Part shown: positions 1 through 64,000 of the stretch, piece by piece
Layout of the letters: the number at the start of each line of letters is the position of its first letter
How positions within the stretch are numbered: position 1 is the first letter of the stretch
NCBI RefSeq assembly: GCF_001483135.1
Contig: NZ_LNAL01000008.1
Coordinates: forward strand, 558,001 to 622,000
Direction: 5' to 3'
DNA: 64,000 nt
DNA from: Solirubrum puertoriconensis
GTDB taxonomy: Bacteria; Bacteroidota; Bacteroidia; Cytophagales; Hymenobacteraceae
Position numbers and translations under genes: made by a program
The notes under the pieces: model-generated
What the model was told of the DNA's origin: nothing
The model's database searches: none
What the model saw: the letters and a program-made list of their open reading frames with translations, nothing else

Positions 1-1
1 C

Positions 2-1342
2 GACGTGGTGCGCGTGACGCGAGCCGAAAAGAACGAGTCGTACAGCAATAAGATCGACCGGGTGCTCACGCATAAAGTGTGGGGCTACCTGATTTTCCTG
101 AGCATTCTGTTCCTGCTCTTCCAGGCCATCTTCGCGTGGGCTGAGCTACCCATGGACCTTATCGACCAAGGCGTGGCGTGGCTAGGCGGGCAGGTGAAGA
201 GCCTGGGCGAAGGCCCGCTCATCGATCTGCTTTCCGATGGCATCATTGCCGGCCTAGGTGGGGTACTGATGTTCATTCCGCAGATTGCCCTGTTGTTCGC
301 CTTCATTGCCGTGCTCGAAGAATCGGGCTACATGGCGCGCGTGACGTTCATGATGGACAAAATCATGCGCAAGTTTGGGCTGAACGGTAAGAGCGTGGTG
401 CCGCTGATTTCGGGTATGGCCTGCGCCGTGCCGGCCATTATGAGCGCGCGCACCATCGAAAACTGGAAGGACCGCATCATCACCATTTTCGTGGTGCCGC
501 TGATGTCGTGCTCGGCGCGCATCCCGGTGTACACGGTGCTGGTGGCCTTTGTGGTGCCCGAGCGTACCGTCCTAGGTGTGTTCAACCTGCAGGGGGTAGC
601 CCTGATGGGGCTGTACCTCTTGGGCTTCGTATCGGCAGTGCTTTCGGCGTGGGCGCTGAAGACGTTGCTGCGGGCTAAGGAGCGTAGCTTCTTTATCATG
701 GAGTTTCCGGTGTACCGCTGGCCGCGCTGGAAAAACGTGGGGCTTACCATCGTAGAAAAGGTGAAGGCTTTTGTTTTCCAGGCCGGTAAAATCATCGTAG
801 CCATTTCGGTGTTGCTGTGGGTGCTGGCTTCGTACGGCCCCGGCGATTCGCTCGTGAAAGCCGAGCAGCAGGCGCGTTCCGAAGCGGCTCAGAAACAGCT
901 TACTCCCGAGCAAACCGATAACCTGATTGCCGCTCACAAGCTCGAAAATTCGTACGCGGGTGTCTTTGGCCGTACCATCGAGCCGGCCGTGCGCCCGCTG
1001 GGTTTCGACTGGAAAGTGAGCATTGCCCTGCTCACGTCGTTTGCTGCGCGCGAGGTATTTGTGGGCACCATCTCTACCATTTACAGCGTGGGGCAGGATG
1101 CCGACATGAGCACCGTGCAGGAGAAGCTGCGCGCCGAAAAGGACGAATTCGGTCAGCCATTCTTCACGCCGGCCCGTGCGGCTTCGCTGCTGGTGTTTTA
1201 TGTGTTTGCGATGCAATGCGTGAGCACCCTGGCCACAACCTACCGCGAAACCAAGGGCTGGACCTGGCCGCTGCTGCAACTCGGGTACATGTCGGGTTTG
1301 GCTTACGTGATGTCGTTGCTGGTGTATCAGCTGTTGAAATAG
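2..1342 (+). CDS. feoB: FeoB ferrous iron transporter, C-terminal part (5' truncated by window edge)
   Basis: The reading frame is open from the first bases, so the cytosolic N-terminal GTPase domain and the true start lie upstream. The visible 446 residues are the membrane permease half of FeoB, which imports Fe(II) across the inner membrane. They show the Gate motif region with SGMACAVPAIMSARTIENW near residues 132-151, followed by the conserved stretch with PLMSCSARIPVYTVL, several hydrophobic segments, and a cytosolic linker around residues 280-320. The second Gate-like region carries SFAAREVFVGTIST. Full-length FeoB is about 700 residues, so roughly 250 are missing. It ends just before a strong bidirectional hairpin. 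Function is well supported by family motifs; the GTPase half cannot be checked here. Confidence 0.95.
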   Translation, partial: DVVRVTRAEKNESYSNKIDRVLTHKVWGYLIFLSILFLLFQAIFAWAELPMDLIDQGVAWLGGQVKSLGEGPLIDLLSDGIIAGLGGVLMFIPQIALLFAFIAVLEESGYMARVTFMMDKIMRKFGLNGKSVVPLISGMACAVPAIMSARTIENWKDRIITIFVVPLMSCSARIPVYTVLVAFVVPERTVLGVFNLQGVALMGLYLLGFVSAVLSAWALKTLLRAKERSFFIMEFPVYRWPRWKNVGLTIVEKVKAFVFQAGKIIVAISVLLWVLASYGPGDSLVKAEQQARSEAAQKQLTPEQTDNLIAAHKLENSYAGVFGRTIEPAVRPLGFDWKVSIALLTSFAAREVFVGTISTIYSVGQDADMSTVQEKLRAEKDEFGQPFFTPARAASLLVFYVFAMQCVSTLATTYRETKGWTWPLLQLGYMSGLAYVMSLLVYQLLK

Positions 1343-1391
1343 GCCGCGCACATTTCTCAGCAGCCTTTGCCACCTAGGGCAAGCTAAAAAT

Positions 1392-1428
1392 CACAAGGCC
1401 CGAACCGTTCTGCGGTTCGGGCCTTGTG
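1392..1428. terminator. Bidirectional hairpin between convergent feoB and rsmI-like gene
   Basis: A perfect 16-bp inverted repeat with arms 1392-1407 and 1413-1428 and a 5-nt loop (ttctg) lies between two convergent genes. An A-tract precedes it on the plus strand, giving a U-tract for minus-strand transcripts; the plus-strand T content is weaker. Confidence 0.8.
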
Positions 1429-1467
1429 GCTTAATTAACAGCCTGTTATTGTACCCAACATTGTGGC

Positions 1468-2178
1468 CTAGGTACCGATGAGGAACACAGCGGGTTGCTT
1501 GTGGAGGTCGGGCAATGGTGTCTTCTTCCAGCCGGCTACGGTGTCGGTGCGCAGGTACTCGTTGGGGGCCGTTAGGTTGGCTGCCACGCACAAGCGGGTG
1601 CTAGGCTGCAGCTGTGCCAGTAAATCTTCCAGCAGCTGCGTGTTGCGATACGGCGTTTCAATAAAAAGCTGGGTTTGGTGCTGAGCCAAGGCTTGGCGCT
1701 CCAGTTGCTTGATGGCTGCAGAACGCTTCGGCCGCTCGATGGGCAGGTAGCCATGAAAAGTAAAGCTCTGCCCGTTAAATCCCGAACCCATCAGCGCCAA
1801 CAGAAGCGAGGATGGCCCTACCAGCGGCACCACCCGAACACCCAGGCGGTGCGCCTCGCGAGCCAGGGCCGCACCCGGGTCGGCAATGCCAGGGCAGCCT
1901 GCTTCGCTGATTACACCAGCACTGATACCCTGCTTCAGCAGAGGCTCCAACGCGGCGCGCACCTGTGCATCGGTCGAGTCTTTGTCGATGACCGTGATGC
2001 GTAGCTCTTCAATTACCTGCGCCGGCGCTACTTGCTTAATGAAGCGGCGGGCCGTACGGGCATTCTCGACCAGAAAATACCCTAGGTCGGCCACGCGCTC
2101 AGCAATCTGAGCGGGCAGTACTTGGGCAGTCGTGTCGTCGGCTAGTACCGTGGGAATGAGGTAGAGCGTTCCTTTCAA
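1468..2178 (-). CDS. RsmI-type SAM-dependent methyltransferase (short Bacteroidota form)
   Basis: This is a tetrapyrrole-methylase-fold protein of the RsmI family, whose characterised members 2'-O-methylate C1402 of 16S rRNA. The N-terminus reads KGTLYLIPTVLADD. The glycine-rich SAM-binding segment EAGCPGIADPGA is near residues 87-98, with VPLVGPSSLLLALMGSG and the late FIETPYRN motif following. At 236 residues it is shorter than E. coli RsmI (about 286) and starts later, as in a Bacteroidota subgroup. I chose the TTG at 2178 because conserved sequence begins there and the upstream gene stops at 2190; no ATG fits. Specificity within the RsmI/YraL group is inferred. It probably shares a transcript with the upstream esterase (11-nt gap). 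Confidence 0.8.
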   Translation of the reverse strand: MKGTLYLIPTVLADDTTAQVLPAQIAERVADLGYFLVENARTARRFIKQVAPAQVIEELRITVIDKDSTDAQVRAALEPLLKQGISAGVISEAGCPGIADPGAALAREAHRLGVRVVPLVGPSSLLLALMGSGFNGQSFTFHGYLPIERPKRSAAIKQLERQALAQHQTQLFIETPYRNTQLLEDLLAQLQPSTRLCVAANLTAPNEYLRTDTVAGWKKTPLPDLHKQPAVFLIGT

Positions 2179-2189
2179 GGCTGCGATGA

Positions 2190-2966
2190 TTAGCTGGCGG
2201 CAAACGCTGTTACCAGCTCGTATACTTTGTCGGGAGCTTCGGCGTGCACCCAATGGCCGGCATCCACCACGGTTTCGACAACGGAGTTGGGGAACAGCTG
2301 CGGAATGTGGTAGAGTTTATCCTCGGTGCTGATGTAGTCGGACTTGCCACCGCGGATAAACAGAGCAGGTTTCAAAAAGGGTGTTTCGGCCGTAATTTCT
2401 GCGCCAATTGCCTCCATCTCGGCGGTAAGCGCTGCCAGGTTAGGGCGCCAGGCAAAGGAGTTGTCGTCGCGGCGGTATAAGTTCTTGAGCAAGAACTGCC
2501 GCACGTCGGGCCATTTAATATGCTGGGCCAAGGCCTCGTCGGCCTGTTGGCGGTTTTCGAGCTTGCCTAGGTCCACGGCGTGCAAGCCAGCCAGGATTTC
2601 ATCTTGGTGGCGCATGTCGCTGAAGCGCGGGGCAATATCGAGCACCACCAGCTTGGCCAGCCGATCGGGGTGGCTGAGAGCGAGGCGCATGGCTACTTTG
2701 CCGCCCATGCTGTGGCCTAGCAAAACGAGTTGGCTGCTGTCGAGCTCGAGTGTGTCAAAAAGCTCCAGCACATCCTGCGCCATCAGCTCGTAGCTGTGCT
2801 CATCGGAGTGAGGAGAGCGGCCGTGGTTGCGCAAATCGACGGCGATGACGCGGAATTGCTCGGCCCAGCGACGCGCCAGGCTTTGCCAGTTATCGAGGGT
2901 GCCAAACAGCCCGTGCAGAATAACCAACGGGCGGCCCTGGCCTTGTTCGCGGTAGTGAAGTTGCAT
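2190..2966 (-). CDS. Alpha/beta-fold hydrolase, YbfF-like esterase
   Basis: A 258-residue soluble alpha/beta hydrolase. Visible signatures are the oxyanion-hole HGLFGTLDNW (residues 18-27), DLRNHGRSPHS, the nucleophile elbow GHSMGGK with Ser86, and a late GHWVHAEAP with the likely catalytic His near 237. The pattern resembles the YbfF esterase and related dienelactone-hydrolase-like enzymes acting on short acyl or thioester substrates; the physiological substrate cannot be told. The start at 2966 puts MQLHYREQGQG at the N-terminus; an in-frame ATG at 2975 adds only three residues. The gene sits between the histidine kinase (stop 3005) and the methyltransferase, all on the minus strand with small gaps, so co-transcription is plausible. 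Confidence 0.85.
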   Translation of the reverse strand: MQLHYREQGQGRPLVILHGLFGTLDNWQSLARRWAEQFRVIAVDLRNHGRSPHSDEHSYELMAQDVLELFDTLELDSSQLVLLGHSMGGKVAMRLALSHPDRLAKLVVLDIAPRFSDMRHQDEILAGLHAVDLGKLENRQQADEALAQHIKWPDVRQFLLKNLYRRDDNSFAWRPNLAALTAEMEAIGAEITAETPFLKPALFIRGGKSDYISTEDKLYHIPQLFPNSVVETVVDAGHWVHAEAPDKVYELVTAFAAS

Positions 2967-3004
2967 AGCGGGCATAAAGGTCGGAAGCCCGACGCACATA
3001 CCGG

Positions 3005-4918
3005 CTAAACCTGGGTGCGGGGCAGCGTGAACTGTACGGTGGTTCCTTGGCCCGGGGTGCTGTTGATAGTCAACTCGCCGCCTTGCCGCCGCACAAATGC
3101 TAGGCAAAGCGGCAAACCCAAGCCTGTGCCCGAACGCGCCCGGCCTACAGTGTGGCGTGGGGCTGCCGCCCGGTTAGGATCGAGCAGGGCCTGAACTTGC
3201 TCTTCGGGCATGCCGAAGCCGGTGTCTGAGACACTTACCGTTACCATGCGGTCGTCGGGGGTGAGCACGGCACCTAGGCGAATGATGCCACCTTGCGGAG
3301 TGCATTTTAGGGCATTACTCACAAGGTTGCGCAAAATGGTGCGCGTCATGTTGGCATCGGCCCACGCCGAAAGTCCTTCGGCTGCGGCAACGCTCAGGCA
3401 AACCTGGCGGGCTTGGGCTGCGGTGCAGTGCAGGGCCTCAACATCGCGCAGCAACTCACCCAGCGGCAATTGCTGGGGCTGAAAGGCTAGCTCGCCGGTT
3501 TGCGTAACGGCCCAGTTCAGCAGATTGTCGAGCAAGCTGTTCAAGTGCTGGGCCGATTGGCGCACTTGTTCGGGCAAACGGCGCAAGCCTTGCTCGTCGC
3601 CGGTGCGCAAGTAAAAATCGATGAGCTCCGTTACGCCCACAAAAGAGGTGACGGGGCCCCGCAAATCGTGCGCTACAATGGAGTAGAGGCGGTCTTTGCT
3701 AGAGGCAAGCTGCTGGGTTTGTGCATTGGCACGCTCTAACGCTGCGTGGTTGGCCGCCAGTGCGCGCTTGCTGCGCCGCAATTGCCACGACAGCCCCCCC
3801 ACACCTACCAGCCCGATTACCAAAGCCCCTACCGCAATACGTAGCTCGCGGTTGCGCAACTGCTGCAGCTCGGTGCGCTGGGTAAGCAGCCGTATCTGGT
3901 TTTCTTTTTCGGCGGTTTCGTAGCGCGACTGCAGCGCCGACAGGGTACCCAGGCGGGCCCGGCTGTTAAGGGTATCGTTGAGGGCTTCGTAGCGCTGCCG
4001 CCACTCGTAGGCCTGGCGGTACTGCTGGCGCGCGGCCTGAATGTTAGCCATCAGGTCGTAGCCATCGAGCACGCGTTCCAAGAACCCAATGCGGCGGCCT
4101 TGGGCCAATGCTTTTTGGGTGAGTTCTTCGGCTTCGTCGAGTTTTTCGGTAAGCAGCAATACGGTGGCCAATAGCTCCTGTTGGCTGGTTACAAAGCGCG
4201 GGTTGTTGGCCGCTTCGCTGAGCTCCAGTGCTTTCCGCAACAGGCCTTCGGCAATACCGTAGTTGCCTATTTGCAGGTAGTGGGTGCCCAGGTGCCCTAG
4301 GTACATGGCCTCGCCTGCACGGTCGCCGGAGCGGCGGGCAAGCTGCGTAGCCTGGCGCGTGTACTGCATGCCCTTTGGGTGCTGGCCCTCGTAAAAAAAG
4401 AGGCCCCCCAGGTTGCCGTACAGCATCAGTTGCGTACGCACACTAACTCCAGGGTTGCGCACGCGCATCAGGGCCTGGCGGTAGTTGGCCCACGCGTTTA
4501 TAGTATCGCCACGTTCGTGGTGGATGCTGCCCATGGCGGTGTAGCCCCGCACGATGCCATCGGTGTTCTGCAGCTCCTGTGCCAGCAGCAAGGCCTCTTG
4601 CTGAAGCTTAAGGGCATGAGGACCATCGGAAAGGTTGGCGTAGCAGCTGCCTAGGTGCAGCAAGGCCCGCATAAGGCCGGGCTTATCCTCAATGCCGCGA
4701 GCTAGGCGCACAGCTTCTTCGCCGTAGCGCACGGCCTGGGTAGGCGTATGGTCGTGCAGGGCGTAGCACAATTGGCTTAGCACCCGTACCCGACCGGTGT
4801 CGGCGGGTAAGGCTGGCAGGCTCTGTCGCAGCTGAGCCACTTGGAGCGAATCTTGGGCTTGAGCAGCTAGCGTAGCCCACAACCAAATGCATATAAGCCC
4901 AGGCAGAAACCGCCCCAT
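3005..4918 (-). CDS. TPR-domain sensor histidine kinase (orphan)
   Basis: A 637-residue sensor kinase. Residues 1-22 look like a cleaved signal peptide, so the sensor domain is predicted periplasmic. Residues about 40-330 are tetratricopeptide repeats (recurring A..Y...A/G pattern), followed by a short coiled coil, one membrane helix near 360-379, a second coiled segment, and the kinase core. His417 in VAHDLRGPV is the probable phosphoacceptor. The ATPase part shows an N-box (LRNLVSNALK), a G1 box (VSDTGFGMPEE) and a G2 box (GTGLGLPL). This TPR-HisKA architecture is common in Bacteroidota. No response regulator or receiver domain lies nearby, so the partner is unknown, as is the signal. Confidence 0.88.
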   Translation of the reverse strand: MGRFLPGLICIWLWATLAAQAQDSLQVAQLRQSLPALPADTGRVRVLSQLCYALHDHTPTQAVRYGEEAVRLARGIEDKPGLMRALLHLGSCYANLSDGPHALKLQQEALLLAQELQNTDGIVRGYTAMGSIHHERGDTINAWANYRQALMRVRNPGVSVRTQLMLYGNLGGLFFYEGQHPKGMQYTRQATQLARRSGDRAGEAMYLGHLGTHYLQIGNYGIAEGLLRKALELSEAANNPRFVTSQQELLATVLLLTEKLDEAEELTQKALAQGRRIGFLERVLDGYDLMANIQAARQQYRQAYEWRQRYEALNDTLNSRARLGTLSALQSRYETAEKENQIRLLTQRTELQQLRNRELRIAVGALVIGLVGVGGLSWQLRRSKRALAANHAALERANAQTQQLASSKDRLYSIVAHDLRGPVTSFVGVTELIDFYLRTGDEQGLRRLPEQVRQSAQHLNSLLDNLLNWAVTQTGELAFQPQQLPLGELLRDVEALHCTAAQARQVCLSVAAAEGLSAWADANMTRTILRNLVSNALKCTPQGGIIRLGAVLTPDDRMVTVSVSDTGFGMPEEQVQALLDPNRAAAPRHTVGRARSGTGLGLPLCLAFVRRQGGELTINSTPGQGTTVQFTLPRTQV

Positions 4919-5002
4919 GCTGACGACGAATTTACGCGGAGGTGGTAGGGAGGATTTCCTGGCTAATATAACAACACTTATATACAGTTTTGCAATAGGT
5001 AG

Positions 5003-5587
5003 TTAGAGCCAGCAAAACCAACATTGGCGGCGCTGCAAATGGGTATGGCGCAGGAACTCTGCCAAGGGCGCTAGTTTGGTAAGCAACGATGTAAGCGTAA
5101 TGATGCGGCCGTCGTGCAGGTGCAGGCGCACGTACTCGTACTTGCTCCAGAACACGCGCCGCGTGCGGCATACGACGTACTCCACTTGGGCAATATCGCG
5201 CCGCTCGAAGGGCAATTGGTAAGGGCCTTCGTACACTTCCAGCACGTTGCGCTTGGGCTCAAACAGCAGGGTGGTGCGGCGGTTGTGGCGGTAGTACTGC
5301 CAGTGCAGCGCAAAGCTCGGCAACGCAAACCCCAGCACAGCCCCTGCCAATACGGTTATTAGCACAATTTCCCAAATGCCAACTGGCCTACCCAGGGCAT
5401 TGATAACGGGTGGCAAACCCACAGACAGCGTAGCTATGGGCCAAGTAAGCAGGTACACCCCGCGCCAATAGTTTGCCTGAAACACGGTGCGTTTGCGCCC
5501 AAACAGGCCCAGCACCCACTGCAGCGCCAGCGCAATCAGCCCAATGCTTACCGCCAGCTCCAGCAGCGGGCCTAGTACTCTCCGCAT
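5003..5587 (-). CDS. Small PH-domain-like membrane protein coupled to selD
   Basis: A 194-residue protein that I cannot assign to a named family. The N-terminal half has hydrophobic segments around residues 5-22, 42-62 and 68-92 (likely membrane helices). The C-terminal half, with TTLLFEPKRNVLEVYEGPYQ and YVRLHLHDGRIITLTSLL, resembles the bacterial PH-like beta domain seen in membrane proteins of this phylum. The start codon at 5587 overlaps the selD stop by one base (TGATG), which implies translational coupling to selD. Nothing in its sequence links it to selenium chemistry; the coupling is the only argument. Function unknown. Confidence 0.75.
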   Translation of the reverse strand: MRRVLGPLLELAVSIGLIALALQWVLGLFGRKRTVFQANYWRGVYLLTWPIATLSVGLPPVINALGRPVGIWEIVLITVLAGAVLGFALPSFALHWQYYRHNRRTTLLFEPKRNVLEVYEGPYQLPFERRDIAQVEYVVCRTRRVFWSKYEYVRLHLHDGRIITLTSLLTKLAPLAEFLRHTHLQRRQCWFCWL

Positions 5588-6666
5588 CAGCGCACCACGA
5601 TGTACGGTTCGCCAGCCTGGCGGGTGCGTAGCTGGCCAAACGGCTCGGCCGGTACGCCTGCTTCGCGTAGCAACTGCTCCACAGCGGTGCGGCCCTCGGG
5701 CGCTACGCACACCAACAGGCCCCCCGAGGTTTGCGGGTCGCAGAGCCAGTGGCGTTGCTCTTCGCTGATGTCGCCGCCAAATCCCGACACCTTGTGGCCG
5801 TACGAATCCCAGTTGCGGTGCGTGCCGCCGGGTATGGCTTTCTGTTGGCGGTAGGCCTCGGCGGCGGCAATGCGCGGCACCTGTGCAAAGTCGATTTCGG
5901 CCGTGAGTTGGCTGCCCTCGGCTACTTCGGCCAGGTGGCCCAGCAAGCCAAAACCGGTTACATCGGTCATGGCCTTCACCTGGGGCAACTTACCTAGGGG
6001 TTCGCCCAGCTTGTTGAGCTGCATCATCTGGCGCGGGGCCAGCTGCGCGTCGGCTTCCGTGAGCAAACCTTTCTTCTGCGCCGTGGTGAGCATGCCCACG
6101 CCCAAGGGTTTGGTGAGGTATAGCAGGCAGCCCTCCGTGGCGGTGTCGTTGCGCTTCAGGTTGGCTATATCAACCAAGCCATTCACGGCCAAACCGAAGA
6201 TGGGCTCCGGCGAATCGATGCTGTGCCCGCCAGCCAGCGCAATGCCGGCTTCGGCGCAAATGCTGCGGCTGCCTTCAATCACGCGCCGGGCCACTTCGGG
6301 CGCCAGTTTATCGATGGGCCAACCCAGCACGGCAATAGCCAGCACTGGGCGGCCGCCCATGGCGTACACATCCGAAATGGCATTGGCTGAGGCAATGCGC
6401 CCGAAATCATATGCATCATCAACGATGGGCATAAAGAAATCGGTGGTGCTGATAAGCGCCTGGCCCGTGCCTAGGTCGTACACGGCCGCGTCGTCGCGCG
6501 AGGAGTTGCCCACAAGTAGGCGTTCATCGTGGGGTTGCGGCACGGTGGTGTGCAAAATCTGATCGAGCACTTTCGGCGCGATTTTGCAGCCGCAGCCAGC
6601 GCCGTGGCTGTATTGCGTCAGGCGAACGGCTTCGGGTGCGGTAGGAGCGAGCGAATCGGGGTTCAT
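5587..6666 (-). CDS. selD: Selenide, water dikinase
   Basis: SelD makes selenophosphate from selenide and ATP, the selenium donor for selenoproteins and for 2-selenouridine in tRNA. The 359-residue protein has the family N-terminus [16 protein letters not shown]. Cys25 and Lys28 correspond to the catalytic Cys17 and Lys20 of E. coli SelD; the catalytic residue is Cys, not selenocysteine. The Asp-rich ATP/Mg segment DDAAVYDLG and the [21 protein letters not shown] block are also present. The gene lies in a minus-strand cluster with mnmH, and neither selA nor selB is in the window, so its visible client is tRNA selenation. Confidence 0.95.
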
Positions 6667-6717
6667 ATCAGTATCAGGTCGAAAATACGGGCGTTGCAGC
6701 TACAACCCGCGGCCGCG

Positions 6718-7107
6718 TTATACTTCCCAGGCGGCGTGCTGCAGCACCACGCGGTAGCCGTCGGGGTCTTCGAAAGTAAGGCCGCGCGCATCCCAATACG
6801 GGTTGTGCGAGGGTACGGGCGCAAAACCAGCGCCTCGCATGCGGGCCACGGCCTGTTGCCAGGCAGCAGCGTCGGGCATGTAAAACACAAGCAAGTGCTC
6901 GGCCGAAGGCGCGCCGCCGGCTGGGCAGCCACGCTCGTGCGTAAACTCGAGGTGGTACGGCGCCTGTGGGTGGCCCAGCATCAGGCCATCGAAGCCGGCG
7001 TGGTCTTCGAATGAGCCGAGCACCTCAAAGCCTAGCCCCTCGCGGTAAAAAGGCAGCAGCGCCGCCAGGTTGTTGGTAGGCCGGGCCACGCGTAGCTTAG
7101 GGACCAT
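6718..7107 (-). CDS. VOC-superfamily (glyoxalase/bleomycin-resistance-like) protein
   Basis: A 129-residue single-domain protein with the vicinal-oxygen-chelate pattern: an N-terminal LRVARPTNNLAALLPFYREGLGFEVLG beta-alpha unit, a central HLEFTH (candidate metal ligands), and a C-terminal LTFEDPDGYRVVLQ strand. These folds bind divalent metals and catalyse isomerisation, ring cleavage or thiol conjugation; the specific reaction cannot be inferred. The start at 7107 overlaps the end of mnmH by 11 nt, and selD begins about 50 nt downstream, placing it inside the selenium operon. Roles in thiol or selenium detoxification are possible, but the context is the only evidence. Confidence 0.8.
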   Translation of the reverse strand: MVPKLRVARPTNNLAALLPFYREGLGFEVLGSFEDHAGFDGLMLGHPQAPYHLEFTHERGCPAGGAPSAEHLLVFYMPDAAAWQQAVARMRGAGFAPVPSHNPYWDARGLTFEDPDGYRVVLQHAAWEV

Positions 7108-8161
7108 GCGGAGCAGGCGCGGCCGAAGCCGCCGAAAGTTGGTTGGCTGCGGCCAATACGAGCTCGGCATTTACCGTAGGGTCGCAGGTATCCGACGGTA
7201 CCCGCACCATGGGCACTTTGCCTGCACGGTCGTCGAGGCCGTGGCTGTAGGTTTTGTCGTAGTAGCCGAGGGCAATGCCCACCATCTTCTCCATGTCGCC
7301 GGCATCAATAGCCGCCAACGCCTCCTTGGCCATCAGCCCGCCAAGTTTTTTCTGAATTCGCTCGATGGCTTGGCGCAACAGTTCGGGCTCGTGGCGGCCG
7401 TACTCTTCGGCCAGCTTGCGCGTACGCACCGGCCTAGGTATATCGAGCACTATCAGCGGGGCTTGGCGCAGCCGCTCGTACAAAGTGCCGGGCAGGGCTA
7501 CCGAGCCAATCGTGCGGCTTTCGTCCTCTACCCACAGCCTAGGTGCCTGCGCTGCTTGGCTGAGCTGCCAGGCCAAATCGTTTTCGAACTGCTCGGTGGT
7601 GGGTTGCGGCGGCAATCCAATGGCCCCAAACGAGGAGCCCTTGTGATGGGCCAAGCCTTCGAGGTCAATTGTGTCCTCGTGGTGGCGGGCGGCTAACACC
7701 TGCAGCACATCGGTCTTGCCCGAGCCGGTAAGGCCACCTAGGGCTACTAGCGGCCGGGGGCGGGCAAACTCGGCCAAGGCCCAGCGGCGGTAATCCTTGT
7801 AGCCTTTATCGAGCAGGTGCACCCGAAACCCGGCCAGCTCAAGCAGCCACTGCATAGCCCCCGAGCGCATACCCCCGCGCCAGCAGTGCAGGCGTACTTC
7901 CTTACCTGGGGCGAGCTTTTGGGCCTCGCGCACCATCTGGCTCATCTTCGGCCCGAAGAAATCCAGACCTAGGAGCACAGCTTTGTCTTGGCTTACGCGC
8001 TTGTACGTGGTGCCAATGCGGGCCCGCTCCTCGTCGGAAAAAATCGGAAAGCTTACCGCACCTGGTATGTGCCCTTGCTGGTACTCCAACGGCGCCCGCG
8101 CATCAAAAATGGGTGCATCGGCGGGGCCCGATAAGAACTCTTGAAGCGGCAGGCGAGGCAT
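7097..8161 (-). CDS. mnmH: tRNA 2-selenouridine synthase
   Basis: MnmH (SelU/YbbB) replaces sulfur by selenium in 5-methylaminomethyl-2-thiouridine at the tRNA wobble position, using selenophosphate from SelD. The 354-residue protein has an N-terminal rhodanese domain (IFDARAPLEYQQGHIPGAVS) with the catalytic-loop cysteine Cys93 in LHCWRGGMRS, and a P-loop domain with GGLTGSGKTDVL near residue 145. Both the order and the length match the family. Its co-occurrence with selD four open reading frames from pdxJ supports a selenium-to-tRNA pathway. It probably shares a transcript with pdxJ (42-nt gap) and the downstream VOC and selD genes. Confidence 0.95.
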   Translation of the reverse strand: MPRLPLQEFLSGPADAPIFDARAPLEYQQGHIPGAVSFPIFSDEERARIGTTYKRVSQDKAVLLGLDFFGPKMSQMVREAQKLAPGKEVRLHCWRGGMRSGAMQWLLELAGFRVHLLDKGYKDYRRWALAEFARPRPLVALGGLTGSGKTDVLQVLAARHHEDTIDLEGLAHHKGSSFGAIGLPPQPTTEQFENDLAWQLSQAAQAPRLWVEDESRTIGSVALPGTLYERLRQAPLIVLDIPRPVRTRKLAEEYGRHEPELLRQAIERIQKKLGGLMAKEALAAIDAGDMEKMVGIALGYYDKTYSHGLDDRAGKVPMVRVPSDTCDPTVNAELVLAAANQLSAASAAPAPHGP

Positions 8162-8203
8162 AGCAGGTACCGGGTGGGCTGAAAAGAGGGGAAGATGAGC
8201 CGC

Positions 8204-8923
8204 TTACTGCAGCTGGCGGCGGTACTGCTGAACGGTGTTTTCGAGCCCTAGGTACAGCGCGTCGCAAATAAGCGCATGGCCGATGCTGACCTCTAGCAAG
8301 CCCGGCAGCTCCTGCTTAAGGAAAGCCAGGTTATCGAGGTCGAGGTCGTGGCCGGCGTTTACTCCTAGGCCGAGTTGCTGCGCCAGCTCAGCGGCGGCGC
8401 GGTAAGGCGCCACGGCGGCTTCGCGGTCGTGGTGGTACTGCGTGGCGTAGGCCTCGGTATACAGCTCGATGCGGTCGGTGCCGGTGCCTACGGCGGCTTT
8501 CACCATTTCCAAGTCGGGGTCGAGGAAAATGCTCACACGGCAGCCCAGCAACTTCAGCTCGGCCACAATGCCCTGCAGGTACTCTTGGTGGCGAATGGTG
8601 TCCCAGCCGGCGTTGGAGGTAATGGCATCGGGCGCATCGGGCACCAGCGTTACTTGCTCGGGGCGAACTTCGCGCACCAAGTCGAGGAAATCGGGCGTGG
8701 GGTTGCCTTCTACGTTCAGTTCGGTGGTTACCACGCGCTTGAGGTCGCGCACATCCTGATAGCGAATATGGCGCTCATCGGGGCGGGGGTGCACCGTGAT
8801 ACCCTCGGCGCCAAATCGCTCACAGTCGCGGGCGGCTTGCAACACATCGGGGCGATTGTGGCCGCGGGCGTTCCGCAGGGTGGCTATTTTATTTATGTTT
8901 ACGCTAAGCTTTGTCATATCCAT
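8204..8923 (-). CDS. pdxJ: Pyridoxine 5'-phosphate synthase
   Basis: PdxJ condenses 1-deoxyxylulose 5-phosphate with 3-amino-2-oxopropyl phosphate to give pyridoxine 5'-phosphate in the DXP-dependent vitamin B6 pathway. The 239-residue TIM barrel begins [16 protein letters not shown], the conserved phosphate/substrate-binding start, followed by [13 protein letters not shown] with the family's HPRPDxRHI signature, and later VNAGHDL and EVSIGHAL motifs. Length and motif order match E. coli PdxJ. The start could be 8923 or the ATG two codons later (8917). A plausible promoter lies about 33 bases upstream. It would be the first gene of the minus-strand B6/selenium cluster. Confidence 0.95.
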
Positions 8924-8955
8924 TACGTGCCCGAAGCAATACGCCCGGCGGCTGC

Positions 8956-8988
8956 CAAAGATATAGTTCTAGCCCCGGTGGCGTACAA
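8956..8988 (-). promoter_or_regulatory. Bacteroidota-type promoter for pdxJ operon
   Basis: On the minus strand TATCTTTG (8963-8956) matches the -7 consensus TAnnTTTG, and a TTG (8988-8986) lies 22 nt upstream. Transcription would start near 8950, about 27 nt before the pdxJ start codon. Assignment is by pattern only. Confidence 0.55.
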
Positions 8989-9161
8989 TTTCTGTTCTTG
9001 CCTAAGGCAGGCTACACTACCGATCCGGCTTGCTGCCAAGTTTCAGAATCACCTGGGTTGGGTAATGGTTAGCCCGCCGGTATCGTACGTAGTAGCACCG
9101 GGCATGCCCATTGTGTTGCCAAAAGGACTAATCTTGCACCTCATTTTCTGCCGCTTCTGTT

Positions 9162-9623
9162 ATGACGCTGAAAGAACGCATCGACGCCGATATCAAGAAG
9201 GCCATGCTGGCCAAAGACAAAGTTCGCCTTACCGCGCTGCGCAGCATTAAGTCGCAGATCATGCTGGCCGAAACCGCCGAGGGTTTTCAAGGAAGCCTCA
9301 CGTCGGATGCCGAGCTGAAGCTGCTGAACAAAGCCGCCAAGCAGCGCCGCGAAGCCGCCGAGATGTACCAGAAGCAGTTTCGCTCCGACCTCGAAGAAGT
9401 AGAGCTGGCCGAGCTGGCCATCATCGAGGAGTACCTCCCCGCGCAGCTTTCCGATGCCGACCTCACCGAGCGCCTCGTTGAAATCATTTCGCGCGTAGGT
9501 GCCACGGGTCCTTCCGACCTAGGCAAAGTAATGGGCGTAGCCGCGCGTGAGCTGGCTGGCCAGGCCGATGGCCGCGCCATTTCGCAAGAGGTAAACCGCT
9601 TGCTGAACAATACCAATTTCTAA
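9162..9623 (+). CDS. GatB/YqeY domain-containing protein
   Basis: A 153-residue protein matching the stand-alone YqeY family, related to the tail domain of GatB, the subunit of the tRNA-dependent amidotransferase. Characteristic features are the N-terminal LKERIDADIKKAMLAKDKVRLTALR helix pair, the central RREAAEMYQKQFRSDLEEVE, the EEYLPAQLSDADL segment, and the late GKVMGVAARELAGQADGR motif. The family is thought to touch tRNA or aminoacylation, but no activity is established. It is the first gene of the plus-strand group; an imperfect -7-like sequence (taatcttg near 9129) lies upstream. Confidence 0.9.
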   Translation: MTLKERIDADIKKAMLAKDKVRLTALRSIKSQIMLAETAEGFQGSLTSDAELKLLNKAAKQRREAAEMYQKQFRSDLEEVELAELAIIEEYLPAQLSDADLTERLVEIISRVGATGPSDLGKVMGVAARELAGQADGRAISQEVNRLLNNTNF

Positions 9624-9717
9624 TTGATGAGTCAGGGCTTAGTTAGATACGATCTAGGGAGGTTCTCTTTTTTCGGCTTAGCTAAGCTCGGATTTATTAA
9701 TACCCAAAGCCTACCGA

Positions 9718-10236
9718 ATGTCTGGCTTCGATCTTCTGTTGCTTGTGCCCTTGGCCGTGGGTGCAGTTAAAGGCTTTCGGCGCGGTATTGTGCTGGAGGT
9801 AGCCTCGCTGGTGGCTTTTGTGCTCGGCGTGCTCGGTGGCCTGAAGCTGCTGGGCGCGGCCATTCCGCTGGTGCGGCACTACGTAGGCGAAGCGTTTGGC
9901 ATGCTGCCGCTCGTCTCGTTCCTGCTAGTATTTGCCATCATTGCCTGGGGAGTGCACATGGCCGGTGGTCTGCTGAAAAGCGTGGTACACCTTACGCCCC
10001 TAGGTGTGCTCGACAACCTGGTAGGCGGGGCAGCCGGTGCACTCAAGTGGATACTCGGGCTTAGCCTGCTGCTTTACGGCACCGGCTTGGCTGGCTTGCC
10101 CATTGCCCAACCTCTCACGCAGGATTCGGTGTTGCTGCCCGTAGTGGCCGAGGCTACCCCGCTGGCCCTGCAGGTAGTAGGCGTGGTGCTGCCGTTTGCC
10201 ACCGAGCTGCTCAGCACGTTGCGGAACGTGTTTTAG
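9718..10236 (+). CDS. cvpA: CvpA family membrane protein
   Basis: A 172-residue inner-membrane protein with four hydrophobic segments and the CvpA signature start DLLLLVPLAVGAVKGFRRGIV, then an internal GVLDNLVGGAAGALKW loop that matches the family's conserved G..D...G...G stretch. CvpA was first named for colicin V production and is linked to envelope homeostasis in other bacteria; its molecular role is not settled. Note that no colicin V gene is involved here, and the bacteriocin-like locus of this window lies 24 kb away. It is followed after 22 nt by the amidotransferase gene. Confidence 0.88.
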   Translation: MSGFDLLLLVPLAVGAVKGFRRGIVLEVASLVAFVLGVLGGLKLLGAAIPLVRHYVGEAFGMLPLVSFLLVFAIIAWGVHMAGGLLKSVVHLTPLGVLDNLVGGAAGALKWILGLSLLLYGTGLAGLPIAQPLTQDSVLLPVVAEATPLALQVVGVVLPFATELLSTLRNVF

Positions 10237-10258
10237 TACCTAGGGCGTTTGCTGTCCG

Positions 10259-10900
10259 ATGCGCCTGCTGCTGCTCGATAACTTCGACTCCTTTACCTAT
10301 AACCTGCTCGATTACTTCTGCCAACTAGGCACCGAGGTAATCGTGCGCCGCAACGATGTCCCCTTGCCCGAGCTGCTTGCGCTGCCTTTCGATGCAGTTG
10401 TGTTGTCGCCAGGTCCAGGCACGCCCCGCCATGCGGGCAGCACCATGGCGTTGCTCGAGCAGGTGTACCAGCGCGTGCCGGTATTAGGTGTCTGCTTAGG
10501 CCATCAGGCTCTGGGCGAGTTCTTCGGCGCCGAGTTGGTGCGCGCGTCGCGGCCTATGCACGGCAAGATTTCGGAGATGGATGCAACGGTAGGAGAGGAG
10601 CTATTTGCGGGCTTGCCCCAGCGCATTCCTATTACCCGCTACCACTCGTTGGTGCTCCGTAACTTGCCAGCCGAGTTGGTGCCGCTGGCCTACACCGCCG
10701 ATGCCGACCACGAACTGATGGCATTGCGCCACCGCGAGCTGCCGCTCTACGGGGTGCAGTTTCACCCGGAGGCATTGCTAACCATCCACGGACTGGCCAT
10801 TCTGCGTAATTGGGCGCGGATTGCGTATCATTGCACAGGTGTGGCCACGCGGTTGACCACGCCCAAGACGCTTATTGAGAACGATGGAATTGCAGATTAA
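10259..10900 (+). CDS. pabA: Anthranilate / aminodeoxychorismate synthase glutamine amidotransferase subunit
   Basis: A class-I glutamine amidotransferase that supplies ammonia to chorismate-using synthases for folate (PabA) or tryptophan (TrpG). The 213-residue protein starts LLLLDNFDSFTYNLLDYF, has the oxyanion segment SPGPGTPRHAG, the nucleophile Cys79 in GVCLGHQALGEFF, and the His-Glu pair in GVQFHPEA near residue 168. TrpG and PabA cannot be separated by these motifs. There are no trp genes nearby, which slightly favours PabA or a dual-function protein. The C-terminal tail after residue 185 is longer than in E. coli PabA. Its last 17 nt overlap the next gene, suggesting coupling. Confidence 0.88.
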   Translation: MRLLLLDNFDSFTYNLLDYFCQLGTEVIVRRNDVPLPELLALPFDAVVLSPGPGTPRHAGSTMALLEQVYQRVPVLGVCLGHQALGEFFGAELVRASRPMHGKISEMDATVGEELFAGLPQRIPITRYHSLVLRNLPAELVPLAYTADADHELMALRHRELPLYGVQFHPEALLTIHGLAILRNWARIAYHCTGVATRLTTPKTLIENDGIAD

Positions 10901-11666
10901 GCAGCACAGCGGATTCAAATATGTGGATGAGGGTAGCGGCGAGGTATTGCTGCTGCTGCACGGCTTGTTCGGGGCTCTTAGCAACTGGCAAGGCGTTATC
11001 GACGAGTTTGCACGCGATTATCGCGTTATCATACCCATGCTTCCCGTGTACGACATGCCCCTGACGCGGGCCGGCATTACGGGCTTGGTAGAGTTCGTAG
11101 AAGGCTTCGTGAAGACCATGGGCCTGAACGAGCCCGCTACCGTACTTGGCAACTCCCTAGGTGGGCACGTGGCGCTGGTGTATACCCTGCGCAACTCCGC
11201 GCGGGTGCAGCGCTTGGTGCTCACGGGTAGCAGCGGTTTGTTCGAAGACTCAATGGGCGGCTCTTTCCCGCGTCGTGGCGATTATGCCTACGTGCAGGAG
11301 CGCGTAGCCTACACGTTCTACGACCCCAAGGTGGCCACTAAAGAGTTGGTTGATGAGGTGTTTGACGTTACCAACTCCAATGCCAAGTGCTTGCGCATCA
11401 TTACCATTGCGCGGTCGGCGCAGCGGCACAATCTCACCAAGGACCTAGGACGTATTCAGGTGCCGGTGCTCCTCATTTGGGGCCTGAACGACACCATCAC
11501 GCCGCCCTTGGTAGCGCACGAGTTCCACCGGTTGCTGCCCAGCTCCGAGCTGCACTTCCTCGACCATTGCGGCCACGCCCCCATGATGGAGCGCCCGCAG
11601 GCGTTCAACCGCTTGCTGCATCAATTTTTGCAACAGCAGGTACCCCAGCCCACCATTAGCGCCTAG
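10884..11666 (+). CDS. Alpha/beta-fold hydrolase
   Basis: A 260-residue alpha/beta hydrolase. It shows LLLLHGLFGALSNWQG (oxyanion region), the nucleophile elbow GNSLGGHVAL with the catalytic Ser, LLIWGLNDTITPP (acid region), and a late DHCGHAPMMERP carrying the catalytic His. The substrate is unknown. The start at 10884 (MELQIKQHSGF) overlaps pabA by 17 nt in another frame. An upstream in-frame start at 10875 would add three residues. It resembles the hydrolase at 2190-2966 in fold, but the two are not close paralogues by eye. Confidence 0.85.
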   Translation: MELQIKQHSGFKYVDEGSGEVLLLLHGLFGALSNWQGVIDEFARDYRVIIPMLPVYDMPLTRAGITGLVEFVEGFVKTMGLNEPATVLGNSLGGHVALVYTLRNSARVQRLVLTGSSGLFEDSMGGSFPRRGDYAYVQERVAYTFYDPKVATKELVDEVFDVTNSNAKCLRIITIARSAQRHNLTKDLGRIQVPVLLIWGLNDTITPPLVAHEFHRLLPSSELHFLDHCGHAPMMERPQAFNRLLHQFLQQQVPQPTISA

Positions 11667-11822
11667 GTTGGCATTAGCTACGTAGCAAAATTGCTGCCCG
11701 ACTCGTAGTTTGGGGCTAGTCAGGTGTTGCCGTGCTGCTTCGTGTGCCGCACGTGCAACCTACTGCACCCGTTGTCGCTTATATAGCTGCGACTAGTTTT
11801 CCACCGCTTACCCCGGGCTACC

Positions 11823-12503
11823 ATGCACTCGATGCTCGCCGAAGACTTGCTGAACCAAATGATTCCGCCGCTGAAGGTTTCCGATTCGGCTGGCAAGGCA
11901 GCGCGTTGGCTGGAAGAATTCCACGTCGATCAGCTGCCGGTGGTGCAAAACCGCCAGTACCGGGGCATGATTACGGAGGCTGACTTAATCGACGTGGCTA
12001 CCAACCCCGAGCAGTTGCTTGGCAGCGTACCGTTTGGCTTCGCCGAAGTACACGTGCAGCGCGACCAGCACTTTTACTCCGTAATGGAAATGGCCATCCG
12101 GAACAAGGTACAGCTGGTGCCCGTGCTCGACGACCAGCGCGAGTACCTAGGGGTTGTAACCGTTGGCGACACCTTGGCGGCGTTTGGGCAAATTCCGGGC
12201 AACGCCGGCGAAAGCGGCATTTTGGTGCTGTCGATGGAAGAGCGCGACTATTCGCTGAGCCAAATCAGCCGCTACATTGAGGAGAACAACGCCAAGGTAC
12301 TTAGCTCGCACGTGGCCGAAGACGAATCGGACACGCGCCGTATTCGACTCACGCTCAAGCTGAATACCAGCAACATGGGGCGCATTGTAGCTACCTTGGA
12401 GCGCTTCGGGTACATCATTACGGCGCAGTTTAGCGGAGCCGGCGAAATCACCGAAGCCGACCAAGAGCGTCTCGATTCGCTGATGCGCTACCTGAGTTTG
12501 TAA
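11823..12503 (+). CDS. CBS-domain pair protein with C-terminal ACT-like domain
   Basis: A 226-residue soluble protein. Residues 1-60 and 75-130 form two CBS motifs (VDQLPVVQNRQYRGMITEADLI and VQLVPVLDDQREYLGVVTVGDTL), which usually bind adenine nucleotides as an energy or ligand sensor. The C-terminal 80 residues (ESGILVLSMEERDYSLSQISRYI ... RIRLTLKL) look like an ACT-type regulatory fold. This CBS-ACT arrangement is frequent in Bacteroidota, next to nadK and an Omp85-like gene, as here. Function is unknown. The stop is only 3 nt before the next gene, so it likely heads a three-gene operon ending with nadK. Confidence 0.82.
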   Translation: MHSMLAEDLLNQMIPPLKVSDSAGKAARWLEEFHVDQLPVVQNRQYRGMITEADLIDVATNPEQLLGSVPFGFAEVHVQRDQHFYSVMEMAIRNKVQLVPVLDDQREYLGVVTVGDTLAAFGQIPGNAGESGILVLSMEERDYSLSQISRYIEENNAKVLSSHVAEDESDTRRIRLTLKLNTSNMGRIVATLERFGYIITAQFSGAGEITEADQERLDSLMRYLSL

Positions 12504-12506
12504 TCG

Positions 12507-13988
12507 GTGCGAATTGCAGTAGTTGCCGCTTTCCTGTGGATTGCGCTTTGGAGTACAGTCTCTGCTATCGGCGCAGAAAGGGTTCCCGTGTCCGTCACGG
12601 CCATGGCTTCGCCCGATTCGGTGCGTCGCTTTGCGGTAGATAGTTTGTTGGCTGCGCAGTGCCCTGGCTACTCCTTCGTTCGTGTGGGCCAGGTACTGTT
12701 CATCGGCAACGAGGTAACAAAAGAGCACATTCTGCGCGCGGAACTGGATTTTCGCGAAGGCGACACCATACAAGTAGCCGAGTTGGCCGCCCGCCTCGAG
12801 CGTAACCGAGCGCGGCTCTACAACCTGCAATTGTTCAACCAAGTGGCAGCCCAGGCAACCTGCCGCAACGGCGAGTTGATTGTGCTGTTCGGCTTGCAGG
12901 AGCGTTGGTACACCTTCCCCGTACCTATCTTCTCCTTCGCCGACCGAAATATTCGCTCCTGGCTCGATCGGCCCGACCGCTGGCGTCGTTTCGATTACGG
13001 CCTGCACCTTACACGCTACAACTTCAGGGGCCGCAACGAGCAACTGCTGGGTAACTTGCAGTTTGGCTTCAACCGCAAGTACGAGCTGTTTTACATTACG
13101 CCTTCCTTGGGTCGGTTTAGGCGCATGGGCATCTCCGTAGGCGCATCGCTGTTGCAGAGCCGCGCCCTCGATTACGACACGCGCAACGACCAATTACTGG
13201 CGCTGCGCACCGATAACACCTTTCCGGTACAGCGCTGGTACGTAACCGGAGGCCTGCGCTGGCGCCGTACCGTGCAACGCCTTACCACGCTCGAAGGCTA
13301 CTACTATCACGAGCGAATATCCGACTCGGTACAACAGCGCAACCCAAACTACTTCCTGGGTACTCGGCAGCGCGCCTTTGTTGATGTAGTGCTGGCCCGC
13401 ACACTCAACCAGCGCAATTCGTTTGCCTATCCGCTCAGCGGTTCTTTTCTGCAGGTCAGCCTTACGCAACGCTTTTTTGTTACCTCGGCTAGCCCACCCA
13501 TTACCACGGTGGCCGGCCGGTATGCCCGCTATTTCGACCTAGGTAAAGGCTTTTACTACAGTGCCAGCGGCGAGGTGCGCCTCCGAATGGCGCAACGCTT
13601 GGCGTATGCCGATAGCCGCGCCCTAGGTTACCGGCAGGCATTGGTGCGCGGCTACGATGCCTTCGTGGTTGATGGGCGGCACTTTGGCGTAGTGCGGCAA
13701 GGTTTCTCGTACCGCGTTTTTGATGCGGGCCGGCTCAACCTGCCCATGCTCAGCGACCCGCGGCTTAATCGAGTGCCGCTCGTGCTCTATTTAAATACAT
13801 TTGCCGATGCCGGGTACGTAGCCGAGCGCTCAGTACCGGTTACCAACCGCCTGCCCAATCAGTTGCTCGCCAGCTTAGGGCTGGGTTTGCACCTGGTTAC
13901 CTACTACGATCGGGTTTTCACGTTGGAGTATGCCCGAACACTCGAAGGTTTTGGCGGCTTCTTTTTTCGTACCGAATTTCCCATTTAA
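12507..13988 (+). CDS. POTRA-domain outer-membrane beta-barrel (small Omp85-like protein)
   Basis: A 493-residue predicted outer-membrane protein. Residues 1-23 are a signal peptide. Residues about 55-130 contain a single POTRA-like unit (QVLFIGNEVTKEHILRAEL ... ARLERNRARLYNLQLFNQV), and the rest is a barrel with alternating aromatic strands ending in RTEFPI. The layout (one POTRA plus barrel) is smaller than BamA and typical of Bacteroidota surface-antigen-D15-like proteins; the substrate is unknown. The GTG at 12507 gives a good signal peptide and follows the CBS gene by 3 nt. A link to envelope or lipid transport is inferred. Confidence 0.8.
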   Translation: MRIAVVAAFLWIALWSTVSAIGAERVPVSVTAMASPDSVRRFAVDSLLAAQCPGYSFVRVGQVLFIGNEVTKEHILRAELDFREGDTIQVAELAARLERNRARLYNLQLFNQVAAQATCRNGELIVLFGLQERWYTFPVPIFSFADRNIRSWLDRPDRWRRFDYGLHLTRYNFRGRNEQLLGNLQFGFNRKYELFYITPSLGRFRRMGISVGASLLQSRALDYDTRNDQLLALRTDNTFPVQRWYVTGGLRWRRTVQRLTTLEGYYYHERISDSVQQRNPNYFLGTRQRAFVDVVLARTLNQRNSFAYPLSGSFLQVSLTQRFFVTSASPPITTVAGRYARYFDLGKGFYYSASGEVRLRMAQRLAYADSRALGYRQALVRGYDAFVVDGRHFGVVRQGFSYRVFDAGRLNLPMLSDPRLNRVPLVLYLNTFADAGYVAERSVPVTNRLPNQLLASLGLGLHLVTYYDRVFTLEYARTLEGFGGFFFRTEFPI

Positions 13989-14015
13989 GCAGCTCTTCAA
14001 TCCAGGGCTTCACTT

Positions 14016-14906
14016 ATGCGCATAGCCATTCAGGGAAAACCGTTCGAGGCCGATATGGCACCGCACCTGCAACAGCTCTTCGACGACCTAGCGGCTCGTA
14101 ATGCTGGTATAGCTGTTGCCGAATCTTTTCGCGAGTACCTGCAGCACCTGCGCCTACCCGAAGTTATTACCACCTTTAAGCGGGGTGATTCGCTAAAGGG
14201 CACCGATTTCGTCCTCAGCATCGGCGGCGACGGTACCCTACTCGACACCGTTACCTACGTTGGTAAACACGAAATTCCTATCCTCGGTATCAACACCGGG
14301 CGGCTTGGTTTTTTATCAACGGTACCACCCGATCGTATTCCGCAGGCCATTGATGCCTTGTTCCGGGGGCACTTCACGCTCGATCGTCGGAGCCTGATTC
14401 ACGCCGATACCGACCCCGACGTGTTCGGTGGACTCGATTTCGGCTTGAATGAGTTTTCCATTCTCAAGCGCGATTCGTCGTCGATGATTGTTGTGCACAC
14501 TTACATCGATGGCGAGTATCTTAATTCGTATTGGGCCGATGGGCTAGTGGTTTCAACCCCAACGGGTTCGACGGGCTACTCGCTGAGTTGTGGCGGACCG
14601 GTTATGCTGCCCCAAACCAACAATTTCATCATTGCTCCCGTATGCCCCCACAACTTGAACGTAAGACCGCTCATTGTGCCCGATCATAGTGTTATCTCGT
14701 TCGAAATCGAGGGCCGAAGCAACAACTTCCTGTTGTCGCTCGATTCTCGCTCCGTAACGGTAGATGCTGGGGTGCAAATAGCCGTCCGACGCGAAAAATT
14801 CGACGCAACATTGGTGAAGCTTAATCATGTCAACTTCCTCAGTACATTGCGCAGCAAGCTTAATTGGGGACTCGACCGGCGGAACCCAGCTGGACTTACC
14901 CTGTAA
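14016..14906 (+). CDS. nadK: NAD kinase
   Basis: NadK phosphorylates NAD to NADP. The 296-residue protein has the diagnostic SIGGDGTLLDTV (GGDG) motif near residue 70, GINTGRLGFLST just after, the NEFSILKRD motif with Asn and Glu that contact NAD, and the glycine-rich TPTGSTGYSLSCGGPV. Motif order and length match bacterial NAD kinases. It closes a run of three same-strand genes (CBS protein, Omp85-like barrel, nadK) with short gaps. Confidence 0.96.
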   Translation: MRIAIQGKPFEADMAPHLQQLFDDLAARNAGIAVAESFREYLQHLRLPEVITTFKRGDSLKGTDFVLSIGGDGTLLDTVTYVGKHEIPILGINTGRLGFLSTVPPDRIPQAIDALFRGHFTLDRRSLIHADTDPDVFGGLDFGLNEFSILKRDSSSMIVVHTYIDGEYLNSYWADGLVVSTPTGSTGYSLSCGGPVMLPQTNNFIIAPVCPHNLNVRPLIVPDHSVISFEIEGRSNNFLLSLDSRSVTVDAGVQIAVRREKFDATLVKLNHVNFLSTLRSKLNWGLDRRNPAGLTL

Positions 14907-14928
14907 AGCATCGGATTTTTTCTATGGA

Positions 14929-14962
14929 TTGTTTTTAAAACCCAGAGTGCCTAGTACTTTTG
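14929..14962 (+). promoter_or_regulatory. Bacteroidota-type promoter upstream of DUF6089-like gene
   Basis: TTG at 14929-14931 and TACTTTTG at 14955-14962 are 23 nt apart and match the -33/-7 pattern. The -7 box covers an upstream in-frame start at 14960, which supports 15038 as the real start. Confidence 0.6.
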
Positions 14963-15037
14963 CTGTTGACTGCAACCGTGCCCGCACGGATACCCCGCTC
15001 TCATAAACTCGATATTCTTAACCTCGCTCCACGTAGT

Positions 15038-15928
15038 ATGAAGAAACTCTTGACTCTCACCTTGACGCTGGTACTGGCGCTGGTGCTGGTAGCCAACCAG
15101 GCGAGTGCCCAGCAGTTCAGTAAGCGGAAGCAGTATAACTCGGTGGGCGTGAGCCTGAACGCGATGAACTATTTCGGTGACATCGTGCCCAAGCCCAGCA
15201 TTACCAGCTTGCGTTTTGCTGCTACCCGCCCCAACCTCGGCCTGAGCTTTACCCGTCGTTTCGCTCCGCGTATTTCGGCTCGTGGTACCTTGGCCTACGG
15301 CCGTATCACTGGTGACGACGCCAAAGCCGCCGACGATACCGATCCGGATGCTAAATACCGCTTCAACCGCAACATGAACTTCCGCAATGATATTGTGGAG
15401 CTGTCGGGTGTAGGTATTTTCGACCTAATTGAGAACCGCAACAACTACCTCAAGCGCCCTGACTTCGTACCCTACGTATTTGCAGGTGTATCGCTGTTCC
15501 ACCACAACCCCAAGGCTCAAGATGCCAACGGCAACTTTGTAGCCCTTCAGCCCCTAGGCACCGAAGGCCAACGCGCAAATGGCGAAGGCACCTACGGCCT
15601 GTGGCAGGTATCTATCCCGTTTGGTGGCGGTGTGCGTTACAAGCTGAACAAGAGTTTTGACCTTGGCTTCGAAATCGGCTGGCGCAAAACCTTCACCGAC
15701 TACCTCGATGACGTAAGCGGCAACTTTGCTCCCGACGAGCAACTGCTAACCGACCAGGCCCGTTATTTTGGCCGTGGCATCACTCGTAGCCAATCGGGCG
15801 AGTTTGCGAGCTTCACGACTCCTGGCCAGATGCGTGGCAAGAGCAATGAAGATGACTGGTACATCGTTACTGGTTTTTCGCTAAACTACATCCTCGCTCC
15901 TCGCGTTAAGAGCCCCAAATTCCGTTAA
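15038..15928 (+). CDS. DUF6089-like outer-membrane beta-barrel protein 1
   Basis: A 296-residue predicted outer-membrane protein with a clear signal peptide (MKKLLTLTLTLVLALVLVANQASAQ cut near residue 25). The mature part begins KQYNSVGVSLNAMNYFGDI, followed by strands with alternating hydrophobic residues and short turns, and ends with WYIVTGFSLNYILAP. The SVGVSLNAMNYFGD opening and the FTDYLDDVS segment match the DUF6089 family of Bacteroidota. Its neighbour at 15967 is a paralogue in the same order. Function is unknown; placement just upstream of uppS, bamA and skp suggests an envelope role. Confidence 0.8.
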   Translation: MKKLLTLTLTLVLALVLVANQASAQQFSKRKQYNSVGVSLNAMNYFGDIVPKPSITSLRFAATRPNLGLSFTRRFAPRISARGTLAYGRITGDDAKAADDTDPDAKYRFNRNMNFRNDIVELSGVGIFDLIENRNNYLKRPDFVPYVFAGVSLFHHNPKAQDANGNFVALQPLGTEGQRANGEGTYGLWQVSIPFGGGVRYKLNKSFDLGFEIGWRKTFTDYLDDVSGNFAPDEQLLTDQARYFGRGITRSQSGEFASFTTPGQMRGKSNEDDWYIVTGFSLNYILAPRVKSPKFR

Positions 15929-15966
15929 TCAGTCGTTGGCTGCTCTGCCAACGCAGCCTTCACCTG

Positions 15967-16710
15967 ATGACAAAGCAAATCCTCTTCAAAACGCTCCTTG
16001 TTTGCTCCGTGCAAGCAGGGAGTGTTTTTTTTGTTCATGACGCAGCAGCGCAAAACACCAGCGAGATAGGCCTTGGCCTAGGTGCGCTCAATTACAAAGG
16101 AGAACTGGCACCCGAGTACCGTTTCCTGAATAACAGGCCCGCTGTTTCGGCCTTTTATCGGAAAGATGTATCGGCTCCGGTAACGCTACGCGGCACCGTG
16201 ACCTATGGCTTAATACGCGCCAACGATGCCGATTTAACCGGCGAAAGTGGTAACCCCCTGCCGCTGCCTACTTACCGGCAAGCAAACCTGAAAGGCTCGC
16301 TGCTTGATGTAGCAGCTACACTCGAGTACAACTTTTTCGACTTCCACAACCGCCGCGACAAGGTGCATTTCACACCTTACGTGTACACTGGTATTGCTGG
16401 CTTCCTTGGGTTCACTCGCTTATCTGGGCCGTTGCCGGGCTTCAGCGAGAATAGCAACACCCTAGGGTTAGCTATTCCAGCAGGGGTGGGCGTCAAGTTG
16501 GCTTTATCCCGGCGTTGGAACCTCGGTCTTGAAACGGGTGCCCGGCGGGCCCTCACCGATTTGCTCGATCATGTGAAAGACCAAAGCCCTACGGTAGCTA
16601 ACCGATTTGATAAGGATTGGTATTACTATTCAGGGGTAAGCGTGTCGTTCACATTCTACAAAATCAACTGTCCCGATTCGTATAAGGACAATCCGGCGTT
16701 GCTTCGCTAA
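15967..16710 (+). CDS. DUF6089-like outer-membrane beta-barrel protein 2
   Basis: A 247-residue paralogue of the preceding gene: signal peptide (residues 1-27), then EIGLGLGALNYKGEL, a central FTPYVYTGIAGF strand, RALTDLLDHV matching FTDYLDDVS of protein 1, and a C-terminal DWYYYSGVSVSFTFYKI. Many strand positions line up with the first copy, so tandem duplication is likely. Predicted outer-membrane barrel, no enzymatic motif seen, function unknown. It follows protein 1 after 38 nt and precedes uppS. Confidence 0.8.
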   Translation: MTKQILFKTLLVCSVQAGSVFFVHDAAAQNTSEIGLGLGALNYKGELAPEYRFLNNRPAVSAFYRKDVSAPVTLRGTVTYGLIRANDADLTGESGNPLPLPTYRQANLKGSLLDVAATLEYNFFDFHNRRDKVHFTPYVYTGIAGFLGFTRLSGPLPGFSENSNTLGLAIPAGVGVKLALSRRWNLGLETGARRALTDLLDHVKDQSPTVANRFDKDWYYYSGVSVSFTFYKINCPDSYKDNPALLR

Positions 16711-16777
16711 CCCACTCAAATCCGGGCGTGTGCAACCATTTGCGTAACTTGCGGCCTCTTTTACGCAAACACTACGC

Positions 16778-17524
16778 ATGTCGGTCCCATCAGCCATAGA
16801 CCCCACTCGCATCCCCGCACACGTTGCCGTTATCATGGACGGCAACGGCCGTTGGGCCAAGAAGCGCGGAGGACTACGCATCTTCGGGCACCAAAGTGCC
16901 ATTACCGCTGTTCGCGAAACAGTGGAGGCTGCTGCCGAGCTTGGTGTATCGTTTCTGACGCTCTATGCTTTCTCAACAGAAAACTGGGGGCGTCCGAAGC
17001 ACGAGGTAATGGCGCTGATGCAACTGCTGGTGCACACCATCCGGCAGGAAACACCAACGTTGCTGAAAAACAACATCAAGTTGCATGCAATAGGTGATAC
17101 GTCGCAGTTGCCAGCAGCATGTCAGCGCGAGTTGGCGGAGGCAATTGAGATGACCGCAGCTGGTTCGCGTACGACGCTGGTGTTAGCGCTTAGCTACAGC
17201 GGGCGTTGGGATCTGGCCCAGGCTGCCCGTAAGCTCGCCGTTGATGTGGCAGCCGGGAACGTTGTACCCGAAGCCGTGACGGAGGACCTGTTGGCAGGTT
17301 ATCTTTCTACGGCTGGTATGCCCGATCCGGGGCTGCTGATCCGTACTAGTGGCGAGCAACGCATTAGCAATTTTCTGCTGTGGCAGCTGGCCTACACCGA
17401 GCTGTATATTACCGAACTGCTGTGGCCGGATTTCCGCCGCGAGCATTTCTACGAAGCTGTTCTGGCCTACCAAAGCCGCGAACGGCGCTTCGGCAAAACC
17501 AGTGAGCAACTGACCGTTTCGTAA
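16778..17524 (+). CDS. uppS: Isoprenyl transferase (undecaprenyl diphosphate synthase)
   Basis: UppS makes C55-undecaprenyl diphosphate, the lipid carrier for peptidoglycan and other envelope glycans, from isopentenyl and farnesyl diphosphate. The 248-residue protein has HVAVIMDGNGRWAKKRG near residues 17-33 (catalytic Asp of DGNGRWA), the YAFSTENWGRP motif, and the C-terminal RTSGEQRISNFLLWQLAYTEL with ELLWPDF, all diagnostic of cis-prenyltransferases. It sits 11 nt before bamA, the usual arrangement in this phylum. Confidence 0.96.
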   Translation: MSVPSAIDPTRIPAHVAVIMDGNGRWAKKRGGLRIFGHQSAITAVRETVEAAAELGVSFLTLYAFSTENWGRPKHEVMALMQLLVHTIRQETPTLLKNNIKLHAIGDTSQLPAACQRELAEAIEMTAAGSRTTLVLALSYSGRWDLAQAARKLAVDVAAGNVVPEAVTEDLLAGYLSTAGMPDPGLLIRTSGEQRISNFLLWQLAYTELYITELLWPDFRREHFYEAVLAYQSRERRFGKTSEQLTVS

Positions 17525-17535
17525 GTTTTCCTTCG

Positions 17536-20073
17536 ATGAATCCTTTCTTTTTGCGGCTAAGCAGCGTTATGCTAGCCGGGCTGTTGCTAGGGGTGGCCGA
17601 GCCGCTTAGCGCGCAAACGCAGCCGGGCGGCAGAGCCAATAGCCAAGAGCCGCAGCGCTACGAAATTGGTGGTATTACCGTCACGGGAGCCCGCTTCCTT
17701 GATGCCAATACCTTGGTGGGCCTTACCGGCCTTAAGGTAGGCGACCCGGTTACCATACCGGGCGAAGAGCTGGGGCGTGCTATTCGTAAGCTGTGGGACC
17801 AGGGTATCCTAGGTGACGTGCAGGTAGTTGTCGACCGTGTAGAAGGCAATCGGGTGTTCCTCAACTTTCAGTTGAAGGAACGGCCGCGCTTGTCCAAAAT
17901 CTTCTTCACGGGTATCAGCAAAACCCAAGCCGATGACCTGCGCAACAAGGTTAAGATTGTGCGCGGCAAGGTGGTTACCGATGCCTTGCTCAGCAATACG
18001 CGCCAAGCCGTTCGGAAGTTTTACACCGATAAGGGCTTCATGAACGTGAAGGTCAACATCACGCAGGAGGCCGATTCTTCCTTGCCCAACAGCGTGGAGT
18101 TGGTAATCGATGTAAACAAAGGTGACAAGGTTCGCATCACTGACATTGCCTTCGTCGGAAACGAAGCTATTGCCGACGGCAAGCTGAAAGGCAAGATGAA
18201 GAAGACCAAAGAGAAGAAACCCTACAAGTTTCTTAACTCTGGTAAATTTCAAAAAGCCGAGTTTGAAGCCGATAAGGAAAAGGTTATCGAGTTCTACAAC
18301 TCGCAAGGCTACCGCGATGCAATCATCACGGCCGACTCGCTGGTTACCGTTAAGGACAAGAAAGGCGAAGCCGAAAAGCTGCAGCTGCGCATCTACGTAG
18401 AGGAAGGACCGAAGTATTATTTCCGCAATATCTCCTGGAACGGAAATTACCTCTACGACGACAAAACCCTGGCCTCGGTATTAGGCATTAAAAGGGGGGA
18501 TACGTACAGCAAAGAGTCGCTGGATAAGCGTCTGAACTACAACCCCACGGGGCAGGACGTGACGTCGCTTTACATGAACGACGGCTACCTGTTCTTCCAG
18601 ATCGATCCGGTGGAGACCCGCGTGGAAGGTGACTCAATTGATATTGAGATGCGCCTTACGGAAGGGGTGCAGGCTCGTATCAAAGACATCAACATTGCCG
18701 GCAACACCAAAACGTCGGACCACGTAATCCGGCGCGAGCTGCGTACCCTGCCCGGCGATAAATTCAACCGCGAACTACTCATTCGTTCGCAGCGTGAACT
18801 AGCTTCCCTAGGTTATTTCGACCCTGAGAAGGTGGGCATGAACCCCGTGCCAAACCCGGCCGATGGTACTGTAGACATTAACTACACCGTGGCGGAGAAA
18901 CCTTCCGATCAGATTACGCTATCTGGTGGCTGGGGCGGTTACGCTGGCTTCATTGGCACCGTTGGCTTGGTGTTCAACAACTTCTCGCTGCGCAAGGCAT
19001 CTGAGCTGCGTAACTGGCGCCCGGTGCCTGGTGGCGATGGTCAGCGCTTGGCCCTGAACGTGCAGGCCAACGGCTTGCAGTACCAATCGTACTCGTTCTC
19101 GTTTACGGAGCCGTGGTTGGGTGGCCGTAAACCGAATGCGCTTTCTTTTACCCTAAACAAGAGCATTCAGCGTTTCGCCAATGGCAGCAATTTTGATGTA
19201 CGTGCGGGTAGCTACATTAAAGTAAACAGCGCTTCGGTGAGCCTAGGTCGCCGTCTGCGTTGGCCCGACGACTACTTCACGCTGAGCAACAGTTTGTCGT
19301 TTAGCCAATACAAGCTGAAGGACTACCCGTACTTCCAAGGCTTTAGCACGGGCAACGCAAACAACTTCACCTTCAATACCACGCTGGCGCGCAACAGCAC
19401 CGATAACCCCACCTTCACGCGTCGGGGCTCGGCATTGTCTTTGTCTCTGAACCTGACGCCGCCTTATTCGATATTTCCAGGGGCACACCCGAACGTGAAC
19501 GAATGGGTGGAGTTCCACAAGTGGATGTTTGATGCCTCGTGGTTTACGCCCCTAGGTGGCAAGTTCGTACTGAACACCCGGGCACACTTCGGCTTTATCG
19601 GACGCTACAACCAGAACCGCGCAATTGGTCCGTTCGAGCGGTTCAAGCTAGGCGGCGCCGGTTTGGGCTTCGGCGGAGCAGCCAACTTCTTGGTTGGTAC
19701 CGAGTTTGTGGGCTTGCGTGGCTACGACGACCCGAACGAGCAGTTTGCAATTCAGGCACCTAACTCGTCGGGTGGTGTAGCTTACAACAAATACGTGATG
19801 GAGTTGCGTTATCCGGTGTCGCTGAATCCGGCGGCCACGGTGTACGTGCTGGGCTTTGCCGAAGCAGGCAATGCCTTCGAAAATTATTCCACTTACAACC
19901 CCTATAAGCTGTACCGTTCGGCGGGCATTGGGGCGCGTATTTTCATGTCGGCATTTGGTTTGCTAGGTTTCGACTACGGCTACGGCTTCGACACCGTAAC
20001 GCCGTACTCGCCTACCACCGGTAAGCAAGACCGGGGCAAATTCCACTTCATCATTGGTCAGCAAATTCGCTAA
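17536..20073 (+). CDS. bamA: BamA, outer-membrane protein assembly factor
   Basis: BamA inserts beta-barrel proteins into the outer membrane. The 845-residue protein has a signal peptide (about 1-26), a chain of POTRA domains from roughly residue 35 to 440 (repeats such as GGITVTGARFLDANTLVGLTG, ITDIAFVGNEAIADGKL, and KDINIAGNTKTSDHVIRREL), and a 16-strand barrel after that. The loop-6 motif shows as GLRGYDDP (canonical VRGF/Y) and the protein ends GKFHFIIGQQIR with a final-strand pattern. Size matches the family. It follows uppS and precedes the two Skp-like chaperone genes that feed it. Confidence 0.95.
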   Translation: MNPFFLRLSSVMLAGLLLGVAEPLSAQTQPGGRANSQEPQRYEIGGITVTGARFLDANTLVGLTGLKVGDPVTIPGEELGRAIRKLWDQGILGDVQVVVDRVEGNRVFLNFQLKERPRLSKIFFTGISKTQADDLRNKVKIVRGKVVTDALLSNTRQAVRKFYTDKGFMNVKVNITQEADSSLPNSVELVIDVNKGDKVRITDIAFVGNEAIADGKLKGKMKKTKEKKPYKFLNSGKFQKAEFEADKEKVIEFYNSQGYRDAIITADSLVTVKDKKGEAEKLQLRIYVEEGPKYYFRNISWNGNYLYDDKTLASVLGIKRGDTYSKESLDKRLNYNPTGQDVTSLYMNDGYLFFQIDPVETRVEGDSIDIEMRLTEGVQARIKDINIAGNTKTSDHVIRRELRTLPGDKFNRELLIRSQRELASLGYFDPEKVGMNPVPNPADGTVDINYTVAEKPSDQITLSGGWGGYAGFIGTVGLVFNNFSLRKASELRNWRPVPGGDGQRLALNVQANGLQYQSYSFSFTEPWLGGRKPNALSFTLNKSIQRFANGSNFDVRAGSYIKVNSASVSLGRRLRWPDDYFTLSNSLSFSQYKLKDYPYFQGFSTGNANNFTFNTTLARNSTDNPTFTRRGSALSLSLNLTPPYSIFPGAHPNVNEWVEFHKWMFDASWFTPLGGKFVLNTRAHFGFIGRYNQNRAIGPFERFKLGGAGLGFGGAANFLVGTEFVGLRGYDDPNEQFAIQAPNSSGGVAYNKYVMELRYPVSLNPAATVYVLGFAEAGNAFENYSTYNPYKLYRSAGIGARIFMSAFGLLGFDYGYGFDTVTPYSPTTGKQDRGKFHFIIGQQIR

Positions 20074-20109
20074 GGCACCAAACAGCCAGGGGCCGGCGTT
20101 CTGTAGTAT

Positions 20110-20799
20110 ATGAGACGACTATTGTTTGCACTGCCCCTGTTGTGGTTGGCGCTGATGCCTAGCCTTGTGCGCGCCCAAAAGTTCGGCTACATCGATTCGG
20201 AGTTCATAATGAGCAAGATGCCCGCTTATGCGCAGGCACAGCAAGAGCTGAACACCATGTCGCAGAACTGGCAAAAAGACTTGGAGGCTCAGAAGAAAGA
20301 CCTCGACCGGCTGTACCGCACGTACCAAGCCGAAGAGGTGCTGCTGACCGAGCCCATGAAGAAGAAACGCCAAGATGAAATCCTGAAGAAGGAGCAAGAC
20401 ATCAAGGCGTACCAAAACAAGGTCTTCGGCTACGAGGGCCAGCTGTTTAAAAAACGGCAGGAGCTCACCAAGCCGGTACAAGACCAAGTATTTGAGGCGG
20501 TGGAGAAAGTGGCCAAGAAGAAGCAATTGGCCATTATCTTCGATAAGTCGGGCGACCTGACTATGCTTTATACCAATCCTGCACACGACTACACGGAATT
20601 TGTGCTCGAAGAATTGGGTTTAGCATCTGAGGAGCGCAACCAGCCCGCCGCAAAAGGCCCGGTGCGCACCGTAGAAACGCCTGCCACGCCCGGCGGAGCA
20701 GCCGACGATGCTGAGTTTGAAGACCAGCGCCCGGCCGCAAAGCCTGCGCAGCCGGCTAAGGGCAAACAGCCCGCCCGCTCGGGTGCCCGGAATAATTAA
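20110..20799 (+). CDS. OmpH/Skp family periplasmic chaperone 1
   Basis: A 229-residue Skp-type protein. A signal peptide ends near residue 22; then KFGYIDSEFIMSKMPAY opens the family fold, followed by a long charged coiled coil (about residues 40-125) that forms the tentacles that hold unfolded outer-membrane proteins. The C-terminal third (about 170-229) is rich in Ala, Pro and Lys and is longer than in E. coli Skp (161 residues). Its position right after bamA supports a role in outer-membrane protein delivery. Confidence 0.88.
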   Translation: MRRLLFALPLLWLALMPSLVRAQKFGYIDSEFIMSKMPAYAQAQQELNTMSQNWQKDLEAQKKDLDRLYRTYQAEEVLLTEPMKKKRQDEILKKEQDIKAYQNKVFGYEGQLFKKRQELTKPVQDQVFEAVEKVAKKKQLAIIFDKSGDLTMLYTNPAHDYTEFVLEELGLASEERNQPAAKGPVRTVETPATPGGAADDAEFEDQRPAAKPAQPAKGKQPARSGARNN

Positions 20800-20835
20800 C
20801 TTTGTGAATCTAACCCTCCTGACTTTTTCCTCTCA

Positions 20836-21504
20836 ATGACCCTGACCCGCAAGTTTCGCCTCGTGTTGGCCGCCGCAGCCCTTACGCTGGCTGCCGCTCC
20901 TGCCACCCTGGCTCAGACTGCTCCGGCCACTGCGTCGGCTTCGCTGAAGATCGGCTACACCAACGTTGACTACGTGTTGAGCCAGATGCCCGAAAGCCGT
21001 CAGATCGAATCGCAGCTGAAGGATTACAGCACGCAGCTGGAAAACCAGCTCAAGACGAAGTACCAAGACTATCAGACTAAAGCCGAAGCCTACCAGAAAG
21101 GCGCGGCTACGATGTCGGACCCGGTGCGTGCTGATAAAGAAAAAGAACTCACCAACCTGCAGCAATCCATTCAGGAGTTTCAGCGCAATGCTGAGTCGTC
21201 GGTACAGCAAAAGCAGCAGCAACTGCTGAAGCCCGTGTACGACAAGCTGCAGAAAACCATCGACGTAGTAGCCGACAAGAATGGCTACACCTACGTGTTC
21301 AACTCCGATGCTGGCTTTGGCACAACTCCGATTCTGCTGCACGGCCCGAAAGATGGCGACATCTCGGATTTGGTATTGAAAGAAATGGGTGTAACGCCTG
21401 GCCAGAACAACCAAGCTGCTGCTTCGGCTAAGCCGGCCGGTACCACGCCTGCTGCACCGGCCGCTCAGCCTGCCAGCAGCAAAACCAAGGTTAAGAAGAA
21501 GTAA
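20836..21504 (+). CDS. OmpH/Skp family periplasmic chaperone 2
   Basis: A 222-residue paralogue of the preceding gene with the same layout: signal peptide, LKIGYTNVDYVLSQMPES start, a Gln- and Lys-rich coiled coil, and a low-complexity Ala/Pro/Lys tail ending KVKKK. Tandem Skp genes after bamA are usual in Bacteroidota, and the two copies could differ in clients. TAACTTTG at 20797-20804 fits a -7 box, but no TTG is seen at the right spacing. A strong terminator follows. Confidence 0.88.
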   Translation: MTLTRKFRLVLAAAALTLAAAPATLAQTAPATASASLKIGYTNVDYVLSQMPESRQIESQLKDYSTQLENQLKTKYQDYQTKAEAYQKGAATMSDPVRADKEKELTNLQQSIQEFQRNAESSVQQKQQQLLKPVYDKLQKTIDVVADKNGYTYVFNSDAGFGTTPILLHGPKDGDISDLVLKEMGVTPGQNNQAAASAKPAGTTPAAPAAQPASSKTKVKKK

Positions 21505-21525
21505 TACTTCTGTTGCTTTGCCCGA

Positions 21526-21559
21526 AAGCCGGGGCCTGCTGCTAGGCCCCGGCTTTTTT
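21526..21559 (+). terminator. Rho-independent terminator after skp 2
   Basis: An 11-bp GC-rich stem (arms 21526-21536 and 21545-21555, loop tgctgcta) is followed by a run of T to 21559. It ends the uppS-bamA-skp-skp transcript and overlaps an upstream in-frame ATG for the next gene, arguing against that start. Confidence 0.85.
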
Positions 21560-21589
21560 ATGTTGGCACTCCTTTGCGCTTACTGCCCT

Positions 21590-22654
21590 ATGCACGAGCT
21601 AGACCCCGACCTGCTGCCCGATGACCCCTTCTTAGGTGCCGCAGCTGAAGAAGACGAGCTTTACGAACACCACCGCATTCAGGCTGATGGTCGGCAGGAG
21701 GCCATGCGGCTCGACAAGTTTCTGCTAAACCGGCTTCCCAACGTGTCGCGTACCAAGGTGCAGGCGGGCATCGAGGCGGAAGCCGTGCAGGTAAACGGTA
21801 AGCCGGCAAAATCAAGTTATAAGGTGAAGCCCGGCGACGTAATTACCGTTACGCTGCCCGAGCCACCTAGGGAAGATAAAGTCATTCCGGAGCCGATGGA
21901 ACTGGACATTCGCTACGAGGATGACCAGCTGCTTATCGTGAATAAGCCCGCGGGGATGGTAGTGCACCCGGCGTACGGGAACTGGAACGGCACGCTGGTG
22001 AATGGCTTGGCTTGGCACCTACAAAACCTGCCCACTGGCCGTAACGGCGCCATTCGGCCAGGCCTCATTCACCGCATCGATAAGGATACCTCGGGGCTGC
22101 TGGTGATTGGCAAAACCGAGCTGGCCATGACGCACCTGTCGAATCAGTTCTTCTATCATACCATCGAGCGCACCTACTTGGCATTGGTGTGGGGAGTGCC
22201 CAAGGAGGCGCAAGGCACCATCAGGGGCAACATTGGGCGGCACCCCAAGGACCGGAAGTTAATGTCGGTGTTTCCGGAGGGCAGCGAGGTTGGCAAGCAT
22301 GCCGTAACGCACTACCGACTGCTGCAAAGCTTTGGGCACGTCAGCTTGTTGCAGTGTAACCTCGAAACCGGGCGTACGCACCAAATTAGAGCGCACATGA
22401 AGCACATTGGGCACCCACTATTCGCCGATGCCGCCTACGGTGGCGACCGTATCCTATACGGACAGCGTACGGGTACTTACAAAACTTTTGTCGAGAACAC
22501 TTTCGATGTGATGCCGCGGCAGGCGCTGCATGCTAAGTCCCTAGGTTTTGTACACCCCACCACTGGCAAACAGATGCAATTTGAAGTCGAAATGCCAACC
22601 GATTTTCAGGCAGCTTTGGAACGGTGGGATAAGTACGCCGGCCAGCCTGCATAA
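21590..22654 (+). CDS. RluA/RluD-family 23S rRNA pseudouridine synthase
   Basis: A 354-residue pseudouridine synthase. Residues about 35-90 form an S4 RNA-binding domain (MRLDKFLLNRLPNVSRTKVQ ... VNGKPAKSSYKVKPGD). The catalytic domain has HRIDKDTSGLLVIGKT, with the conserved active-site Asp in the D-x-S/T-G pattern, and later LETGRTHQIRAHMKHIGHPLFAD. This matches RluD, which modifies helix 69 of 23S rRNA, though RluC-type specificity is not excluded. I chose 21590 because earlier ATGs (21518, 21560) fall in or at the preceding terminator. Confidence 0.9.
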   Translation: MHELDPDLLPDDPFLGAAAEEDELYEHHRIQADGRQEAMRLDKFLLNRLPNVSRTKVQAGIEAEAVQVNGKPAKSSYKVKPGDVITVTLPEPPREDKVIPEPMELDIRYEDDQLLIVNKPAGMVVHPAYGNWNGTLVNGLAWHLQNLPTGRNGAIRPGLIHRIDKDTSGLLVIGKTELAMTHLSNQFFYHTIERTYLALVWGVPKEAQGTIRGNIGRHPKDRKLMSVFPEGSEVGKHAVTHYRLLQSFGHVSLLQCNLETGRTHQIRAHMKHIGHPLFADAAYGGDRILYGQRTGTYKTFVENTFDVMPRQALHAKSLGFVHPTTGKQMQFEVEMPTDFQAALERWDKYAGQPA

Positions 22655-22676
22655 CGAACATCCAAAAAGGCCATAA

Positions 22677-22708
22677 AAAAGCCCGCTACAACAACGTAGC
22701 GGGCTTTT
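22677..22708. terminator. Bidirectional terminator between rluD-like gene and TPR gene
   Basis: The inverted repeat gcccgctac / gtagcgggc (22681-22689 and 22696-22704, 6-nt loop) is flanked by A-run and T-run, so it can end transcripts from both convergent genes. Confidence 0.88.
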
Positions 22709-22731
22709 GCTTACTCAGGGTATACCCAAGA

Positions 22732-24360
22732 TTATTTCTTCTTTACAGGAGCTTTAGCGCCCGTCGACTTGGCAGTGGTTTTGCCTTTTCCGTTGATGTC
22801 GTTGATAGCAGCTGTTGCTTGCGCATCACCGGGGTTCAAGGCCAAAGCTTGCTGCCAGTAGGGGAGCGAGGCTTGCTTGTCGCCTTTCTGGTAGTAGTAG
22901 TAGCCGAGGTAACGATAAGCTTCGGTCAAGCCCGACTTGTTTTTCTCAGGGTCAGCTTTGGCCAGCTCGATGTACTTCTCGTAGTGCGGCTTGGCAAGGC
23001 CTTGCTTTGAGTCCGGGTCGAGGTTGGCATTGGCCTGGGCGCGCAGCATGTAGCCAGGGGCGTAAGTGGGGCGTGCCGTCACTACAATGTTCAGCAGGCT
23101 GTCGGCTTGGGTGTACTGCTTGTTCAGCGAGTACACATTGGCCAGGCGCACTTGGTCGGTAAGCTGAGCACCACCAGCCATTTTGGCTTTGTACACGCCA
23201 ATGGCTTTGGCGTAGTCTTTCTTCAGCAGGTAAGCCGAAGCCAGGTCGTTTTGCAGTTCGGCAGCTTTGCTGGGGTCAGCCTTAATAGCGCGTTCGATGA
23301 TGGCAATACCTTCGTCCGAACGGCCTGCCTTGGTCAGGATCTTGCCTTGGTACACGTAGTCTTCCGTCAGGATTTTATCCTGCGGAACCATCTTCATGTA
23401 CTTATCCATGGCCGCCAGAGCTTGGTCGTTCTGGTTGGTGTCAAACAGCGTGTAAGCCAGCAGACGGTTCATGGTGACGTTGGTTGGGTCTTTGGCCAAC
23501 ACTTCCTGAATCTGCGCCAGAGCTTCGGGGTACTTCTTGTTGAGGTACAGGAAGGCGGCGTAAGTCGCTTGCGTGTTGGGCGACTTTTCCGACATGTCCG
23601 TGTACTTCTTCATCATTTCCGATGCTTGATCGTACTGGCCAGCGTAGTAATACATGTTGGCCATTTCGCGGTAAGCCGGCGCAAAGTTCGGATCGATGCT
23701 GATTACCTTCTGAAAGCTAGCCAAGGCATCTTTACCGTTGCGGGCGCGCACGTTTAGGCGGCCTTTGCGGTAATGGGCGGGCAGGTAGTTCGGATCAACG
23801 GTCAGAGCGCGGTCATAAGCAGTCATAGCTTCACCGCCGCCGTTCTCGCGCTTTTCATGCATGTCACCTAGGGCAACCAGCATCGCTGCATCATCCTTCT
23901 TGTTGACCTTCAGGGCTTGGTTGATGTACTCTATGCCCTTTTGGTTGTCCTTGATGTCCGATTCAGCGTACGCCTGACCAATGGCCGCCAAAACCTTAGC
24001 GTCCTTGTTCTTGGTCATTTTAGCAGCGGCCTCAAATTGAGCTTCAGCGTCACCTTTCTTGCCTTGTGCAAGGAAAGCCCGACCCGCAGATACTTTCGCC
24101 ATCGGCGACTTGGGGTTGTTCGAGGCCAGGTTGAAGAAATAGGCAGCTGAGTCGGCTTTCTCCTGCATTTCGTACAGGCGGCCTAGCTCAAAAGCAGCTT
24201 CGAAGTTCGTGTTGGCTTGCGGCAACAGCGTACGCTTAGCTTCGCTGTAGCGCTCAAGCTGAATAGCCTTCTGGGCGCTTTGCACGTTCTGGGCAAATGC
24301 CGCAGTGCCGGCCAGCGAGAAAGCAGCGAGGAGCGTGAGCTTCCAGGGCTTATTGTTCAT
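22732..24360 (-). CDS. TPR-repeat protein, exported
   Basis: A 542-residue protein made mostly of tetratricopeptide repeats (recurring NPYYLPAHYRKG/A-type units such as DPNYLPAHYRKGRLNVRARNG and DPNFAPAYREMANMYYYAGQYD). The signal peptide lies at residues 1-24 (cut after AFAQ), and the tail is Lys/Ala rich. This start gives the signal peptide; an upstream in-frame ATG at 24438 would mask it. It is the last gene of the exb-tonB cluster, 55 nt after the PstS-like lipoprotein. No enzymatic motif is seen; a scaffold or periplasmic adaptor role for the TonB system is inferred from position. Confidence 0.85.
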   Translation of the reverse strand: MNNKPWKLTLLAAFSLAGTAAFAQNVQSAQKAIQLERYSEAKRTLLPQANTNFEAAFELGRLYEMQEKADSAAYFFNLASNNPKSPMAKVSAGRAFLAQGKKGDAEAQFEAAAKMTKNKDAKVLAAIGQAYAESDIKDNQKGIEYINQALKVNKKDDAAMLVALGDMHEKRENGGGEAMTAYDRALTVDPNYLPAHYRKGRLNVRARNGKDALASFQKVISIDPNFAPAYREMANMYYYAGQYDQASEMMKKYTDMSEKSPNTQATYAAFLYLNKKYPEALAQIQEVLAKDPTNVTMNRLLAYTLFDTNQNDQALAAMDKYMKMVPQDKILTEDYVYQGKILTKAGRSDEGIAIIERAIKADPSKAAELQNDLASAYLLKKDYAKAIGVYKAKMAGGAQLTDQVRLANVYSLNKQYTQADSLLNIVVTARPTYAPGYMLRAQANANLDPDSKQGLAKPHYEKYIELAKADPEKNKSGLTEAYRYLGYYYYQKGDKQASLPYWQQALALNPGDAQATAAINDINGKGKTTAKSTGAKAPVKKK

Positions 24361-24415
24361 GAGGTGAGGGTGAGTGAAAAAGAAGGTGAGACAGTTTCGG
24401 AAGGTAAAGAGCAGG

Positions 24416-25390
24416 TTATTCGCGGTTGGCTTGTACAAGCCGTACCTGGCCAGTGGCAGGCATTAAACCTGATTTCAGAAAGATGAGTTGCCCTTTGTTA
24501 CCGGCAACAAACGAAGCAAACCCAGTGCCAAGACCCGCCCGGGCCTCGCGGCTGATAATATAGAGCTTACGCCGTAGCGGATATTCGCCGGTTGCTAGGT
24601 AGGCTTGGTAAGGCTTTACGTAGTCGCTGGTGCGAGTAGGTTGCGAAGCTTTGCTGATAGCTGCTACGCGCACCTTTTGCAAAAAGCCCTGAGCTTGCGA
24701 GTCATCTTGGTCGCTGATCCAGTTAACACCGATTACGCCAATAGCGTTCGGATGGGTAGCAACGTAATCGATGAGCTTGGGGTTCGATTCACTGGCAAAC
24801 ACCTGCTTGGACAGGGCGGCTCCGCGGGTAATGGAATCTTGTACGTAGCGAGCAGTGCTGGAGCGGTTTTGGTCGAACACAACGTTGATATCGCCCAGCT
24901 TGCTGCTTTTGCTGCCCACTTGGCCCCACTTGGTAGTCGTGCCGGTAAAAATGTCGCGCAGCTGCACCATCGTCAGCAGCGAATCGGGGTTGGAGGGGTG
25001 TACGATAATGGCTACACCATCGGTAGCAATAGGCGTGGTGCGGGGCACAATCTTTAGCCGGTCGAATACCGCTTGTTCATCGGTATTAAGCGGCCGGGCC
25101 ACCACAACGGCGCGCACTTTGTCGTCGAGCAAATCGCGCATTGCTTCTTGCTCGGGCTTATAGCTGGCGTCGATGCGCGCGTACTGATAAAGCTTCTGAA
25201 AGGTATCGACGTGCGACTTCAGAATAGGCTCAAAGGTATTATCAATGCTCACGCGGACATTGCCGGTGGTAGGCGTGTCGTCGACGGCTACGGAACCATC
25301 GGATTTGGTGCGGTTGCAGCTGCTGAGCAGGGTGGCACCTAGGGCCAATACCGCCCAAGCCGTACGGCTATTAGCGCTGAAGAGAATCAT
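24416..25390 (-). CDS. PstS-like substrate-binding lipoprotein
   Basis: A 324-residue lipoprotein with the lipobox LLSSC (Cys25 as lipidated residue) and a PBP-type fold of the phosphate-binding PstS kind. Recognisable elements are ATDGVAIIVHPSNPD, VFDQNRSSTARYVQDSI and IGVIGVNWISDQD. No PstC/A/B permease is nearby. In Bacteroidota this gene recurs in TonB clusters without pst genes, so phosphate transport should not be assumed; it may be a structural or signalling binding protein. It overlaps the upstream small membrane gene by 20 nt. Confidence 0.82.
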   Translation of the reverse strand: MILFSANSRTAWAVLALGATLLSSCNRTKSDGSVAVDDTPTTGNVRVSIDNTFEPILKSHVDTFQKLYQYARIDASYKPEQEAMRDLLDDKVRAVVVARPLNTDEQAVFDRLKIVPRTTPIATDGVAIIVHPSNPDSLLTMVQLRDIFTGTTTKWGQVGSKSSKLGDINVVFDQNRSSTARYVQDSITRGAALSKQVFASESNPKLIDYVATHPNAIGVIGVNWISDQDDSQAQGFLQKVRVAAISKASQPTRTSDYVKPYQAYLATGEYPLRRKLYIISREARAGLGTGFASFVAGNKGQLIFLKSGLMPATGQVRLVQANRE

Positions 25391-25634
25391 GGCGGTTGCG
25401 GAAGTGCTGACGAAAGGTGCGGAAGAAGCGAATCAGGCCGTAAAGAACAAACAAGCCGCCCACAATGCGGCGTGTAGTAGGAGGCAATGCAAACATGTGG
25501 GCCGGTGCTACCAACAAGAAAGTGCCCAAGCCCACATATACCGCGGCCATGAGGAGCACGAAATAGCGCATTGCCACGCGTTGGCTCTGGCCTCGGTTTA
25601 CGCGGTCATCGGCATTGGTATCTAGCATATGCAA
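25371..25634 (-). CDS. Small two-helix membrane protein
   Basis: An 87-residue protein with two hydrophobic helices (roughly residues 22-42 and 58-74) separated by a short loop, and an Arg/His-rich C-terminal tail (RFFRTFRQHFRNRHDSLQR). No family recognised. It could start at residue 3 (MLDTNADD). Its end overlaps the start of the PstS-like gene by 20 nt, which suggests coupled translation. The TonB terminator lies upstream, so it may have its own promoter. Function unknown. Confidence 0.7.
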   Translation of the reverse strand: MHMLDTNADDRVNRGQSQRVAMRYFVLLMAAVYVGLGTFLLVAPAHMFALPPTTRRIVGGLFVLYGLIRFFRTFRQHFRNRHDSLQR

Positions 25635-25735
25635 AATGTTGTCGGGAGAGGTATTTGCCTATCCTAACGCGTAAAAGTAGAACGTTTGTTCTCGCAAAGA
25701 AGATATAGTATTCCGAATGTTACCAATACAAAGCC

Positions 25736-25772
25736 AAAAGCCTGCCCGATATTGTTGCTCGGGCAGGCTTTT
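25736..25772. terminator. Terminator downstream of tonB 2
   Basis: A 14-bp hairpin (arms 25736-25749 and 25759-25772, 9-nt loop) begins with AAAA and ends with TTTT, so it can work on either strand. On the minus strand it follows the TonB gene at 25818. Confidence 0.82.
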
Positions 25773-25817
25773 GCGACGTAAAAAGACAACTTCTTGTGCA
25801 AGCAGTACAGCGCTGCG

Positions 25818-26648
25818 TTAGTGAGCAATTTTGAACGTAATCGGGAGTGTGTAGCGCACCGAAACCGCACGGCCGTTTTGCTTGCCAGCTTGCCAGCGCG
25901 GCATAGTCCTGATAACGCGGGCCGCTTCTTCATCGGTGCCGTAACCCAGGCCTTTGATTACTTCAACATCCGTGATATCGCCAGCGGTATTCACCGTAAA
26001 GGCCACGAATACCTTGCCTTCTACTTGCGAACCTAAGGCTTGCGAAGGATAGCGCAGATTGCGTTGCAAGTATTTAACTAAGGCAGCTTGCCCACCTTCA
26101 AACTCGGGCATCACCTCAGCATGAAGGAAAATTTCTTCTTTGCGTGGCGTTGTGGTATTAGTGGTCGGAAGGCTGATTTCGCCCGTAGCTCCGTCGGTCG
26201 ATACGCTAGCTGTGGCGCCAGTATCTCCTTTGGGGGCATCAACCGTTGTCAACAGTAGGTCATCCGAAACATCAATCTGTTGAGGGCGGGGCGGTACCAG
26301 GGCATCCTGCACTACCCGGGTAGCTACTTCCTTGAACTGGGGCGCTTTTGCGGCTGCAGGCGGAGGCGTAACCACCGGCTCCGCTGCCTTTGGCGGCAAA
26401 ACTACGTCTGTTAGCGTCAGTACAGGCTCTTTATCGAGTGCAGGCGCTGTCAACTCTGCTTCGGGCCGCAGGTAGTTTACCACTAACGGAATTACGACCA
26501 GCAAGGCAAACAATGCTATGGCAATTGCCAAAGCACGACGGAGGTGTTGTGGATACACCTGACGCAGTTCAAAGGCGCCGTAGGCCTTGTTGCGTCCCTC
26601 AAACACAATCTCGTCTAGAGTGGGCGGGCGTAGCTGAAGCGGAGTCAT
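25818..26648 (-). CDS. Energy transducer TonB (copy 2)
   Basis: A 276-residue TonB-family protein. The N-terminus LDEIVFEGRNKAYGAFELRQVYPQHL is the conserved cytosolic start of Bacteroidota TonB proteins, followed by one membrane helix near residues 38-60, a Pro/Ala-rich periplasmic linker, and the C-terminal TonB domain (EFEGGQAALVKYLQRNLRYPSQA ... EGKVFVAFTVNTAGDITDVEVIKGLGYGTDEEAARVIRTMP). TonB spans the periplasm and passes the ExbB-ExbD proton-motive force to outer-membrane receptors, for instance the receptor at 46343-49210. It follows copy 1 after a terminator. Confidence 0.93.
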   Translation of the reverse strand: MTPLQLRPPTLDEIVFEGRNKAYGAFELRQVYPQHLRRALAIAIALFALLVVIPLVVNYLRPEAELTAPALDKEPVLTLTDVVLPPKAAEPVVTPPPAAAKAPQFKEVATRVVQDALVPPRPQQIDVSDDLLLTTVDAPKGDTGATASVSTDGATGEISLPTTNTTTPRKEEIFLHAEVMPEFEGGQAALVKYLQRNLRYPSQALGSQVEGKVFVAFTVNTAGDITDVEVIKGLGYGTDEEAARVIRTMPRWQAGKQNGRAVSVRYTLPITFKIAH

Positions 26649-26805
26649 ACGGTTATTGTATTAGGTGAATGGTGGTACAGCTCTCTGGCCTGCCCAACTC
26701 CTTTTCTACTGCACAATCCCTAGGTAGCGCCTTCACTTTCCAAAACGCATGACTGTTTCGCCGCAGTATGCAGTTAGCCCAAAAAAATACAGTATGGCCA
26801 AAAGC

Positions 26806-26843
26806 AAAAGCCCGGTACAAGCCAATGCTTGTACCGGGCTTTT
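26806..26843. terminator. Terminator between the two tonB genes
   Basis: A 16-bp perfect hairpin (arms 26806-26821 and 26828-26843, loop ccaatg) with A-run before and T-run after. It lies between copy 1 and copy 2 of tonB, so the second copy either has its own promoter or is reached only by read-through. Confidence 0.85.
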
Positions 26844-26870
26844 TTCTGTGTCCTTTTCAGGTCAGCAGGG

Positions 26871-27698
26871 TTACTTGATGGTGAAGGTAACCGGAACGGT
26901 GTACGACACGCTTACGGCGCGGCCGTTCTGCTTACCAGGGGTCCATGCAGGCATCCCTTTGATAACTCGTACTGCTTCTTCGTCGCAGCCAGCGCCGATG
27001 CCTTTCGTCACCGTTACGTTGGAAATCTCGCCGTTTTGGCCTACTACGAAATTCACGAATACTTTGCCTTCAACCTGATTGCGAAGTGCCAGGGGCGGGT
27101 ACTTGATGTTCTTACCGAGGTATTGCATCAGGCCTTCCATGCCGCCAGGAGGGGTGGGCATCTGCTCTACGTAGGTGTAGACCTTCTGCTCCACTACTTC
27201 TTCTACAACCTTGTTGCCTTCGTCGCCGAGGCCGCTTAGGTCAAGGGGGTTATCGGTGTTGCCTTTTACGGTTGCCGTAGCCACCACTTTGTCTTCCAGT
27301 TCTTCCTGATCCGGAATCTCTTCTACCTTTTTCACTTCCTCGTCGCGCTTAACAACGGGCGGAGTGAATTTGATGGTCGAGAGCTTAGGCGGGGGGGGCG
27401 GCGGAGCCGTAGGTGGTGGGGGCGGAGGGGGCGGTGGCTGGTTCTCCAAGGGCGGAGCCTCCAGCACGATTTCCGTTTCCTTCTTGGGCTTCTCAATCAC
27501 TTCTTCTTTCGGAGTCAGCAGGCGCGCAATCAGCGGAGCGCACACAAACAACGCGAAGAGGATTGTGGCCACTAGGAAAGCCCGCGTTACGTGCTTGTTG
27601 TACAGCCGTCGCAGTACGTACGCTCCGTAGGCTTTATTACGGCCTTCAAAGACGATGTCTTCGAAGGAAGCCCGGGCAATTTGGGCGTTATCCATCAT
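26871..27698 (-). CDS. Energy transducer TonB (copy 1)
   Basis: A 275-residue TonB protein with the same N-terminal signature as copy 2 (FEDIVFEGRNKAYGAYVLRRLYNKHV), a membrane helix near residues 40-60, then an Asn-Gln-Pro linker that includes a run of nine prolines and a second run of six. The C-terminal domain contains GGMEGLMQYLGKNIKYPPLALRN and GVTVTKG-like ISNVTVTKGIGAGCDEEAVRVIKGMP. The start overlaps the exbD 2 stop by 4 nt (ATGA). Being first after exbD, it is probably the main TonB of the ExbBD complex. Confidence 0.94.
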   Translation of the reverse strand: MMDNAQIARASFEDIVFEGRNKAYGAYVLRRLYNKHVTRAFLVATILFALFVCAPLIARLLTPKEEVIEKPKKETEIVLEAPPLENQPPPPPPPPPTAPPPPPPKLSTIKFTPPVVKRDEEVKKVEEIPDQEELEDKVVATATVKGNTDNPLDLSGLGDEGNKVVEEVVEQKVYTYVEQMPTPPGGMEGLMQYLGKNIKYPPLALRNQVEGKVFVNFVVGQNGEISNVTVTKGIGAGCDEEAVRVIKGMPAWTPGKQNGRAVSVSYTVPVTFTIK

Positions 27699-28222
27699 AG
27701 GCCAGAAGATTTAATCAGATCTGTATCGTCCTTCGAAATGTCAACCAGCGCATACTTCTTCTGCTGGGTGATGTTCATTTCGTCGAGGATATCGACCATG
27801 TTTTTGTAGTTCGAGTTGTCGGCTGGCTTGATGAGTACCGTGGTGTTCGGCACGCGGCCCCGACGCTCTAGCAAGGTTTTACGAATGCCATTGCTCGAGA
27901 AGTCGGTAACCTTCAACTCGGGTTTGCTGGTAGCGTCAACAAGGCCTTCGTAGTAGTAAACCTTATTCTGCTCGCCAAGCAGTACCGTGAAAGCTTCAGA
28001 CGCCTTCAGAGCGAGCGGCTCGGGGTCATTCGGCTCCGGCGGTACCGGCATCGTAATCTGCATCACGTTTGGTTTAGCAAACGTGGTGGTCAGCATGAAG
28101 AAGGTCAGCAGCAGGAAGGCCAAGTCCACCATCGGGGTCATGTCGATTTTGGTCGACATTTTCTTGGCCCGCTTCTTCCCGCCTTTTCCGCCGGAGTCGG
28201 CTTGTTGTTGTATTTCTGCCAT
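27695..28222 (-). CDS. ExbD/TolR family biopolymer transporter 2
   Basis: A 175-residue ExbD-like protein. A Lys/Gly-rich cytosolic N-terminus leads into IDMTPMVDLAFLLLTFFML, which is the conserved transmembrane helix with the proton-relay Asp (MTPMVDLAF), followed by a periplasmic domain. Forms the proton channel with ExbB and drives TonB. The gene is translationally coupled to tonB 1 and 5 nt from exbD 1. The internal loop after residue 60 is short compared with the first copy. Confidence 0.92.
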   Translation of the reverse strand: MAEIQQQADSGGKGGKKRAKKMSTKIDMTPMVDLAFLLLTFFMLTTTFAKPNVMQITMPVPPEPNDPEPLALKASEAFTVLLGEQNKVYYYEGLVDATSKPELKVTDFSSNGIRKTLLERRGRVPNTTVLIKPADNSNYKNMVDILDEMNITQQKKYALVDISKDDTDLIKSSGL

Positions 28223-28227
28223 TGAGC

Positions 28228-28851
28228 TTATTTGCTAGCCACCGGCTGCATTTCCAGGTCGGTGATGAGGTAGAAACGGTTCAACTTCTTTTCCTGCAGC
28301 GATTCGATAACGTCCTTCACCGTCGGCACATCCGCCTGTCCGTCGCCTTTGATGGCGATGTAAGGCGCTTGCTGGAATTGACCCACGCTAACCGAGCGAG
28401 CTGCCATCACCCATTCAATCATTTGATTGTTGAGCGAGTCGTACGGGATGCCGGGCTGCTTGTAGGCTTTGCGGTCTTCCGTACTCAAGCTTAGGTAAGC
28501 GGGCAGTTGCTGTACAGGAACACCAAAGTCAGGCAGAGCAGCAAAGCGCTGCTTTTGAGCTGGCGTGAAGGTAAGGTTGTACTTACCAGCAATCTGATCC
28601 AGCGTCTTGATCTTGATGGGCTGACCCGACATAGAAAAGAACACGCGCTTATCCTTGTCGATGGTAAGCTGGACAACGTTCTTCTCGGGCAACTGTTTTT
28701 CCGATGTGGACGAAGGGGTGTCTACCACCACGGCTACGTCTTCCGACGGCGTTGCGGTAAGCATGAAGAAGGTTACCAGCAAGAAGGCCAAGTCCACCAT
28801 CGGGGTCATGTCCAGCGACGGCGACGTTCTGTGTGGTTTTACTTTAGGCAT
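28228..28851 (-). CDS. ExbD/TolR family biopolymer transporter 1
   Basis: A 207-residue ExbD-like protein with the same helix signature LDMTPMVDLAFLLVTFFML, including the key Asp in the membrane. Two different ExbD proteins in tandem are common in Cytophagales ExbBDD-TonB operons and may form a heteromeric channel. The periplasmic part is longer than that of copy 2. It starts 56 nt after exbB. Confidence 0.92.
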   Translation of the reverse strand: MPKVKPHRTSPSLDMTPMVDLAFLLVTFFMLTATPSEDVAVVVDTPSSTSEKQLPEKNVVQLTIDKDKRVFFSMSGQPIKIKTLDQIAGKYNLTFTPAQKQRFAALPDFGVPVQQLPAYLSLSTEDRKAYKQPGIPYDSLNNQMIEWVMAARSVSVGQFQQAPYIAIKGDGQADVPTVKDVIESLQEKKLNRFYLITDLEMQPVASK

Positions 28852-28907
28852 TTCTAGCTAGTTAAGAGGGTTTCAGAAACCGTAACGTACAATGCTATGC
28901 GTTTAGT

Positions 28908-29792
28908 TTACGCAGCACCGTGTACGCGCTCCTCACCATGCTGAGCAGCAAAGGTTTGAATAATGCTGAAACCAGCTTCGTCGATGCTGTAGGTCAGTTC
29001 GTCAATCTTGCTCGTGAAGAAGTTGTAAGCCACGATAGCAATAGCCGACGTCAAGATACCCAGAGCGGTGTTGATAAGAGCTTCCGAAATACCGTTAGCC
29101 AGACCTACTGCATCCGGAGCACCAGCGTTAGCCAGAGCGGCGAATGCGTTGATCATACCGAATACGGTACCGAGCAGACCAACTAGGGTAGCAACCGAAG
29201 CAAGGGTCGAGATGATAACCAAGTTTTTCTCGAGCATGGGCAGCTCCAGAGCAGTGGTTTCTTCGATTTCCTTCTGGATAGCCAGGATCTTCTGGTCTTT
29301 GTCCATGCCACGCTCGCGCGACATCTCTTGGTACTTCAGCAGGCCAGCCTTAACAACGTTGGCTACCGAGCCTTTTTGCTGGTCGCAAACGGCAATGGCG
29401 CCAGTGATGTCGTTCACGTTCAGCTTTTGGCGTACCGAGCGTACGAAGCCCTCAACACCTTTGGTGCCTTTGGCTTTGCTGATGGTGAGGAAACGCTCGA
29501 TCGAGAAGGTAACCACGATGATCAACATCGACATCAGCACCGGCACGATGAAACCACCTTTGTACACAATGCCCAGGTAGTTGCCGGGTAGTGGGTGGTT
29601 GGCCGGGTTGTTGCCCTGGAAGTTGCCGGGGTTACCTAGAACGAACTTATAGATTGCAATAGCCACTGCCAGTGCCAGCGGAATTACGATGGCAGCGAAT
29701 ACAGAGCCGCCTTTCGCTTCGCCTGTCTTCGGCGCAGGTGCAGCAGGACGAGCCGGAGCCGCAGGCTTGTTCATGGCATTCTTTTGTTCCAT
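28908..29792 (-). CDS. exbB: ExbB/TolQ/MotA-family proton channel protein
   Basis: A 294-residue membrane protein with a Pro/Ala-rich N-terminus, a first helix near residues 35-50, a second near 77-97, and the conserved helix pair NLVIISTLASVATLVGLLGTVFGMINAFAALA, matching the TolQ/ExbB signature (G.LGTV.GM). Forms a pentameric channel with ExbD. It is first in the operon and its promoter is well defined about 190 nt upstream. Confidence 0.94.
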   Translation of the reverse strand: MEQKNAMNKPAAPARPAAPAPKTGEAKGGSVFAAIVIPLALAVAIAIYKFVLGNPGNFQGNNPANHPLPGNYLGIVYKGGFIVPVLMSMLIIVVTFSIERFLTISKAKGTKGVEGFVRSVRQKLNVNDITGAIAVCDQQKGSVANVVKAGLLKYQEMSRERGMDKDQKILAIQKEIEETTALELPMLEKNLVIISTLASVATLVGLLGTVFGMINAFAALANAGAPDAVGLANGISEALINTALGILTSAIAIVAYNFFTSKIDELTYSIDEAGFSIIQTFAAQHGEERVHGAA

Positions 29793-29982
29793 TGTTCCGG
29801 AGAATTAGGGAAAGTTGGTTGGTGAAAAAGGTTGAACTGTGTTTGGAATGTAGATGAAACTACTGAAAGACCTAAGACAGCGGAGCCCCGCTCACCCGCA
29901 CGATTTGCCTCTTGGGAAAAGAAGCCAAAAACGTGGGTCTGCTCGTGCGCGGGGCCTTCGTCCGTACTAGGTCTATCCTTGG

Positions 29983-30014
29983 CAAACCTAAACAAAAGGC
30001 TTTGCGTCGCCAAA
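29983..30014 (-). promoter_or_regulatory. Bacteroidota-type promoter for the exbB-exbD-tonB operon
   Basis: On the minus strand TTTG (30014-30011), 20 nt, then TAGGTTTG (29990-29983) gives a full match to the TTTG-N20-TAnnTTTG pattern. The start site would be near 29977, leaving a leader of about 185 nt before exbB. Confidence 0.75.
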
Positions 30015-30063
30015 TTAAAAATGGGTCTAACGCGTTTAAACCGGTGTTTAACTCAAAAAAAGG

Positions 30064-30897
30064 CTATTTCTCGGTTTGTGTGTGAGCGTCATCCGAAGGC
30101 AAGTGCTTGGCTTCCTCCCAGTAACGGTCCATCTCAGCCAAAGTTAGCTCGGAGAGCGAACGACCAGTACGCGTTACTGCGCTTTCGAGGTATTGAAATC
30201 GATGTATGAATTTTCGATTTGTCTGTTCCAGAGCCTCTTCGGGATTAATGCCAGCAAACCGAGCGAAGTTTACGAGAGAAAACAACAAGTCGCCGAACTC
30301 TGCGGTAGCCCGGGCTTGGTCTTGCACCTCGCCGTTCTGAAACTCTGCGCCAAATTCAGCCAGCTCTTCCTGCACCTTGGCCCATACTTGCTCCTTGTGC
30401 TCCCAGTCGAAGCCAGCGCCACAGGCCTTTTCTTGTATGCGCATGGCCTTTACCAATGCCGGCAGTGATACAGGTACGCCGCCGAGTACAGATTTGTTCC
30501 CTTTCTCCCTGAGTTTCAGCTGTTCCCAGTTTCGCTTGACGTCTTCTTCGGTTTCGACTTGTACCTCGCCGTAGATGTGCGGGTGGCGGTGAATGAGCTT
30601 GTCGCACTGGGCATTGAGCACATCGGCTATGTCGAAGCGACCTTGTTCGCTGGCAATTTTGGCGTAGAAGACCAAGTGCAACATTACATCGCCAAGCTCC
30701 TTCTGAACTTCGGGTAGGTCTTCGCGCAAAATGGCATCAGCCAACTCGTATGTTTCCTCGATGGTGAGGTGGCGAAGCGTTTGCATGGTTTGCTTCCGGT
30801 CCCAGGGGCATTCGGCCCGCAGGCGGTCAAGCACATCCAGCAAACGTCCAAAAGCCGCCAGCTGTTCGGGCCGGCGAGCAGGGGTATTATAATCCAT
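30064..30897 (-). CDS. mazG: Nucleoside triphosphate pyrophosphohydrolase
   Basis: MazG hydrolyses (d)NTPs to monophosphates and pyrophosphate and helps clean the nucleotide pool. The 277-residue protein has two MazG domains. The first, near residues 15-110, shows LRAECPWDRKQTMQTLRHLTIEETYELADAI and GDVMLHLVFYAKIA; the second, around 150-260, has EELAEFGAEF and FGDLLFSLVNFARFAG, which supply metal-binding Glu and Asp residues. I chose the ATG at 30897; a TTG at 30906 is possible. A -7-like TATATTTG (30911-30904) lies only 7 nt upstream of the ATG, which would make the mRNA nearly leaderless. Confidence 0.93.
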   Translation of the reverse strand: MDYNTPARRPEQLAAFGRLLDVLDRLRAECPWDRKQTMQTLRHLTIEETYELADAILREDLPEVQKELGDVMLHLVFYAKIASEQGRFDIADVLNAQCDKLIHRHPHIYGEVQVETEEDVKRNWEQLKLREKGNKSVLGGVPVSLPALVKAMRIQEKACGAGFDWEHKEQVWAKVQEELAEFGAEFQNGEVQDQARATAEFGDLLFSLVNFARFAGINPEEALEQTNRKFIHRFQYLESAVTRTGRSLSELTLAEMDRYWEEAKHLPSDDAHTQTEK

Positions 30898-30947
30898 GAT
30901 TGTCAAATATACGGTACCAAGGCAGAACGGGTCGAGTAGGTTAGCCG

Positions 30948-30981
30948 TTGTAGGCAGGCCGGGTGGTATTCCTTACTTTTG
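30948..30981 (+). promoter_or_regulatory. Bacteroidota-type promoter for glmM
   Basis: TTG (30948-30950), 23 nt, then TACTTTTG (30974-30981). The start site near 30988 rules out a start codon at 30979 and supports the GTG at 31006. Confidence 0.6.
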
Positions 30982-31005
30982 CTCGCTGAAAAAATCACAT
31001 TGCTT

Positions 31006-32400
31006 GTGGCACTAATCAAATCCATCTCGGGCATTCGGGGCACCATTGGCGGCGCGGCGGGAGAGGCTCTCACCCCCATCGACGTGGTAAAATTCACGGC
31101 CGCTTTCGGCACGTGGGTGCTCAACCAAACCCAGAACCGCACCATCGTAGTAGGGCGCGACGCGCGCATCTCCGGCGACATGGTCAATAAACTGGTCATC
31201 GGAACCCTCCAAGGCCTTGGCATCAATGTCATCGACCTGGGGCTTTCGACCACACCTACCGTTGAAATGGCCGTGCCCGCACGCCAGGCTGGCGGCGGTA
31301 TCATCCTGACGGCTTCGCACAATCCCAAGCAGTGGAACGCGCTAAAGCTGCTGAACAACAAAGGCGAATTTATTTCGGATGCCGATGGTAAGTTGGTGTT
31401 GGAACTGGCTGAGCAAGAAGCTTTCGACTTTGCGCAGGTAAACAACCTAGGACAGGTAACCACCGACGCCGAAGCGCTGCAGAAGCACATCGAAGCCATT
31501 CTGGCGCTGCCGTTGGTGGATGTAGATGCCATCCGGGCTAAGCACTTCCGAGTAGCAGTTGATGCCGTAAACTCGTCGGGCGGGTTTGCCGTGCCGATGC
31601 TGCTCGAGGCCCTAGGTGTCGCGAAAGTTGAGAAGCTTTTCTGCGAACCCACCGGCGACTTTGCCCACAATCCCGAGCCACTCCCCGAAAACCTGCGCGA
31701 CATTTCGCGGGTGATTGAGAAAGGCAACTTCGACCTAGGCATTGTAGTTGACCCCGACGTTGACCGCCTCGCGCTGGTAAGCGAAGACGGCTCGATGTTC
31801 GGCGAGGAGTATACCCTGGTAGCTGTGGCCGACTACGTGCTGCAGCAGCAAGGCGGCGGCAACACCGTAAGCAACCTGAGCAGCACCCGCGCCCTGCGCG
31901 ACGTAACCGAGAAACACGGCGGCTCTTACGCCGCTGCCGCCGTAGGCGAGGTGAACGTGGTAACCATGATGAAGCAAACCAACGCCGTGATTGGCGGCGA
32001 AGGCAACGGCGGCATCATTTACCCCGAGCTGCACTACGGCCGCGACGCGTTGGTAGGCATTGCGTTGTTCCTGACGCACCTCGCCAAAACGGGCAAAACC
32101 ATGACTGCCCTGCGCGCTTCGTACCCGAACTACTTCATCTCGAAGAACAAGATCGAGTTGACGCCCGAAATCAACACCGACCAGGTGCTGGTGCAAATGC
32201 AGGAGCGTTACGCCAAGCAGCCCATCAACACCATCGATGGCGTGAAGATCGAGTTCGACAAGGAGTGGGTGCACCTGCGCAAATCCAACACCGAGCCGAT
32301 CATCCGCATTTATGCCGAGTCGGAGTCGAACGCCACGGCCGACCACCTAGCCAACAAAATCATCGGCGACATCAAAGAGATTATCTCGGCGAAAGGCTAA
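31006..32400 (+). CDS. glmM: Phosphoglucosamine mutase
   Basis: GlmM interconverts glucosamine 6-phosphate and glucosamine 1-phosphate on the way to UDP-GlcNAc. The 464-residue protein shows ISGIRGTIGG at the start, the phosphoserine loop LTASHNPKQWNALK with the catalytic Ser in TASHNP, the metal loop VVDPDVDRLAL (DxDxDR), and GGEGNGGIIYPE near residue 325, with a C-terminal RKSNTEPIIRIYAES phosphate-binding motif. The GTG at 31006 yields MALIKSISGIRG, matching homologues; an upstream start would overlap the promoter. Confidence 0.94.
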   Translation: MALIKSISGIRGTIGGAAGEALTPIDVVKFTAAFGTWVLNQTQNRTIVVGRDARISGDMVNKLVIGTLQGLGINVIDLGLSTTPTVEMAVPARQAGGGIILTASHNPKQWNALKLLNNKGEFISDADGKLVLELAEQEAFDFAQVNNLGQVTTDAEALQKHIEAILALPLVDVDAIRAKHFRVAVDAVNSSGGFAVPMLLEALGVAKVEKLFCEPTGDFAHNPEPLPENLRDISRVIEKGNFDLGIVVDPDVDRLALVSEDGSMFGEEYTLVAVADYVLQQQGGGNTVSNLSSTRALRDVTEKHGGSYAAAAVGEVNVVTMMKQTNAVIGGEGNGGIIYPELHYGRDALVGIALFLTHLAKTGKTMTALRASYPNYFISKNKIELTPEINTDQVLVQMQERYAKQPINTIDGVKIEFDKEWVHLRKSNTEPIIRIYAESESNATADHLANKIIGDIKEIISAKG

Positions 32401-32418
32401 GGGCGATTAACAACACAC

Positions 32419-32485
32419 GCGGCTCCCGTTTTGCGTATTCGACACCTAGAAGACCTAGGAGCGAACGGCGCGAAACGGGAGCCGC
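32419..32485 (+). repeat. 13-bp inverted repeat with long loop after glmM
   Basis: gcggctcccgttt (32419-32431) and aaacgggagccgc (32473-32485) form a 13-bp stem around a 41-nt loop containing CCTAGG. It may stabilise the glmM mRNA end or act as a weak terminator; no T-run is present. Confidence 0.55.
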
Positions 32486-32509
32486 TGCGTTCGACCATTC
32501 GCAAACCGT

Positions 32510-32517
32510 TATTTTTG
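32510..32517 (+). promoter_or_regulatory. Possible -7 box for cysteine desulfurase
   Basis: TATTTTTG fits TAnnTTTG 28 nt upstream of the start codon, but no TTG occurs at the expected distance. Tentative. Confidence 0.35.
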
Positions 32518-32544
32518 CAGTCCACCCCTCCAACGCGCTAGCGC

Positions 32545-33708
32545 ATGACGCCGATCCACACCCAGCCTTCGGTTTATTTCGACAACGCCGCTACCACCCC
32601 GCTCGACCCAGAGGTGCTCGATGCCATGCTGCCCTTTATGCGGGAGCATTTCGGCAATCCCAGCTCCATTCATGGGCACGGCCGCAAGGTGCGCGCCGCC
32701 TTGGAGAATGCCCGCAAAACCATTGCGCACCTGATTAACGCCGCGCCGGCCGAAATCAGCTTTACTTCGGGCGGAACCGAAGCCGACAACTGCGCCGCGT
32801 TCGGCTCTATTCGTACGTTTGGGCTGAAGCACGCCATTACCTCCAGGCTGGAGCACCACGCCGTGCTGCACACGCTGCAGGCGCTGGAAAAAGGCGGCGA
32901 AATCGAGCTTAGCTATGTGCGCTTCGACGAGCGCGGCCGCCTCGACCTAGGGCACCTCGATGAGTTGCTCGGCTCGCACACCCGCTCGTTTGTGAGCCTG
33001 ATGCACGGCAACAACGAAATCGGCAACCTCAACGACATTCAGGCCATCGGCGAGCTGTGCAAGCAGCACGGTGCCGTCTTTCATACCGATACGGTGCAGA
33101 CGATGGGCCACTACCGCCACGATGTCCGCCAGTTGGGTACTCACTTTCTGGTAGGTTCGGCGCACAAGTTTCATGGGCCGAAGGGTGCGGGCTTCCTGTA
33201 CACCAACTCCGAGGTGCAAGTGCAGCCGCTCATCCACGGCGGTTCGCAGGAGCGCAACCAGCGCGCCGGCACCGAAAACGTGTACGGGGTAGTTGGCCTG
33301 GCCAAGGCGCTGGAAATTGCCTACCGCCACATGGAGCAGCATCACCAGCACATTCAGGGGCTGAAGGACCGCTTTATTGCCAAGCTGCGCGCCGAAATTG
33401 AAGATGTACAGTTCAACGGCATGTCGGCCGAGGCTGACCAAAGCCTCTACACCGTGCTTAGCGTCAGCCTGCCGCCCTCCGACCTCAACGAGATGTTGCT
33501 CTTCAACCTCGATATCAACCACGTATCGGCGTCGGGCGGCTCGGCTTGTACCAGCGGCTCCAACATCGGTTCGCACGTGCTCACGGCGCTCGGCTGCGAC
33601 CCGGCCCGCGGCGCCGTGCGCTTCTCAATGAGCAAGTACAACACCGCTGATGAGGTAGATTACGCCGTAGAGCAACTCGCCAAAATGTACCGCCGAGTAC
33701 CGGCGTAA
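32545..33708 (+). CDS. Cysteine desulfurase, IscS/NifS family
   Basis: A 387-residue PLP enzyme that takes sulfur from cysteine as a persulfide and gives it to Fe-S, tRNA thiolation or other pathways. It has VYFDNAATTPLDPEV at the start, the PLP-Lys in GSAHKFHGPKGAGF, and the catalytic cysteine in the mobile loop SASGGSACTSGS. The loop resembles group I (IscS/NifS) enzymes. No iscU or suf genes are in the window. The enzyme could supply sulfur for thiouridine, the substrate of MnmH, but no linkage shows this. Confidence 0.92.
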   Translation: MTPIHTQPSVYFDNAATTPLDPEVLDAMLPFMREHFGNPSSIHGHGRKVRAALENARKTIAHLINAAPAEISFTSGGTEADNCAAFGSIRTFGLKHAITSRLEHHAVLHTLQALEKGGEIELSYVRFDERGRLDLGHLDELLGSHTRSFVSLMHGNNEIGNLNDIQAIGELCKQHGAVFHTDTVQTMGHYRHDVRQLGTHFLVGSAHKFHGPKGAGFLYTNSEVQVQPLIHGGSQERNQRAGTENVYGVVGLAKALEIAYRHMEQHHQHIQGLKDRFIAKLRAEIEDVQFNGMSAEADQSLYTVLSVSLPPSDLNEMLLFNLDINHVSASGGSACTSGSNIGSHVLTALGCDPARGAVRFSMSKYNTADEVDYAVEQLAKMYRRVPA

Positions 33709-33732
33709 CGCGGTAAGCACGCCCATAAGAAA

Positions 33733-33787
33733 AGCGGCGCCCTAGGTCTTGGTAGCATAGCGCACTGCCAAGACCTAGGGCGCCGCT
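33733..33787. terminator. 20-bp perfect hairpin between convergent genes
   Basis: Arms 33733-33752 and 33768-33787 are perfectly complementary over 20 bp with a 15-nt loop, and each contains CCTAGG. It lies between the convergent cysteine desulfurase and exporter genes. No long T-run follows on either side, so termination is likely but not certain. Confidence 0.7.
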
Positions 33788-33802
33788 CGTTTGCACTAGG
33801 AC

Positions 33803-35986
33803 TTACCTGGCTATTGCGGGCACCGATTGCACGGGTAGCGGCATGAGCTGTTGCCAGAGGGCATAGTAAGCCCCTCCCGAACTCAGTAACTCGTCGTGGG
33901 TGCCTTGTTCCAGCAGTTCGCCGGCGCCAAGCACCACAATTTTGTCGGCGTGCATCACGGTGCTGAGGCGGTGAGCAATCAGCAGTACTGTTTTGCCCGC
34001 GTCGCGGAACTGCTGTAAGGTGCGCTGTACGTACTGCTCCGAAATGGTGTCGAGGGCCGAGGTGGCTTCGTCCAGAATCAGGATTTCGGGGTTGCGGTAC
34101 AAGGCACGGGCAATAGCCAACCGCTGCTTCTGGCCACCCGACAAGCCGGCACCCCGTTCGCCCAGCATGGTGCCAAAGCCGTAGGGCAGCTTTTCGATAA
34201 ATTCCAAAATGCCCAGTTGCTGGCAAATCGCAATAATGCGGTGCAAATCGGGCTCGGTTTCGCCCACGGCAATGTTTTCGACGATGCTGCCGCTGAACAA
34301 ATCAATTTGCTGCGGCACCACGCTTACCACGCGGCGCAGGCTTTCGGGCTGCAAATGCCGGATATCGAGCCCGCCTATGATGATACTGCCGCCGTTGAGC
34401 GGATACAAGCCCTGTAGCAACGACAGCAGCGTGGTTTTGCCCGAGCCGCTTTCGCCCACAATGCCCGTAATGGCACCCTTTGGAATGTGCAACGACAAGC
34501 TGCGGAACACGGTTCCGCGCGTGTTGTAAGCAAAGGCTACCTCGCGCAGCTGAATGTCGCCGGTGAGTTTGGGCGTGAGTTCGGCCTTGTTCTCGTGCGA
34601 TTCGCGCTCTAGGTCGATAATTTCGAAAAGACGGTCGGCAGCAATCAGAGCATCCTGCACGGTGCGGTTGGCGCCGATGAGGCTGGTAGCTGGTCCCGTG
34701 AAGTACCCGATTACGGCGTAGAACGACAGCAGCTCGCCGGGCGTCAGCTCGTGGTCGAGCACGTAGTACGAGCCCACCCACAGCAGCCCAATGCGGAACA
34801 GCTGCGATACAAACTCAGCGGCCGAGCCGCCTACAATGCCGTGCTTGCCCGAAAAATACACCGTGCGCAGCAGGGCAATAAAGCGATTCTCGGTTCGCTC
34901 GCTGGCAAAGCCCTCCATACCAAAGCGCTTGATGGTGCCCATGGCCGTAATCGACTCCACCAGCTGCGACTCCAACTCGGCGCTTTGCTCCATCAGCTGG
35001 CGCTGGTAACGGCGGTTCAGGCGGTTTTGCAGCCAGTAAATGCCACCGTACAGCGGCAAGATGCCCAGCATCAGCACGGCCAGCTTCCAATCATAGGTGA
35101 ACATCAGCCCGAACGAGAACACCACGATGAAGATGTTCACCAGCAGACCTAGGGCCGTGTCGTTCACGAAGGCCCGGATCTTCACCGCATCGTTCACGCG
35201 CGAAATGATTTCGCCCACCCGCATCGTATCGAAGAAGGTTTGCGGCAACTTCAGCAGGTGGTTGTAGTACCCCAGAATCAGCCGGGCGTCAATCTGCTGC
35301 CCGGTTTGCAGGGCCAACAGGCTTTTCATGCCGCCGATAAACGTCTGGAACAGCAGCAACAGCAGCATGCCCACGCTCAGCAGGTTCAGCAGGTTGCGGT
35401 TGCCATCCACTAGCACATGGTCGACGATTTTCTGCACGTACACCGACATGGATAAGCCCAGCACTGTGTACACTGCTGCTCCAAACAGCGCCTGCACCAT
35501 CACGGAGCGGTGCGGCCGAATCAGCTGCCAAAACCGACCTAGGACAGATACCTTATGGTCGCCGGGCTGAAAGGAGGTATCCGGCGCCAGCAACAGCAAT
35601 ACGCCCGTCCATTGCTCCTGAAATTTGGCCAGCGCCACGCGGTGCAACTGCCCGTCGGCGGGGTCCATGTACACCACGTGCTTTTTCGTGACGCGGTACA
35701 CTACCACGTAGTGGTGCAGTTGGTTGGCCAGCACCACGTGCGCCACGGCTGGCAGCGGTATTTTGGTTAGGCTCTCGAGGGTGCCTTTTACGCCTTTGGC
35801 CTGAAACCCTAGGTGGTTGGCAGCCTTAATCATGCCCACCAGGTTGGTGCCGCGCTGGTCGGTAGTGGCGTACTGCCGAATACGTGCTACCGGCAGCAGC
35901 AGTTTATAGTGCGCGGCCACGGAGGCCAGGCACGCCGCCCCGCAATCCGTAATGTCGCGCTGCCGAATTTTAACAGCCTTACGCAT
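33803..35986 (-). CDS. Peptidase-containing ABC transporter (C39 peptidase, PCAT)
   Basis: A 727-residue bacteriocin-type exporter that cleaves double-glycine leaders and exports the core peptide. Residues 1-130 are a C39 cysteine protease domain: Cys15 in RQRDITDCGAACLASV, the catalytic His in LHHYVVVYR (about residue 92) and Asp in MDPADG (about 108). Six predicted membrane helices follow (about 150-430), then a nucleotide-binding domain with Walker A GESGSGKTT, signature LSGGQKQR, and Walker B ILILDEATSALD. An upstream ATG at 36004 would add six residues. The genes for leader peptides lie 1.4-3.7 kb upstream on the same strand, with HlyD between; the full catalytic triad suggests active leader cleavage. 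Confidence 0.94.
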   Translation of the reverse strand: MRKAVKIRQRDITDCGAACLASVAAHYKLLLPVARIRQYATTDQRGTNLVGMIKAANHLGFQAKGVKGTLESLTKIPLPAVAHVVLANQLHHYVVVYRVTKKHVVYMDPADGQLHRVALAKFQEQWTGVLLLLAPDTSFQPGDHKVSVLGRFWQLIRPHRSVMVQALFGAAVYTVLGLSMSVYVQKIVDHVLVDGNRNLLNLLSVGMLLLLLFQTFIGGMKSLLALQTGQQIDARLILGYYNHLLKLPQTFFDTMRVGEIISRVNDAVKIRAFVNDTALGLLVNIFIVVFSFGLMFTYDWKLAVLMLGILPLYGGIYWLQNRLNRRYQRQLMEQSAELESQLVESITAMGTIKRFGMEGFASERTENRFIALLRTVYFSGKHGIVGGSAAEFVSQLFRIGLLWVGSYYVLDHELTPGELLSFYAVIGYFTGPATSLIGANRTVQDALIAADRLFEIIDLERESHENKAELTPKLTGDIQLREVAFAYNTRGTVFRSLSLHIPKGAITGIVGESGSGKTTLLSLLQGLYPLNGGSIIIGGLDIRHLQPESLRRVVSVVPQQIDLFSGSIVENIAVGETEPDLHRIIAICQQLGILEFIEKLPYGFGTMLGERGAGLSGGQKQRLAIARALYRNPEILILDEATSALDTISEQYVQRTLQQFRDAGKTVLLIAHRLSTVMHADKIVVLGAGELLEQGTHDELLSSGGAYYALWQQLMPLPVQSVPAIAR

Positions 35987-36065
35987 AAAATGAGTTGGGG
36001 CCACTGCTGAAGAGGATACCCCGCAAGCCTACTAGGTGGTGAATGGGCAAAGGCAGGTGCTGCAC

Positions 36066-37217
36066 CTAGGCCGCACCATTTTGAGTTGGGTTAAACCAGT
36101 TATCGGCTTTGTCGAAGAGCAACTGCCACAGCGTGCGTCGGGCCAGCAAAAAGCGCCCGCGCACCGTCATGCCCTTGCGCAGCGAGCCGCGGTAGCCGTT
36201 TTGCAGCTCCAGGTATGGGCGCTGCAGGCGGCAGCGCACCTTAAATACCGGTTGCTGTTCGTTCACAAGCACAAAGTCGCGGGCAACGTCGGTTACTTGG
36301 CCTTCCACCAATCCCCACTGGTTGTAGTCGAAGGCGTCAACCTGAAAGCGCACCGGCATGCCCACGTGCATATAGCCTATGTCTTTGGGCGACACGTAGC
36401 ACTCGGCCAGCAGCGCACCATCGGGCGAAATCTGGCCCAGTAGCTCGCCAGCCTGCACGTAGCTGCCCGCGTATTTGCCGGCTATCTGCTGCACGGTGCC
36501 ATTTACCGGCGCAGTTAGGGCAAACAAGCGCTGCTCTTGCTGTAGTTTCTGGCGCTGGCCGCGTAGCTCGGCCAAATCGGCGCGGTGCGTGTTCAGGTCG
36601 GCTTGCCATTGGCTGCGTTGCGTAGCTGCCTGCACGCGTATTTCATCGAGCAGTTTGCGGTAAGCAAAAGCCTTTTCCTCGAGCTCGATGCGGGCAATTA
36701 CCCGCCCCGCGTACAGGCGGCGGTTGGTGGCCAGCTCACGGGCACTTTTGCTTAACTGATTGCGCAGCAACTGCTGTTGGTAGCTGAATTGCGCCGCTTG
36801 CTGCCCGTAAAGCTGCGTACGCAGCCCGCCCGCGGGCGCAGCCATGCCACGCACCAGCACTTCCAGGTCTTGTACAAACGCTTCCTTTTCGGTCTGCTGG
36901 CGCTGGTTCAGGTCGAGATGGGCCTGCATGGCCGCCGATTGCAGAACCAGCAGCGTATCGCCCTTGCGCACGGCTTGGTTTTCGCGCACGTACTGGCGCG
37001 TAATCGTGCCGGCAACCAACGGGCGTATTTCCGTTTTCTCGGCTAAGGGGCGCAGCGTACCGCTTGCCTGCGTCGATACATTAAGGCTGACCAGTGGCAA
37101 GGCCACTGCCGCACCCAGCAGCGCCACCAACGAGCACAGGTATATGGCCCGGTTGGTGCGGCTGAACTGGTGCAGGTATTCCATAGCAAAATCCGACCTG
37201 TGTTCCGAATTGCTCAT
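36066..37217 (-). CDS. HlyD-family membrane fusion protein
   Basis: A 383-residue periplasmic adaptor partner of the exporter. One membrane helix lies near residues 27-47 (AIYLCSLVALLGAAVALPLV). Then come a lipoyl-like half motif (IRPLVAGTITRQYVRENQAVRKGDTLLVL), a long coiled coil (about 100-235), the second lipoyl half (ALTAPVNGTVQQIAGKYAGSYVQAGELLGQI), and a beta-barrel tail. Links the inner-membrane PCAT to an outer-membrane channel, probably TolC-like, which is not in the window. It starts 79 nt before the PCAT gene; an intrinsic terminator precedes it. Confidence 0.92.
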   Translation of the reverse strand: MSNSEHRSDFAMEYLHQFSRTNRAIYLCSLVALLGAAVALPLVSLNVSTQASGTLRPLAEKTEIRPLVAGTITRQYVRENQAVRKGDTLLVLQSAAMQAHLDLNQRQQTEKEAFVQDLEVLVRGMAAPAGGLRTQLYGQQAAQFSYQQQLLRNQLSKSARELATNRRLYAGRVIARIELEEKAFAYRKLLDEIRVQAATQRSQWQADLNTHRADLAELRGQRQKLQQEQRLFALTAPVNGTVQQIAGKYAGSYVQAGELLGQISPDGALLAECYVSPKDIGYMHVGMPVRFQVDAFDYNQWGLVEGQVTDVARDFVLVNEQQPVFKVRCRLQRPYLELQNGYRGSLRKGMTVRGRFLLARRTLWQLLFDKADNWFNPTQNGAA

Positions 37218-37234
37218 GCTAAGTCGCTATTGCT

Positions 37235-37281
37235 GAAAAAAGATTATGCTTCCGCAACGGAAACCATCGCGGAAGCATAAT
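37235..37281 (-). terminator. Intrinsic terminator or attenuator between the peptide genes and hlyD
   Basis: A 12-13-bp stem (arms about 37243-37255 and 37269-37281) with a 13-nt loop is followed on the minus strand by a run of T (complement of 37235-37241). It lies downstream of the short peptide genes and upstream of hlyD, so peptide mRNA would exceed exporter mRNA, as is common for bacteriocin loci. Confidence 0.8.
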
Positions 37282-37385
37282 TACGCGCATTGCAATTGTT
37301 TTACGCAAGTGTGTGCCATGGTGCAACTAGTTGCGCCTGAATACCTGCATAAGATTGCAATGTTTATTTAGATGAAAGCTATGTA

Positions 37386-37532
37386 TTAATGTGTTATATA
37401 ATAAATAGTCTCACCTACGGCTTTGCCAAAACGATAAATGAAATAAGCGGCTACCAGAAACAACAGCGGTTGAAAACGTTTGTCGTGCAATGCCGTTTCT
37501 GCGAACTCACAAATTGCTTCTTTCAGAGCCAT
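37386..37532 (-). CDS. 48-residue small protein related to the upstream bacteriocin-like core (peptide 5)
   Basis: A 48-codon ORF starting 6 nt after the stop of peptide 4, with stop TAA at 37386-37388. It begins MALKEAICEFAETALHDKRF, has a hydrophobic middle (PLLFLVAAYFIYRF), and ends GKAVGETIYYITH, which closely matches the C-terminal GKAVGEFIYHAT of peptide 4. An 18-nt stretch (tcacctacggctttgcca) is identical at 37411-37428 and 37570-37587. It has no double-glycine leader. It contains GxxxG (GKAVG) but no export leader, so an immunity protein that mimics the peptide, or a leaderless peptide, are the two options. The gene lies in the same run as peptides 3 and 4. Confidence 0.75.
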   Translation of the reverse strand: MALKEAICEFAETALHDKRFQPLLFLVAAYFIYRFGKAVGETIYYITH

Positions 37533-37538
37533 ACCTAT

Positions 37539-37733
37539 TTACTTTCTATTCGTTGCGTGGTAAATGAATTCACCTACGGCTTTGCCAGCTTCGTAGATGG
37601 CTACGCCAGCAGCAGCAGCAGCACCAATGGCCAGGAAGGGCGCCAGAAAGGCACCACCTTCGGTTTCCAGGATTTCTTCTTCCGACAGTTCAACCGTGCT
37701 GAAGTCGGCGGCGGTGAGTAGTTGCAGGCTCAT
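37539..37733 (-). CDS. Double-glycine leader peptide, bacteriocin-like precursor (peptide 4)
   Basis: A 64-residue precursor. The 27-residue leader ends FSTVELSEEEILETEGG, matching the L(S)xxELxxIxGG leader pattern recognised by C39 peptidases. Cleavage after GG would leave a 37-residue core, AFLAPFLAIGAAAAAGVAIY then EAGKAVGEFIYHATNRK: small-residue-rich, hydrophobic with a basic tail, with GxxxG at GKAVG. No Cys or dehydratable cluster, and no modification enzyme is nearby, so an unmodified class II-type peptide is likely. A tandem partner precedes it (peptide 3, 29 nt gap). Confidence 0.86.
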   Translation of the reverse strand: MSLQLLTAADFSTVELSEEEILETEGGAFLAPFLAIGAAAAAGVAIYEAGKAVGEFIYHATNRK

Positions 37734-37762
37734 CTGATGTATCAGCTTGAAGGTGACCTAAA

Positions 37763-37969
37763 TTACTTAGCGGCATCCTGGTAGCCGCTGTACACGCCAG
37801 CAGCAAAAATGCCAGTGGCAGCAAGGCCAGCAGCAGCCCAGCCAGCAGCCTTAGCGGTAATTACATAGCCGCCAATTACGAGCGGGAACAGGCCGCCGTC
37901 TACCATTTCGAGCTCCTGGATGCTCATTTCGGCTACGTTGCAGTTGTTCAGGTCGAGATTCTTGTTCAT
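37763..37969 (-). CDS. Double-glycine leader peptide, bacteriocin-like precursor (peptide 3)
   Basis: A 68-residue precursor. The leader (residues 1-26) ends VAEMSIQELEMVDGG. The 42-residue core starts LFPLVIGGYVITAKAAGW and has spaced glycines (GWAAAG, GLAATG, GIFAAG) plus a GxxxG at GVYSG. This is the pattern of helix-forming two-peptide class IIb bacteriocins, so peptides 3 and 4 may act as a pair (inference). Its only cysteine is in the leader. It is first in the proximal peptide run. Confidence 0.87.
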   Translation of the reverse strand: MNKNLDLNNCNVAEMSIQELEMVDGGLFPLVIGGYVITAKAAGWAAAGLAATGIFAAGVYSGYQDAAK

Positions 37970-38315
37970 CTGAATAAAAGTTCGAAAGGGTTTGTGGAGG
38001 CCTCACCTAGGAGAGGTGAGACGTGGTGAGTAGAACTAACACATTGGTCGCGACCCGAAGCGGTTGTCCTGCTGCAAATAAGCACCCCTTTATCTGCTGT
38101 CATCAATAGTAGTTTCGTATCAATTTTAGTACTTGTTACCATTAAAATCTTTAATGACTAGCTTGATGTATATACATGGTTTGGTTGATTGGTAAAGATA
38201 GCCGTAAACAATCAGGATAAGTTGAAAAAATTGTGTTGAGTTATGGTGTGCTTACATAATTGTTTACTTTCAGTGATTTTGTGCAAAAATTGCATATTTG
38301 ATATTATTTTCATGT
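37970..38315. other. AT-rich leader region upstream of peptide 3, no confident gene
   Basis: 346 bases with no convincing gene. AT-rich beyond 38080. A 7-bp hairpin (ctcacct / aggtgag, 38002-38020) with CCTAGG in its loop region sits 33 bases before the peptide 3 start and could shape the mRNA leader. I see no perfect TAnnTTTG on the minus strand; a promoter must be weaker or lie further up. Confidence 0.5.
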
Positions 38316-39119
38316 TCAATAAATGAGCATGTAACCAATGCCGTTAATGAGCGCGTGGAGTGCAAATCCCCATGCAAATCCCCTGTGTAATCTGATATTA
38401 GCAATAAAAAGTCCCATTGCTATTTGAGGTAGAATATATATCAAGTATATAGGCACTAATTGATATTGTATATTTCGAATGTTAGTTACGTGGATAATGC
38501 CAAACAACAAAGTGTATGCATAAAACCATCTTCTAAAGTGGTGCGTACCTATTTTTAGTAATGATATGTTGTTTATGAATATAGCTAAACATGTAAACGT
38601 GACGAAAGCTATAAGTAAAGGAATTGTGTCGTTTCCTTTGCTAAAATGGAATATTGACCCACCTGAGATAATATAAGTAAATATGGTTGTTGAAGTCGCA
38701 AATGCATATTTATTCAAGTTAAGCGGTAGTCTGAAAATAATTTCTTCTATAAAAGGCGTTGCTAGTACAATGATTATAAAGTTAAACTGATTAAAATCAT
38801 TGCCGGTTTGTAAAATGCTATTACGTATTTGTGTGCTAATAGATTGTATTCCTAGAGTATTTACCAAAAATTTATCAAGAATATTTATAATGATTGATAA
38901 TATAAATACAGCAATAGTGCAAAATAAATATGAAGATAGGGTGTATTTAATATTTGATTTACAGGTGTGCGACTGTTTTGTTAGATAATAAGGTTGGGAG
39001 ATAAATTTTAAGAAATAGTCAAAATCAAAGTTCGACGTATTGCTGACGGTGGGAGTGCCGGGTGCGCTGCTCCTTGGTTTAGCCTCGCTTAAGCTAGTGT
39101 CATGAGTTGTTTGTGGCAT
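38316..39119 (-). CDS. CPBP-family intramembrane metalloprotease (candidate immunity protein)
   Basis: A 267-residue membrane protein of the CPBP/Abi family. Motif 1 is IEEIIFR (Glu125, Glu126, Arg130 of EExxxR), and motif 3 is HALIN (His255, Asn259 of HxxxN); a middle FHFSKG contains the second histidine of the family. About seven helices are predicted. Family members process prenylated proteins, and several serve as immunity to class IIb bacteriocins; the location between two peptide pairs suggests that. Codon use is strongly AT-biased compared with neighbours, arguing for transfer. The N-terminal 30 residues are Ser/Pro/Thr rich and cytosolic. Confidence 0.82.
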   Translation of the reverse strand: MPQTTHDTSLSEAKPRSSAPGTPTVSNTSNFDFDYFLKFISQPYYLTKQSHTCKSNIKYTLSSYLFCTIAVFILSIIINILDKFLVNTLGIQSISTQIRNSILQTGNDFNQFNFIIIVLATPFIEEIIFRLPLNLNKYAFATSTTIFTYIISGGSIFHFSKGNDTIPLLIAFVTFTCLAIFINNISLLKIGTHHFRRWFYAYTLLFGIIHVTNIRNIQYQLVPIYLIYILPQIAMGLFIANIRLHRGFAWGFALHALINGIGYMLIY

Positions 39120-39156
39120 AGGCTGATTGCTGATTGCTAGGACTTTTACAGCAACA

Positions 39157-39194
39157 AAGTCAGCAAGAGGGCTATCTTGCCCTCTTGCTGACTT
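39157..39194 (-). terminator. 16-bp hairpin between peptide 2 and the CPBP gene
   Basis: Arms 39157-39172 and 39179-39194 pair perfectly around a 6-nt loop. On the minus strand a short T-rich stretch follows. It separates the distal peptide genes from the CPBP gene 38 bases further on and may attenuate expression. Confidence 0.65.
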
Positions 39195-39311
39195 AAGACT
39201 ATTATCGGCTAAAGCAACTATGTTGAAGGAGATGTTACGTCCACTACAGTGAAGAATATTTGCGCTTCAGTAGCATAACATTCGCAGTTGTTGATAACGA
39301 TAAGCAGCCAA

Positions 39312-39491
39312 TTAGTGTGTGGCAACCCAGGCGCACACGCCTACAAAGGCGGCTACTTTGCCTACTGCATCAATGGCAAGGCCTATTTGATACCCAACCT
39401 GATAGGCAGTTCCTTCGTGGCCGCCATCAACCAGCATTAGTTCATTACAGCTCAGGGCCACAAGGCCTTGCTCTTCAATATTGAAGTTCAT
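39312..39491 (-). CDS. Double-glycine leader peptide, bacteriocin-like precursor (peptide 2)
   Basis: A 59-codon ORF, easily missed because of its size. The leader (residues 1-24) is MNFNIEEQGLVALSCNELML followed by VDGG. The 35-residue core, HEGTAYQVGYQIGLAIDAVG then KVAAFVGVCAWVATH, has GxxxG at GYQIG and one Cys. It ends ATH, like peptides 1 and 5 (LTH, ITH). It starts 30 nt after the stop of peptide 1, giving a second peptide pair. Same strand and leader class as peptides 3 and 4, so the same PCAT likely exports it. Confidence 0.83.
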   Translation of the reverse strand: MNFNIEEQGLVALSCNELMLVDGGHEGTAYQVGYQIGLAIDAVGKVAAFVGVCAWVATH

Positions 39492-39521
39492 ATGATTTCG
39501 CTGAAAAAAATGATGAATAGC

Positions 39522-39692
39522 TTAGTGAGTCAGGCCTGCCCACAGGCCGATGAAAAAATCACCAATGGCATGGATGTCAACTTGAGACTCGCCGCGATGA
39601 TACATTACATTAACAGTGTCGCCACCGTCGATAGAGATGAGCTCTTCGTTAGTGAGCAAATCAAGTGATTTTATTTCCGAAAAGTTGTTCAT
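39522..39692 (-). CDS. Double-glycine leader peptide, bacteriocin-like precursor (peptide 1)
   Basis: A 56-codon ORF. The leader is MNNFSEIKSLDLLTNEELIS followed by IDGG (24 residues), again close to the xLxxEELxxIxGG pattern. The 32-residue core starts DTVNVMYHRGESQVDIHAIG and ends DFFIGLWAGLTH, with GxxxG at GLWAG. It is more polar at its N-terminus than the others. It follows the LuxR-type gene by 130 nt and is first in the distal peptide run. The plus-strand ORF at 39468-39668 is only its antisense shadow. Confidence 0.82.
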   Translation of the reverse strand: MNNFSEIKSLDLLTNEELISIDGGDTVNVMYHRGESQVDIHAIGDFFIGLWAGLTH

Positions 39693-39821
39693 GATATTGT
39701 GATGAAAGGTCTAACTAAACAGGTCCTAAGTCGCGACAAATAGTGCTGTTTGCTGCACAAAGTATTGGGTAATTTATAGCACTATCAATGGTATTAATCT
39801 ATCAAAATGCATGTGACTACA

Positions 39822-40274
39822 TTATTGCCGACTAAACGCAAAAGTTAACAATGCATTGCGGCCACGTAAACCCAACTTTTCGCGCATGCGGGCACAGTGA
39901 TTATTAACAGTAGTTGGGCTTATAAATAGCTCTTCGGCAACCTGTTGCTGAGTATAGCCTTTGGCCAACAAGCGTAAAACTTCTAGCTCGCGTGTGCTGA
40001 GTACTTCCGGACCCGATTGTGACTGAGCTTCAAGTTTGCTGGCGCTAGTGCGCTGAGGTTGCTGCAACTGCTGATGCAATTGCGCACCACTGCGCACGAG
40101 GTGGCGCAGCGTGGGCAGTTGTTCGCGAACTAACGTGGGCTCACCCGTGGAGGTGTGCTTGCTTAATAAGCCAATCAGGTGTTGGTCGGTGTGTTGGCTA
40201 AGCGCATGGCAGGTCTCCAGCAGGTGTTGCAGGCTGACGACCTCCGGTGAGGGTTGGTGGTAAACGGTGGACAT
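39822..40274 (-). CDS. LuxR-type HTH regulator without receiver domain
   Basis: A 150-residue protein. Residues about 90-150 form a LuxR/NarL DNA-binding domain: LSTRELEVLRLLAKGYTQQQVAEELFISPTTVNNHCARMREKLGLRGRNALLTFA with the recognition helix near TTVNNHCARM. The first 85 residues are helical and Gln/His/Leu rich with no recognised sensor. It is 130 nt upstream of the peptide genes on the same strand, so it is the likely regulator of the locus, perhaps growth-phase or density responsive (inference). Confidence 0.84.
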   Translation of the reverse strand: MSTVYHQPSPEVVSLQHLLETCHALSQHTDQHLIGLLSKHTSTGEPTLVREQLPTLRHLVRSGAQLHQQLQQPQRTSASKLEAQSQSGPEVLSTRELEVLRLLAKGYTQQQVAEELFISPTTVNNHCARMREKLGLRGRNALLTFAFSRQ

Positions 40275-40722
40275 GGAGCATATGTGTGGTGAAACGCATA
40301 TGCAATAGGTGTGGTGTGTGGCGGCGTTGTGTCAGCAAATTAGATAAACTTTTATCGGTACTGTCAAACCCGGTAGTAGTTTTTGAATGCTCGAAAGCGC
40401 TGGCTGATGAAGTGAAAGCGTAGTAGGTTGTGTCAATATTTTCTATCAATAACGCAACACCGACACGGCCAAAGTTGAACTAAAGCCGGTGATAGTTCGG
40501 CAGGGTGTTCTTAGAAGTGAGCAGCTCAAAATGCTGAATCCGAAGTCCTCTGCTGCCAAACAGAGCTGATAGCGTGAGCGGCCAATTCGTAGCATCTTAG
40601 ATAGGTAGCACCGTAAAGCTTTAGCAGGCGCATTTAGGTTCTCGTAAGAGCATAGCGAAGTACCTATTTTCCGGCGCCGAACGTATGGCTAGCCCAGAGA
40701 CACTCTTACACCGACAGCAACA
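40275..40722. other. 448-base intergenic region with no supported gene
   Basis: Lies between divergent genes. I saw no tRNA, no double-glycine peptide and no strong hairpin. An 83-codon minus-strand ORF (40198-40449) overlaps the regulator and lacks any feature to support it. It must contain the promoters for both flanking genes, but none matches the consensus well. Confidence 0.5.
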
Positions 40723-41406
40723 ATGGCTGAAATCAATATCCAACGCAAAAAGAAAGCTGCTAGCCCGTGGTTGCTTATTCTGCTGGCCTTGCTGCTGGTA
40801 GGCCTATGTATTTGGTACCTAGTGAGCCGCGACCCCGGCCCCGAGCAAACCGCACCGCCCACTGCCCCAGCGCCCGAATCGACCGTAACGCCCGGTGCGC
40901 CCACGCACGACTCGGCCGCGGCCAGCGCCGTAGCCCCTACCGGCGACCCTTCGGTAGGAGCACTAGCCAGCGAAGGCGAGACCGAGGTAGAAGACGAAGC
41001 CGTTGAGCCTGCCGACTTTTATGCTTTTGTAGCCGATGATCCTGCCTCGAACAACTACGCCCGGCGGGGCCTCACGTTGCTCAGTGGTGTGCTCGTAGAT
41101 ATGGCCGACCGCACCGATTTGCGCGACCAAGCCGTTGCCGAAAAGCGCAACGATCTTACCAGTGCCACCAACCGCGTAAGCAGCGGCGGCTCCTTGCGGC
41201 CGGGCTTTGTAGCCGCCGCCGAGCTGATGCAGGAAATGCAGCGCCGCGGTTACGCTACCGTGGAGCGCGAGGCCAGTACCTTGGTAGAGCGGGCCAATCA
41301 GCTAAGCGGGCGCACCGCCACGCCGGCCGAGCAGCAGGCCATGCAAGAGTTCTTTCAGCAAGCAGCCAACTTGCTGCGGGTGCTGGAAAAGCCTGCCCAA
41401 ACCTAG
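40723..41406 (+). CDS. Single-pass membrane protein of unknown function
   Basis: A 227-residue protein with a Lys-rich cytosolic N-terminus, one helix near residues 15-34 (PWLLILLALLLVGLCIWYLV), then a low-complexity Pro/Ala/Thr/Glu region (about 35-95), and a C-terminal mostly helical domain with YARRGLTLLSGVLVDMADR and a tail of Gln/Ala helices. I recognise no family. It is followed 38 nt later by the PRC-barrel gene, so both may act together in the envelope. Confident it is a gene by codon use and structure; function unknown. Confidence 0.72.
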   Translation: MAEINIQRKKKAASPWLLILLALLLVGLCIWYLVSRDPGPEQTAPPTAPAPESTVTPGAPTHDSAAASAVAPTGDPSVGALASEGETEVEDEAVEPADFYAFVADDPASNNYARRGLTLLSGVLVDMADRTDLRDQAVAEKRNDLTSATNRVSSGGSLRPGFVAAAELMQEMQRRGYATVEREASTLVERANQLSGRTATPAEQQAMQEFFQQAANLLRVLEKPAQT

Positions 41407-41443
41407 AGCTACTGCCTACAACCCACACCTTCCTCCGAAACTT

Positions 41444-41983
41444 ATGGAAACCTCGCCCATACCCAGCGCCGATGGCATGCACCTGGTGCGCTTGCGCGAC
41501 CTACGCGATTTTGAAGTAGCCGACGGCAGTCCCGACGTGCGGGGCTGGGCCGTACGCGGCGCCGATGGCAAGAAGTTTGGCGACGTGTACGAGCTGATTG
41601 TGGAGCCCGAAGCCATGAAAGTGCGCTACCTTGACATCGAACTGGATGCTTCGCTTAAAATCAACACGCACGAGCGCCACATACTGTTGCCCATTGGCGC
41701 CGCCGCCCTCGACGACGACGGCGACAACGTGTTTGTGCCCGCACTTACGAGCGAGTCGGTACTGAACTACCCGCCGTACGTCGAAATCAGCATCAGCCGC
41801 GAGTACGAAGAAGCCATGTTGCGCGCTCTGCAGCTACCGGTGCCCGCCCGCGACAACGCTTCGCCCTTCTACGAGCAGCCTACTTACAGCGAAGATTACT
41901 TTTACCGGCAGCGGCGCCCCGCCGAGTTGTCCAGCTCGTTTCGTAGGCGGGAGGTAGATCCGGGTCCTGGGCCTATTGCCTGA
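41444..41983 (+). CDS. PRC-barrel domain protein
   Basis: A 179-residue protein with a PRC-barrel (photoreaction-centre H-subunit-like) domain at about residues 20-100: FEVADGSPDVRGWAVRGADGKKFGDVYELIVEPEAMKVRYLDIELD. The C-terminal part is Tyr/Glu/Arg rich. Stand-alone PRC-barrel proteins are common in stress or envelope contexts; there is no photosystem here. It follows the membrane protein gene at 40723 and is followed by a strong hairpin. Confidence 0.85.
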   Translation: METSPIPSADGMHLVRLRDLRDFEVADGSPDVRGWAVRGADGKKFGDVYELIVEPEAMKVRYLDIELDASLKINTHERHILLPIGAAALDDDGDNVFVPALTSESVLNYPPYVEISISREYEEAMLRALQLPVPARDNASPFYEQPTYSEDYFYRQRRPAELSSSFRRREVDPGPGPIA

Positions 41984-42000
41984 AGCCTAGGTCAGATTTA

Positions 42001-42054
42001 AAACCAAGCGCCCCGGCATCTGCAGTACGCCTGCAGTACCGGGGCGCTTGGTTT
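42001..42054. terminator. 16-bp hairpin terminating the sulfate-assimilation block
   Basis: Perfect 16-bp arms (42001-42016 and 42039-42054) with a nested ctgcag repeat in the 22-nt loop. It overlaps the stop codon of the siroheme/permease gene on the minus strand and follows the PRC-barrel gene on the plus strand, so it serves both convergent transcripts. Confidence 0.85.
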
Positions 42055-43621
42055 AGAACGAAGGCGTAATCAAGCTCAGCAGCTCGGGCAGCACCTTGCG
42101 CAATGCCCACAGGCTCCAAACGATAACCATCAGCCCAACACCTAGGAACATAAAGCGAACTGAAATACGACCAGTGAGCCGTGCCGCAAAGGGCGACGCC
42201 GCCACGCCACCCACAATCAGCCCAAGCACTACTTGCCAGTGCGACACGCCGATGGTGGCAAAGAAAGTGAGGGCGCTGGCGAAGGTGACGAAAAACTCGG
42301 TAATGCTGACGGAGCCAATAACGTACTGCGGCGTACGGCCCTGCGCAATGAGGGTGCTGGTAACCAGCGGGCCCCAACCACCGCCACCAAATGAATCGAG
42401 AAAGCCACCCACGCCAGCAAGCAGGCCAACGCGCTTCACGCGCTTTTTGCGGTTATCTGGCTTGCGGAAAGCGCGGCTGATGAGGCGTATGCCGAGCAGC
42501 AGCAGGTACGTAGCCAAGAATGGCTTTACCCAACTGCCGTACTGCTCGCCGAAGTACGAAAGCAGCAAAGCGCCGCTTACGGCGCCGATAATACCCGGTA
42601 TAAGCAGGGCTTTGAACAAGCGGCGGTTCACGTTGCCAAAGCGGTAGTGGTGGTAGCCCGAAGCTCCGCTGGCAAACATTTCGGCCGTGTGAATGCTGGC
42701 GCTGACGGCCGCCGGATTCAGGCCAATCGACATCAGGCTGATGGCGGTAACCACGCCGTAGCCCATGCCCAGCAAGCCATCTACCAGTTGGGCGGCGAAG
42801 CCGATGGCTACGAAGGTGTAAAACGTTTCGGCATTGCTGACCACCTGCCACACCTGCGGCCAGGTGTAGTACAACGACAAGATGTTCACTGTCAGCAGCA
42901 GTCCAAACGCCACCAGCGAAGCCGTGGCAATGTGGCGCCAGCGCCGGGCAGCTGGTGTTTCGTAGGCCGGGTCGCCGGTGAGCTCGGCCGTAACGGCATT
43001 CAGCGACTTCACCTTTTCGGCAAAGTCGCCCTCCAGGCGGCTGCGGATGATGCCCATGCGCTGCAGCACGTCGTGCAGTTCGTCAGGGAGTACCTCGGTG
43101 AGTACCTCGCGCAGGCGCTTGGCTACCGTAGGCGACTTGCCGTTGGTGCTGATGGCAATTTTCAGGTCGCCTTTCTGCACGATGCTCCCTAGGTAGAAGT
43201 CGCACTCGTCGGGCGTATCGGCCACGTTGGCAAGTAGGCCGTGCCCTGCGGCTTCTTGCTTGATCTGGCTATTAAGGGCGCGGTCGTTGGTGGCGATGAG
43301 CACCAGGTCGTGTCCGATGAGGTCGGTGAGCTGGTAGGCGCGCTCGTGCACCTGCACTTTGGGGTGCTGGGCCGCCAAGGTGCGGATTTCGGGCAGAATG
43401 GTTTCGCCCACCACCGTAACGGCCGTGGCCGGGCTATTGCGTAGCATGGCCGTCAGCTTTTCCAGGCCTACGGCGCCGCCGCCCACCAGCAGCACGCGCA
43501 GCTGTTCCAGCTTTAGGAATACCGGAAACAGGTTGTTGGTTTTTGAGGATGTGGCCGAAGCCTCAGCCGGCGGACCAGAGTCGGTCAGGTGCAGGGCGGC
43601 AGAAAGAGCGGATGAGTTCAT
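42053..43621 (-). CDS. Fused precorrin-2 dehydrogenase/sirohydrochlorin ferrochelatase and TauE/SafE-type permease
   Basis: A 522-residue fusion. Residues 30-205 resemble the N-terminal half of siroheme synthase CysG (Met8p-like): the NAD-binding GGGAVG (47-52), VNVADTPDECDFYLGSIVQKGDLKIAISTNGKSPTVAKRLRE, which gives siroheme from precorrin-2. Residues about 230-522 form eight hydrophobic segments with the TSUP sulfite exporter pattern, including GGGGWGPLVTSTLIAQG. Thus siroheme completion and a predicted sulfur-oxyanion transport function share one chain, at the end of the sulfur block. It begins 6 nt after cysI. Confidence 0.9.
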   Translation of the reverse strand: MNSSALSAALHLTDSGPPAEASATSSKTNNLFPVFLKLEQLRVLLVGGGAVGLEKLTAMLRNSPATAVTVVGETILPEIRTLAAQHPKVQVHERAYQLTDLIGHDLVLIATNDRALNSQIKQEAAGHGLLANVADTPDECDFYLGSIVQKGDLKIAISTNGKSPTVAKRLREVLTEVLPDELHDVLQRMGIIRSRLEGDFAEKVKSLNAVTAELTGDPAYETPAARRWRHIATASLVAFGLLLTVNILSLYYTWPQVWQVVSNAETFYTFVAIGFAAQLVDGLLGMGYGVVTAISLMSIGLNPAAVSASIHTAEMFASGASGYHHYRFGNVNRRLFKALLIPGIIGAVSGALLLSYFGEQYGSWVKPFLATYLLLLGIRLISRAFRKPDNRKKRVKRVGLLAGVGGFLDSFGGGGWGPLVTSTLIAQGRTPQYVIGSVSITEFFVTFASALTFFATIGVSHWQVVLGLIVGGVAASPFAARLTGRISVRFMFLGVGLMVIVWSLWALRKVLPELLSLITPSF

Positions 43622-43627
43622 ACGAGC

Positions 43628-45331
<1,704 letters not shown>

Positions 45332-45335
45332 GGAG

Positions 45336-46148
45336 TTATTGCGGTGGTTGAGCCGGGCTAGGCGGCGCTTGGGTCGCCGGTGCCACGGGGACTGGAGCGT
45401 GCGCCGCGTGAGGGCGCAAGTCGAAGTTGTGGAAGTAGAAAACCCGGATGGTGTGCTGGTCGCGGTAGGTGCTGCCCGCGGGTAGCTGCTGAAACAGGTG
45501 CATGTAGCCGGCGTGCAGTTGAGCGTGCTTATTGAGCTGGTACACCACGCCGGCGAAAGCCCGGTTTTGGTCGAAGTAATTGTAGCGCACCTGCTTGCCG
45601 AAATTCACCATCAGCTCGTTGTTCAGCAGCAGTTGCAAGCCGCCGGGCTCGAAGCCGCGCCGGGTAAGCGGCAGGAAAAGCGCCGCGTTGTAGCGCGTCC
45701 GGAAGTTGAAATCGTAATCAGAGCCAAGCTCGGAGCTGCTTTGCAGCTGGCGGCGGTAGCGCTCTTCTAGTCGCACCCACTGCATCAGGCGGGCCTTCGG
45801 AAACTTGGTAAACCACTGCACCTGCTGCCAGGGCCGATGCTCGGGCTGGCCCACGGTGCGTGCCCCATCGGGAAAGTGGTGCACGTAGGCGTAGCCGGCG
45901 GTCAGGCGCACGTCGTCGGTGAGGTAGTAGGTTAGGCCCAGGCGCGCTACCGTCTGAAACTTCGATTGCACAAAGTGGTCGTGCAGGCGCAACTGCAGGT
46001 CGGTCCAGGAGCCCCAGCGTTGCGAAAACCGCGTTTGGTTGAATACACCCAGCCAGGTTTGCTGCTCGCGCACGTACTGCTTCTGGGCCTGCAGCCTAGG
46101 TGCCGCGAGCAACAGCAGGCTAAGGGAGGTGAGTAGTAGTCGTTTCAT
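45336..46148 (-). CDS. DUF2490-like outer-membrane protein
   Basis: A 270-residue exported protein: signal peptide 1-20, then an all-beta mature region with QTWLGVFNQTRFSQRWGSWTDLQLRLHDHFV, LGLTYYLTDDVRLTAGYAYVHHF, and a Pro-rich C-terminal tail. It matches the DUF2490 family of Bacteroidota, predicted barrels of unknown role. It lies in the sulfate-assimilation block, 4 nt before cysI, so a role in sulfur uptake is plausible. Nothing in its residues proves it. Confidence 0.8.
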   Translation of the reverse strand: MKRLLLTSLSLLLLAAPRLQAQKQYVREQQTWLGVFNQTRFSQRWGSWTDLQLRLHDHFVQSKFQTVARLGLTYYLTDDVRLTAGYAYVHHFPDGARTVGQPEHRPWQQVQWFTKFPKARLMQWVRLEERYRRQLQSSSELGSDYDFNFRTRYNAALFLPLTRRGFEPGGLQLLLNNELMVNFGKQVRYNYFDQNRAFAGVVYQLNKHAQLHAGYMHLFQQLPAGSTYRDQHTIRVFYFHNFDLRPHAAHAPVPVAPATQAPPSPAQPPQ

Positions 46149-46170
46149 CTAGACAATAGTTAGGCTCGAC

Positions 46171-46335
46171 TAGCGCTACAGACTAGCACTAGTTCCCCTC
46201 CTCAGATGAGGAGGGGTTAGGGGTGGTTGAAAGGCTAGAGCTACGAGCTAGGCTAAACGTCGTTCAAACGTAAAGTCAACCACCCCTAACCCCTCCTCAT
46301 CTGAGGAGGGGAACTATTGCTAGTCTGTAGCGCTA
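46171..46335. repeat. MITE-like 60-bp-arm palindrome in cys block, copy 1
   Basis: Two about 60-base arms (46171-46230 and 46276-46335) pair with one mismatch over a 45-base centre. The inner 40 bases (46191-46230, 46276-46315) are perfectly complementary. Rich in CCCCTCCTC / GAGGAGGGG. It lies in the gap between the TonB receptor and DUF2490 genes. A related element occurs at 58091. No transposase is associated. Confidence 0.9.
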
Positions 46336-46342
46336 GCTTTAG

Positions 46343-49210
46343 TTAGCGGATAACCGTGGCGTCGAACGTCAGCGACAGGTAGTACAGCGCCCCGATGGTG
46401 GGGCCCGCGGCGTACTGGATGTAGCGGTTGTTCAAAATGTTGGTGCCGCCGAGCTTCACGGTGGCCTTCAGGTTCGGAATGCGGGCATTCACCTGCGCAT
46501 CCACGGTGTGGTAGGCCGGGATTTGGCCGTTGGCCAGCTGGCTTTCCCAGTAGAAGGAATCTTGCCAGCGCCACACCACGTTGAAGCCCACGTTGCGCAC
46601 TACCTCGCGGTTGCCGAACGCGACATTGGTTACCCACTCCGGCGTGTTGAAGCCCGTGATGAAGATGTCTTTCTCGGCATTAGCCCGAATGGCGTTGTAG
46701 TTGGCGTTGGCCGAAAGCGTGTACTTGCCCACGAAGTTGTAGGTGAGGCCCAGCGCCGAGCCGTAGCTGCGGTAGCGGTTGCGGGCGTTGGTGTACACGC
46801 GGTAGCGGTCTTGGTTGGCGCGGGTGAGCATGTCCAGCACCGCCGCATCCGTAGTTACCGGGCCCGATTTCGGCACGGCCACCTCTACCTGACCTAGGAA
46901 ACCCTTGTACACGTTGTAGTACGCGTCGAGATCGAGTGCCAGCTTGTTGTCGAGCAGCACGCTTTTGTAGCCCACCTCCACGGCATCGATGTGCTCGGGC
47001 TGCATGGTGGGCAGGTTAGCTACCTGCAGCACGTCGCGATTTTTTAGGGCGGCGGCGTTGCGGCTCATGCCCGCGGCTACGTCGCTGTTCACGGCGGCCG
47101 TAAAGTTGTCGAGCGAGGTGAGTGTATAGGAATTTTCAAGGTAGCCGAGGCCCTGGTTTACGCGGGGCAGGCCGCCCACGCGCCGCACGTTACCGTTATT
47201 CACAAACGAAAATGCCTCGAACACAGCCGGGAAGCGCCAGCCGTTCTGGTACGAGGCGCGCACGTTGTGGTGCTCACCTAGGGTGTACACGGCTGCCACG
47301 CGCGGGTTTAGCTTAGGGCTGAATTCCGGGTTGTAGTCGAGGCGCAACGAGCCCACCAGCTTCAGGCGGTCGTTGAACAGCAGCTTCGTGGCCTGCCCAA
47401 AGGCGCCGTACTTGCGGTAGTACTGGTTGTTGCCGCCCGGTGTAGTGCGCTCCTGCAGCGGCTTCGAGAAATCGACGAAGTTGTTGCCGTCGGGGATTAC
47501 CTCGTACACGCGGGCGTCGCCGCCCAGCACCAAATCAACCCACTGCACGCGCTGGCCTACGTTCCACTGCGCATCGGCGTGGTAGGTGCGGCTGCGTTGC
47601 CACAGGGCTGCTCCGCCGGTGGCCGGCGCACCCGGCACGTTCACGGCAATGTCCCAGTTGTTGATGCCTGTAATGGTGTTTTTCAGCTGCTCGAAGGCGG
47701 CGGTGCCCGGCTCGGCGCGGCCCGCATCGGCCACGGCGCGGGCACGCTGCATGGCGGTGGCTAGGTCGGTGCCGTTGTTTACCTGGGTTTGCAGCTCGTT
47801 GCGGAAGCGCGTGCCCCACGCCGCGTTCGAGCCGTTGTTCAGGTCGAGGTTGGTGGCCAGCGGGTTCAGGTTGTACGAGTCGCCGGTGTTCTCAATGAGC
47901 GTGTAAGCCCGGGCGTAGAAGGAAGGGCCGCGCAGCTCCAGTTTGTGGTTCTGCACGGTCACGTTCTTCAGCTGAATCTTGTTGCCGCGCTGAAAAATGC
48001 CGTCCATCAGCCCGAAGCGGTAGCCGTAGCTGGCCTCCAGCTTGTCGGTGAGCTTGTAGTGCAGGCTGCCGTCGGCCTTCAGGTTGCGCACCGTGGGGTT
48101 GATGAGGTCGCGCTCGTAGTAGCCGGTGCGGCGCACGTTGAAGGTTTCGGTGCGGCCGTTCAGCGTAATCGGCACCGACACGTTGGCGCTGCGGTCGTCG
48201 CCGTAGCGGTTCCAGAGGTCGGCGGCGGGGTTGTTAGGGCCCGAAAGCTCCGGGAAGCGCGGGTTGGCCGAGTTCAGGTTCTGCGGATTCTGGTCAATCT
48301 GGGTATCCGACAGCCAGTCGGTGCCCTGCATGTAGGAGCCATTCACCTTGTAGGCCCAGCGCTGGTTCGGGCCGAACACCTGTGCCCAGCGCACCGCCGA
48401 TTCGGTGAGCAGGCTAGGGGAATAGTCGCGGCCATCTACGTGGTTCACGCCCAGCTTCTGGTACACGCTCAGGCCCTGGTACGTGAAGGGGCTTTTGGTG
48501 GTGAGGTTGGCCATGCCGTTGATGGCATTCATGCCGTACAGCGCCGAGGCCGCGCCGGGCGTAATTTCCACCGAGGCCACGTCCAGTTCCGTCGGGCCAA
48601 TGGCGTTACCTAGGGGCACGCCTAGGGTGGCCGCCTGCATATCTACCCCGTCCACCAGCTGCATAAAGCGGAAGTTGTTTGGGATGTTGAAGCCGCGGGT
48701 GTTCGGCACTTTGAACGTGAGGCTGGATGTAGTCATCTGCACGCCCTTCACGTTCTCCAAGGCATCGTAGAAGCTAGGTGCCGGCGTTTCCTTGATGGCC
48801 CGAATGTCGAGCTTCTCAATGGCTACCGGCGACTTCAGCCGGCTTTCCTCCACGCGCGAAGCCGATATCACCACTTCGTTGGTGAGCAGCGCCTTCGACT
48901 CAAGCCCGATTGAAATCGGCGTGGCCGCATTCACTATTTCAACCTCCTTAGCCTCGTAGCCCAGCATGTTGAACACGAGGGTAAACGGAAACTTCAGCTT
49001 GGCCTTGAGCGCAAACTGCCCGTTGGCATCGGTGAGCGTGCCCGTGGTGCCGCCTTTGATGCTGACACTCACGCCAGGCAGCGGCTGCTGCGTGCTGGTT
49101 TCGAGAACGGAGCCTTTGATAGCAATGATTTCGTCCTGAGCCGTGGCCGTGCTGGCACTAGCCAGCAGTACGGCCACAGGTAGCCAGGATGACGCGTAAG
49201 TCTTCTTCAT
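46343..49210 (-). CDS. TonB-dependent outer-membrane receptor with carboxypeptidase-like domain
   Basis: A 955-residue receptor. Signal peptide 1-24; then a carboxypeptidase-regulatory-like domain (GSVLETSTQQPLPGVSVSIKGGTTGTLTDANGQFALKAK, about 30-115), a plug (EVVISASRVEESRLKSPVAIEKLDIRAIK ... TRGFNIPNNFRFMQLVDGVDM), and a 22-strand barrel ending in the aromatic YLSLTFDATVIR. No SusD partner follows, so it is not a glycan SusCD pair. In the midst of the sulfur block and behind a SAM riboswitch, its substrate is likely a sulfur compound (inference). Uses TonB/ExbBD energy. Confidence 0.92.
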   Translation of the reverse strand: MKKTYASSWLPVAVLLASASTATAQDEIIAIKGSVLETSTQQPLPGVSVSIKGGTTGTLTDANGQFALKAKLKFPFTLVFNMLGYEAKEVEIVNAATPISIGLESKALLTNEVVISASRVEESRLKSPVAIEKLDIRAIKETPAPSFYDALENVKGVQMTTSSLTFKVPNTRGFNIPNNFRFMQLVDGVDMQAATLGVPLGNAIGPTELDVASVEITPGAASALYGMNAINGMANLTTKSPFTYQGLSVYQKLGVNHVDGRDYSPSLLTESAVRWAQVFGPNQRWAYKVNGSYMQGTDWLSDTQIDQNPQNLNSANPRFPELSGPNNPAADLWNRYGDDRSANVSVPITLNGRTETFNVRRTGYYERDLINPTVRNLKADGSLHYKLTDKLEASYGYRFGLMDGIFQRGNKIQLKNVTVQNHKLELRGPSFYARAYTLIENTGDSYNLNPLATNLDLNNGSNAAWGTRFRNELQTQVNNGTDLATAMQRARAVADAGRAEPGTAAFEQLKNTITGINNWDIAVNVPGAPATGGAALWQRSRTYHADAQWNVGQRVQWVDLVLGGDARVYEVIPDGNNFVDFSKPLQERTTPGGNNQYYRKYGAFGQATKLLFNDRLKLVGSLRLDYNPEFSPKLNPRVAAVYTLGEHHNVRASYQNGWRFPAVFEAFSFVNNGNVRRVGGLPRVNQGLGYLENSYTLTSLDNFTAAVNSDVAAGMSRNAAALKNRDVLQVANLPTMQPEHIDAVEVGYKSVLLDNKLALDLDAYYNVYKGFLGQVEVAVPKSGPVTTDAAVLDMLTRANQDRYRVYTNARNRYRSYGSALGLTYNFVGKYTLSANANYNAIRANAEKDIFITGFNTPEWVTNVAFGNREVVRNVGFNVVWRWQDSFYWESQLANGQIPAYHTVDAQVNARIPNLKATVKLGGTNILNNRYIQYAAGPTIGALYYLSLTFDATVIR

Positions 49211-49304
49211 AGGATGTGGATTTTGGCTGCGGAGAGACGTAGGGGCCTAGGTGCCGGCTAGGCGAGCGGCTGCCAGCACCTAGGCGCATAAGCGCGAGGC
49301 CGGG

Positions 49305-51113
49305 TTAGTACACGTCCTCGAGGTAGCGGCGCTGCTTTTTGAGGTTGCGCACGTAGGCCTCGGCTTCTTCGAGGGTAGCGCCGCCTTCCATTTGCACCAC
49401 GCTCACCAGTGCTTTGTGCACGGTAGCGGCCAGGCGCTGCTTATCGCCGCACACGTAGAAGTGGGCACCGTTTTCAAGCCAGTCGTAGACGTCGCGGGCG
49501 TATTCCAGGAGTCGGTTGTGCACGTAGATCTTTTCTTTTTGGTCGCGCGAAAACGCGACGTTGAGCTTGGACAGGGTACCGCGTTTGAGGTGCTGTTGCC
49601 ACTCGGTTTGGTACAGGAAATCGGTAGTGAAATGCGGATTGCCGAACACCAGCCAGTTGCGGCCGTCGGCCCCTAGCTCGGCGCGCTCCTCCACAAAGGC
49701 CCGGAACGGCGCCACGCCCGTGCCCGCACCCACCATGATGATATCGGTGCTCGGGTTTAGGGGCAGTTTGAAGTACTCGTTACGCTCCACAAACACCCGC
49801 ACGTCGTCGCCGATGCCGATGCGGTCGGCCAGGTAGCAGGAGCAGGCGCCCTGCTTTTGGCGGCCGTAAGCCTCGTAGCGCACGGCGCCCACCGTGAGAT
49901 GCACCTCGTCGGGATGGGCCAGCAAGCTCGAGGAAATGGAGTAGGCGCGGGCCGGCAGCGGGCGCAGCGTATCCACCAGCTGCTGAGCCGATAGCTCCAC
50001 CGGGTAGTCGACCAGCAAATCGGCGGCGTCGCGGCCGTAGAGGTAGGATTGCAGGCGGTCGGTGGCGGTGGTCAGCTCGTGCAACGCCGCTTTGGGCTGG
50101 TGCTGGGCGTAGCGCTCCAGCACGTCGCGCGAGAGGGTAGACAGCTCCAGCCGCTCGGTAAGCGCCGTAGCCAGCGGCAGCGTTTCGCCTTTCAGCTGCA
50201 CCGGCGCAGTGGCCTCGAGCTGCGTAGCGCGCAGCACTTCCTCCACCAGCGCCGCCGAGTTCGTGGGCACCACCGACAGCGCATCGCCGGGTTCGTACTG
50301 CAAGCCCGAGTCGGCCAACGACAGCTCCAGGTGGTACGTCTCCTTCTCAGAGCCGCGGCCGTTCAGTTGAATTTTCTCCAGCACCGAAGCCGTAAGCGGG
50401 AATTGCCGCGAGTACTCTATCACGGCCGGAGCCAGCGCTTCGGCCTTCACGCTGGCCGCGGCCGGAGCCGCGGCGCCACCTAGGGCAGGTAGCACGCTGG
50501 CAATCCACTGTGCGGCCTCGGCGTGGTACTCCACGTCGCAGTCTACCCGCGGCACCATGCATTGGGCACCTAGGGCGGCCAGCCGCTCGTCGAACTCCTT
50601 GCCCGTTTGGCAAAATTGTAGGTAGCTCCTATCACCTAGGGCCAGCACGGCGTAGCGCAGCTCAGGCAGCTTGGATGCCCGGGCACTGGTCAAAAACTGG
50701 TGCAGCTCCTCGGCGGCCACGGGTGGCTCGCCTTCGCCCTGGGTGCTTACTACAACCAGCACCACCTGCTCGCCTTTCAGCTCGCGCGGCTGGTAGTCGT
50801 TCATGTCGCGGGCGGTGGCGCTGAGGCCGCGCTGCTTGGCGGCTTCCACCGCTTGCAGCGCTACCCTCTTGCTGTTGCCGGTTTGCGAGCCGTAGAGCAC
50901 CGTGATGCGCGGCCCTGCCGCGGGCGCAGCTTCGGCCGGAGCGGCAGCGGGCGCCGGGGCGAGCTGCGAACCGCCGTTGGTGGCGGCGTAGCGGCCGTAG
51001 AAGTAGCCGCTTAGCCACAGCAGCTGCTGCTCCGAGAGGTTGCCAGCTAGTTGCTGAAGCGTGGTATCATCGAAGCCGATGGGCAAACGCTGGTCGGTGC
51101 TGGGCGTCGACAT
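49305..51113 (-). CDS. cysJ: Sulfite reductase flavoprotein subunit (CysJ-like diflavin reductase)
   Basis: Carries electrons from NADPH through FAD and FMN to CysI. The 602-residue protein has an N-terminal flavodoxin domain (ITVLYGSQTGNSKRVALQAVE and STQGEGEPP, about residues 70-215), an FAD-binding connecting domain with RAYSISSS (about 395-402), and the NADPH-binding end (VGAGTGVAPFRAFVEER, VFGNPHFTTDFLYQ). The C-terminal QRRYLEDVY matches the family. The N-terminal 65 residues, with an Ala/Pro linker, are common to this clade. Confidence 0.93.
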   Translation of the reverse strand: MSTPSTDQRLPIGFDDTTLQQLAGNLSEQQLLWLSGYFYGRYAATNGGSQLAPAPAAAPAEAAPAAGPRITVLYGSQTGNSKRVALQAVEAAKQRGLSATARDMNDYQPRELKGEQVVLVVVSTQGEGEPPVAAEELHQFLTSARASKLPELRYAVLALGDRSYLQFCQTGKEFDERLAALGAQCMVPRVDCDVEYHAEAAQWIASVLPALGGAAAPAAASVKAEALAPAVIEYSRQFPLTASVLEKIQLNGRGSEKETYHLELSLADSGLQYEPGDALSVVPTNSAALVEEVLRATQLEATAPVQLKGETLPLATALTERLELSTLSRDVLERYAQHQPKAALHELTTATDRLQSYLYGRDAADLLVDYPVELSAQQLVDTLRPLPARAYSISSSLLAHPDEVHLTVGAVRYEAYGRQKQGACSCYLADRIGIGDDVRVFVERNEYFKLPLNPSTDIIMVGAGTGVAPFRAFVEERAELGADGRNWLVFGNPHFTTDFLYQTEWQQHLKRGTLSKLNVAFSRDQKEKIYVHNRLLEYARDVYDWLENGAHFYVCGDKQRLAATVHKALVSVVQMEGGATLEEAEAYVRNLKKQRRYLEDVY

Positions 51114-51149
51114 GGCTGTGGGTGTTGAGGTAGTGGAAAAGAGAAAGAC

Positions 51150-51938
51150 CTAGGCCACCGCCGCGTACAGCGGGGCCAGTTCGGGGACCAAGTCGGCAGC
51201 TTGCGGCGCCGAGGCCAGGTTTACCACGTCGCCGATGACGATGACGGCCGGCGCGCCAATGCTTGCTGCCGCTACCCGGGCCGGCAGCTCCGCTACCGTA
51301 GTGCTAATCATGCGAGCCGTGGGTAGCGTGCCATCCTGAATGACCGCGGCCGGACGGTGCGCCCCGCCGAAGCGGCAGAACACATCGGCAATGGCCTGCA
51401 CCTGACTTAGGCCCATCAGGATGACAGCCGTGGTGCGCGGAGCCCGCGCCGCTTCGTAGATTTCCTCCGACAGCTCGCCCGTAGCGGTAGTGGCCGTAAT
51501 CACCCGAAACGACTCGCTCAGGCCGCGGTGCGTTACCGGAATGCCCACGCTGCCCGCCGCCGCTACCGCGCTGCTGATGCCCGGCACGTAGTCAGTTTGC
51601 AGGCCGTGGCGCTGAGCGTACAGCATCTCCTCGCGGCCCCGGCCAAACACGAACGGGTCGCCACCTTTCAGCCGCACCACGTGGCCGTGCACCCGGGCGT
51701 AGAGCACAATCAGGTCGTTTATCTCCTGCTGCAAGTAGCCGCGCAGGCCTTTGCGCTTGCCCACGTACACCTTCTTGGCATCGGGGCGGGCGTGGGAGAG
51801 CAGCTCGGCGTTGCTGAGGGCGTCGTATAGCACGACATCGGCCTCGGCCAAAATCCGGGCACCCTTGAGCGTAATCAGCTCTGGGTCGCCGGGGCCGGCA
51901 CCTACTACGGTCAGGCGTGGAATAACGAAAGCGGGCAT
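51150..51938 (-). CDS. cobA: Uroporphyrinogen-III C-methyltransferase
   Basis: Makes precorrin-2 from uroporphyrinogen III with two SAM, the first step of siroheme synthesis. The 262-residue protein begins with LTVVGAGPGDPELITLKGARIL, has VVRLKGGDPFVFGRGREEM, and VPGISSAVAAAGSVGIPVTHRGLS, all diagnostic of SUMT. Its product would be finished to siroheme by the fused enzyme at 42053, whose CysG-N half covers the other two steps. Siroheme then serves CysI. Lies 36 nt before the cysJ start. Confidence 0.95.
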   Translation of the reverse strand: MPAFVIPRLTVVGAGPGDPELITLKGARILAEADVVLYDALSNAELLSHARPDAKKVYVGKRKGLRGYLQQEINDLIVLYARVHGHVVRLKGGDPFVFGRGREEMLYAQRHGLQTDYVPGISSAVAAAGSVGIPVTHRGLSESFRVITATTATGELSEEIYEAARAPRTTAVILMGLSQVQAIADVFCRFGGAHRPAAVIQDGTLPTARMISTTVAELPARVAAASIGAPAVIVIGDVVNLASAPQAADLVPELAPLYAAVA

Positions 51939-51957
51939 GGCGAGAGAATTTTTCTAC

Positions 51958-52047
51958 CGTCATGCTGAGCTTGTCGAAGCTTCTCTACTGATAGCAATCT
52001 TTTATCTAGAGAACCGGGAGAGATGCTTCGACAAGCTCAGCATGACG
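51958..52047. repeat. 23-bp-arm palindromic repeat between cobA and cysN
   Basis: Arms 51958-51980 and 52025-52047 (cgtcatgctgagcttgtcg... and its complement) pair perfectly over 23 bp, with a 44-base centre that itself has a TCTCT/AGAGA repeat. The arm resembles a palindromic unit widely dispersed in bacterial intergenic DNA. It lies between cobA and cysN. Confidence 0.88.
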
Positions 52048-52060
52048 TGCTGATGGCTGG

Positions 52061-53326
52061 TTAAGCGTAAGCGAGTTCGGTGGCTTCGATTAGGCCTGCG
52101 GCCAGGGTAGCGCCGGTTTGCTCGTCGAGCAGGATGAAGGCGCCGGTGGTGCGGTTCTGGCCGTAAGCGTCGGCGGCGAGCGGATTGGCCGTTTTCAGCC
52201 GCACGCGCACGATGTCGTTCAGCTTGGCTTCGTCGGCATCTTCCTGGGCGAAGCTTTGGATGTTGGTTTTGCTCAGGATGGCCTGCACCACGGCTTTGGT
52301 TTTGGCGGCGTGGTGTTGCACCAGCAGCTTGCGGCCGGCGCGCAGCGGGCGGTCTTCCATCCAGCACAGCGTGGCTTCCAGTTCGCGGGTAGGCTCAAGG
52401 GCTTGGTCGGCGGGCACAATGGTGTCGCCGCGGCTTACGTCCACGTCGTCGGCGAGGCGCAGCACCACGCCCTGTGGGGCTACGGCTACCTCTACCTCTA
52501 CCTCTTGCTGGTTGATTTCAATGGCTTCGAGCGTCGTTTCGATGCCGGCGGGCAGCACTACCACTTGCTGGCCACGGCGGTATACTCCGCTCTGGATGCG
52601 ACCGGCGTAGCCGCGGTAGTCGGGTAGATCTGCGCTCTGCGGCCGGATAACGTACTGCACCTGAAAGCGAGAGGCTTCGTGCGTAGTGTCGGGTGCTACT
52701 GAAACGGTTTCGAGGTACTCCAGCAAGTTTGGGCCTTTGTACCAGGGCAGGTTGGCCGAAGGGCGCACCACGTTGTCGCCGTGCAGGGCGCTGATGGGAA
52801 TATTAGCTATCTGCTTGATGCCCAGCTGCGCCGCCACGGCTGCGTAGTCGGCCACGATGTCGCGGAACACGGCCTCGGAGTAGCCCACCAGGTCAATCTT
52901 GTTCACGGCCAGCACAAAGCGCTTAATGCCCAGCAAGGCTGATACGATGGTGTGGCGGCGCGTTTGCTCTACAACGCCCTGGCGGGCGTCTACCAGCACA
53001 ATGGCCAAATCGGCGTTCGAGGCGCCAGTCACCATGTTGCGGGTGTACTGCACGTGGCCGGGCGTATCGGTGATGATGAACTTGCGGCGCGGCGTGGTAA
53101 AGTACTTGTGTGCCACGTCGATGGTAATGCCTTGTTCGCGCTCGGCGCGAAGGCCATCGGTGAGCAGGGCCAGATCGACGGTACCCGCCGCGGAGGTGCG
53201 GTTTTGCTCTTCCAGCGCCGCCAGCACGTCCAGCGACACGGCGTCGCTATCGTAAAGCAAGCGACCAATCAGGGTGCTTTTGCCGTCGTCGACGCTGCCG
53301 CATGTGATAAAACGGAGAAGGTCCAT
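52061..53326 (-). CDS. cysN: Sulfate adenylyltransferase subunit 1 (GTPase)
   Basis: CysN is the GTPase partner of CysD that helps form APS from sulfate and ATP. The 421-residue protein begins MDLLRFITCGSVDDGKSTLIGRLL (P-loop), with DTPGHVQYTRNM (G3, DxxG) and AVNKIDLV (G4, NKxD). It ends without an APS kinase domain; full-length fused CysNC is longer (about 600). So APS is the product for direct reduction by the CysH here. The sister cysD follows on the same strand. Confidence 0.95.
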   Translation of the reverse strand: MDLLRFITCGSVDDGKSTLIGRLLYDSDAVSLDVLAALEEQNRTSAAGTVDLALLTDGLRAEREQGITIDVAHKYFTTPRRKFIITDTPGHVQYTRNMVTGASNADLAIVLVDARQGVVEQTRRHTIVSALLGIKRFVLAVNKIDLVGYSEAVFRDIVADYAAVAAQLGIKQIANIPISALHGDNVVRPSANLPWYKGPNLLEYLETVSVAPDTTHEASRFQVQYVIRPQSADLPDYRGYAGRIQSGVYRRGQQVVVLPAGIETTLEAIEINQQEVEVEVAVAPQGVVLRLADDVDVSRGDTIVPADQALEPTRELEATLCWMEDRPLRAGRKLLVQHHAAKTKAVVQAILSKTNIQSFAQEDADEAKLNDIVRVRLKTANPLAADAYGQNRTTGAFILLDEQTGATLAAGLIEATELAYA

Positions 53327-53345
53327 TGGGTGAGTTAGTGAGGTG

Positions 53346-53448
53346 GTGAAATGGTGAGTTTGAGGTTCGGGGAGGTGATGAATGGAGCTGGCTAAGACTT
53401 TGCGCCTGGAAGGCCGACACTCACTAGTTCACCATCTCACCATTTCAC
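53346..53448. repeat. GGTGA-rich 13-bp inverted repeat between cysN and cysD
   Basis: gtgaaatggtgag (53346-53358) and its complement (53436-53448) flank a 77-base centre; several GGTGA or TCACC units recur within (e.g. near 53372, 53430). It fills most of the gap between cysN and cysD. May be an mRNA stem or a degraded palindrome. Confidence 0.6.
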
Positions 53449-53452
53449 AGCT

Positions 53453-54367
53453 TTAGAAATAGCCGTTGCGCTTGCGGTCCTCCATGCCGGTTTCCGAAAT
53501 CCGGTCGTCGAGGCGGGTAGCGCCCCGTTCGCTCACTTTGGCCTGCAGAATGTCTTCGATAATGGCCTCCAGCGTGGCGGCGTCGCTTTCCACAGCGGCG
53601 GTGCAGGTAGCATCGCCCACGGTGCGAAAGCGCACTTGGCGGGTGGTCAGCTCATCGGAGGCATCCAGGGAGAGGTGCTCGGTTACGGCCAGTAGCTGGC
53701 CCGAGGGCAGCACCACGCAGCGGCGCTCGTGGGCGAAGTAGATGCTGGGCAGCTGGATGTTTTCGCGCTGGATGTAGTTCCACACGTCCAACTCCGTCCA
53801 GTTCGAGATGGGAAATACGCGCACGTTTTCGCCCGGCTGAATCTGACCGTTGTATATGTTCCAAAGCTCGGGACGCTGGCGGCGCGGGTCCCACTGCCCG
53901 AACTCGTCGCGCACCGAGAAGATGCGCTCCTTGGCCCGGGCCTTTTCTTCGTCGCGGCGGGCGCCGCCGATGCAGGCATCAAAGCCAAACTCCTCGATGG
54001 TATCCAGCAGCGTGTAGGTCTGCAGGGCATTTCGGCTCGGGAACTTGCCGCCCGGCTCGCGCAAACCGCGCTGCTGAATGGTGTCCTCCACGCGGCGTAC
54101 AATCAGCTGCTCACCTAGGCGCTCTGCCAGCGAGTCGCGAAAGGCGAGTACCTCCGGGAAGTTGTGGCCCGTATCGATGTGCACCAGCGGGAACGGAAAC
54201 TTGCCGGGGCGGAAGGCTTTTTCGGCGAGGCGCACCAGCGCTATGGAGTCTTTGCCGCCCGAGAACAGCAGCGCGGGGCGCTGAAACTGCCCGGCCACTT
54301 CGCGCAGGATGTGGATGGCTTCGGCTTCGAGCCGATCGAGGTAGTCTAAACGAGGGAGCGTTGGCAT
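53453..54367 (-). CDS. cysD: Sulfate adenylyltransferase subunit 2
   Basis: CysD, with CysN, activates sulfate to APS. The 304-residue protein has the PP-loop PALLFSGGKDSIALVRLA near residues 37-54, HIDTGHNFPEV, the IGGARRDEEKARAKERIFS motif, and a C-terminal GMEDRKRNGYF. The start at 54367 gives MPTLPRLDYLDRLEAEAI; an upstream in-frame ATG at 54577 lies within cysH and would add a non-conserved 70 residues, so it was not used. Confidence 0.95.
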   Translation of the reverse strand: MPTLPRLDYLDRLEAEAIHILREVAGQFQRPALLFSGGKDSIALVRLAEKAFRPGKFPFPLVHIDTGHNFPEVLAFRDSLAERLGEQLIVRRVEDTIQQRGLREPGGKFPSRNALQTYTLLDTIEEFGFDACIGGARRDEEKARAKERIFSVRDEFGQWDPRRQRPELWNIYNGQIQPGENVRVFPISNWTELDVWNYIQRENIQLPSIYFAHERRCVVLPSGQLLAVTEHLSLDASDELTTRQVRFRTVGDATCTAAVESDAATLEAIIEDILQAKVSERGATRLDDRISETGMEDRKRNGYF

Positions 54368-54450
54368 AAGGCAAAGAGGTGCCTGTTCGGCCTGTGCAGC
54401 CGAATTTTTAGGGGACAGGAAGTGCGGGAATGCGGTGTGGCGGGGCGAGG

Positions 54451-55194
54451 TTAAGCAGTGACCGAGGCTTCGGCCGGGGTGGCGGTGGCGTGCAGGCCGC
54501 ACTCCTTCGCCGACTGATCTTCCCACCACCAGCGTCCGGCCCGGAAGTCTTCGCCGGGCTTCACGGCCCGGGTGCACGGCGCGCAGCCAATGCTCACAAA
54601 ACCTTGCAGGTGCAGCGGGTTATGCGGAATGCTGTACTCGCGGATAAAAGCCCAGGTCTGCTCCCAGGTCCAGTCGAGCAGCGGGTTCACCTTCAGCAGC
54701 TGGTAGGTAGCATCGAACTCGGCCACCTGCATGCCGGTGCGGTTGGCCGATTGCTCGGCCCGAATGCCCGTAACCCAGGCTTCTTTGCCGGCCAGCGCGC
54801 GGCTTAGCGGCTCCACTTTGCGCACGTGGCAGCAGGCCTTGCGGGCATCTACGCTTTCGTAGAACCCGTTCGGGCCCTGGCGCTCTACCAAGGCAGCTAC
54901 CTGCTCGTGGTTAGGGTAGTAGGCCCGGATGGTTTTGCCGTACTTGAGCACGGTTTTGCTCCAGGTAGAATACGTTTCCTGAAAATTACGACCCGTATCA
55001 AGGGTAAATACCTCAATGGGTAAATAGTGCGCGAAAATTAGGTGTGTGATTACCTGATCTTCTAATCCGAAAGAAGTAGAAAAAGCGGCTTTTCCAGGAA
55101 ATTCAGTTGCAATTAGGCGCAGTGTATCCAAAGCGTCAGCACCAATTAGTTGCTGACGAATTTGCGCCACCTGAGCATCGATTAAAGTCGACAT
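54451..55194 (-). CDS. cysH: Adenylylsulfate/phosphoadenylylsulfate reductase
   Basis: CysH reduces APS (or PAPS) to sulfite. The 247-residue protein has STSFGLEDQVITHL (PP-like loop), and the redox motif KECGLH with catalytic Cys232. It also has both Cys pairs (CC at 121-122 and CxxC at 204-207), the ligand set of 4Fe-4S APS reductases, so APS is the likely substrate; this fits the absence of APS kinase. First gene of the sulfate block, with a 300-base leader carrying a SAM-I riboswitch. The start at 55194 follows conserved length; upstream ORF sequence is not conserved-looking. Confidence 0.94.
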   Translation of the reverse strand: MSTLIDAQVAQIRQQLIGADALDTLRLIATEFPGKAAFSTSFGLEDQVITHLIFAHYLPIEVFTLDTGRNFQETYSTWSKTVLKYGKTIRAYYPNHEQVAALVERQGPNGFYESVDARKACCHVRKVEPLSRALAGKEAWVTGIRAEQSANRTGMQVAEFDATYQLLKVNPLLDWTWEQTWAFIREYSIPHNPLHLQGFVSIGCAPCTRAVKPGEDFRAGRWWWEDQSAKECGLHATATPAEASVTA

Positions 55195-55504
55195 GCGCAG
55201 CAGGACTACGAGCTGTTTGCCGCGGGGCAAAGCAGATCTGATAAGACAAGAAAAAGGGGACTGGAGGGGTAGGCGGCGAGCTGAGCTCAAGCGGCCAAGC
55301 CATACGAACCTAGGGCATGCTCCTGCGGTAGGAGCCTAGGCGTTGGCAATCCAGCAAGCGGGTAGGGGAGGGTGTGAAAGCCTCAACAACACGCGCGGCG
55401 CATCGGCATGCAACAACAGCACAGGCTGTTGGAGCCGAAAAGACTCGGCTGCGGGGCAGCGGAGGTAGCGCGGGGTGTAGCGGTGAGGTTCACGGCGGTA
55501 AGTT
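55195..55504 (-). other. cysH 5' leader between riboswitch aptamer and start codon
   Basis: About 310 bases on the minus strand between the aptamer and cysH. Contains two adjacent small hairpins (agccga/tcggct, 55433-55450, and caacag/ctgttg just beside it) which could form part of the expression platform, two CCTAGG sites, and no convincing ORF. How SAM binding is transmitted to expression is not clear from sequence. Confidence 0.5.
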
Positions 55505-55599
55505 GTTTTTATATGCTCAGGAATTGGCACCGTTCGAGACTTTCCCGATGGTTGCCGGCGCTTCACGGAGCCTGTCTCTCCACGCCTCTGTATAAAAAC
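55505..55599 (-). promoter_or_regulatory. SAM-I (S-box) riboswitch aptamer
   Basis: Read on the minus strand the segment shows the S-box core in order: GAGGCGUGGAGAGACAGGCU, then GAAGCGCCGGCAACC, and then GGUGCCAAUUCC. The 9-bp P1 (gtttttata at the 5' end, tataaaaac at the 3' end) pairs perfectly. SAM binding would lower expression of the sulfate block when methionine/SAM is plentiful. Consensus elements match closely; the expression platform is not resolved. Confidence 0.92.
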
Positions 55600-55622
55600 A
55601 ATCCTTGGAAGAATTGATGGAG

Positions 55623-55655
55623 CAAAGGTAGCAACACAAATTTTGGAATTGCAAA
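55623..55655 (-). promoter_or_regulatory. Bacteroidota-type promoter for the sulfate-assimilation block
   Basis: TTTG (55655-55652), 21 nt, then TACCTTTG (55630-55623) on the minus strand. Transcription would start near 55616, just ahead of the SAM-I aptamer. Confidence 0.75.
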
Positions 55656-55733
55656 TTTTTTGTCGAGCTGCAATTTAAAGCTGCGTATGCGTGCTTTGCT
55701 AATGGGGCTTAAACCCCTATTGTGATAAAAAGG

Positions 55734-55774
55734 TTAGGGCCGAGCTCGAATTAATTATTCGAGCTCGGCCCTAA
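55734..55774. terminator. 17-bp hairpin downstream of hemH
   Basis: Perfect 17-bp arms (55734-55750 and 55758-55774) and a 7-nt loop. On the minus strand it follows the hemH stop (55801) by about 27 bases. A-rich sequence on the plus strand side gives a short U-run for the minus transcript. Confidence 0.8.
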
Positions 55775-55800
55775 ATAGCTATTGCAGATAAATGCGCCGG

Positions 55801-56883
55801 CTAATTCCGGTGAATCATATCAACCACAGCATTTACCCACAGCGGGTGGGTATTGCAGCTTGGTACCAATTGCCAGTGGTTGCCGCCGGCTTCCTCAAAC
55901 ATCTCCTTGAACTCTTCGCCTACCTCGATGGTCGTTTCGAGGCAGTCGGCCACGAAGGCAGGGCTAAAGGCCAGTACGTTCTTGATGCCCTTGGCCGGCA
56001 TTTCCTTCAGCACCTCGTCGGTGTAAGGCTGCAGCCACGGGTCGCGCAGGCGGCTTTGTAGGCGGCTCTGGAAGGCTACCGTGTACTGATCGTCGCGGAG
56101 GCCCATGGCCTCGGCCAACAGGCGCGAGGTGACGAAGCACTGCGCGCGGTAGCAGTAGCGGTTGTTCTTATTGTAGTGGTTGCAGCACGAGCCCAGCTTG
56201 CAGTAGTTTTTGTGACTGCCTTTAAGCACGTGGCGCTCCGGAATGCCGTGGTAGCTGAACACCACGTGGTCGTAGTCGTGCTTCTCCATCTCCGCCTTAC
56301 CTAGGGCCGCGAAGGTGGCAATAAAGCCAGGGTCGTCGGCAAAGGTGCTGATGAAGTTCACGGTGGGTATCACCCACCATTTGCCCACAATCTCCATCAC
56401 CTTTTCCTGCACCGAGCCCGTGCTGGCCGAAGCGTATTGCGGAAACAGCGGCAGCACGATGATGCGCTCCACGGCGGCTTCGCGTAGCTCTTCCAGCGCC
56501 GATTCGATGCTGGGGTTCTGGTAGCGCATGCCAAAAGCCACGAGGTAGTCCTTGCCGAGCTTTTCCTGCACCAGCTTCTTCAGGTCGAGGCCGTGGTAGA
56601 GCAGGGGCGAGCCGCGCTCGGCGTCCCAAAGCTCCTGGTACACCTTGGCCGATTTGGGCGCACGCAGCGGCACTACGAGTCCGCGGAACAGCGGGTACCG
56701 AATGGCGGCAGGCATGTCAATTACGCGCGCATCGGTGAGGAACTCGTTGAGGTAACGGCGAACATCGGGCGTTTTGGGAGAGTCGGGCGTGCCGAGGTTG
56801 ACCAGCAAAACGCCAATGCGACCTTTGGTTGAGGCCGGGGCCTTGGAGGTGGCAGGAGCGGAAACGGGAGCGGTTGAATTCAT
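55801..56883 (-). CDS. hemH: Ferrochelatase with internal cysteine cluster
   Basis: HemH inserts Fe(II) into a porphyrin to make haem (protohaem or coproporphyrin pathway). The 360-residue protein has GVLLVNLGTPDSPKTPDVRRYL, the catalytic His212 in FSYHGIPERH, and a late ETTIEVGEEFKEMFEEAGG. Between residues 228 and 249 it has five cysteines (228, 233, 234, 244, 249) in a short segment, as in ferrochelatases that hold a 2Fe-2S cluster in an internal loop. I start at 56883 (MNSTAPVSAP) because a -7 box lies just upstream. Confidence 0.93.
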   Translation of the reverse strand: MNSTAPVSAPATSKAPASTKGRIGVLLVNLGTPDSPKTPDVRRYLNEFLTDARVIDMPAAIRYPLFRGLVVPLRAPKSAKVYQELWDAERGSPLLYHGLDLKKLVQEKLGKDYLVAFGMRYQNPSIESALEELREAAVERIIVLPLFPQYASASTGSVQEKVMEIVGKWWVIPTVNFISTFADDPGFIATFAALGKAEMEKHDYDHVVFSYHGIPERHVLKGSHKNYCKLGSCCNHYNKNNRYCYRAQCFVTSRLLAEAMGLRDDQYTVAFQSRLQSRLRDPWLQPYTDEVLKEMPAKGIKNVLAFSPAFVADCLETTIEVGEEFKEMFEEAGGNHWQLVPSCNTHPLWVNAVVDMIHRN

Positions 56884-57184
56884 ACCGAACAAAAGCGTAC
56901 CAATGGCATACAAAGGTACGGGCCTCAAAGTTTACAAAGCAGGGCAACAAGCTGGGCGCTTGGCTGATTTACGTCAGGTTTTTGCCTAGGACTGTTGGGT
57001 TGCTGCCATCTTGTTCGCCTACCAGCCCTGTGAGTGGCTACCCCTGCCCGGCAACGGTGCGCAGTGGGTTTTGTCATGAGCGCATCCGGCGGGTAAGTGA
57101 AAGCCGTAAGCGCCTATTATACAGGCTATGCAGCTTGAGCGCGCATAAAGCCGTACCTTTGTGCCCCTTAACCGATTACCTCCT
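56884..57184. other. Intergenic region with divergent promoters (hemH and era)
   Basis: 301 bases without a gene. On the minus strand TACCTTTG (56918-56911) precedes hemH, and on the plus strand TACCTTTG (57154-57161) precedes era. In both cases the nearest TTTG/TTG is 16 nt upstream, shorter than the usual spacing. No other feature seen. Confidence 0.5.
57154..57161 (+). promoter_or_regulatory. -7 box (TACCTTTG) for era
   Basis: A perfect TAnnTTTG. TTG lies 16 nt upstream (57135-57137), shorter than usual. It overlaps an in-frame GTG at 57161, which favours the later GTG at 57185 as the era start. Confidence 0.5.
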
Positions 57185-58084
57185 GTGACTACCGACCCCA
57201 AACCGCACCGTGCTGGCTTCGTTAGCATTATCGGCAAGCCCAACGTGGGCAAGTCGACGTTGATGAACGTGCTGGTGGGCGAGCGGCTTAGCATTATCAC
57301 CAGCAAGGCCCAAACCACGCGCCACCGCATTTTGGGGATTCTCAACGGCCCCGACTTTCAGCTGGTATACTCCGATACGCCCGGCATTATTCAGCCCAAG
57401 TACGAGCTGCAGAACGCCATGATGTCGTTTGTGTACTCGTCGCTGGAAGATGCCGACGTTATCCTGTTCGTGACGGACATTTACGAGAAGCACGACGAGG
57501 AGCCCGTGGTGGAGCGCCTGCGCCGCTCGGAGGTGCCGGTGCTGCTGCTGATCAATAAAATCGACCAGGCCACGCAGGAAGAGGTAGAGGCCAAAATGGC
57601 TTATTGGCGCGAGCAAATGCCCAACGCCGCCGAAATCATCCCCATTTCAGCCCTCAACGCCTTCAACACCGAGCAGGTATTCAACCACATTCTCGACCGC
57701 CTGCCCGAGCACGAGGCCTTCTACCCCAAGGACGAGCTAACCGACAAGCCCGAGCGCTTTTTTGCCGCCGAGATGGTGCGCGAAAAGATCTTCAAGCTCT
57801 ACAAGAAAGAGGTGCCGTATAGCACCGAAGTAGTTATTGAGGAATTCAAGGAAGACGACCAGATCATCCGCATCCGCGGCATCATCTACACCGAGCGGGC
57901 TTCGCAGAAGGGCATCATCATCGGGCAGGGTGGCGCGGCCCTGAAGAAGGTTGGTACTTGGGCTCGCGAGGAAATGGAGAAGTTTTTTCAGAAAAAAGTG
58001 TTCCTCGAGCTGCACGTCAAAGTCAACGAAAACTGGCGCACCGATCCGAAGATGCTCAACCGCTTCGGGTACAAGCCAGAATAG
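57185..58084 (+). CDS. era: GTPase Era
   Basis: Era binds 16S rRNA and helps assemble the 30S subunit. The 299-residue protein has the P-loop GKPNVGKSTL, G2 segment QTTRHRI, DTPG, the NKIDQ G4 motif, and the C-terminal KH domain with IIIGQGGAALKKVG. Length is as usual for Era. The GTG at 57185 gives MTTDPKPHRAGFVSIIGKPNVGKS; the GTG at 57161 is in the promoter -7 box. It is separated from der by a MITE-like palindrome. Confidence 0.95.
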   Translation: MTTDPKPHRAGFVSIIGKPNVGKSTLMNVLVGERLSIITSKAQTTRHRILGILNGPDFQLVYSDTPGIIQPKYELQNAMMSFVYSSLEDADVILFVTDIYEKHDEEPVVERLRRSEVPVLLLINKIDQATQEEVEAKMAYWREQMPNAAEIIPISALNAFNTEQVFNHILDRLPEHEAFYPKDELTDKPERFFAAEMVREKIFKLYKKEVPYSTEVVIEEFKEDDQIIRIRGIIYTERASQKGIIIGQGGAALKKVGTWAREEMEKFFQKKVFLELHVKVNENWRTDPKMLNRFGYKPE

Positions 58085-58090
58085 AACAAT

Positions 58091-58242
58091 ACTAGAGCTA
58101 GTTCCCCTCCTCAGAAGAGGAGGGGCTAGGGGTGGTTGAACAGCTAGAATTAGAAGCTAGTAGCAGTTCAGGACCTAGGTCAACCACCTCCCCAACCCCT
58201 CCTCAGCTGAAGAGGGGAGCTAATTCAAAATTTAGCTCTAGT
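58091..58242. repeat. MITE-like palindrome, copy 2
   Basis: Imperfect palindrome of about 150 bases between era and der. Shares with copy 1 (46171-46335) the core cccctcctcag, aggagggg, then taggggtggttga on one arm and tcaaccacc on the other. The arms here have more mismatches and the centre contains CCTAGG. Terminal bases (actagagct / agctctagt) also pair. Confidence 0.85.
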
Positions 58243-58325
58243 CGTAAAAGCAACCCGACCTCACATCAACTTAACTACCCCGGGCACTGGCGGAATTGGT
58301 CGGACCGACGGCTGGGGTTAGCACA

Positions 58326-59648
58326 ATGAGAAATACCATTGCTATTGTGGGCCGCCCAAACGTGGGCAAGTCCACGCTGTTCAACCGCTTGGTCGGTGAA
58401 CGTAAGGCCATCATGGACAACCAGTCGGGCGTAACGCGCGACCGGCACTACGGCTACGGCGAGTGGACGGGCAAATACTTCACTGTTATCGACACGGGCG
58501 GCTACGTGGTTGGCTCCGACGACGTATTCGAGGAAAGTATACGCAAGCAGGTAAAGCTGGCCATTGACGAGGCAGACGTGGTCTTGTTCTTGGTGGACGT
58601 GGACGCCGGCCTGCACCCCTTAGATGAGGAGTTTGCTAACGTGCTGCGCCGCTATGAAGACAAGAAGCCCATTTACCTGGTAGCTAATAAGGCCGATTCG
58701 ACGCAGCGTTACCAAGCCGCGGGCGAGTTCTACGCCCTAGGTATTGGCACCGGCGACATCTTTCCCATCAGCTCGCAGTCGGGCGGTGGCACCGGCGAGT
58801 TGCTTGATGCCGTTATCAGTCACTTTGAGGAAGAAGGCGTGGAAAATCCCGACGAGGGCATTCCGCGCATTTCGGTGATGGGCCGCCCCAATGTGGGCAA
58901 GTCGTCGTTCGTAAATGTGCTTCTAGGTGAGGAGCGCAGCATTGTAACGGACATTGCCGGCACCACCCGCGACGCTATCCACACGCGCTACAACGCCTTT
59001 GGCAACGAGTTCATCCTGATCGACACGGCCGGTTTGCGCCGCAAAGCCCGCGTGGATGAGGACATCGAGTTCTACTCCAACCTCCGTTCGCTGCGCGCTA
59101 TGGAAGAGTCGGATGTGGTGATTGTGATGCTCGACGCTACCCGCGGCATTGAGGCGCAAGATGTAAACATCATTGGCTTGGCCGACCGCAACCGCAAGGG
59201 CATTGTGATTTTGGTGAACAAGTGGGACCTGATCGAGAACAAGGAAACCAACACGGCCAAGGAGTTTCAGGATCAGATCTACGAGCGCATCAAGCCTATC
59301 AGCTACCCGCCCATCGTTTTCACCAGCGCCGTAACCAAGCAGCGCGTGCACAAGGCCATCGAAACGGCCATGCAGGTGTATGAAAACAAGCGTAAGAAGG
59401 TGCCTACCTCGGAGCTGAACGAAGTGATGCTGCGCGAGATTGAAGCGTACCCGCCGCCCACGACCAAGGGCAAAATGGTGCGCATCAAATACGTAACGCA
59501 GCTGCCCACGCACAACCCGGTGTTTGCGTTTTTCTGCAACCTGCCGCAGTACGTGAAGGAGTCATACACCCGCTACCTCGAAAACCGCCTGCGCGAGCAT
59601 TTCGACTTCACGGGCGTACCGATTGGCATTGTCTACCGCAAAAAATAA
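58326..59648 (+). CDS. der: GTPase Der (EngA)
   Basis: Der is a two-GTPase-domain protein needed for 50S assembly. The 440-residue protein has two P-loops (AIVGRPNVGKSTLFN near 5-19 and SVMGRPNVGKSSFVN near 180-194), two DTxG motifs (DTGGYV and DTAGLRRK), and the NKAD and NKWDL G4 motifs. The C-terminal KH-like domain ends with GVPIGIVYRKK. Start at ATG 58326 (MRNTIAIVGRP) follows family alignment; an ATG at 58296 would extend by ten non-conserved residues. Confidence 0.96.
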   Translation: MRNTIAIVGRPNVGKSTLFNRLVGERKAIMDNQSGVTRDRHYGYGEWTGKYFTVIDTGGYVVGSDDVFEESIRKQVKLAIDEADVVLFLVDVDAGLHPLDEEFANVLRRYEDKKPIYLVANKADSTQRYQAAGEFYALGIGTGDIFPISSQSGGGTGELLDAVISHFEEEGVENPDEGIPRISVMGRPNVGKSSFVNVLLGEERSIVTDIAGTTRDAIHTRYNAFGNEFILIDTAGLRRKARVDEDIEFYSNLRSLRAMEESDVVIVMLDATRGIEAQDVNIIGLADRNRKGIVILVNKWDLIENKETNTAKEFQDQIYERIKPISYPPIVFTSAVTKQRVHKAIETAMQVYENKRKKVPTSELNEVMLREIEAYPPPTTKGKMVRIKYVTQLPTHNPVFAFFCNLPQYVKESYTRYLENRLREHFDFTGVPIGIVYRKK

Positions 59649-59662
59649 TCTGTCGTAGCAGC

Positions 59663-59701
59663 ATCGGGCGGGCCTTTTCCTGGGTCCGCCCGATTTTTTT
59701 T
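59663..59701 (+). terminator. Rho-independent terminator after der
   Basis: The stem atcgggcgg / ccgcccgat (59663-59671, 59686-59694) is followed by eight T residues. It ends the der transcript. Confidence 0.9.
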
Positions 59702-59819
59702 CGACGCTAGAGGTTACCTCTGTGAGGGTGGGGTATAAAGGAGCAGAATTTGCCGCCGCCACGCGGTAGTTCGCTTAATCAGACTTTCCAAAACCACCAC
59801 TTTTCACTTCACACTTACC

Positions 59820-60077
59820 ATGAAAAAGGTTCTGTTCCTGGCTCTGGCTGCTGCTTCGTTCACCTTCGCTTCGTGCGAAAGCAAAACCGAGCAGGCTGCT
59901 GAGCAAACTGCTGAGAACGTAGAAGCTGGCGCTGACGCTACTGCCGAAAAAATGGAAGAAGCTGCTGACTCGACCCGCGAAGCTGGCGAGGCTCAGGCTG
60001 AAGCTATCGAAGAAGCTCCTGCTGCTGAAGGCGCTACCACGGCTCCGGCCGCTGGCACCACCACGACCCAGCAGTAA
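59820..60077 (+). CDS. Small predicted lipoprotein, Ala/Glu-rich
   Basis: An 85-residue protein with signal peptide MKKVLFLALAAASFTFA and Cys19 (FASC lipobox). The mature part is almost wholly Glu/Ala/Thr/Gln and probably helical or disordered; the tail is AAGTTTTQQ. Codon use is strongly biased to GCT for Ala, as in highly expressed genes. No family function is known. It resembles small surface lipoproteins of Bacteroidota. A hairpin follows the stop. Confidence 0.82.
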   Translation: MKKVLFLALAAASFTFASCESKTEQAAEQTAENVEAGADATAEKMEEAADSTREAGEAQAEAIEEAPAAEGATTAPAAGTTTTQQ

Positions 60078-60110
60078 TTTCTGCTGTGCCCTGCCTACGG
60101 GCAGGCACAA

Positions 60111-60148
60111 ACAACAAGAGCGCTCCGGCAACGGAGCGCTCTTGTTGT
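60111..60148. terminator. 17-bp bidirectional hairpin
   Basis: Perfect 17-bp arms (60111-60127 and 60132-60148) around a GCAA loop, between the lipoprotein (plus) and the hypothetical gene (minus). Stem ends give U-rich tails (ttgtt) both ways. Confidence 0.82.
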
Positions 60149-60173
60149 ATTAGGGCAGTTCGGTTACCTAGGG

Positions 60174-60743
60174 CTATGCGCCCAAGCGGCGGCTCAGTAG
60201 ATTTTCTACCACGCTCATCAACTTTTTGGGCGGGTAGGTGCGCCACGGTAGCTCGTCGAGCTGGCCGCCAAAGTTGACGTAGGAGTCAATATTGTATTGG
60301 CGCATTTCGCGCGCTACGTGCTCTTGAAAATTGATGGCCGCAATCCAACCGTCTTCCACGTCCTCAAACCACTCTTCATAATAAGAGTCGTCGGAACCGT
60401 GGAAGTTGAATACGTTTTCGCCGATGAGGATGAAGCGGTGAATGCCTTCGTGCACCATTGGGTCGATGATGTGGCGCTTCAGCTGCATGATGTCGTTCTC
60501 GATGGCATCGTTCCACTCGCCGATAAACTCGATAATGGCCACGCCCTGCTCGTAATCAACGAATAGAATTTTCAGGAACAGCGTATCCGACTCCATGCCA
60601 TCCCACTGCGGATGAATGAAGTAGCCATAGATGGTATTAACGTAACTGTCGAGGCTGTTTTCGGCCCCGAACAGCGGCGACCTAGGATCTTCCGAGGCCG
60701 AGTATTGCTCCATCCAGGCGTAATGGGGTTCGATGGTATGCAT
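60174..60743 (-). CDS. Conserved hypothetical protein (189 residues)
   Basis: A 189-residue soluble protein rich in acidic and aromatic residues (ENSLDSYVNTIYGYFIHPQWDGM ... FLKILFVDYEQGVAIIEFIGEWNDAIENDIM). No signal peptide or membrane segment. The alternating hydrophobic strands with a terminal helix suggest an alpha/beta fold. I do not recognise a named family, though the composition looks like a conserved Cytophagales protein. Function unknown. Its 3' end faces the lipoprotein through a terminator. Confidence 0.75.
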   Translation of the reverse strand: MHTIEPHYAWMEQYSASEDPRSPLFGAENSLDSYVNTIYGYFIHPQWDGMESDTLFLKILFVDYEQGVAIIEFIGEWNDAIENDIMQLKRHIIDPMVHEGIHRFILIGENVFNFHGSDDSYYEEWFEDVEDGWIAAINFQEHVAREMRQYNIDSYVNFGGQLDELPWRTYPPKKLMSVVENLLSRRLGA

Positions 60744-60902
60744 GAGGCTGATATTGCAGAGTTGGAGGGCAGCGGCAAGCCCGTTCTAAGGCTAGAAACG
60801 TCCGGACCGGTTTAGTGTTCCCGCCTCAACCTCGAAAAGTCCCTAAAACAGCAGAGCACGCCCATACGAGCGTGCTCAACAATAAACAAGGACGAAAGAC
60901 GC

Positions 60903-61709
60903 CTAGTGTCCGCTGTGTGCCGCCAACGCGGCCCGCACCGAACCGTGCAGCTGCAGTAGCTCGGCGGCGTGGCTTTGGTCGATGCCAAGCTCGTCCATTA
61001 GCATACGTTCGCCGCGGTCGACGAGCTTGGCGTTGGTCAGTTGCATGTCTACCATCTTGTTGCCTTTCACCCGACCTAGGCGAATCATGGTGGCGGTGGT
61101 AAGCATGTTGAGCACCAACTTCTGGGCGGTGCCGGCCTTCATGCGCGTGCTGCCGGTCACAAACTCGGGTCCGGTAACTACCTCCACCGGAAAATCGGCC
61201 ACCGAAGCCACCCGCGAACCAGCATTGCACACAACGCAGCCCGTGGTAAGGCCGTGTTGGCGGGCGCGCTCCAAACCACCAATTACGTAAGGCGTACGGC
61301 CCGAGGCAGCAATGCCTACCACAATGTCGTTGGCCGTGATGTTGTGTTCCTCTAAGTCGCGCCAAGCTTGCTCAAAGTCATCTTCGGCGTTTTCCACGGC
61401 TTTGCGAATGGCCGTGTCGCCGCCGGCAATCAGGCCCACTACCAAGCCGTGCGGCACGCCAAACGTAGGCGGGCACTCCGAGGCATCCAGAATACCTAGG
61501 CGGCCGCTGGTGCCTGCTCCGATGTAAAACAGTCGCCCGCCAGCTTGCAGGCTCCGTACGGTAGCCTCTACCAGTTGCTCAATCTGCGGCAAAGCTTTTT
61601 CAACTGCCTGCGGTACCGTGTAGTCGAGCTGGTTGATATTGGCCAGCAATTGGGCGGTGGGCAGCGTTTCGAGGTGGTCGAACTGCGAGGCGCTTTCGGT
61701 AGTACTCAC
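60903..61709 (-). CDS. murQ: N-acetylmuramic acid 6-phosphate etherase
   Basis: MurQ cleaves the D-lactyl ether of MurNAc 6-phosphate during peptidoglycan recycling. The 268-residue protein has the SIS fold with LFYIGAGTSGRLGILDASECPPTFG (residues about 58-82), the active-site Glu in SECPPTFG, and GIAASGRTPYVIGGLE. I chose the GTG at 61709 (MSTTESASQF); the ATG at 61748 overlaps a -7-like TTCCTTTG and lacks family similarity. No other recycling gene is next to it. Confidence 0.93.
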   Translation of the reverse strand: MSTTESASQFDHLETLPTAQLLANINQLDYTVPQAVEKALPQIEQLVEATVRSLQAGGRLFYIGAGTSGRLGILDASECPPTFGVPHGLVVGLIAGGDTAIRKAVENAEDDFEQAWRDLEEHNITANDIVVGIAASGRTPYVIGGLERARQHGLTTGCVVCNAGSRVASVADFPVEVVTGPEFVTGSTRMKAGTAQKLVLNMLTTATMIRLGRVKGNKMVDMQLTNAKLVDRGERMLMDELGIDQSHAAELLQLHGSVRAALAAHSGH

Positions 61710-61799
61710 GGGTGAGAAGGGTAAAGGTGGGATTGAGAACGAGTGCAAAGGAACACAAGCGCCAGCTACTGCTGCCCCTTGGTTGCGCGTGCTGCCTAC

Positions 61800-62117
61800 C
61801 TAGGGTTTGGGCAGAGTGGGCTTCAACCGTCCTACTACGTAAAATTTGTCGAGCACATTTACGGTGTGCGGGGCATCTTGGTCAAGCTCGGCAGTTAAAT
61901 CTTGCCCGGCCCAGTGCTCGTAGTGGTGGCCGCGGCTCCAAAGCCGCGAGCGGGTGACGTCGTAAATCAGCCCTTGATAGGCAAACCAGATTTCGTCGCG
62001 GTCTTGTCCGTTGCGCAAAGCCAGCTGGTGCACCGAGTACTCGGGTAGCTCCGAAATGGGCGTGCCATCGGCCGTGGCGGGGATGTGCGGAATGCCAGAC
62101 TCCTCGGCCATTCTCAA
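61800..62117 (-). CDS. Cytochrome b5-like haem-binding domain protein
   Basis: A 105-residue protein whose core (about residues 28-98) matches the cytochrome b5 fold: the QLALRNGQDRDEIWFAYQGLIYDVTRSRLW start, then HHYEHWAGQDLTAELDQDAPH. This is the membrane-steroid-binding-like version in which the first axial His motif HPGG is replaced by GHHYEHWAGQDLT. Ligands could be His in HHYEHW and in DAPH. No signal peptide, so likely cytosolic. Located just 22 nt after the ureohydrolase-like gene, with no evident functional tie. Confidence 0.82.
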   Translation of the reverse strand: MRMAEESGIPHIPATADGTPISELPEYSVHQLALRNGQDRDEIWFAYQGLIYDVTRSRLWSRGHHYEHWAGQDLTAELDQDAPHTVNVLDKFYVVGRLKPTLPKP

Positions 62118-62139
62118 TTTGTTCTTCGCTTATAAATGC

Positions 62140-63282
62140 CTACCCCAGCAATGCTTGGGTTAAAATCCAGCGGTTGGGTAAGTCGCCTTGCGCCGCGCGC
62201 AGGTAGTCTTGGTAGCTGCACGGCACAATGCGGCGCACCGAGCTGTCGGCCAAGCTTTCTACCTCCATCCACCACTTTTCGGTGCGCTTGGCTTTGTAGA
62301 ACACCAGCTTGGCGGGGTTGCCGGGCAAGCCCACGGCGTAGCGGATAAAGCGGCGGCTGGTAAAATCGGTTTCGTTGCGGCGGTGGTAGTAGCCTTCCAC
62401 AAAGTACCACAGCATGGTGGCTGCTGTAGCAGCACCTAGGCCCAGCAGGTCGTGGTCGGGGCGGTAACCGTAGAGGCCAATGCTGGTGAGCTGGTCGTTG
62501 TGGCCGGCGTACCAGCACAACTGCGCCGCTTCCTCGGCCGTGAGGCCAAACGGCGACGCCGGTAAGTAGCCCGGAAACTCCGGCCAGCGCAGCGCGGTAA
62601 GGTCAAAGCTAACCAAATCGGCCTGGCGCAGCAGCGGCTCGGCCTGGCGCACATCGGCCCTGATTTCACCTAGGCGTAAGGTTTCAAAGTGTAGCTTCTC
62701 GAGGGCGGCCAGTACCGAGGTGGGTACCAAATACTGCTGATGCCCCAACTGCCCGAAGTTGAACAGGAAGTTGGGCTCGTGCATCAGAATGCGGCGCAGG
62801 TGCGTGTCCTCGGCGTGGGCACCGGCTTCCTCCACCATGTCCACGCGGGCATCCACGCAGGAGAGGCTCACAGGGCGGTCGAGGGTTTCGTAGGCCAAGA
62901 ACTGGCCAATGTCCAGGTCGTGCGAGCCGCCGAGCAAAATGGGCACCGTGTTGTGCTCGAGCAGGGCCGCCACAATCTCGCGCAGGCGCAGGTAGGTATC
63001 CTCCAACGTAAGGCCGTTGCGCAGGTTGCCCAGGTCGACGAGGCGGCAGGGGCCCGTGCCGCGCTGCAGTTGGTAAAAACGTTGGCGCACGGCATCGGGC
63101 GCCGAGGCAGCCGGCTGGCCGGCCGCGCTGCCGCGCCACTCGTTCAGGCCGATAATGGCTAGGTCGGCGGAGCGCCAATCGGGGAAAGTGTCAACGAAAC
63201 GGGCCGCGTGTGCGCCCAGCGTGGTGCTGCCCCATACGGACGCTTCGTCGGCGAGCGGGTCGAAAAACAGGGCCAGATTCAT
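62140..63282 (-). CDS. Formimidoylglutamase/arginase-family protein with altered metal site
   Basis: A 380-residue ureohydrolase-fold protein. The family's six Mn ligands are spread over GGxH, DAHxD, and SxDxD. Here they read GGSHD (His121 kept), DARVD (Asp144 and Asp148 kept, His replaced by Arg146), and SFDLT (Asp227 kept, second Asp replaced by Thr229). Two of six ligands are therefore missing, so a normal binuclear Mn site is doubtful. Bacteroidota homologues are often called formimidoylglutamase; no histidine-degradation genes are here. Could have a single metal or a non-catalytic role. Confidence 0.8.
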   Translation of the reverse strand: MNLALFFDPLADEASVWGSTTLGAHAARFVDTFPDWRSADLAIIGLNEWRGSAAGQPAASAPDAVRQRFYQLQRGTGPCRLVDLGNLRNGLTLEDTYLRLREIVAALLEHNTVPILLGGSHDLDIGQFLAYETLDRPVSLSCVDARVDMVEEAGAHAEDTHLRRILMHEPNFLFNFGQLGHQQYLVPTSVLAALEKLHFETLRLGEIRADVRQAEPLLRQADLVSFDLTALRWPEFPGYLPASPFGLTAEEAAQLCWYAGHNDQLTSIGLYGYRPDHDLLGLGAATAATMLWYFVEGYYHRRNETDFTSRRFIRYAVGLPGNPAKLVFYKAKRTEKWWMEVESLADSSVRRIVPCSYQDYLRAAQGDLPNRWILTQALLG

Positions 63283-63325
63283 AGCAAGAGGGCAGCCGCG
63301 CCAGCGCGCACAAGGCCGCTGGTGT

Positions 63326-63333
63326 CAAAGCTA
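63326..63333 (-). promoter_or_regulatory. Possible -7 box upstream of ureohydrolase-like gene
   Basis: TAGCTTTG on the minus strand fits TAnnTTTG, 44 bases before the start codon. No TTG at the right distance was seen. Confidence 0.35.
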
Positions 63334-63438
63334 CTGAAAAACCTTGCCTGAAGCATTCAGATTAAGGCCTCTTAATAGGCTTTAAGCCAAAAAATGTATT
63401 TATTTCAGGTAGAATTCCCTCCCGACCTTTAACTCCTT

Positions 63439-64000
63439 ATGGACGTTCGCCGCACCTTTGATATCCTGCCCCATCAGCTAAAAAACTTTCCGAAAGCTGA
63501 TTGCCTCGCAGCCAAGCGCGACGGCAAGTGGCAGCCGTTCAGCACGCAACAAGTTCTCGACAACGCCGAGCTGGTAAGCTTTGGCTTGCGAAAACTCGGT
63601 ATCGGGAAAGACGACAAAGTCGCCATCATCTCGATGAACCGCCCCGAGTGGCTGATGACCGACTTCGGTATTTCGCAACTTGGTGCCGTAACCGTGCCTA
63701 TGTACCCCACCATTACGGTGGAGGACTACGCCTATATTTTTGCCGATGCCGGCGTGAAGGCCGTAGTGGTATCAAACCAAGAACTCTACGATAAGGTAAA
63801 GCAGGCCACTGCCGGGCTCGACATCTCCGACGACTGCATCTTCACCCTCGACCGGGTGCCCGGCGCCCGCCACTTCGACGACCTGCTGGCCATGGGCAAA
63901 GGCGGCGACAAAGCCGAGCTGGAGCGCATGAAAGCCGCCGTGCAGCCCGACGACCTGCTCACGCTCATCTACACTTCGGGCACCACGGGCAAACCCAAGG
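63439..64000 (+). CDS. Long-chain acyl-CoA synthetase (AMP-forming), N-terminal part (cut by window edge)
   Basis: Open to the window end; 187 codons visible. The protein begins MDVRRTFDILPHQLKNFPKA, with the AMP-binding enzyme features VAIISMNRPEWLMTDFGISQLGAVTVPMYPT and the phosphate-binding P-loop YTSGTTGKPK at the very end of the window. This is the start of the acyl-activating fold typical of long-chain fatty-acid-CoA ligases. Chain length and regulation cannot be judged. Confidence 0.88.
   Translation, partial: MDVRRTFDILPHQLKNFPKADCLAAKRDGKWQPFSTQQVLDNAELVSFGLRKLGIGKDDKVAIISMNRPEWLMTDFGISQLGAVTVPMYPTITVEDYAYIFADAGVKAVVVSNQELYDKVKQATAGLDISDDCIFTLDRVPGARHFDDLLAMGKGGDKAELERMKAAVQPDDLLTLIYTSGTTGKPK

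What the first reader, a model, noticed from the sequence alone, without database searches (positions are those of the whole stretch)
33803..40274. Candidate undescribed multi-peptide bacteriocin-like locus with PCAT/HlyD export and CPBP candidate immunity
Seen: on one strand a LuxR-type regulator, four short precursors with double-glycine leaders, a fifth short ORF related to one core, a CPBP protease with EExxxR and HxxxN motifs, an HlyD adaptor, and a C39-peptidase ABC exporter. Known: PCATs cut at GG and export the core; CPBP proteins serve as immunity to some class IIb bacteriocins. Inferred: the locus makes two peptide pairs, plus a small immunity or accessory protein.
Basis: partly seen in the sequence, partly recalled or inferred. 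Interest (0 to 1): 0.92.

Follow-up and report, generated by a model that had tools for sequence, protein, structure and literature searches.

The report
Two-module bacterial peptide-toxin locus
An unnamed bacterium appears to carry two separate pairs of small export-ready peptides, each with its own likely protective gene, and one of those protective genes looks like the tail of the peptide it would guard against.

Summary
The locus is two exchangeable cassettes on one exporter: [P1-P2-CPBP] and [P3-P4-O48], beside LuxR, HlyD and a C39 peptidase ABC exporter (PCAT). At one chromosomal site, G006 (same genus) has only the second, G195 (same family) only a diverged copy of the first, the window both; G163 shows the exporter alone and G005 an O48 relative alone. 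P3-P4-O48 recurs in that order in 4 of 204 family genomes, once 2.86 Mb from its exporter, and is under purifying selection (window against G006).

The 48-residue O48 is the notable part: no credible Pfam or NCBIfam match, and relatives without the toxin genes in 33 of 204 genomes. A profile built without P4 scores P4 cores at 30-33 bits (best shuffle 14.8; P1-P3 0 or less). I infer that O48 is the P3/P4 immunity protein and resembles P4's membrane helix to block it. Toxicity, pairing and immunity are untested. The architecture is that of class IIb bacteriocins and Caulobacter Cdz: a new variant of a known kind.

The parts
39822..40274 (-). LuxR-type (GerE) regulator, 150 aa, only the DNA-binding domain matched
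   Evidence: homologues at the same place in G006 (65%) and G195 (48% over 137 aa); dS 1.3 against 0.19-0.35 for other genes of the site
39522..39692 (-). P1: 24-aa double-glycine leader + 32-aa core (cassette A)
   Evidence: relative in G195 (43% over 54 aa) sharing HAIGDFF.G...GLT
39312..39491 (-). P2: 24-aa double-glycine leader + 35-aa core (cassette A)
   Evidence: relative in G195 (39% over 44 aa)
38316..39119 (-). CPBP-type membrane protein, candidate immunity of cassette A (267 aa, GC 0.33)
   Evidence: relatives directly after GG peptides in G195, L035, L036, L038
37763..37969 (-). P3: 26-aa double-glycine leader + 42-aa A/G-rich core (cassette B)
   Evidence: TIGR03949 29.8 bits, cut-off 21.5; strong matches in 4 of 204 family genomes
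37539..37733 (-). P4: 27-aa double-glycine leader + 37-aa core ending GKAVGEFIYHATNRK (cassette B)
   Evidence: TIGR03949 20.9 bits
37386..37532 (-). O48: 48-aa leaderless small membrane protein, candidate immunity of cassette B, resembling the C-terminal helix of P4
36066..37217 (-). HlyD-type periplasmic adaptor
33803..35986 (-). PCAT: C39 peptidase-ABC exporter (listed ORF runs to 36004; start probably 35986)
39730..39737 (.). palindrome GTCGCGAC, about 38 nt before the P1 start; candidate operator
38047..38054 (.). palindrome GTCGCGAC, about 78 nt before the P3 start; candidate operator

Best explanation
The locus makes two independent class IIb-like (two-peptide) bacteriocins that share one exporter. 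P1 to P4 are made as inactive precursors; the PCAT cuts after the double glycine and exports the cores with HlyD and an outer-membrane channel encoded elsewhere. Cores P1+P2 and P3+P4 insert as helices into the inner membrane of related bacteria and permeabilise it. Each cassette carries its own protection: CPBP for P1/P2 (by proteolysis or receptor shielding) and O48 for P3/P4. O48 sits in the inner membrane and carries nearly the same C-terminal helix as P4 (xxIYxxGKxxGExxYxxT), so it most likely occupies P4's helix-pairing partner (P3, or a shared receptor) and stops assembly of the pore. The LuxR protein probably switches both cassettes on through the GTCGCGAC sites. Shown here: gene content, conservation, cassette independence, purifying selection on P3, P4 and O48, and the O48-P4 resemblance. 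Inferred: export, toxicity, pairing, immunity, the mimicry mechanism and the regulation.
For: Domains and leaders. Independent presence and absence of the two cassettes at one site: window both, G006 only P3-P4-O48, G195 only P1-P2-CPBP (35-43% identical), G163 exporter with no GG ORF seen, G005 an O48 relative alone, and 10 of 28 chosen genomes with the two flanking genes adjacent. P3-P4-O48 order kept in 4 of 4 genomes with a strong P3 match, of 204 searched; all four have the PCAT clade found in 10 of 204, one of them unlinked (G174: exporter at C1:1339124, cassette at C1:4197572). A CPBP directly follows GG peptides in G195, L035, L036 and L038, and a CAAX protease does so on plasmid NC_015168. 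GG-leader ORFs lie near the exporter in 13 of 18 close-PCAT loci inspected; two of the five misses are cut by contig ends. O48 profile on three P4 cores 30.2-32.9 bits, best of 5,933 scored shuffles 14.8, P1-P3 cores 0 bits or less; genome-scan E-values for P4 2.1e-6 (window), 5.7e-7, 8.6e-6, 3.3e-5. Lone O48 genes and the toxin cassette occupy the same place in two lineages: G005 against the window and G006, and the rocD-hemB interval, where G045, G252, G259 and G247 have lone copies and G257 has the cassette plus lone copies. Omega 0.03-0.15 for P3, P4, O48. Helix 21-47 predicted for O48, mean pLDDT 80.6. GTCGCGAC before P1 and P3 in the window, P3 in G006 and P1 in G195.
Against: No activity, transcript or peptide data. 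O48 relatives without the toxin genes (33 of 204 genomes) greatly outnumber strong P3 matches (4 of 204), and 28 of 36 loci compared lie at one of five recurring chromosomal sites, which also fits a resident function unrelated to this toxin. Each mature core has only one GxxxG, and P1 is weakly hydrophobic (best 19-residue mean 0.96). P1 and P2 match no bacteriocin family over a cut-off; TIGR03949 does not reach P3 of G174 at E 0.01. Most close PCATs carry unrelated cores. The CPBP model is poor (mean pLDDT 67.9) and found no fold match; the plasmid's CAAX protease has no blastp match to the window's CPBP. In other systems a CAAX protease was not immunity: SilX serves signal-peptide processing (PMC9298176, abstract read), and the one beside cdz is not part of that system (PMC5380434, passage read). 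GTCGCGAC was chosen after seeing it, and 29 of 100 shuffles of the window have at least two copies.
Confidence: 0.6

Rival explanations
1. O48 is a resident small membrane protein of this bacterial family with its own cellular role, and P4 evolved to imitate it so as to dock on the same membrane partner in target cells. In the cassette, O48 may then be a spare copy that titrates the toxin or replaces the attacked protein.
For: O48 relatives without the toxin genes in 33 of 204 family genomes, mostly at recurring sites; of 12 lone-gene pairs compared, 9 have omega 0.06-0.28, one 0.51 and two are saturated. Outside the family matches are rare: 3 of 395 genomes drawn across the phylum, the window's own included.
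Against: About one fifth of family genomes match, patchy for a core function (a lower bound, as the scan scores only its best candidates); several loci have tandem divergent copies, as immunity arrays often do (recalled); O48 stays directly downstream of P4 in all four P3 genomes.
Confidence: 0.2
2. The four peptides are signals (ComC/BlpC-like pheromones) or surface peptides rather than toxins, exported by the PCAT and sensed through the LuxR protein.
For: A regulator lies in the cluster; P1 has a weak ComC match (E 0.3); a CAAX protease is known in signal-peptide processing (PMC9298176, abstract read).
Against: No histidine kinase or sensor domain among the nine cluster proteins; four different cores instead of one; A/G-rich P3 and P4 cores, with P3 over a class IIb bacteriocin cut-off.
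Confidence: 0.1
3. P1 to P4 act together as one four-component toxin, or each alone, and CPBP and O48 are shared accessories.
For: One strand, one exporter and one regulator in the window; relatives' loci hold from one to several GG peptides.
Against: The two cassettes are found apart in G006 and G195; P3-P4-O48 stands far from its exporter in G174.
Confidence: 0.1

Closest known systems
Class IIb two-peptide bacteriocins (model TIGR03949; plantaricin EF/JK with Abi/CPBP immunity)
   Same: Adjacent pairs of GG-leader peptides with one GxxxG in each core, PCAT plus accessory protein, membrane immunity genes, CPBP/Abi proteins among them (review PMC8538875, passages read)
   Different: Exporter with an HlyD adaptor, as in Gram-negatives; two cassettes on one exporter; an immunity candidate that resembles one of its own toxin peptides, for which I found no precedent in the searches named in Tried and rejected
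Cdz system of Caulobacter crescentus (CdzC, CdzD, CdzI, CdzAB; PMC5380434, passages read)
   Same: Two small leader peptides rich in glycine and small residues, type I exporter, small inner-membrane immunity protein in the same operon
   Different: Cores here have a single GxxxG, not an extended glycine zipper; contact dependence unknown; the passages read do not describe CdzI as resembling CdzC or CdzD
Bacteroidetocins (PMC6671954, passages read)
   Same: Bacteroidota (the window's phylum is inferred), GG leader, PCAT
   Different: Bacteroidetocins have at least two cysteines, a multi-TM protein and mostly a thiol oxidoreductase, and no immunity protein was found; here three of four cores have no cysteine, one has one, and no oxidoreductase is among the nine cluster proteins
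GG-peptide/CAAX/HlyD/PCAT cluster on Phocaeicola salanitronis plasmid NC_015168
   Same: Two GG peptides directly before a CAAX protease, then HlyD and a PCAT 57.9% identical to the window's
   Different: Different cores by eye, a CAAX protease without blastp match to the window's CPBP, TolC in the cluster, no O48-type gene annotated

Membership tests
PCAT (C39 peptidase-containing ABC exporter) | N-terminal C39 peptidase, ABC membrane and ATPase domains in one chain | tested here: met
   TIGR01193 517.5 bits against cut-off 523.85, just under
Class IIb two-peptide bacteriocin | two adjacent GG-leader genes conserved as a pair | tested here: met
   P3-P4 in 4 of 4 genomes with strong P3; P1-P2 in the window and, diverged, in G195
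Class IIb two-peptide bacteriocin | GxxxG in each mature peptide | tested here: met
   one in each of P1-P4; weak evidence in A/G-rich cores
Class IIb two-peptide bacteriocin | both peptides needed for full antimicrobial activity | not testable with these tools
   needs synthetic peptides
TIGR03949 lactobin A/cerein 7B family | score over the curated cut-off 21.5 | tested here: inconclusive
   P3 29.8 met; P4 20.9 just below in the window, 22.8 over it in G006; P1 11.3, P2 no hit
CPBP/Abi bacteriocin immunity | conserved EE, FxxxH and HxxxN membrane motifs | tested here: met
   E125, E126, F206, H210, H255, N259 invariant in five sequences, window included; profile score below the Pfam cut-off
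CPBP/Abi bacteriocin immunity | Rce1-like fold | tested here: inconclusive
   poor model, no match with E <= 0.001
CPBP/Abi bacteriocin immunity | protects against the cognate bacteriocin | not testable with these tools
   linkage to GG peptides only
Cdz | extended GxxxGxxxG glycine zipper in the toxins | tested here: not met
   only one GxxxG per core
Cdz | small transmembrane immunity gene after the two toxin genes | tested here: inconclusive
   O48 directly after P4 in four loci, helix 21-47 predicted; membrane location and immunity untested
Bacteroidetocins | at least two cysteines in the peptide; thiol oxidoreductase in most loci | tested here: not met
   P1, P3, P4 cores have none and P2 one cysteine; no oxidoreductase among the nine proteins scanned

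The most novel reading that the evidence does not exclude
O48 is an immunity protein that works by molecular mimicry: a membrane-anchored copy of the toxin peptide's own C-terminal helix that takes the place of P4 in the pore or on its receptor. Such copies are kept as lone chromosomal immunity genes across a bacterial family, in species that do not make the toxin.
Probability: 0.3. Interest if true: 0.8.

Novelty: new variant of a known kind. Interest (0 to 1): 0.58.

Why it matters
How immunity to two-peptide bacteriocins works is described as unknown (PMC8538875, passage read) and 'a mystery' (PMC6957408, passage read). A protective protein that carries its toxin's own helix would give a direct, testable mechanism. 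The natural separation of the two cassettes in related species suggests ready-made producer, immune and sensitive strains, and a family of lone O48 relatives predicts which bacteria resist.

Tried and rejected
O48 as a fifth exported peptide: rejected; it has no GG leader, and its N-terminus varies in length and sequence between relatives (by inspection; no signal-peptide program was run). CPBP as a general immunity for the whole locus: not favoured, since P3-P4-O48 occurs without a CPBP beside it in G006, G257 and G174. Genome-wide, CPBP was sought in 15 genomes only, G174 and G195 not among them: none at E 1e-4 in G006, and two 26-28% matches elsewhere in G257. P3-like partner in the Sec/SdpB-like loci: rejected, 1.2 and 4.5 bits, below the best shuffles. 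P4 relatives in viral contigs: 98 pattern matches, none confirmed. O48 and P3 on plasmids: no match. Solved structures for the O48 profile: none. CPBP structure: model too poor. PADLOC: nothing for CPBP or O48. Naming the organism: not achieved; family and genus labels are the tool's, and 'Hymenobacteraceae-like Cytophagales' is my inference (a plasmid search with neighbouring DNA gave nothing).

Limits. The genome search scores only its best candidates, so counts are lower bounds. The O48 model A1 was built from ten sequences that the later scans include. The 33 lone-O48 genomes include some with only the more divergent second type (GExVGxxxGxxIYNxTH). In one search shuffles break helix periodicity; the P3 core, similarly A/G-rich, scoring 0 is the better control; G006's P4 was not in that control; a G176 peptide core scored 10.1 bits. 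At E 0.01 the P3 profile matches 9 of 204 genomes; I count only the four below 1e-30, the other five being 8.5e-5 or weaker. TIGR03949 matches 8 of 204, 5 over its cut-off. In A4 the G257 row starts one codon before its ATG. The 28 genomes were chosen by me (7 of the same genus, 21 of another): 10 have the flanking genes within about 325 bp, G005 has O48 only, G006 is filled, G180 has an unexamined gap of about 1.3 kb and 15 are unresolved. GG ORFs were found by a pattern search and by eye.

'No precedent found' rests on paper searches (listings seen; abstract or passages of five papers read, none whole). The library holds only open-licence PMC papers.
Full report
What is there. Pfam and NCBIfam support LuxR, HlyD and the C39-peptidase ABC exporter, and P3 passes the curated cut-off for class IIb bacteriocins of the lactobin A/cerein 7B family; P4 misses by 0.6 bits. 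Four of 366 short ORFs in the window match a strict double-glycine leader pattern, and they are P1 to P4 (the pattern was written after the fact). The CPBP gene is poor in G+C (0.33 against 0.57 for the window). Its motif residues are invariant in five sequences, the window's and four relatives', except the arginine, lost in one.

Two cassettes, not one cluster. The exporter has close relatives (56% identity or more) in 8 of 148 related genomes, the window's own included, and, with a cut at E 1e-140, in 10 of 204 genomes of the family, again with its own. At the chromosomal site of the window, between a cysteine desulfurase and a protein beginning MAEINIQRKK, species differ by whole cassettes. 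The window has LuxR-[P1-P2-CPBP]-[P3-P4-O48]-HlyD-PCAT. G006, of the same genus, has LuxR-[P3-P4-O48]-HlyD-PCAT. G195, of another genus, has LuxR-[P1-P2-CPBP]-HlyD-PCAT with peptides 39-43% and CPBP 35% identical, and it is not among the genomes with a P3 or O48 match. G163 has HlyD-PCAT with no GG ORF seen. G005 has an O48 relative alone. Ten of 28 genomes checked have the two flanking genes adjacent. No CPBP relative was found in G006 at E 1e-4.

P3-P4-O48 in this order is found in all 4 genomes with a strong P3 match of 204 searched. In G174 it stands 2.86 Mb from the exporter on the contig, and the exporter locus there has no peptides beside it. Between the window and G006, P3, P4, O48, HlyD and PCAT have dS 0.19-0.35 and omega 0.03-0.15, whereas LuxR has dS 1.3. 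The LuxR side of the locus has therefore probably been exchanged, as the presence or absence of cassette A next to it suggests. P1, P2 and CPBP could be compared only with G195 and are saturated there.

The exporter is not private to these peptides. In 13 of 18 close-PCAT loci inspected there are GG-leader ORFs nearby, mostly with other cores; two of the five misses are cut by contig ends.

The 48-residue ORF. It is a separate family. A ten-sequence profile matches 40 of 204 family genomes at E 0.01. Four of these carry the full P3-P4-O48 cassette, in two (G163, G016) the match is a Sec-type protein instead, and in one (G255) no ORF was recovered. That leaves 33 genomes with a lone relative; none of them is among the ten with this PCAT clade or the four with strong P3. 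Among 36 loci compared, cassette loci included, 28 fall at five recurring sites: metK/recombinase 6, a second site of the same genus 3, SbcC-like 7, a desuccinylase/outer-membrane-protein site 7, rocD/hemB 5; three more share a transporter gene (gene names recalled from sequence). Tandem divergent copies are common. Of 12 lone-gene pairs compared, nine have omega 0.06-0.28, one 0.51, and two are saturated. Across the phylum 3 of 395 sampled genomes match at E 0.001, the window's own included. Of 26 members, two match a Pfam family at best E 0.0086 and one an NCBIfam family at E 0.0015, none convincingly, and no solved structure matches.

Lone O48 genes and the cassette meet at the same places twice. 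G005 has only O48 where the window and G006 have the toxin locus. In the rocD-hemB interval G045, G252, G259 and G247 have only O48-type genes, while G257 has HlyD-PCAT-P3-P4-O48 followed by two more O48-type genes. That ties the lone genes to the toxin locus, though it does not show which came first.

O48 and P4. The profile, built without any P4, finds P4 in all four genomes (E 5.7e-7 to 3.3e-5) and scores three P4 cores at 30-33 bits, against 14.8 for the best of 5,933 scored shuffles and 0 bits or less for P1, P2 and P3. The common part is the last helix, xxIYxxGKxxGExxYxxT. In the window, 18 nucleotides of it are identical between the two genes; in G006 and G174 no stretch of 8 or more is, and G257 shares 9, so the resemblance does not rest on a recent conversion. 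A structure model gives helices 2-16 and 21-47.

How it most likely works. Established for the families: PCATs cut after GG and export (recalled; also stated in PMC6671954, passage read); two-peptide bacteriocins are thought to pair as membrane helices, and their immunity proteins are membrane proteins whose mode of action is unknown (PMC8538875 and PMC6957408, passages read). Abi/CPBP proteins protect against some of them (PMC8538875), but CAAX proteases near other bacteriocin loci had other roles or none (PMC9298176 abstract; PMC5380434 passage). Inference: cassette A is P1+P2 guarded by CPBP, and cassette B is P3+P4 guarded by O48. O48 probably protects by offering P4's own helix to P3 or to the receptor. 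The orphan relatives would be immunity without production. The main rival is that O48 has an older cellular role and P4 imitates it; the orphans' number and fixed sites speak for that.

Regulation. GTCGCGAC occurs twice in 64 kb, about 38 nt before P1 and 78 nt before P3. It is also before P3 in G006 and before P1 in G195, the other two loci with this LuxR gene beside the peptides; its core TCGCGA is absent from the G257 and G174 cassette stretches scanned. G174 does have a LuxR-type match beside its distant exporter. This is suggestive only, since the motif was chosen after seeing it and 29 of 100 shuffles hold two or more copies.

Known or new. The parts and the general plan are known: class IIb clusters, the Cdz system of Caulobacter (PMC5380434, passages read), and a Phocaeicola plasmid with two GG peptides, a CAAX protease, HlyD and PCAT. 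Bacteroidetocins differ in cysteines and partner genes (PMC6671954, passages read). What I did not find described, in the searches named, is a small protective-type gene that shares its toxin's helix, or its lone relatives across a family. I rate it a new variant of a known kind.

Noticed in passing
L166 6211-6528 (G163) and L168 5873-6190 (G016): A Sec-signal-like protein of 105 aa has a core matching P4's C-terminal helix (18.0 and 24.7 bits; best shuffles 12.1 and 10.8) beside a second small Sec-type protein. In L166 DUF5819 and HTTM/SdpB-like genes follow (TIGR04033 E 6.9e-12, 45.6 bits, cut-off 178.4); similar ORFs follow in L168 by eye. A P4-like core may be matured there by an Sdp-like route.
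   Followed up: partly
window 38047-38054 and 39730-39737: Palindrome GTCGCGAC before the first peptide gene of each cassette, also before P3 in G006 and P1 in G195; candidate LuxR operator.
   Followed up: partly
L095 10360-10774, L101, L137, L138, L142, L143, L152, L160: O48 relatives in tandem, of two types (GKxxGE and GExVGxxxGELIYNLTH), possibly two-part or stacked immunity.
   Followed up: no
plasmid hits H6-H15: PCATs 53.5-55.6% identical to the window's on rhizobial-type plasmids; the one region viewed (L223) has HlyD and PCAT but no annotated peptide beside them.
   Followed up: partly
window 33730-33790: Inverted repeat around CCTAGG between the cysteine desulfurase and the exporter, with similar sequence at the same place in G005 and G006; terminator-like.
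   Followed up: no
L065 and L066 (G093): Two copies of the same peptide-HlyD-PCAT locus far apart in one genome, with the same 45-aa peptide.
   Followed up: no
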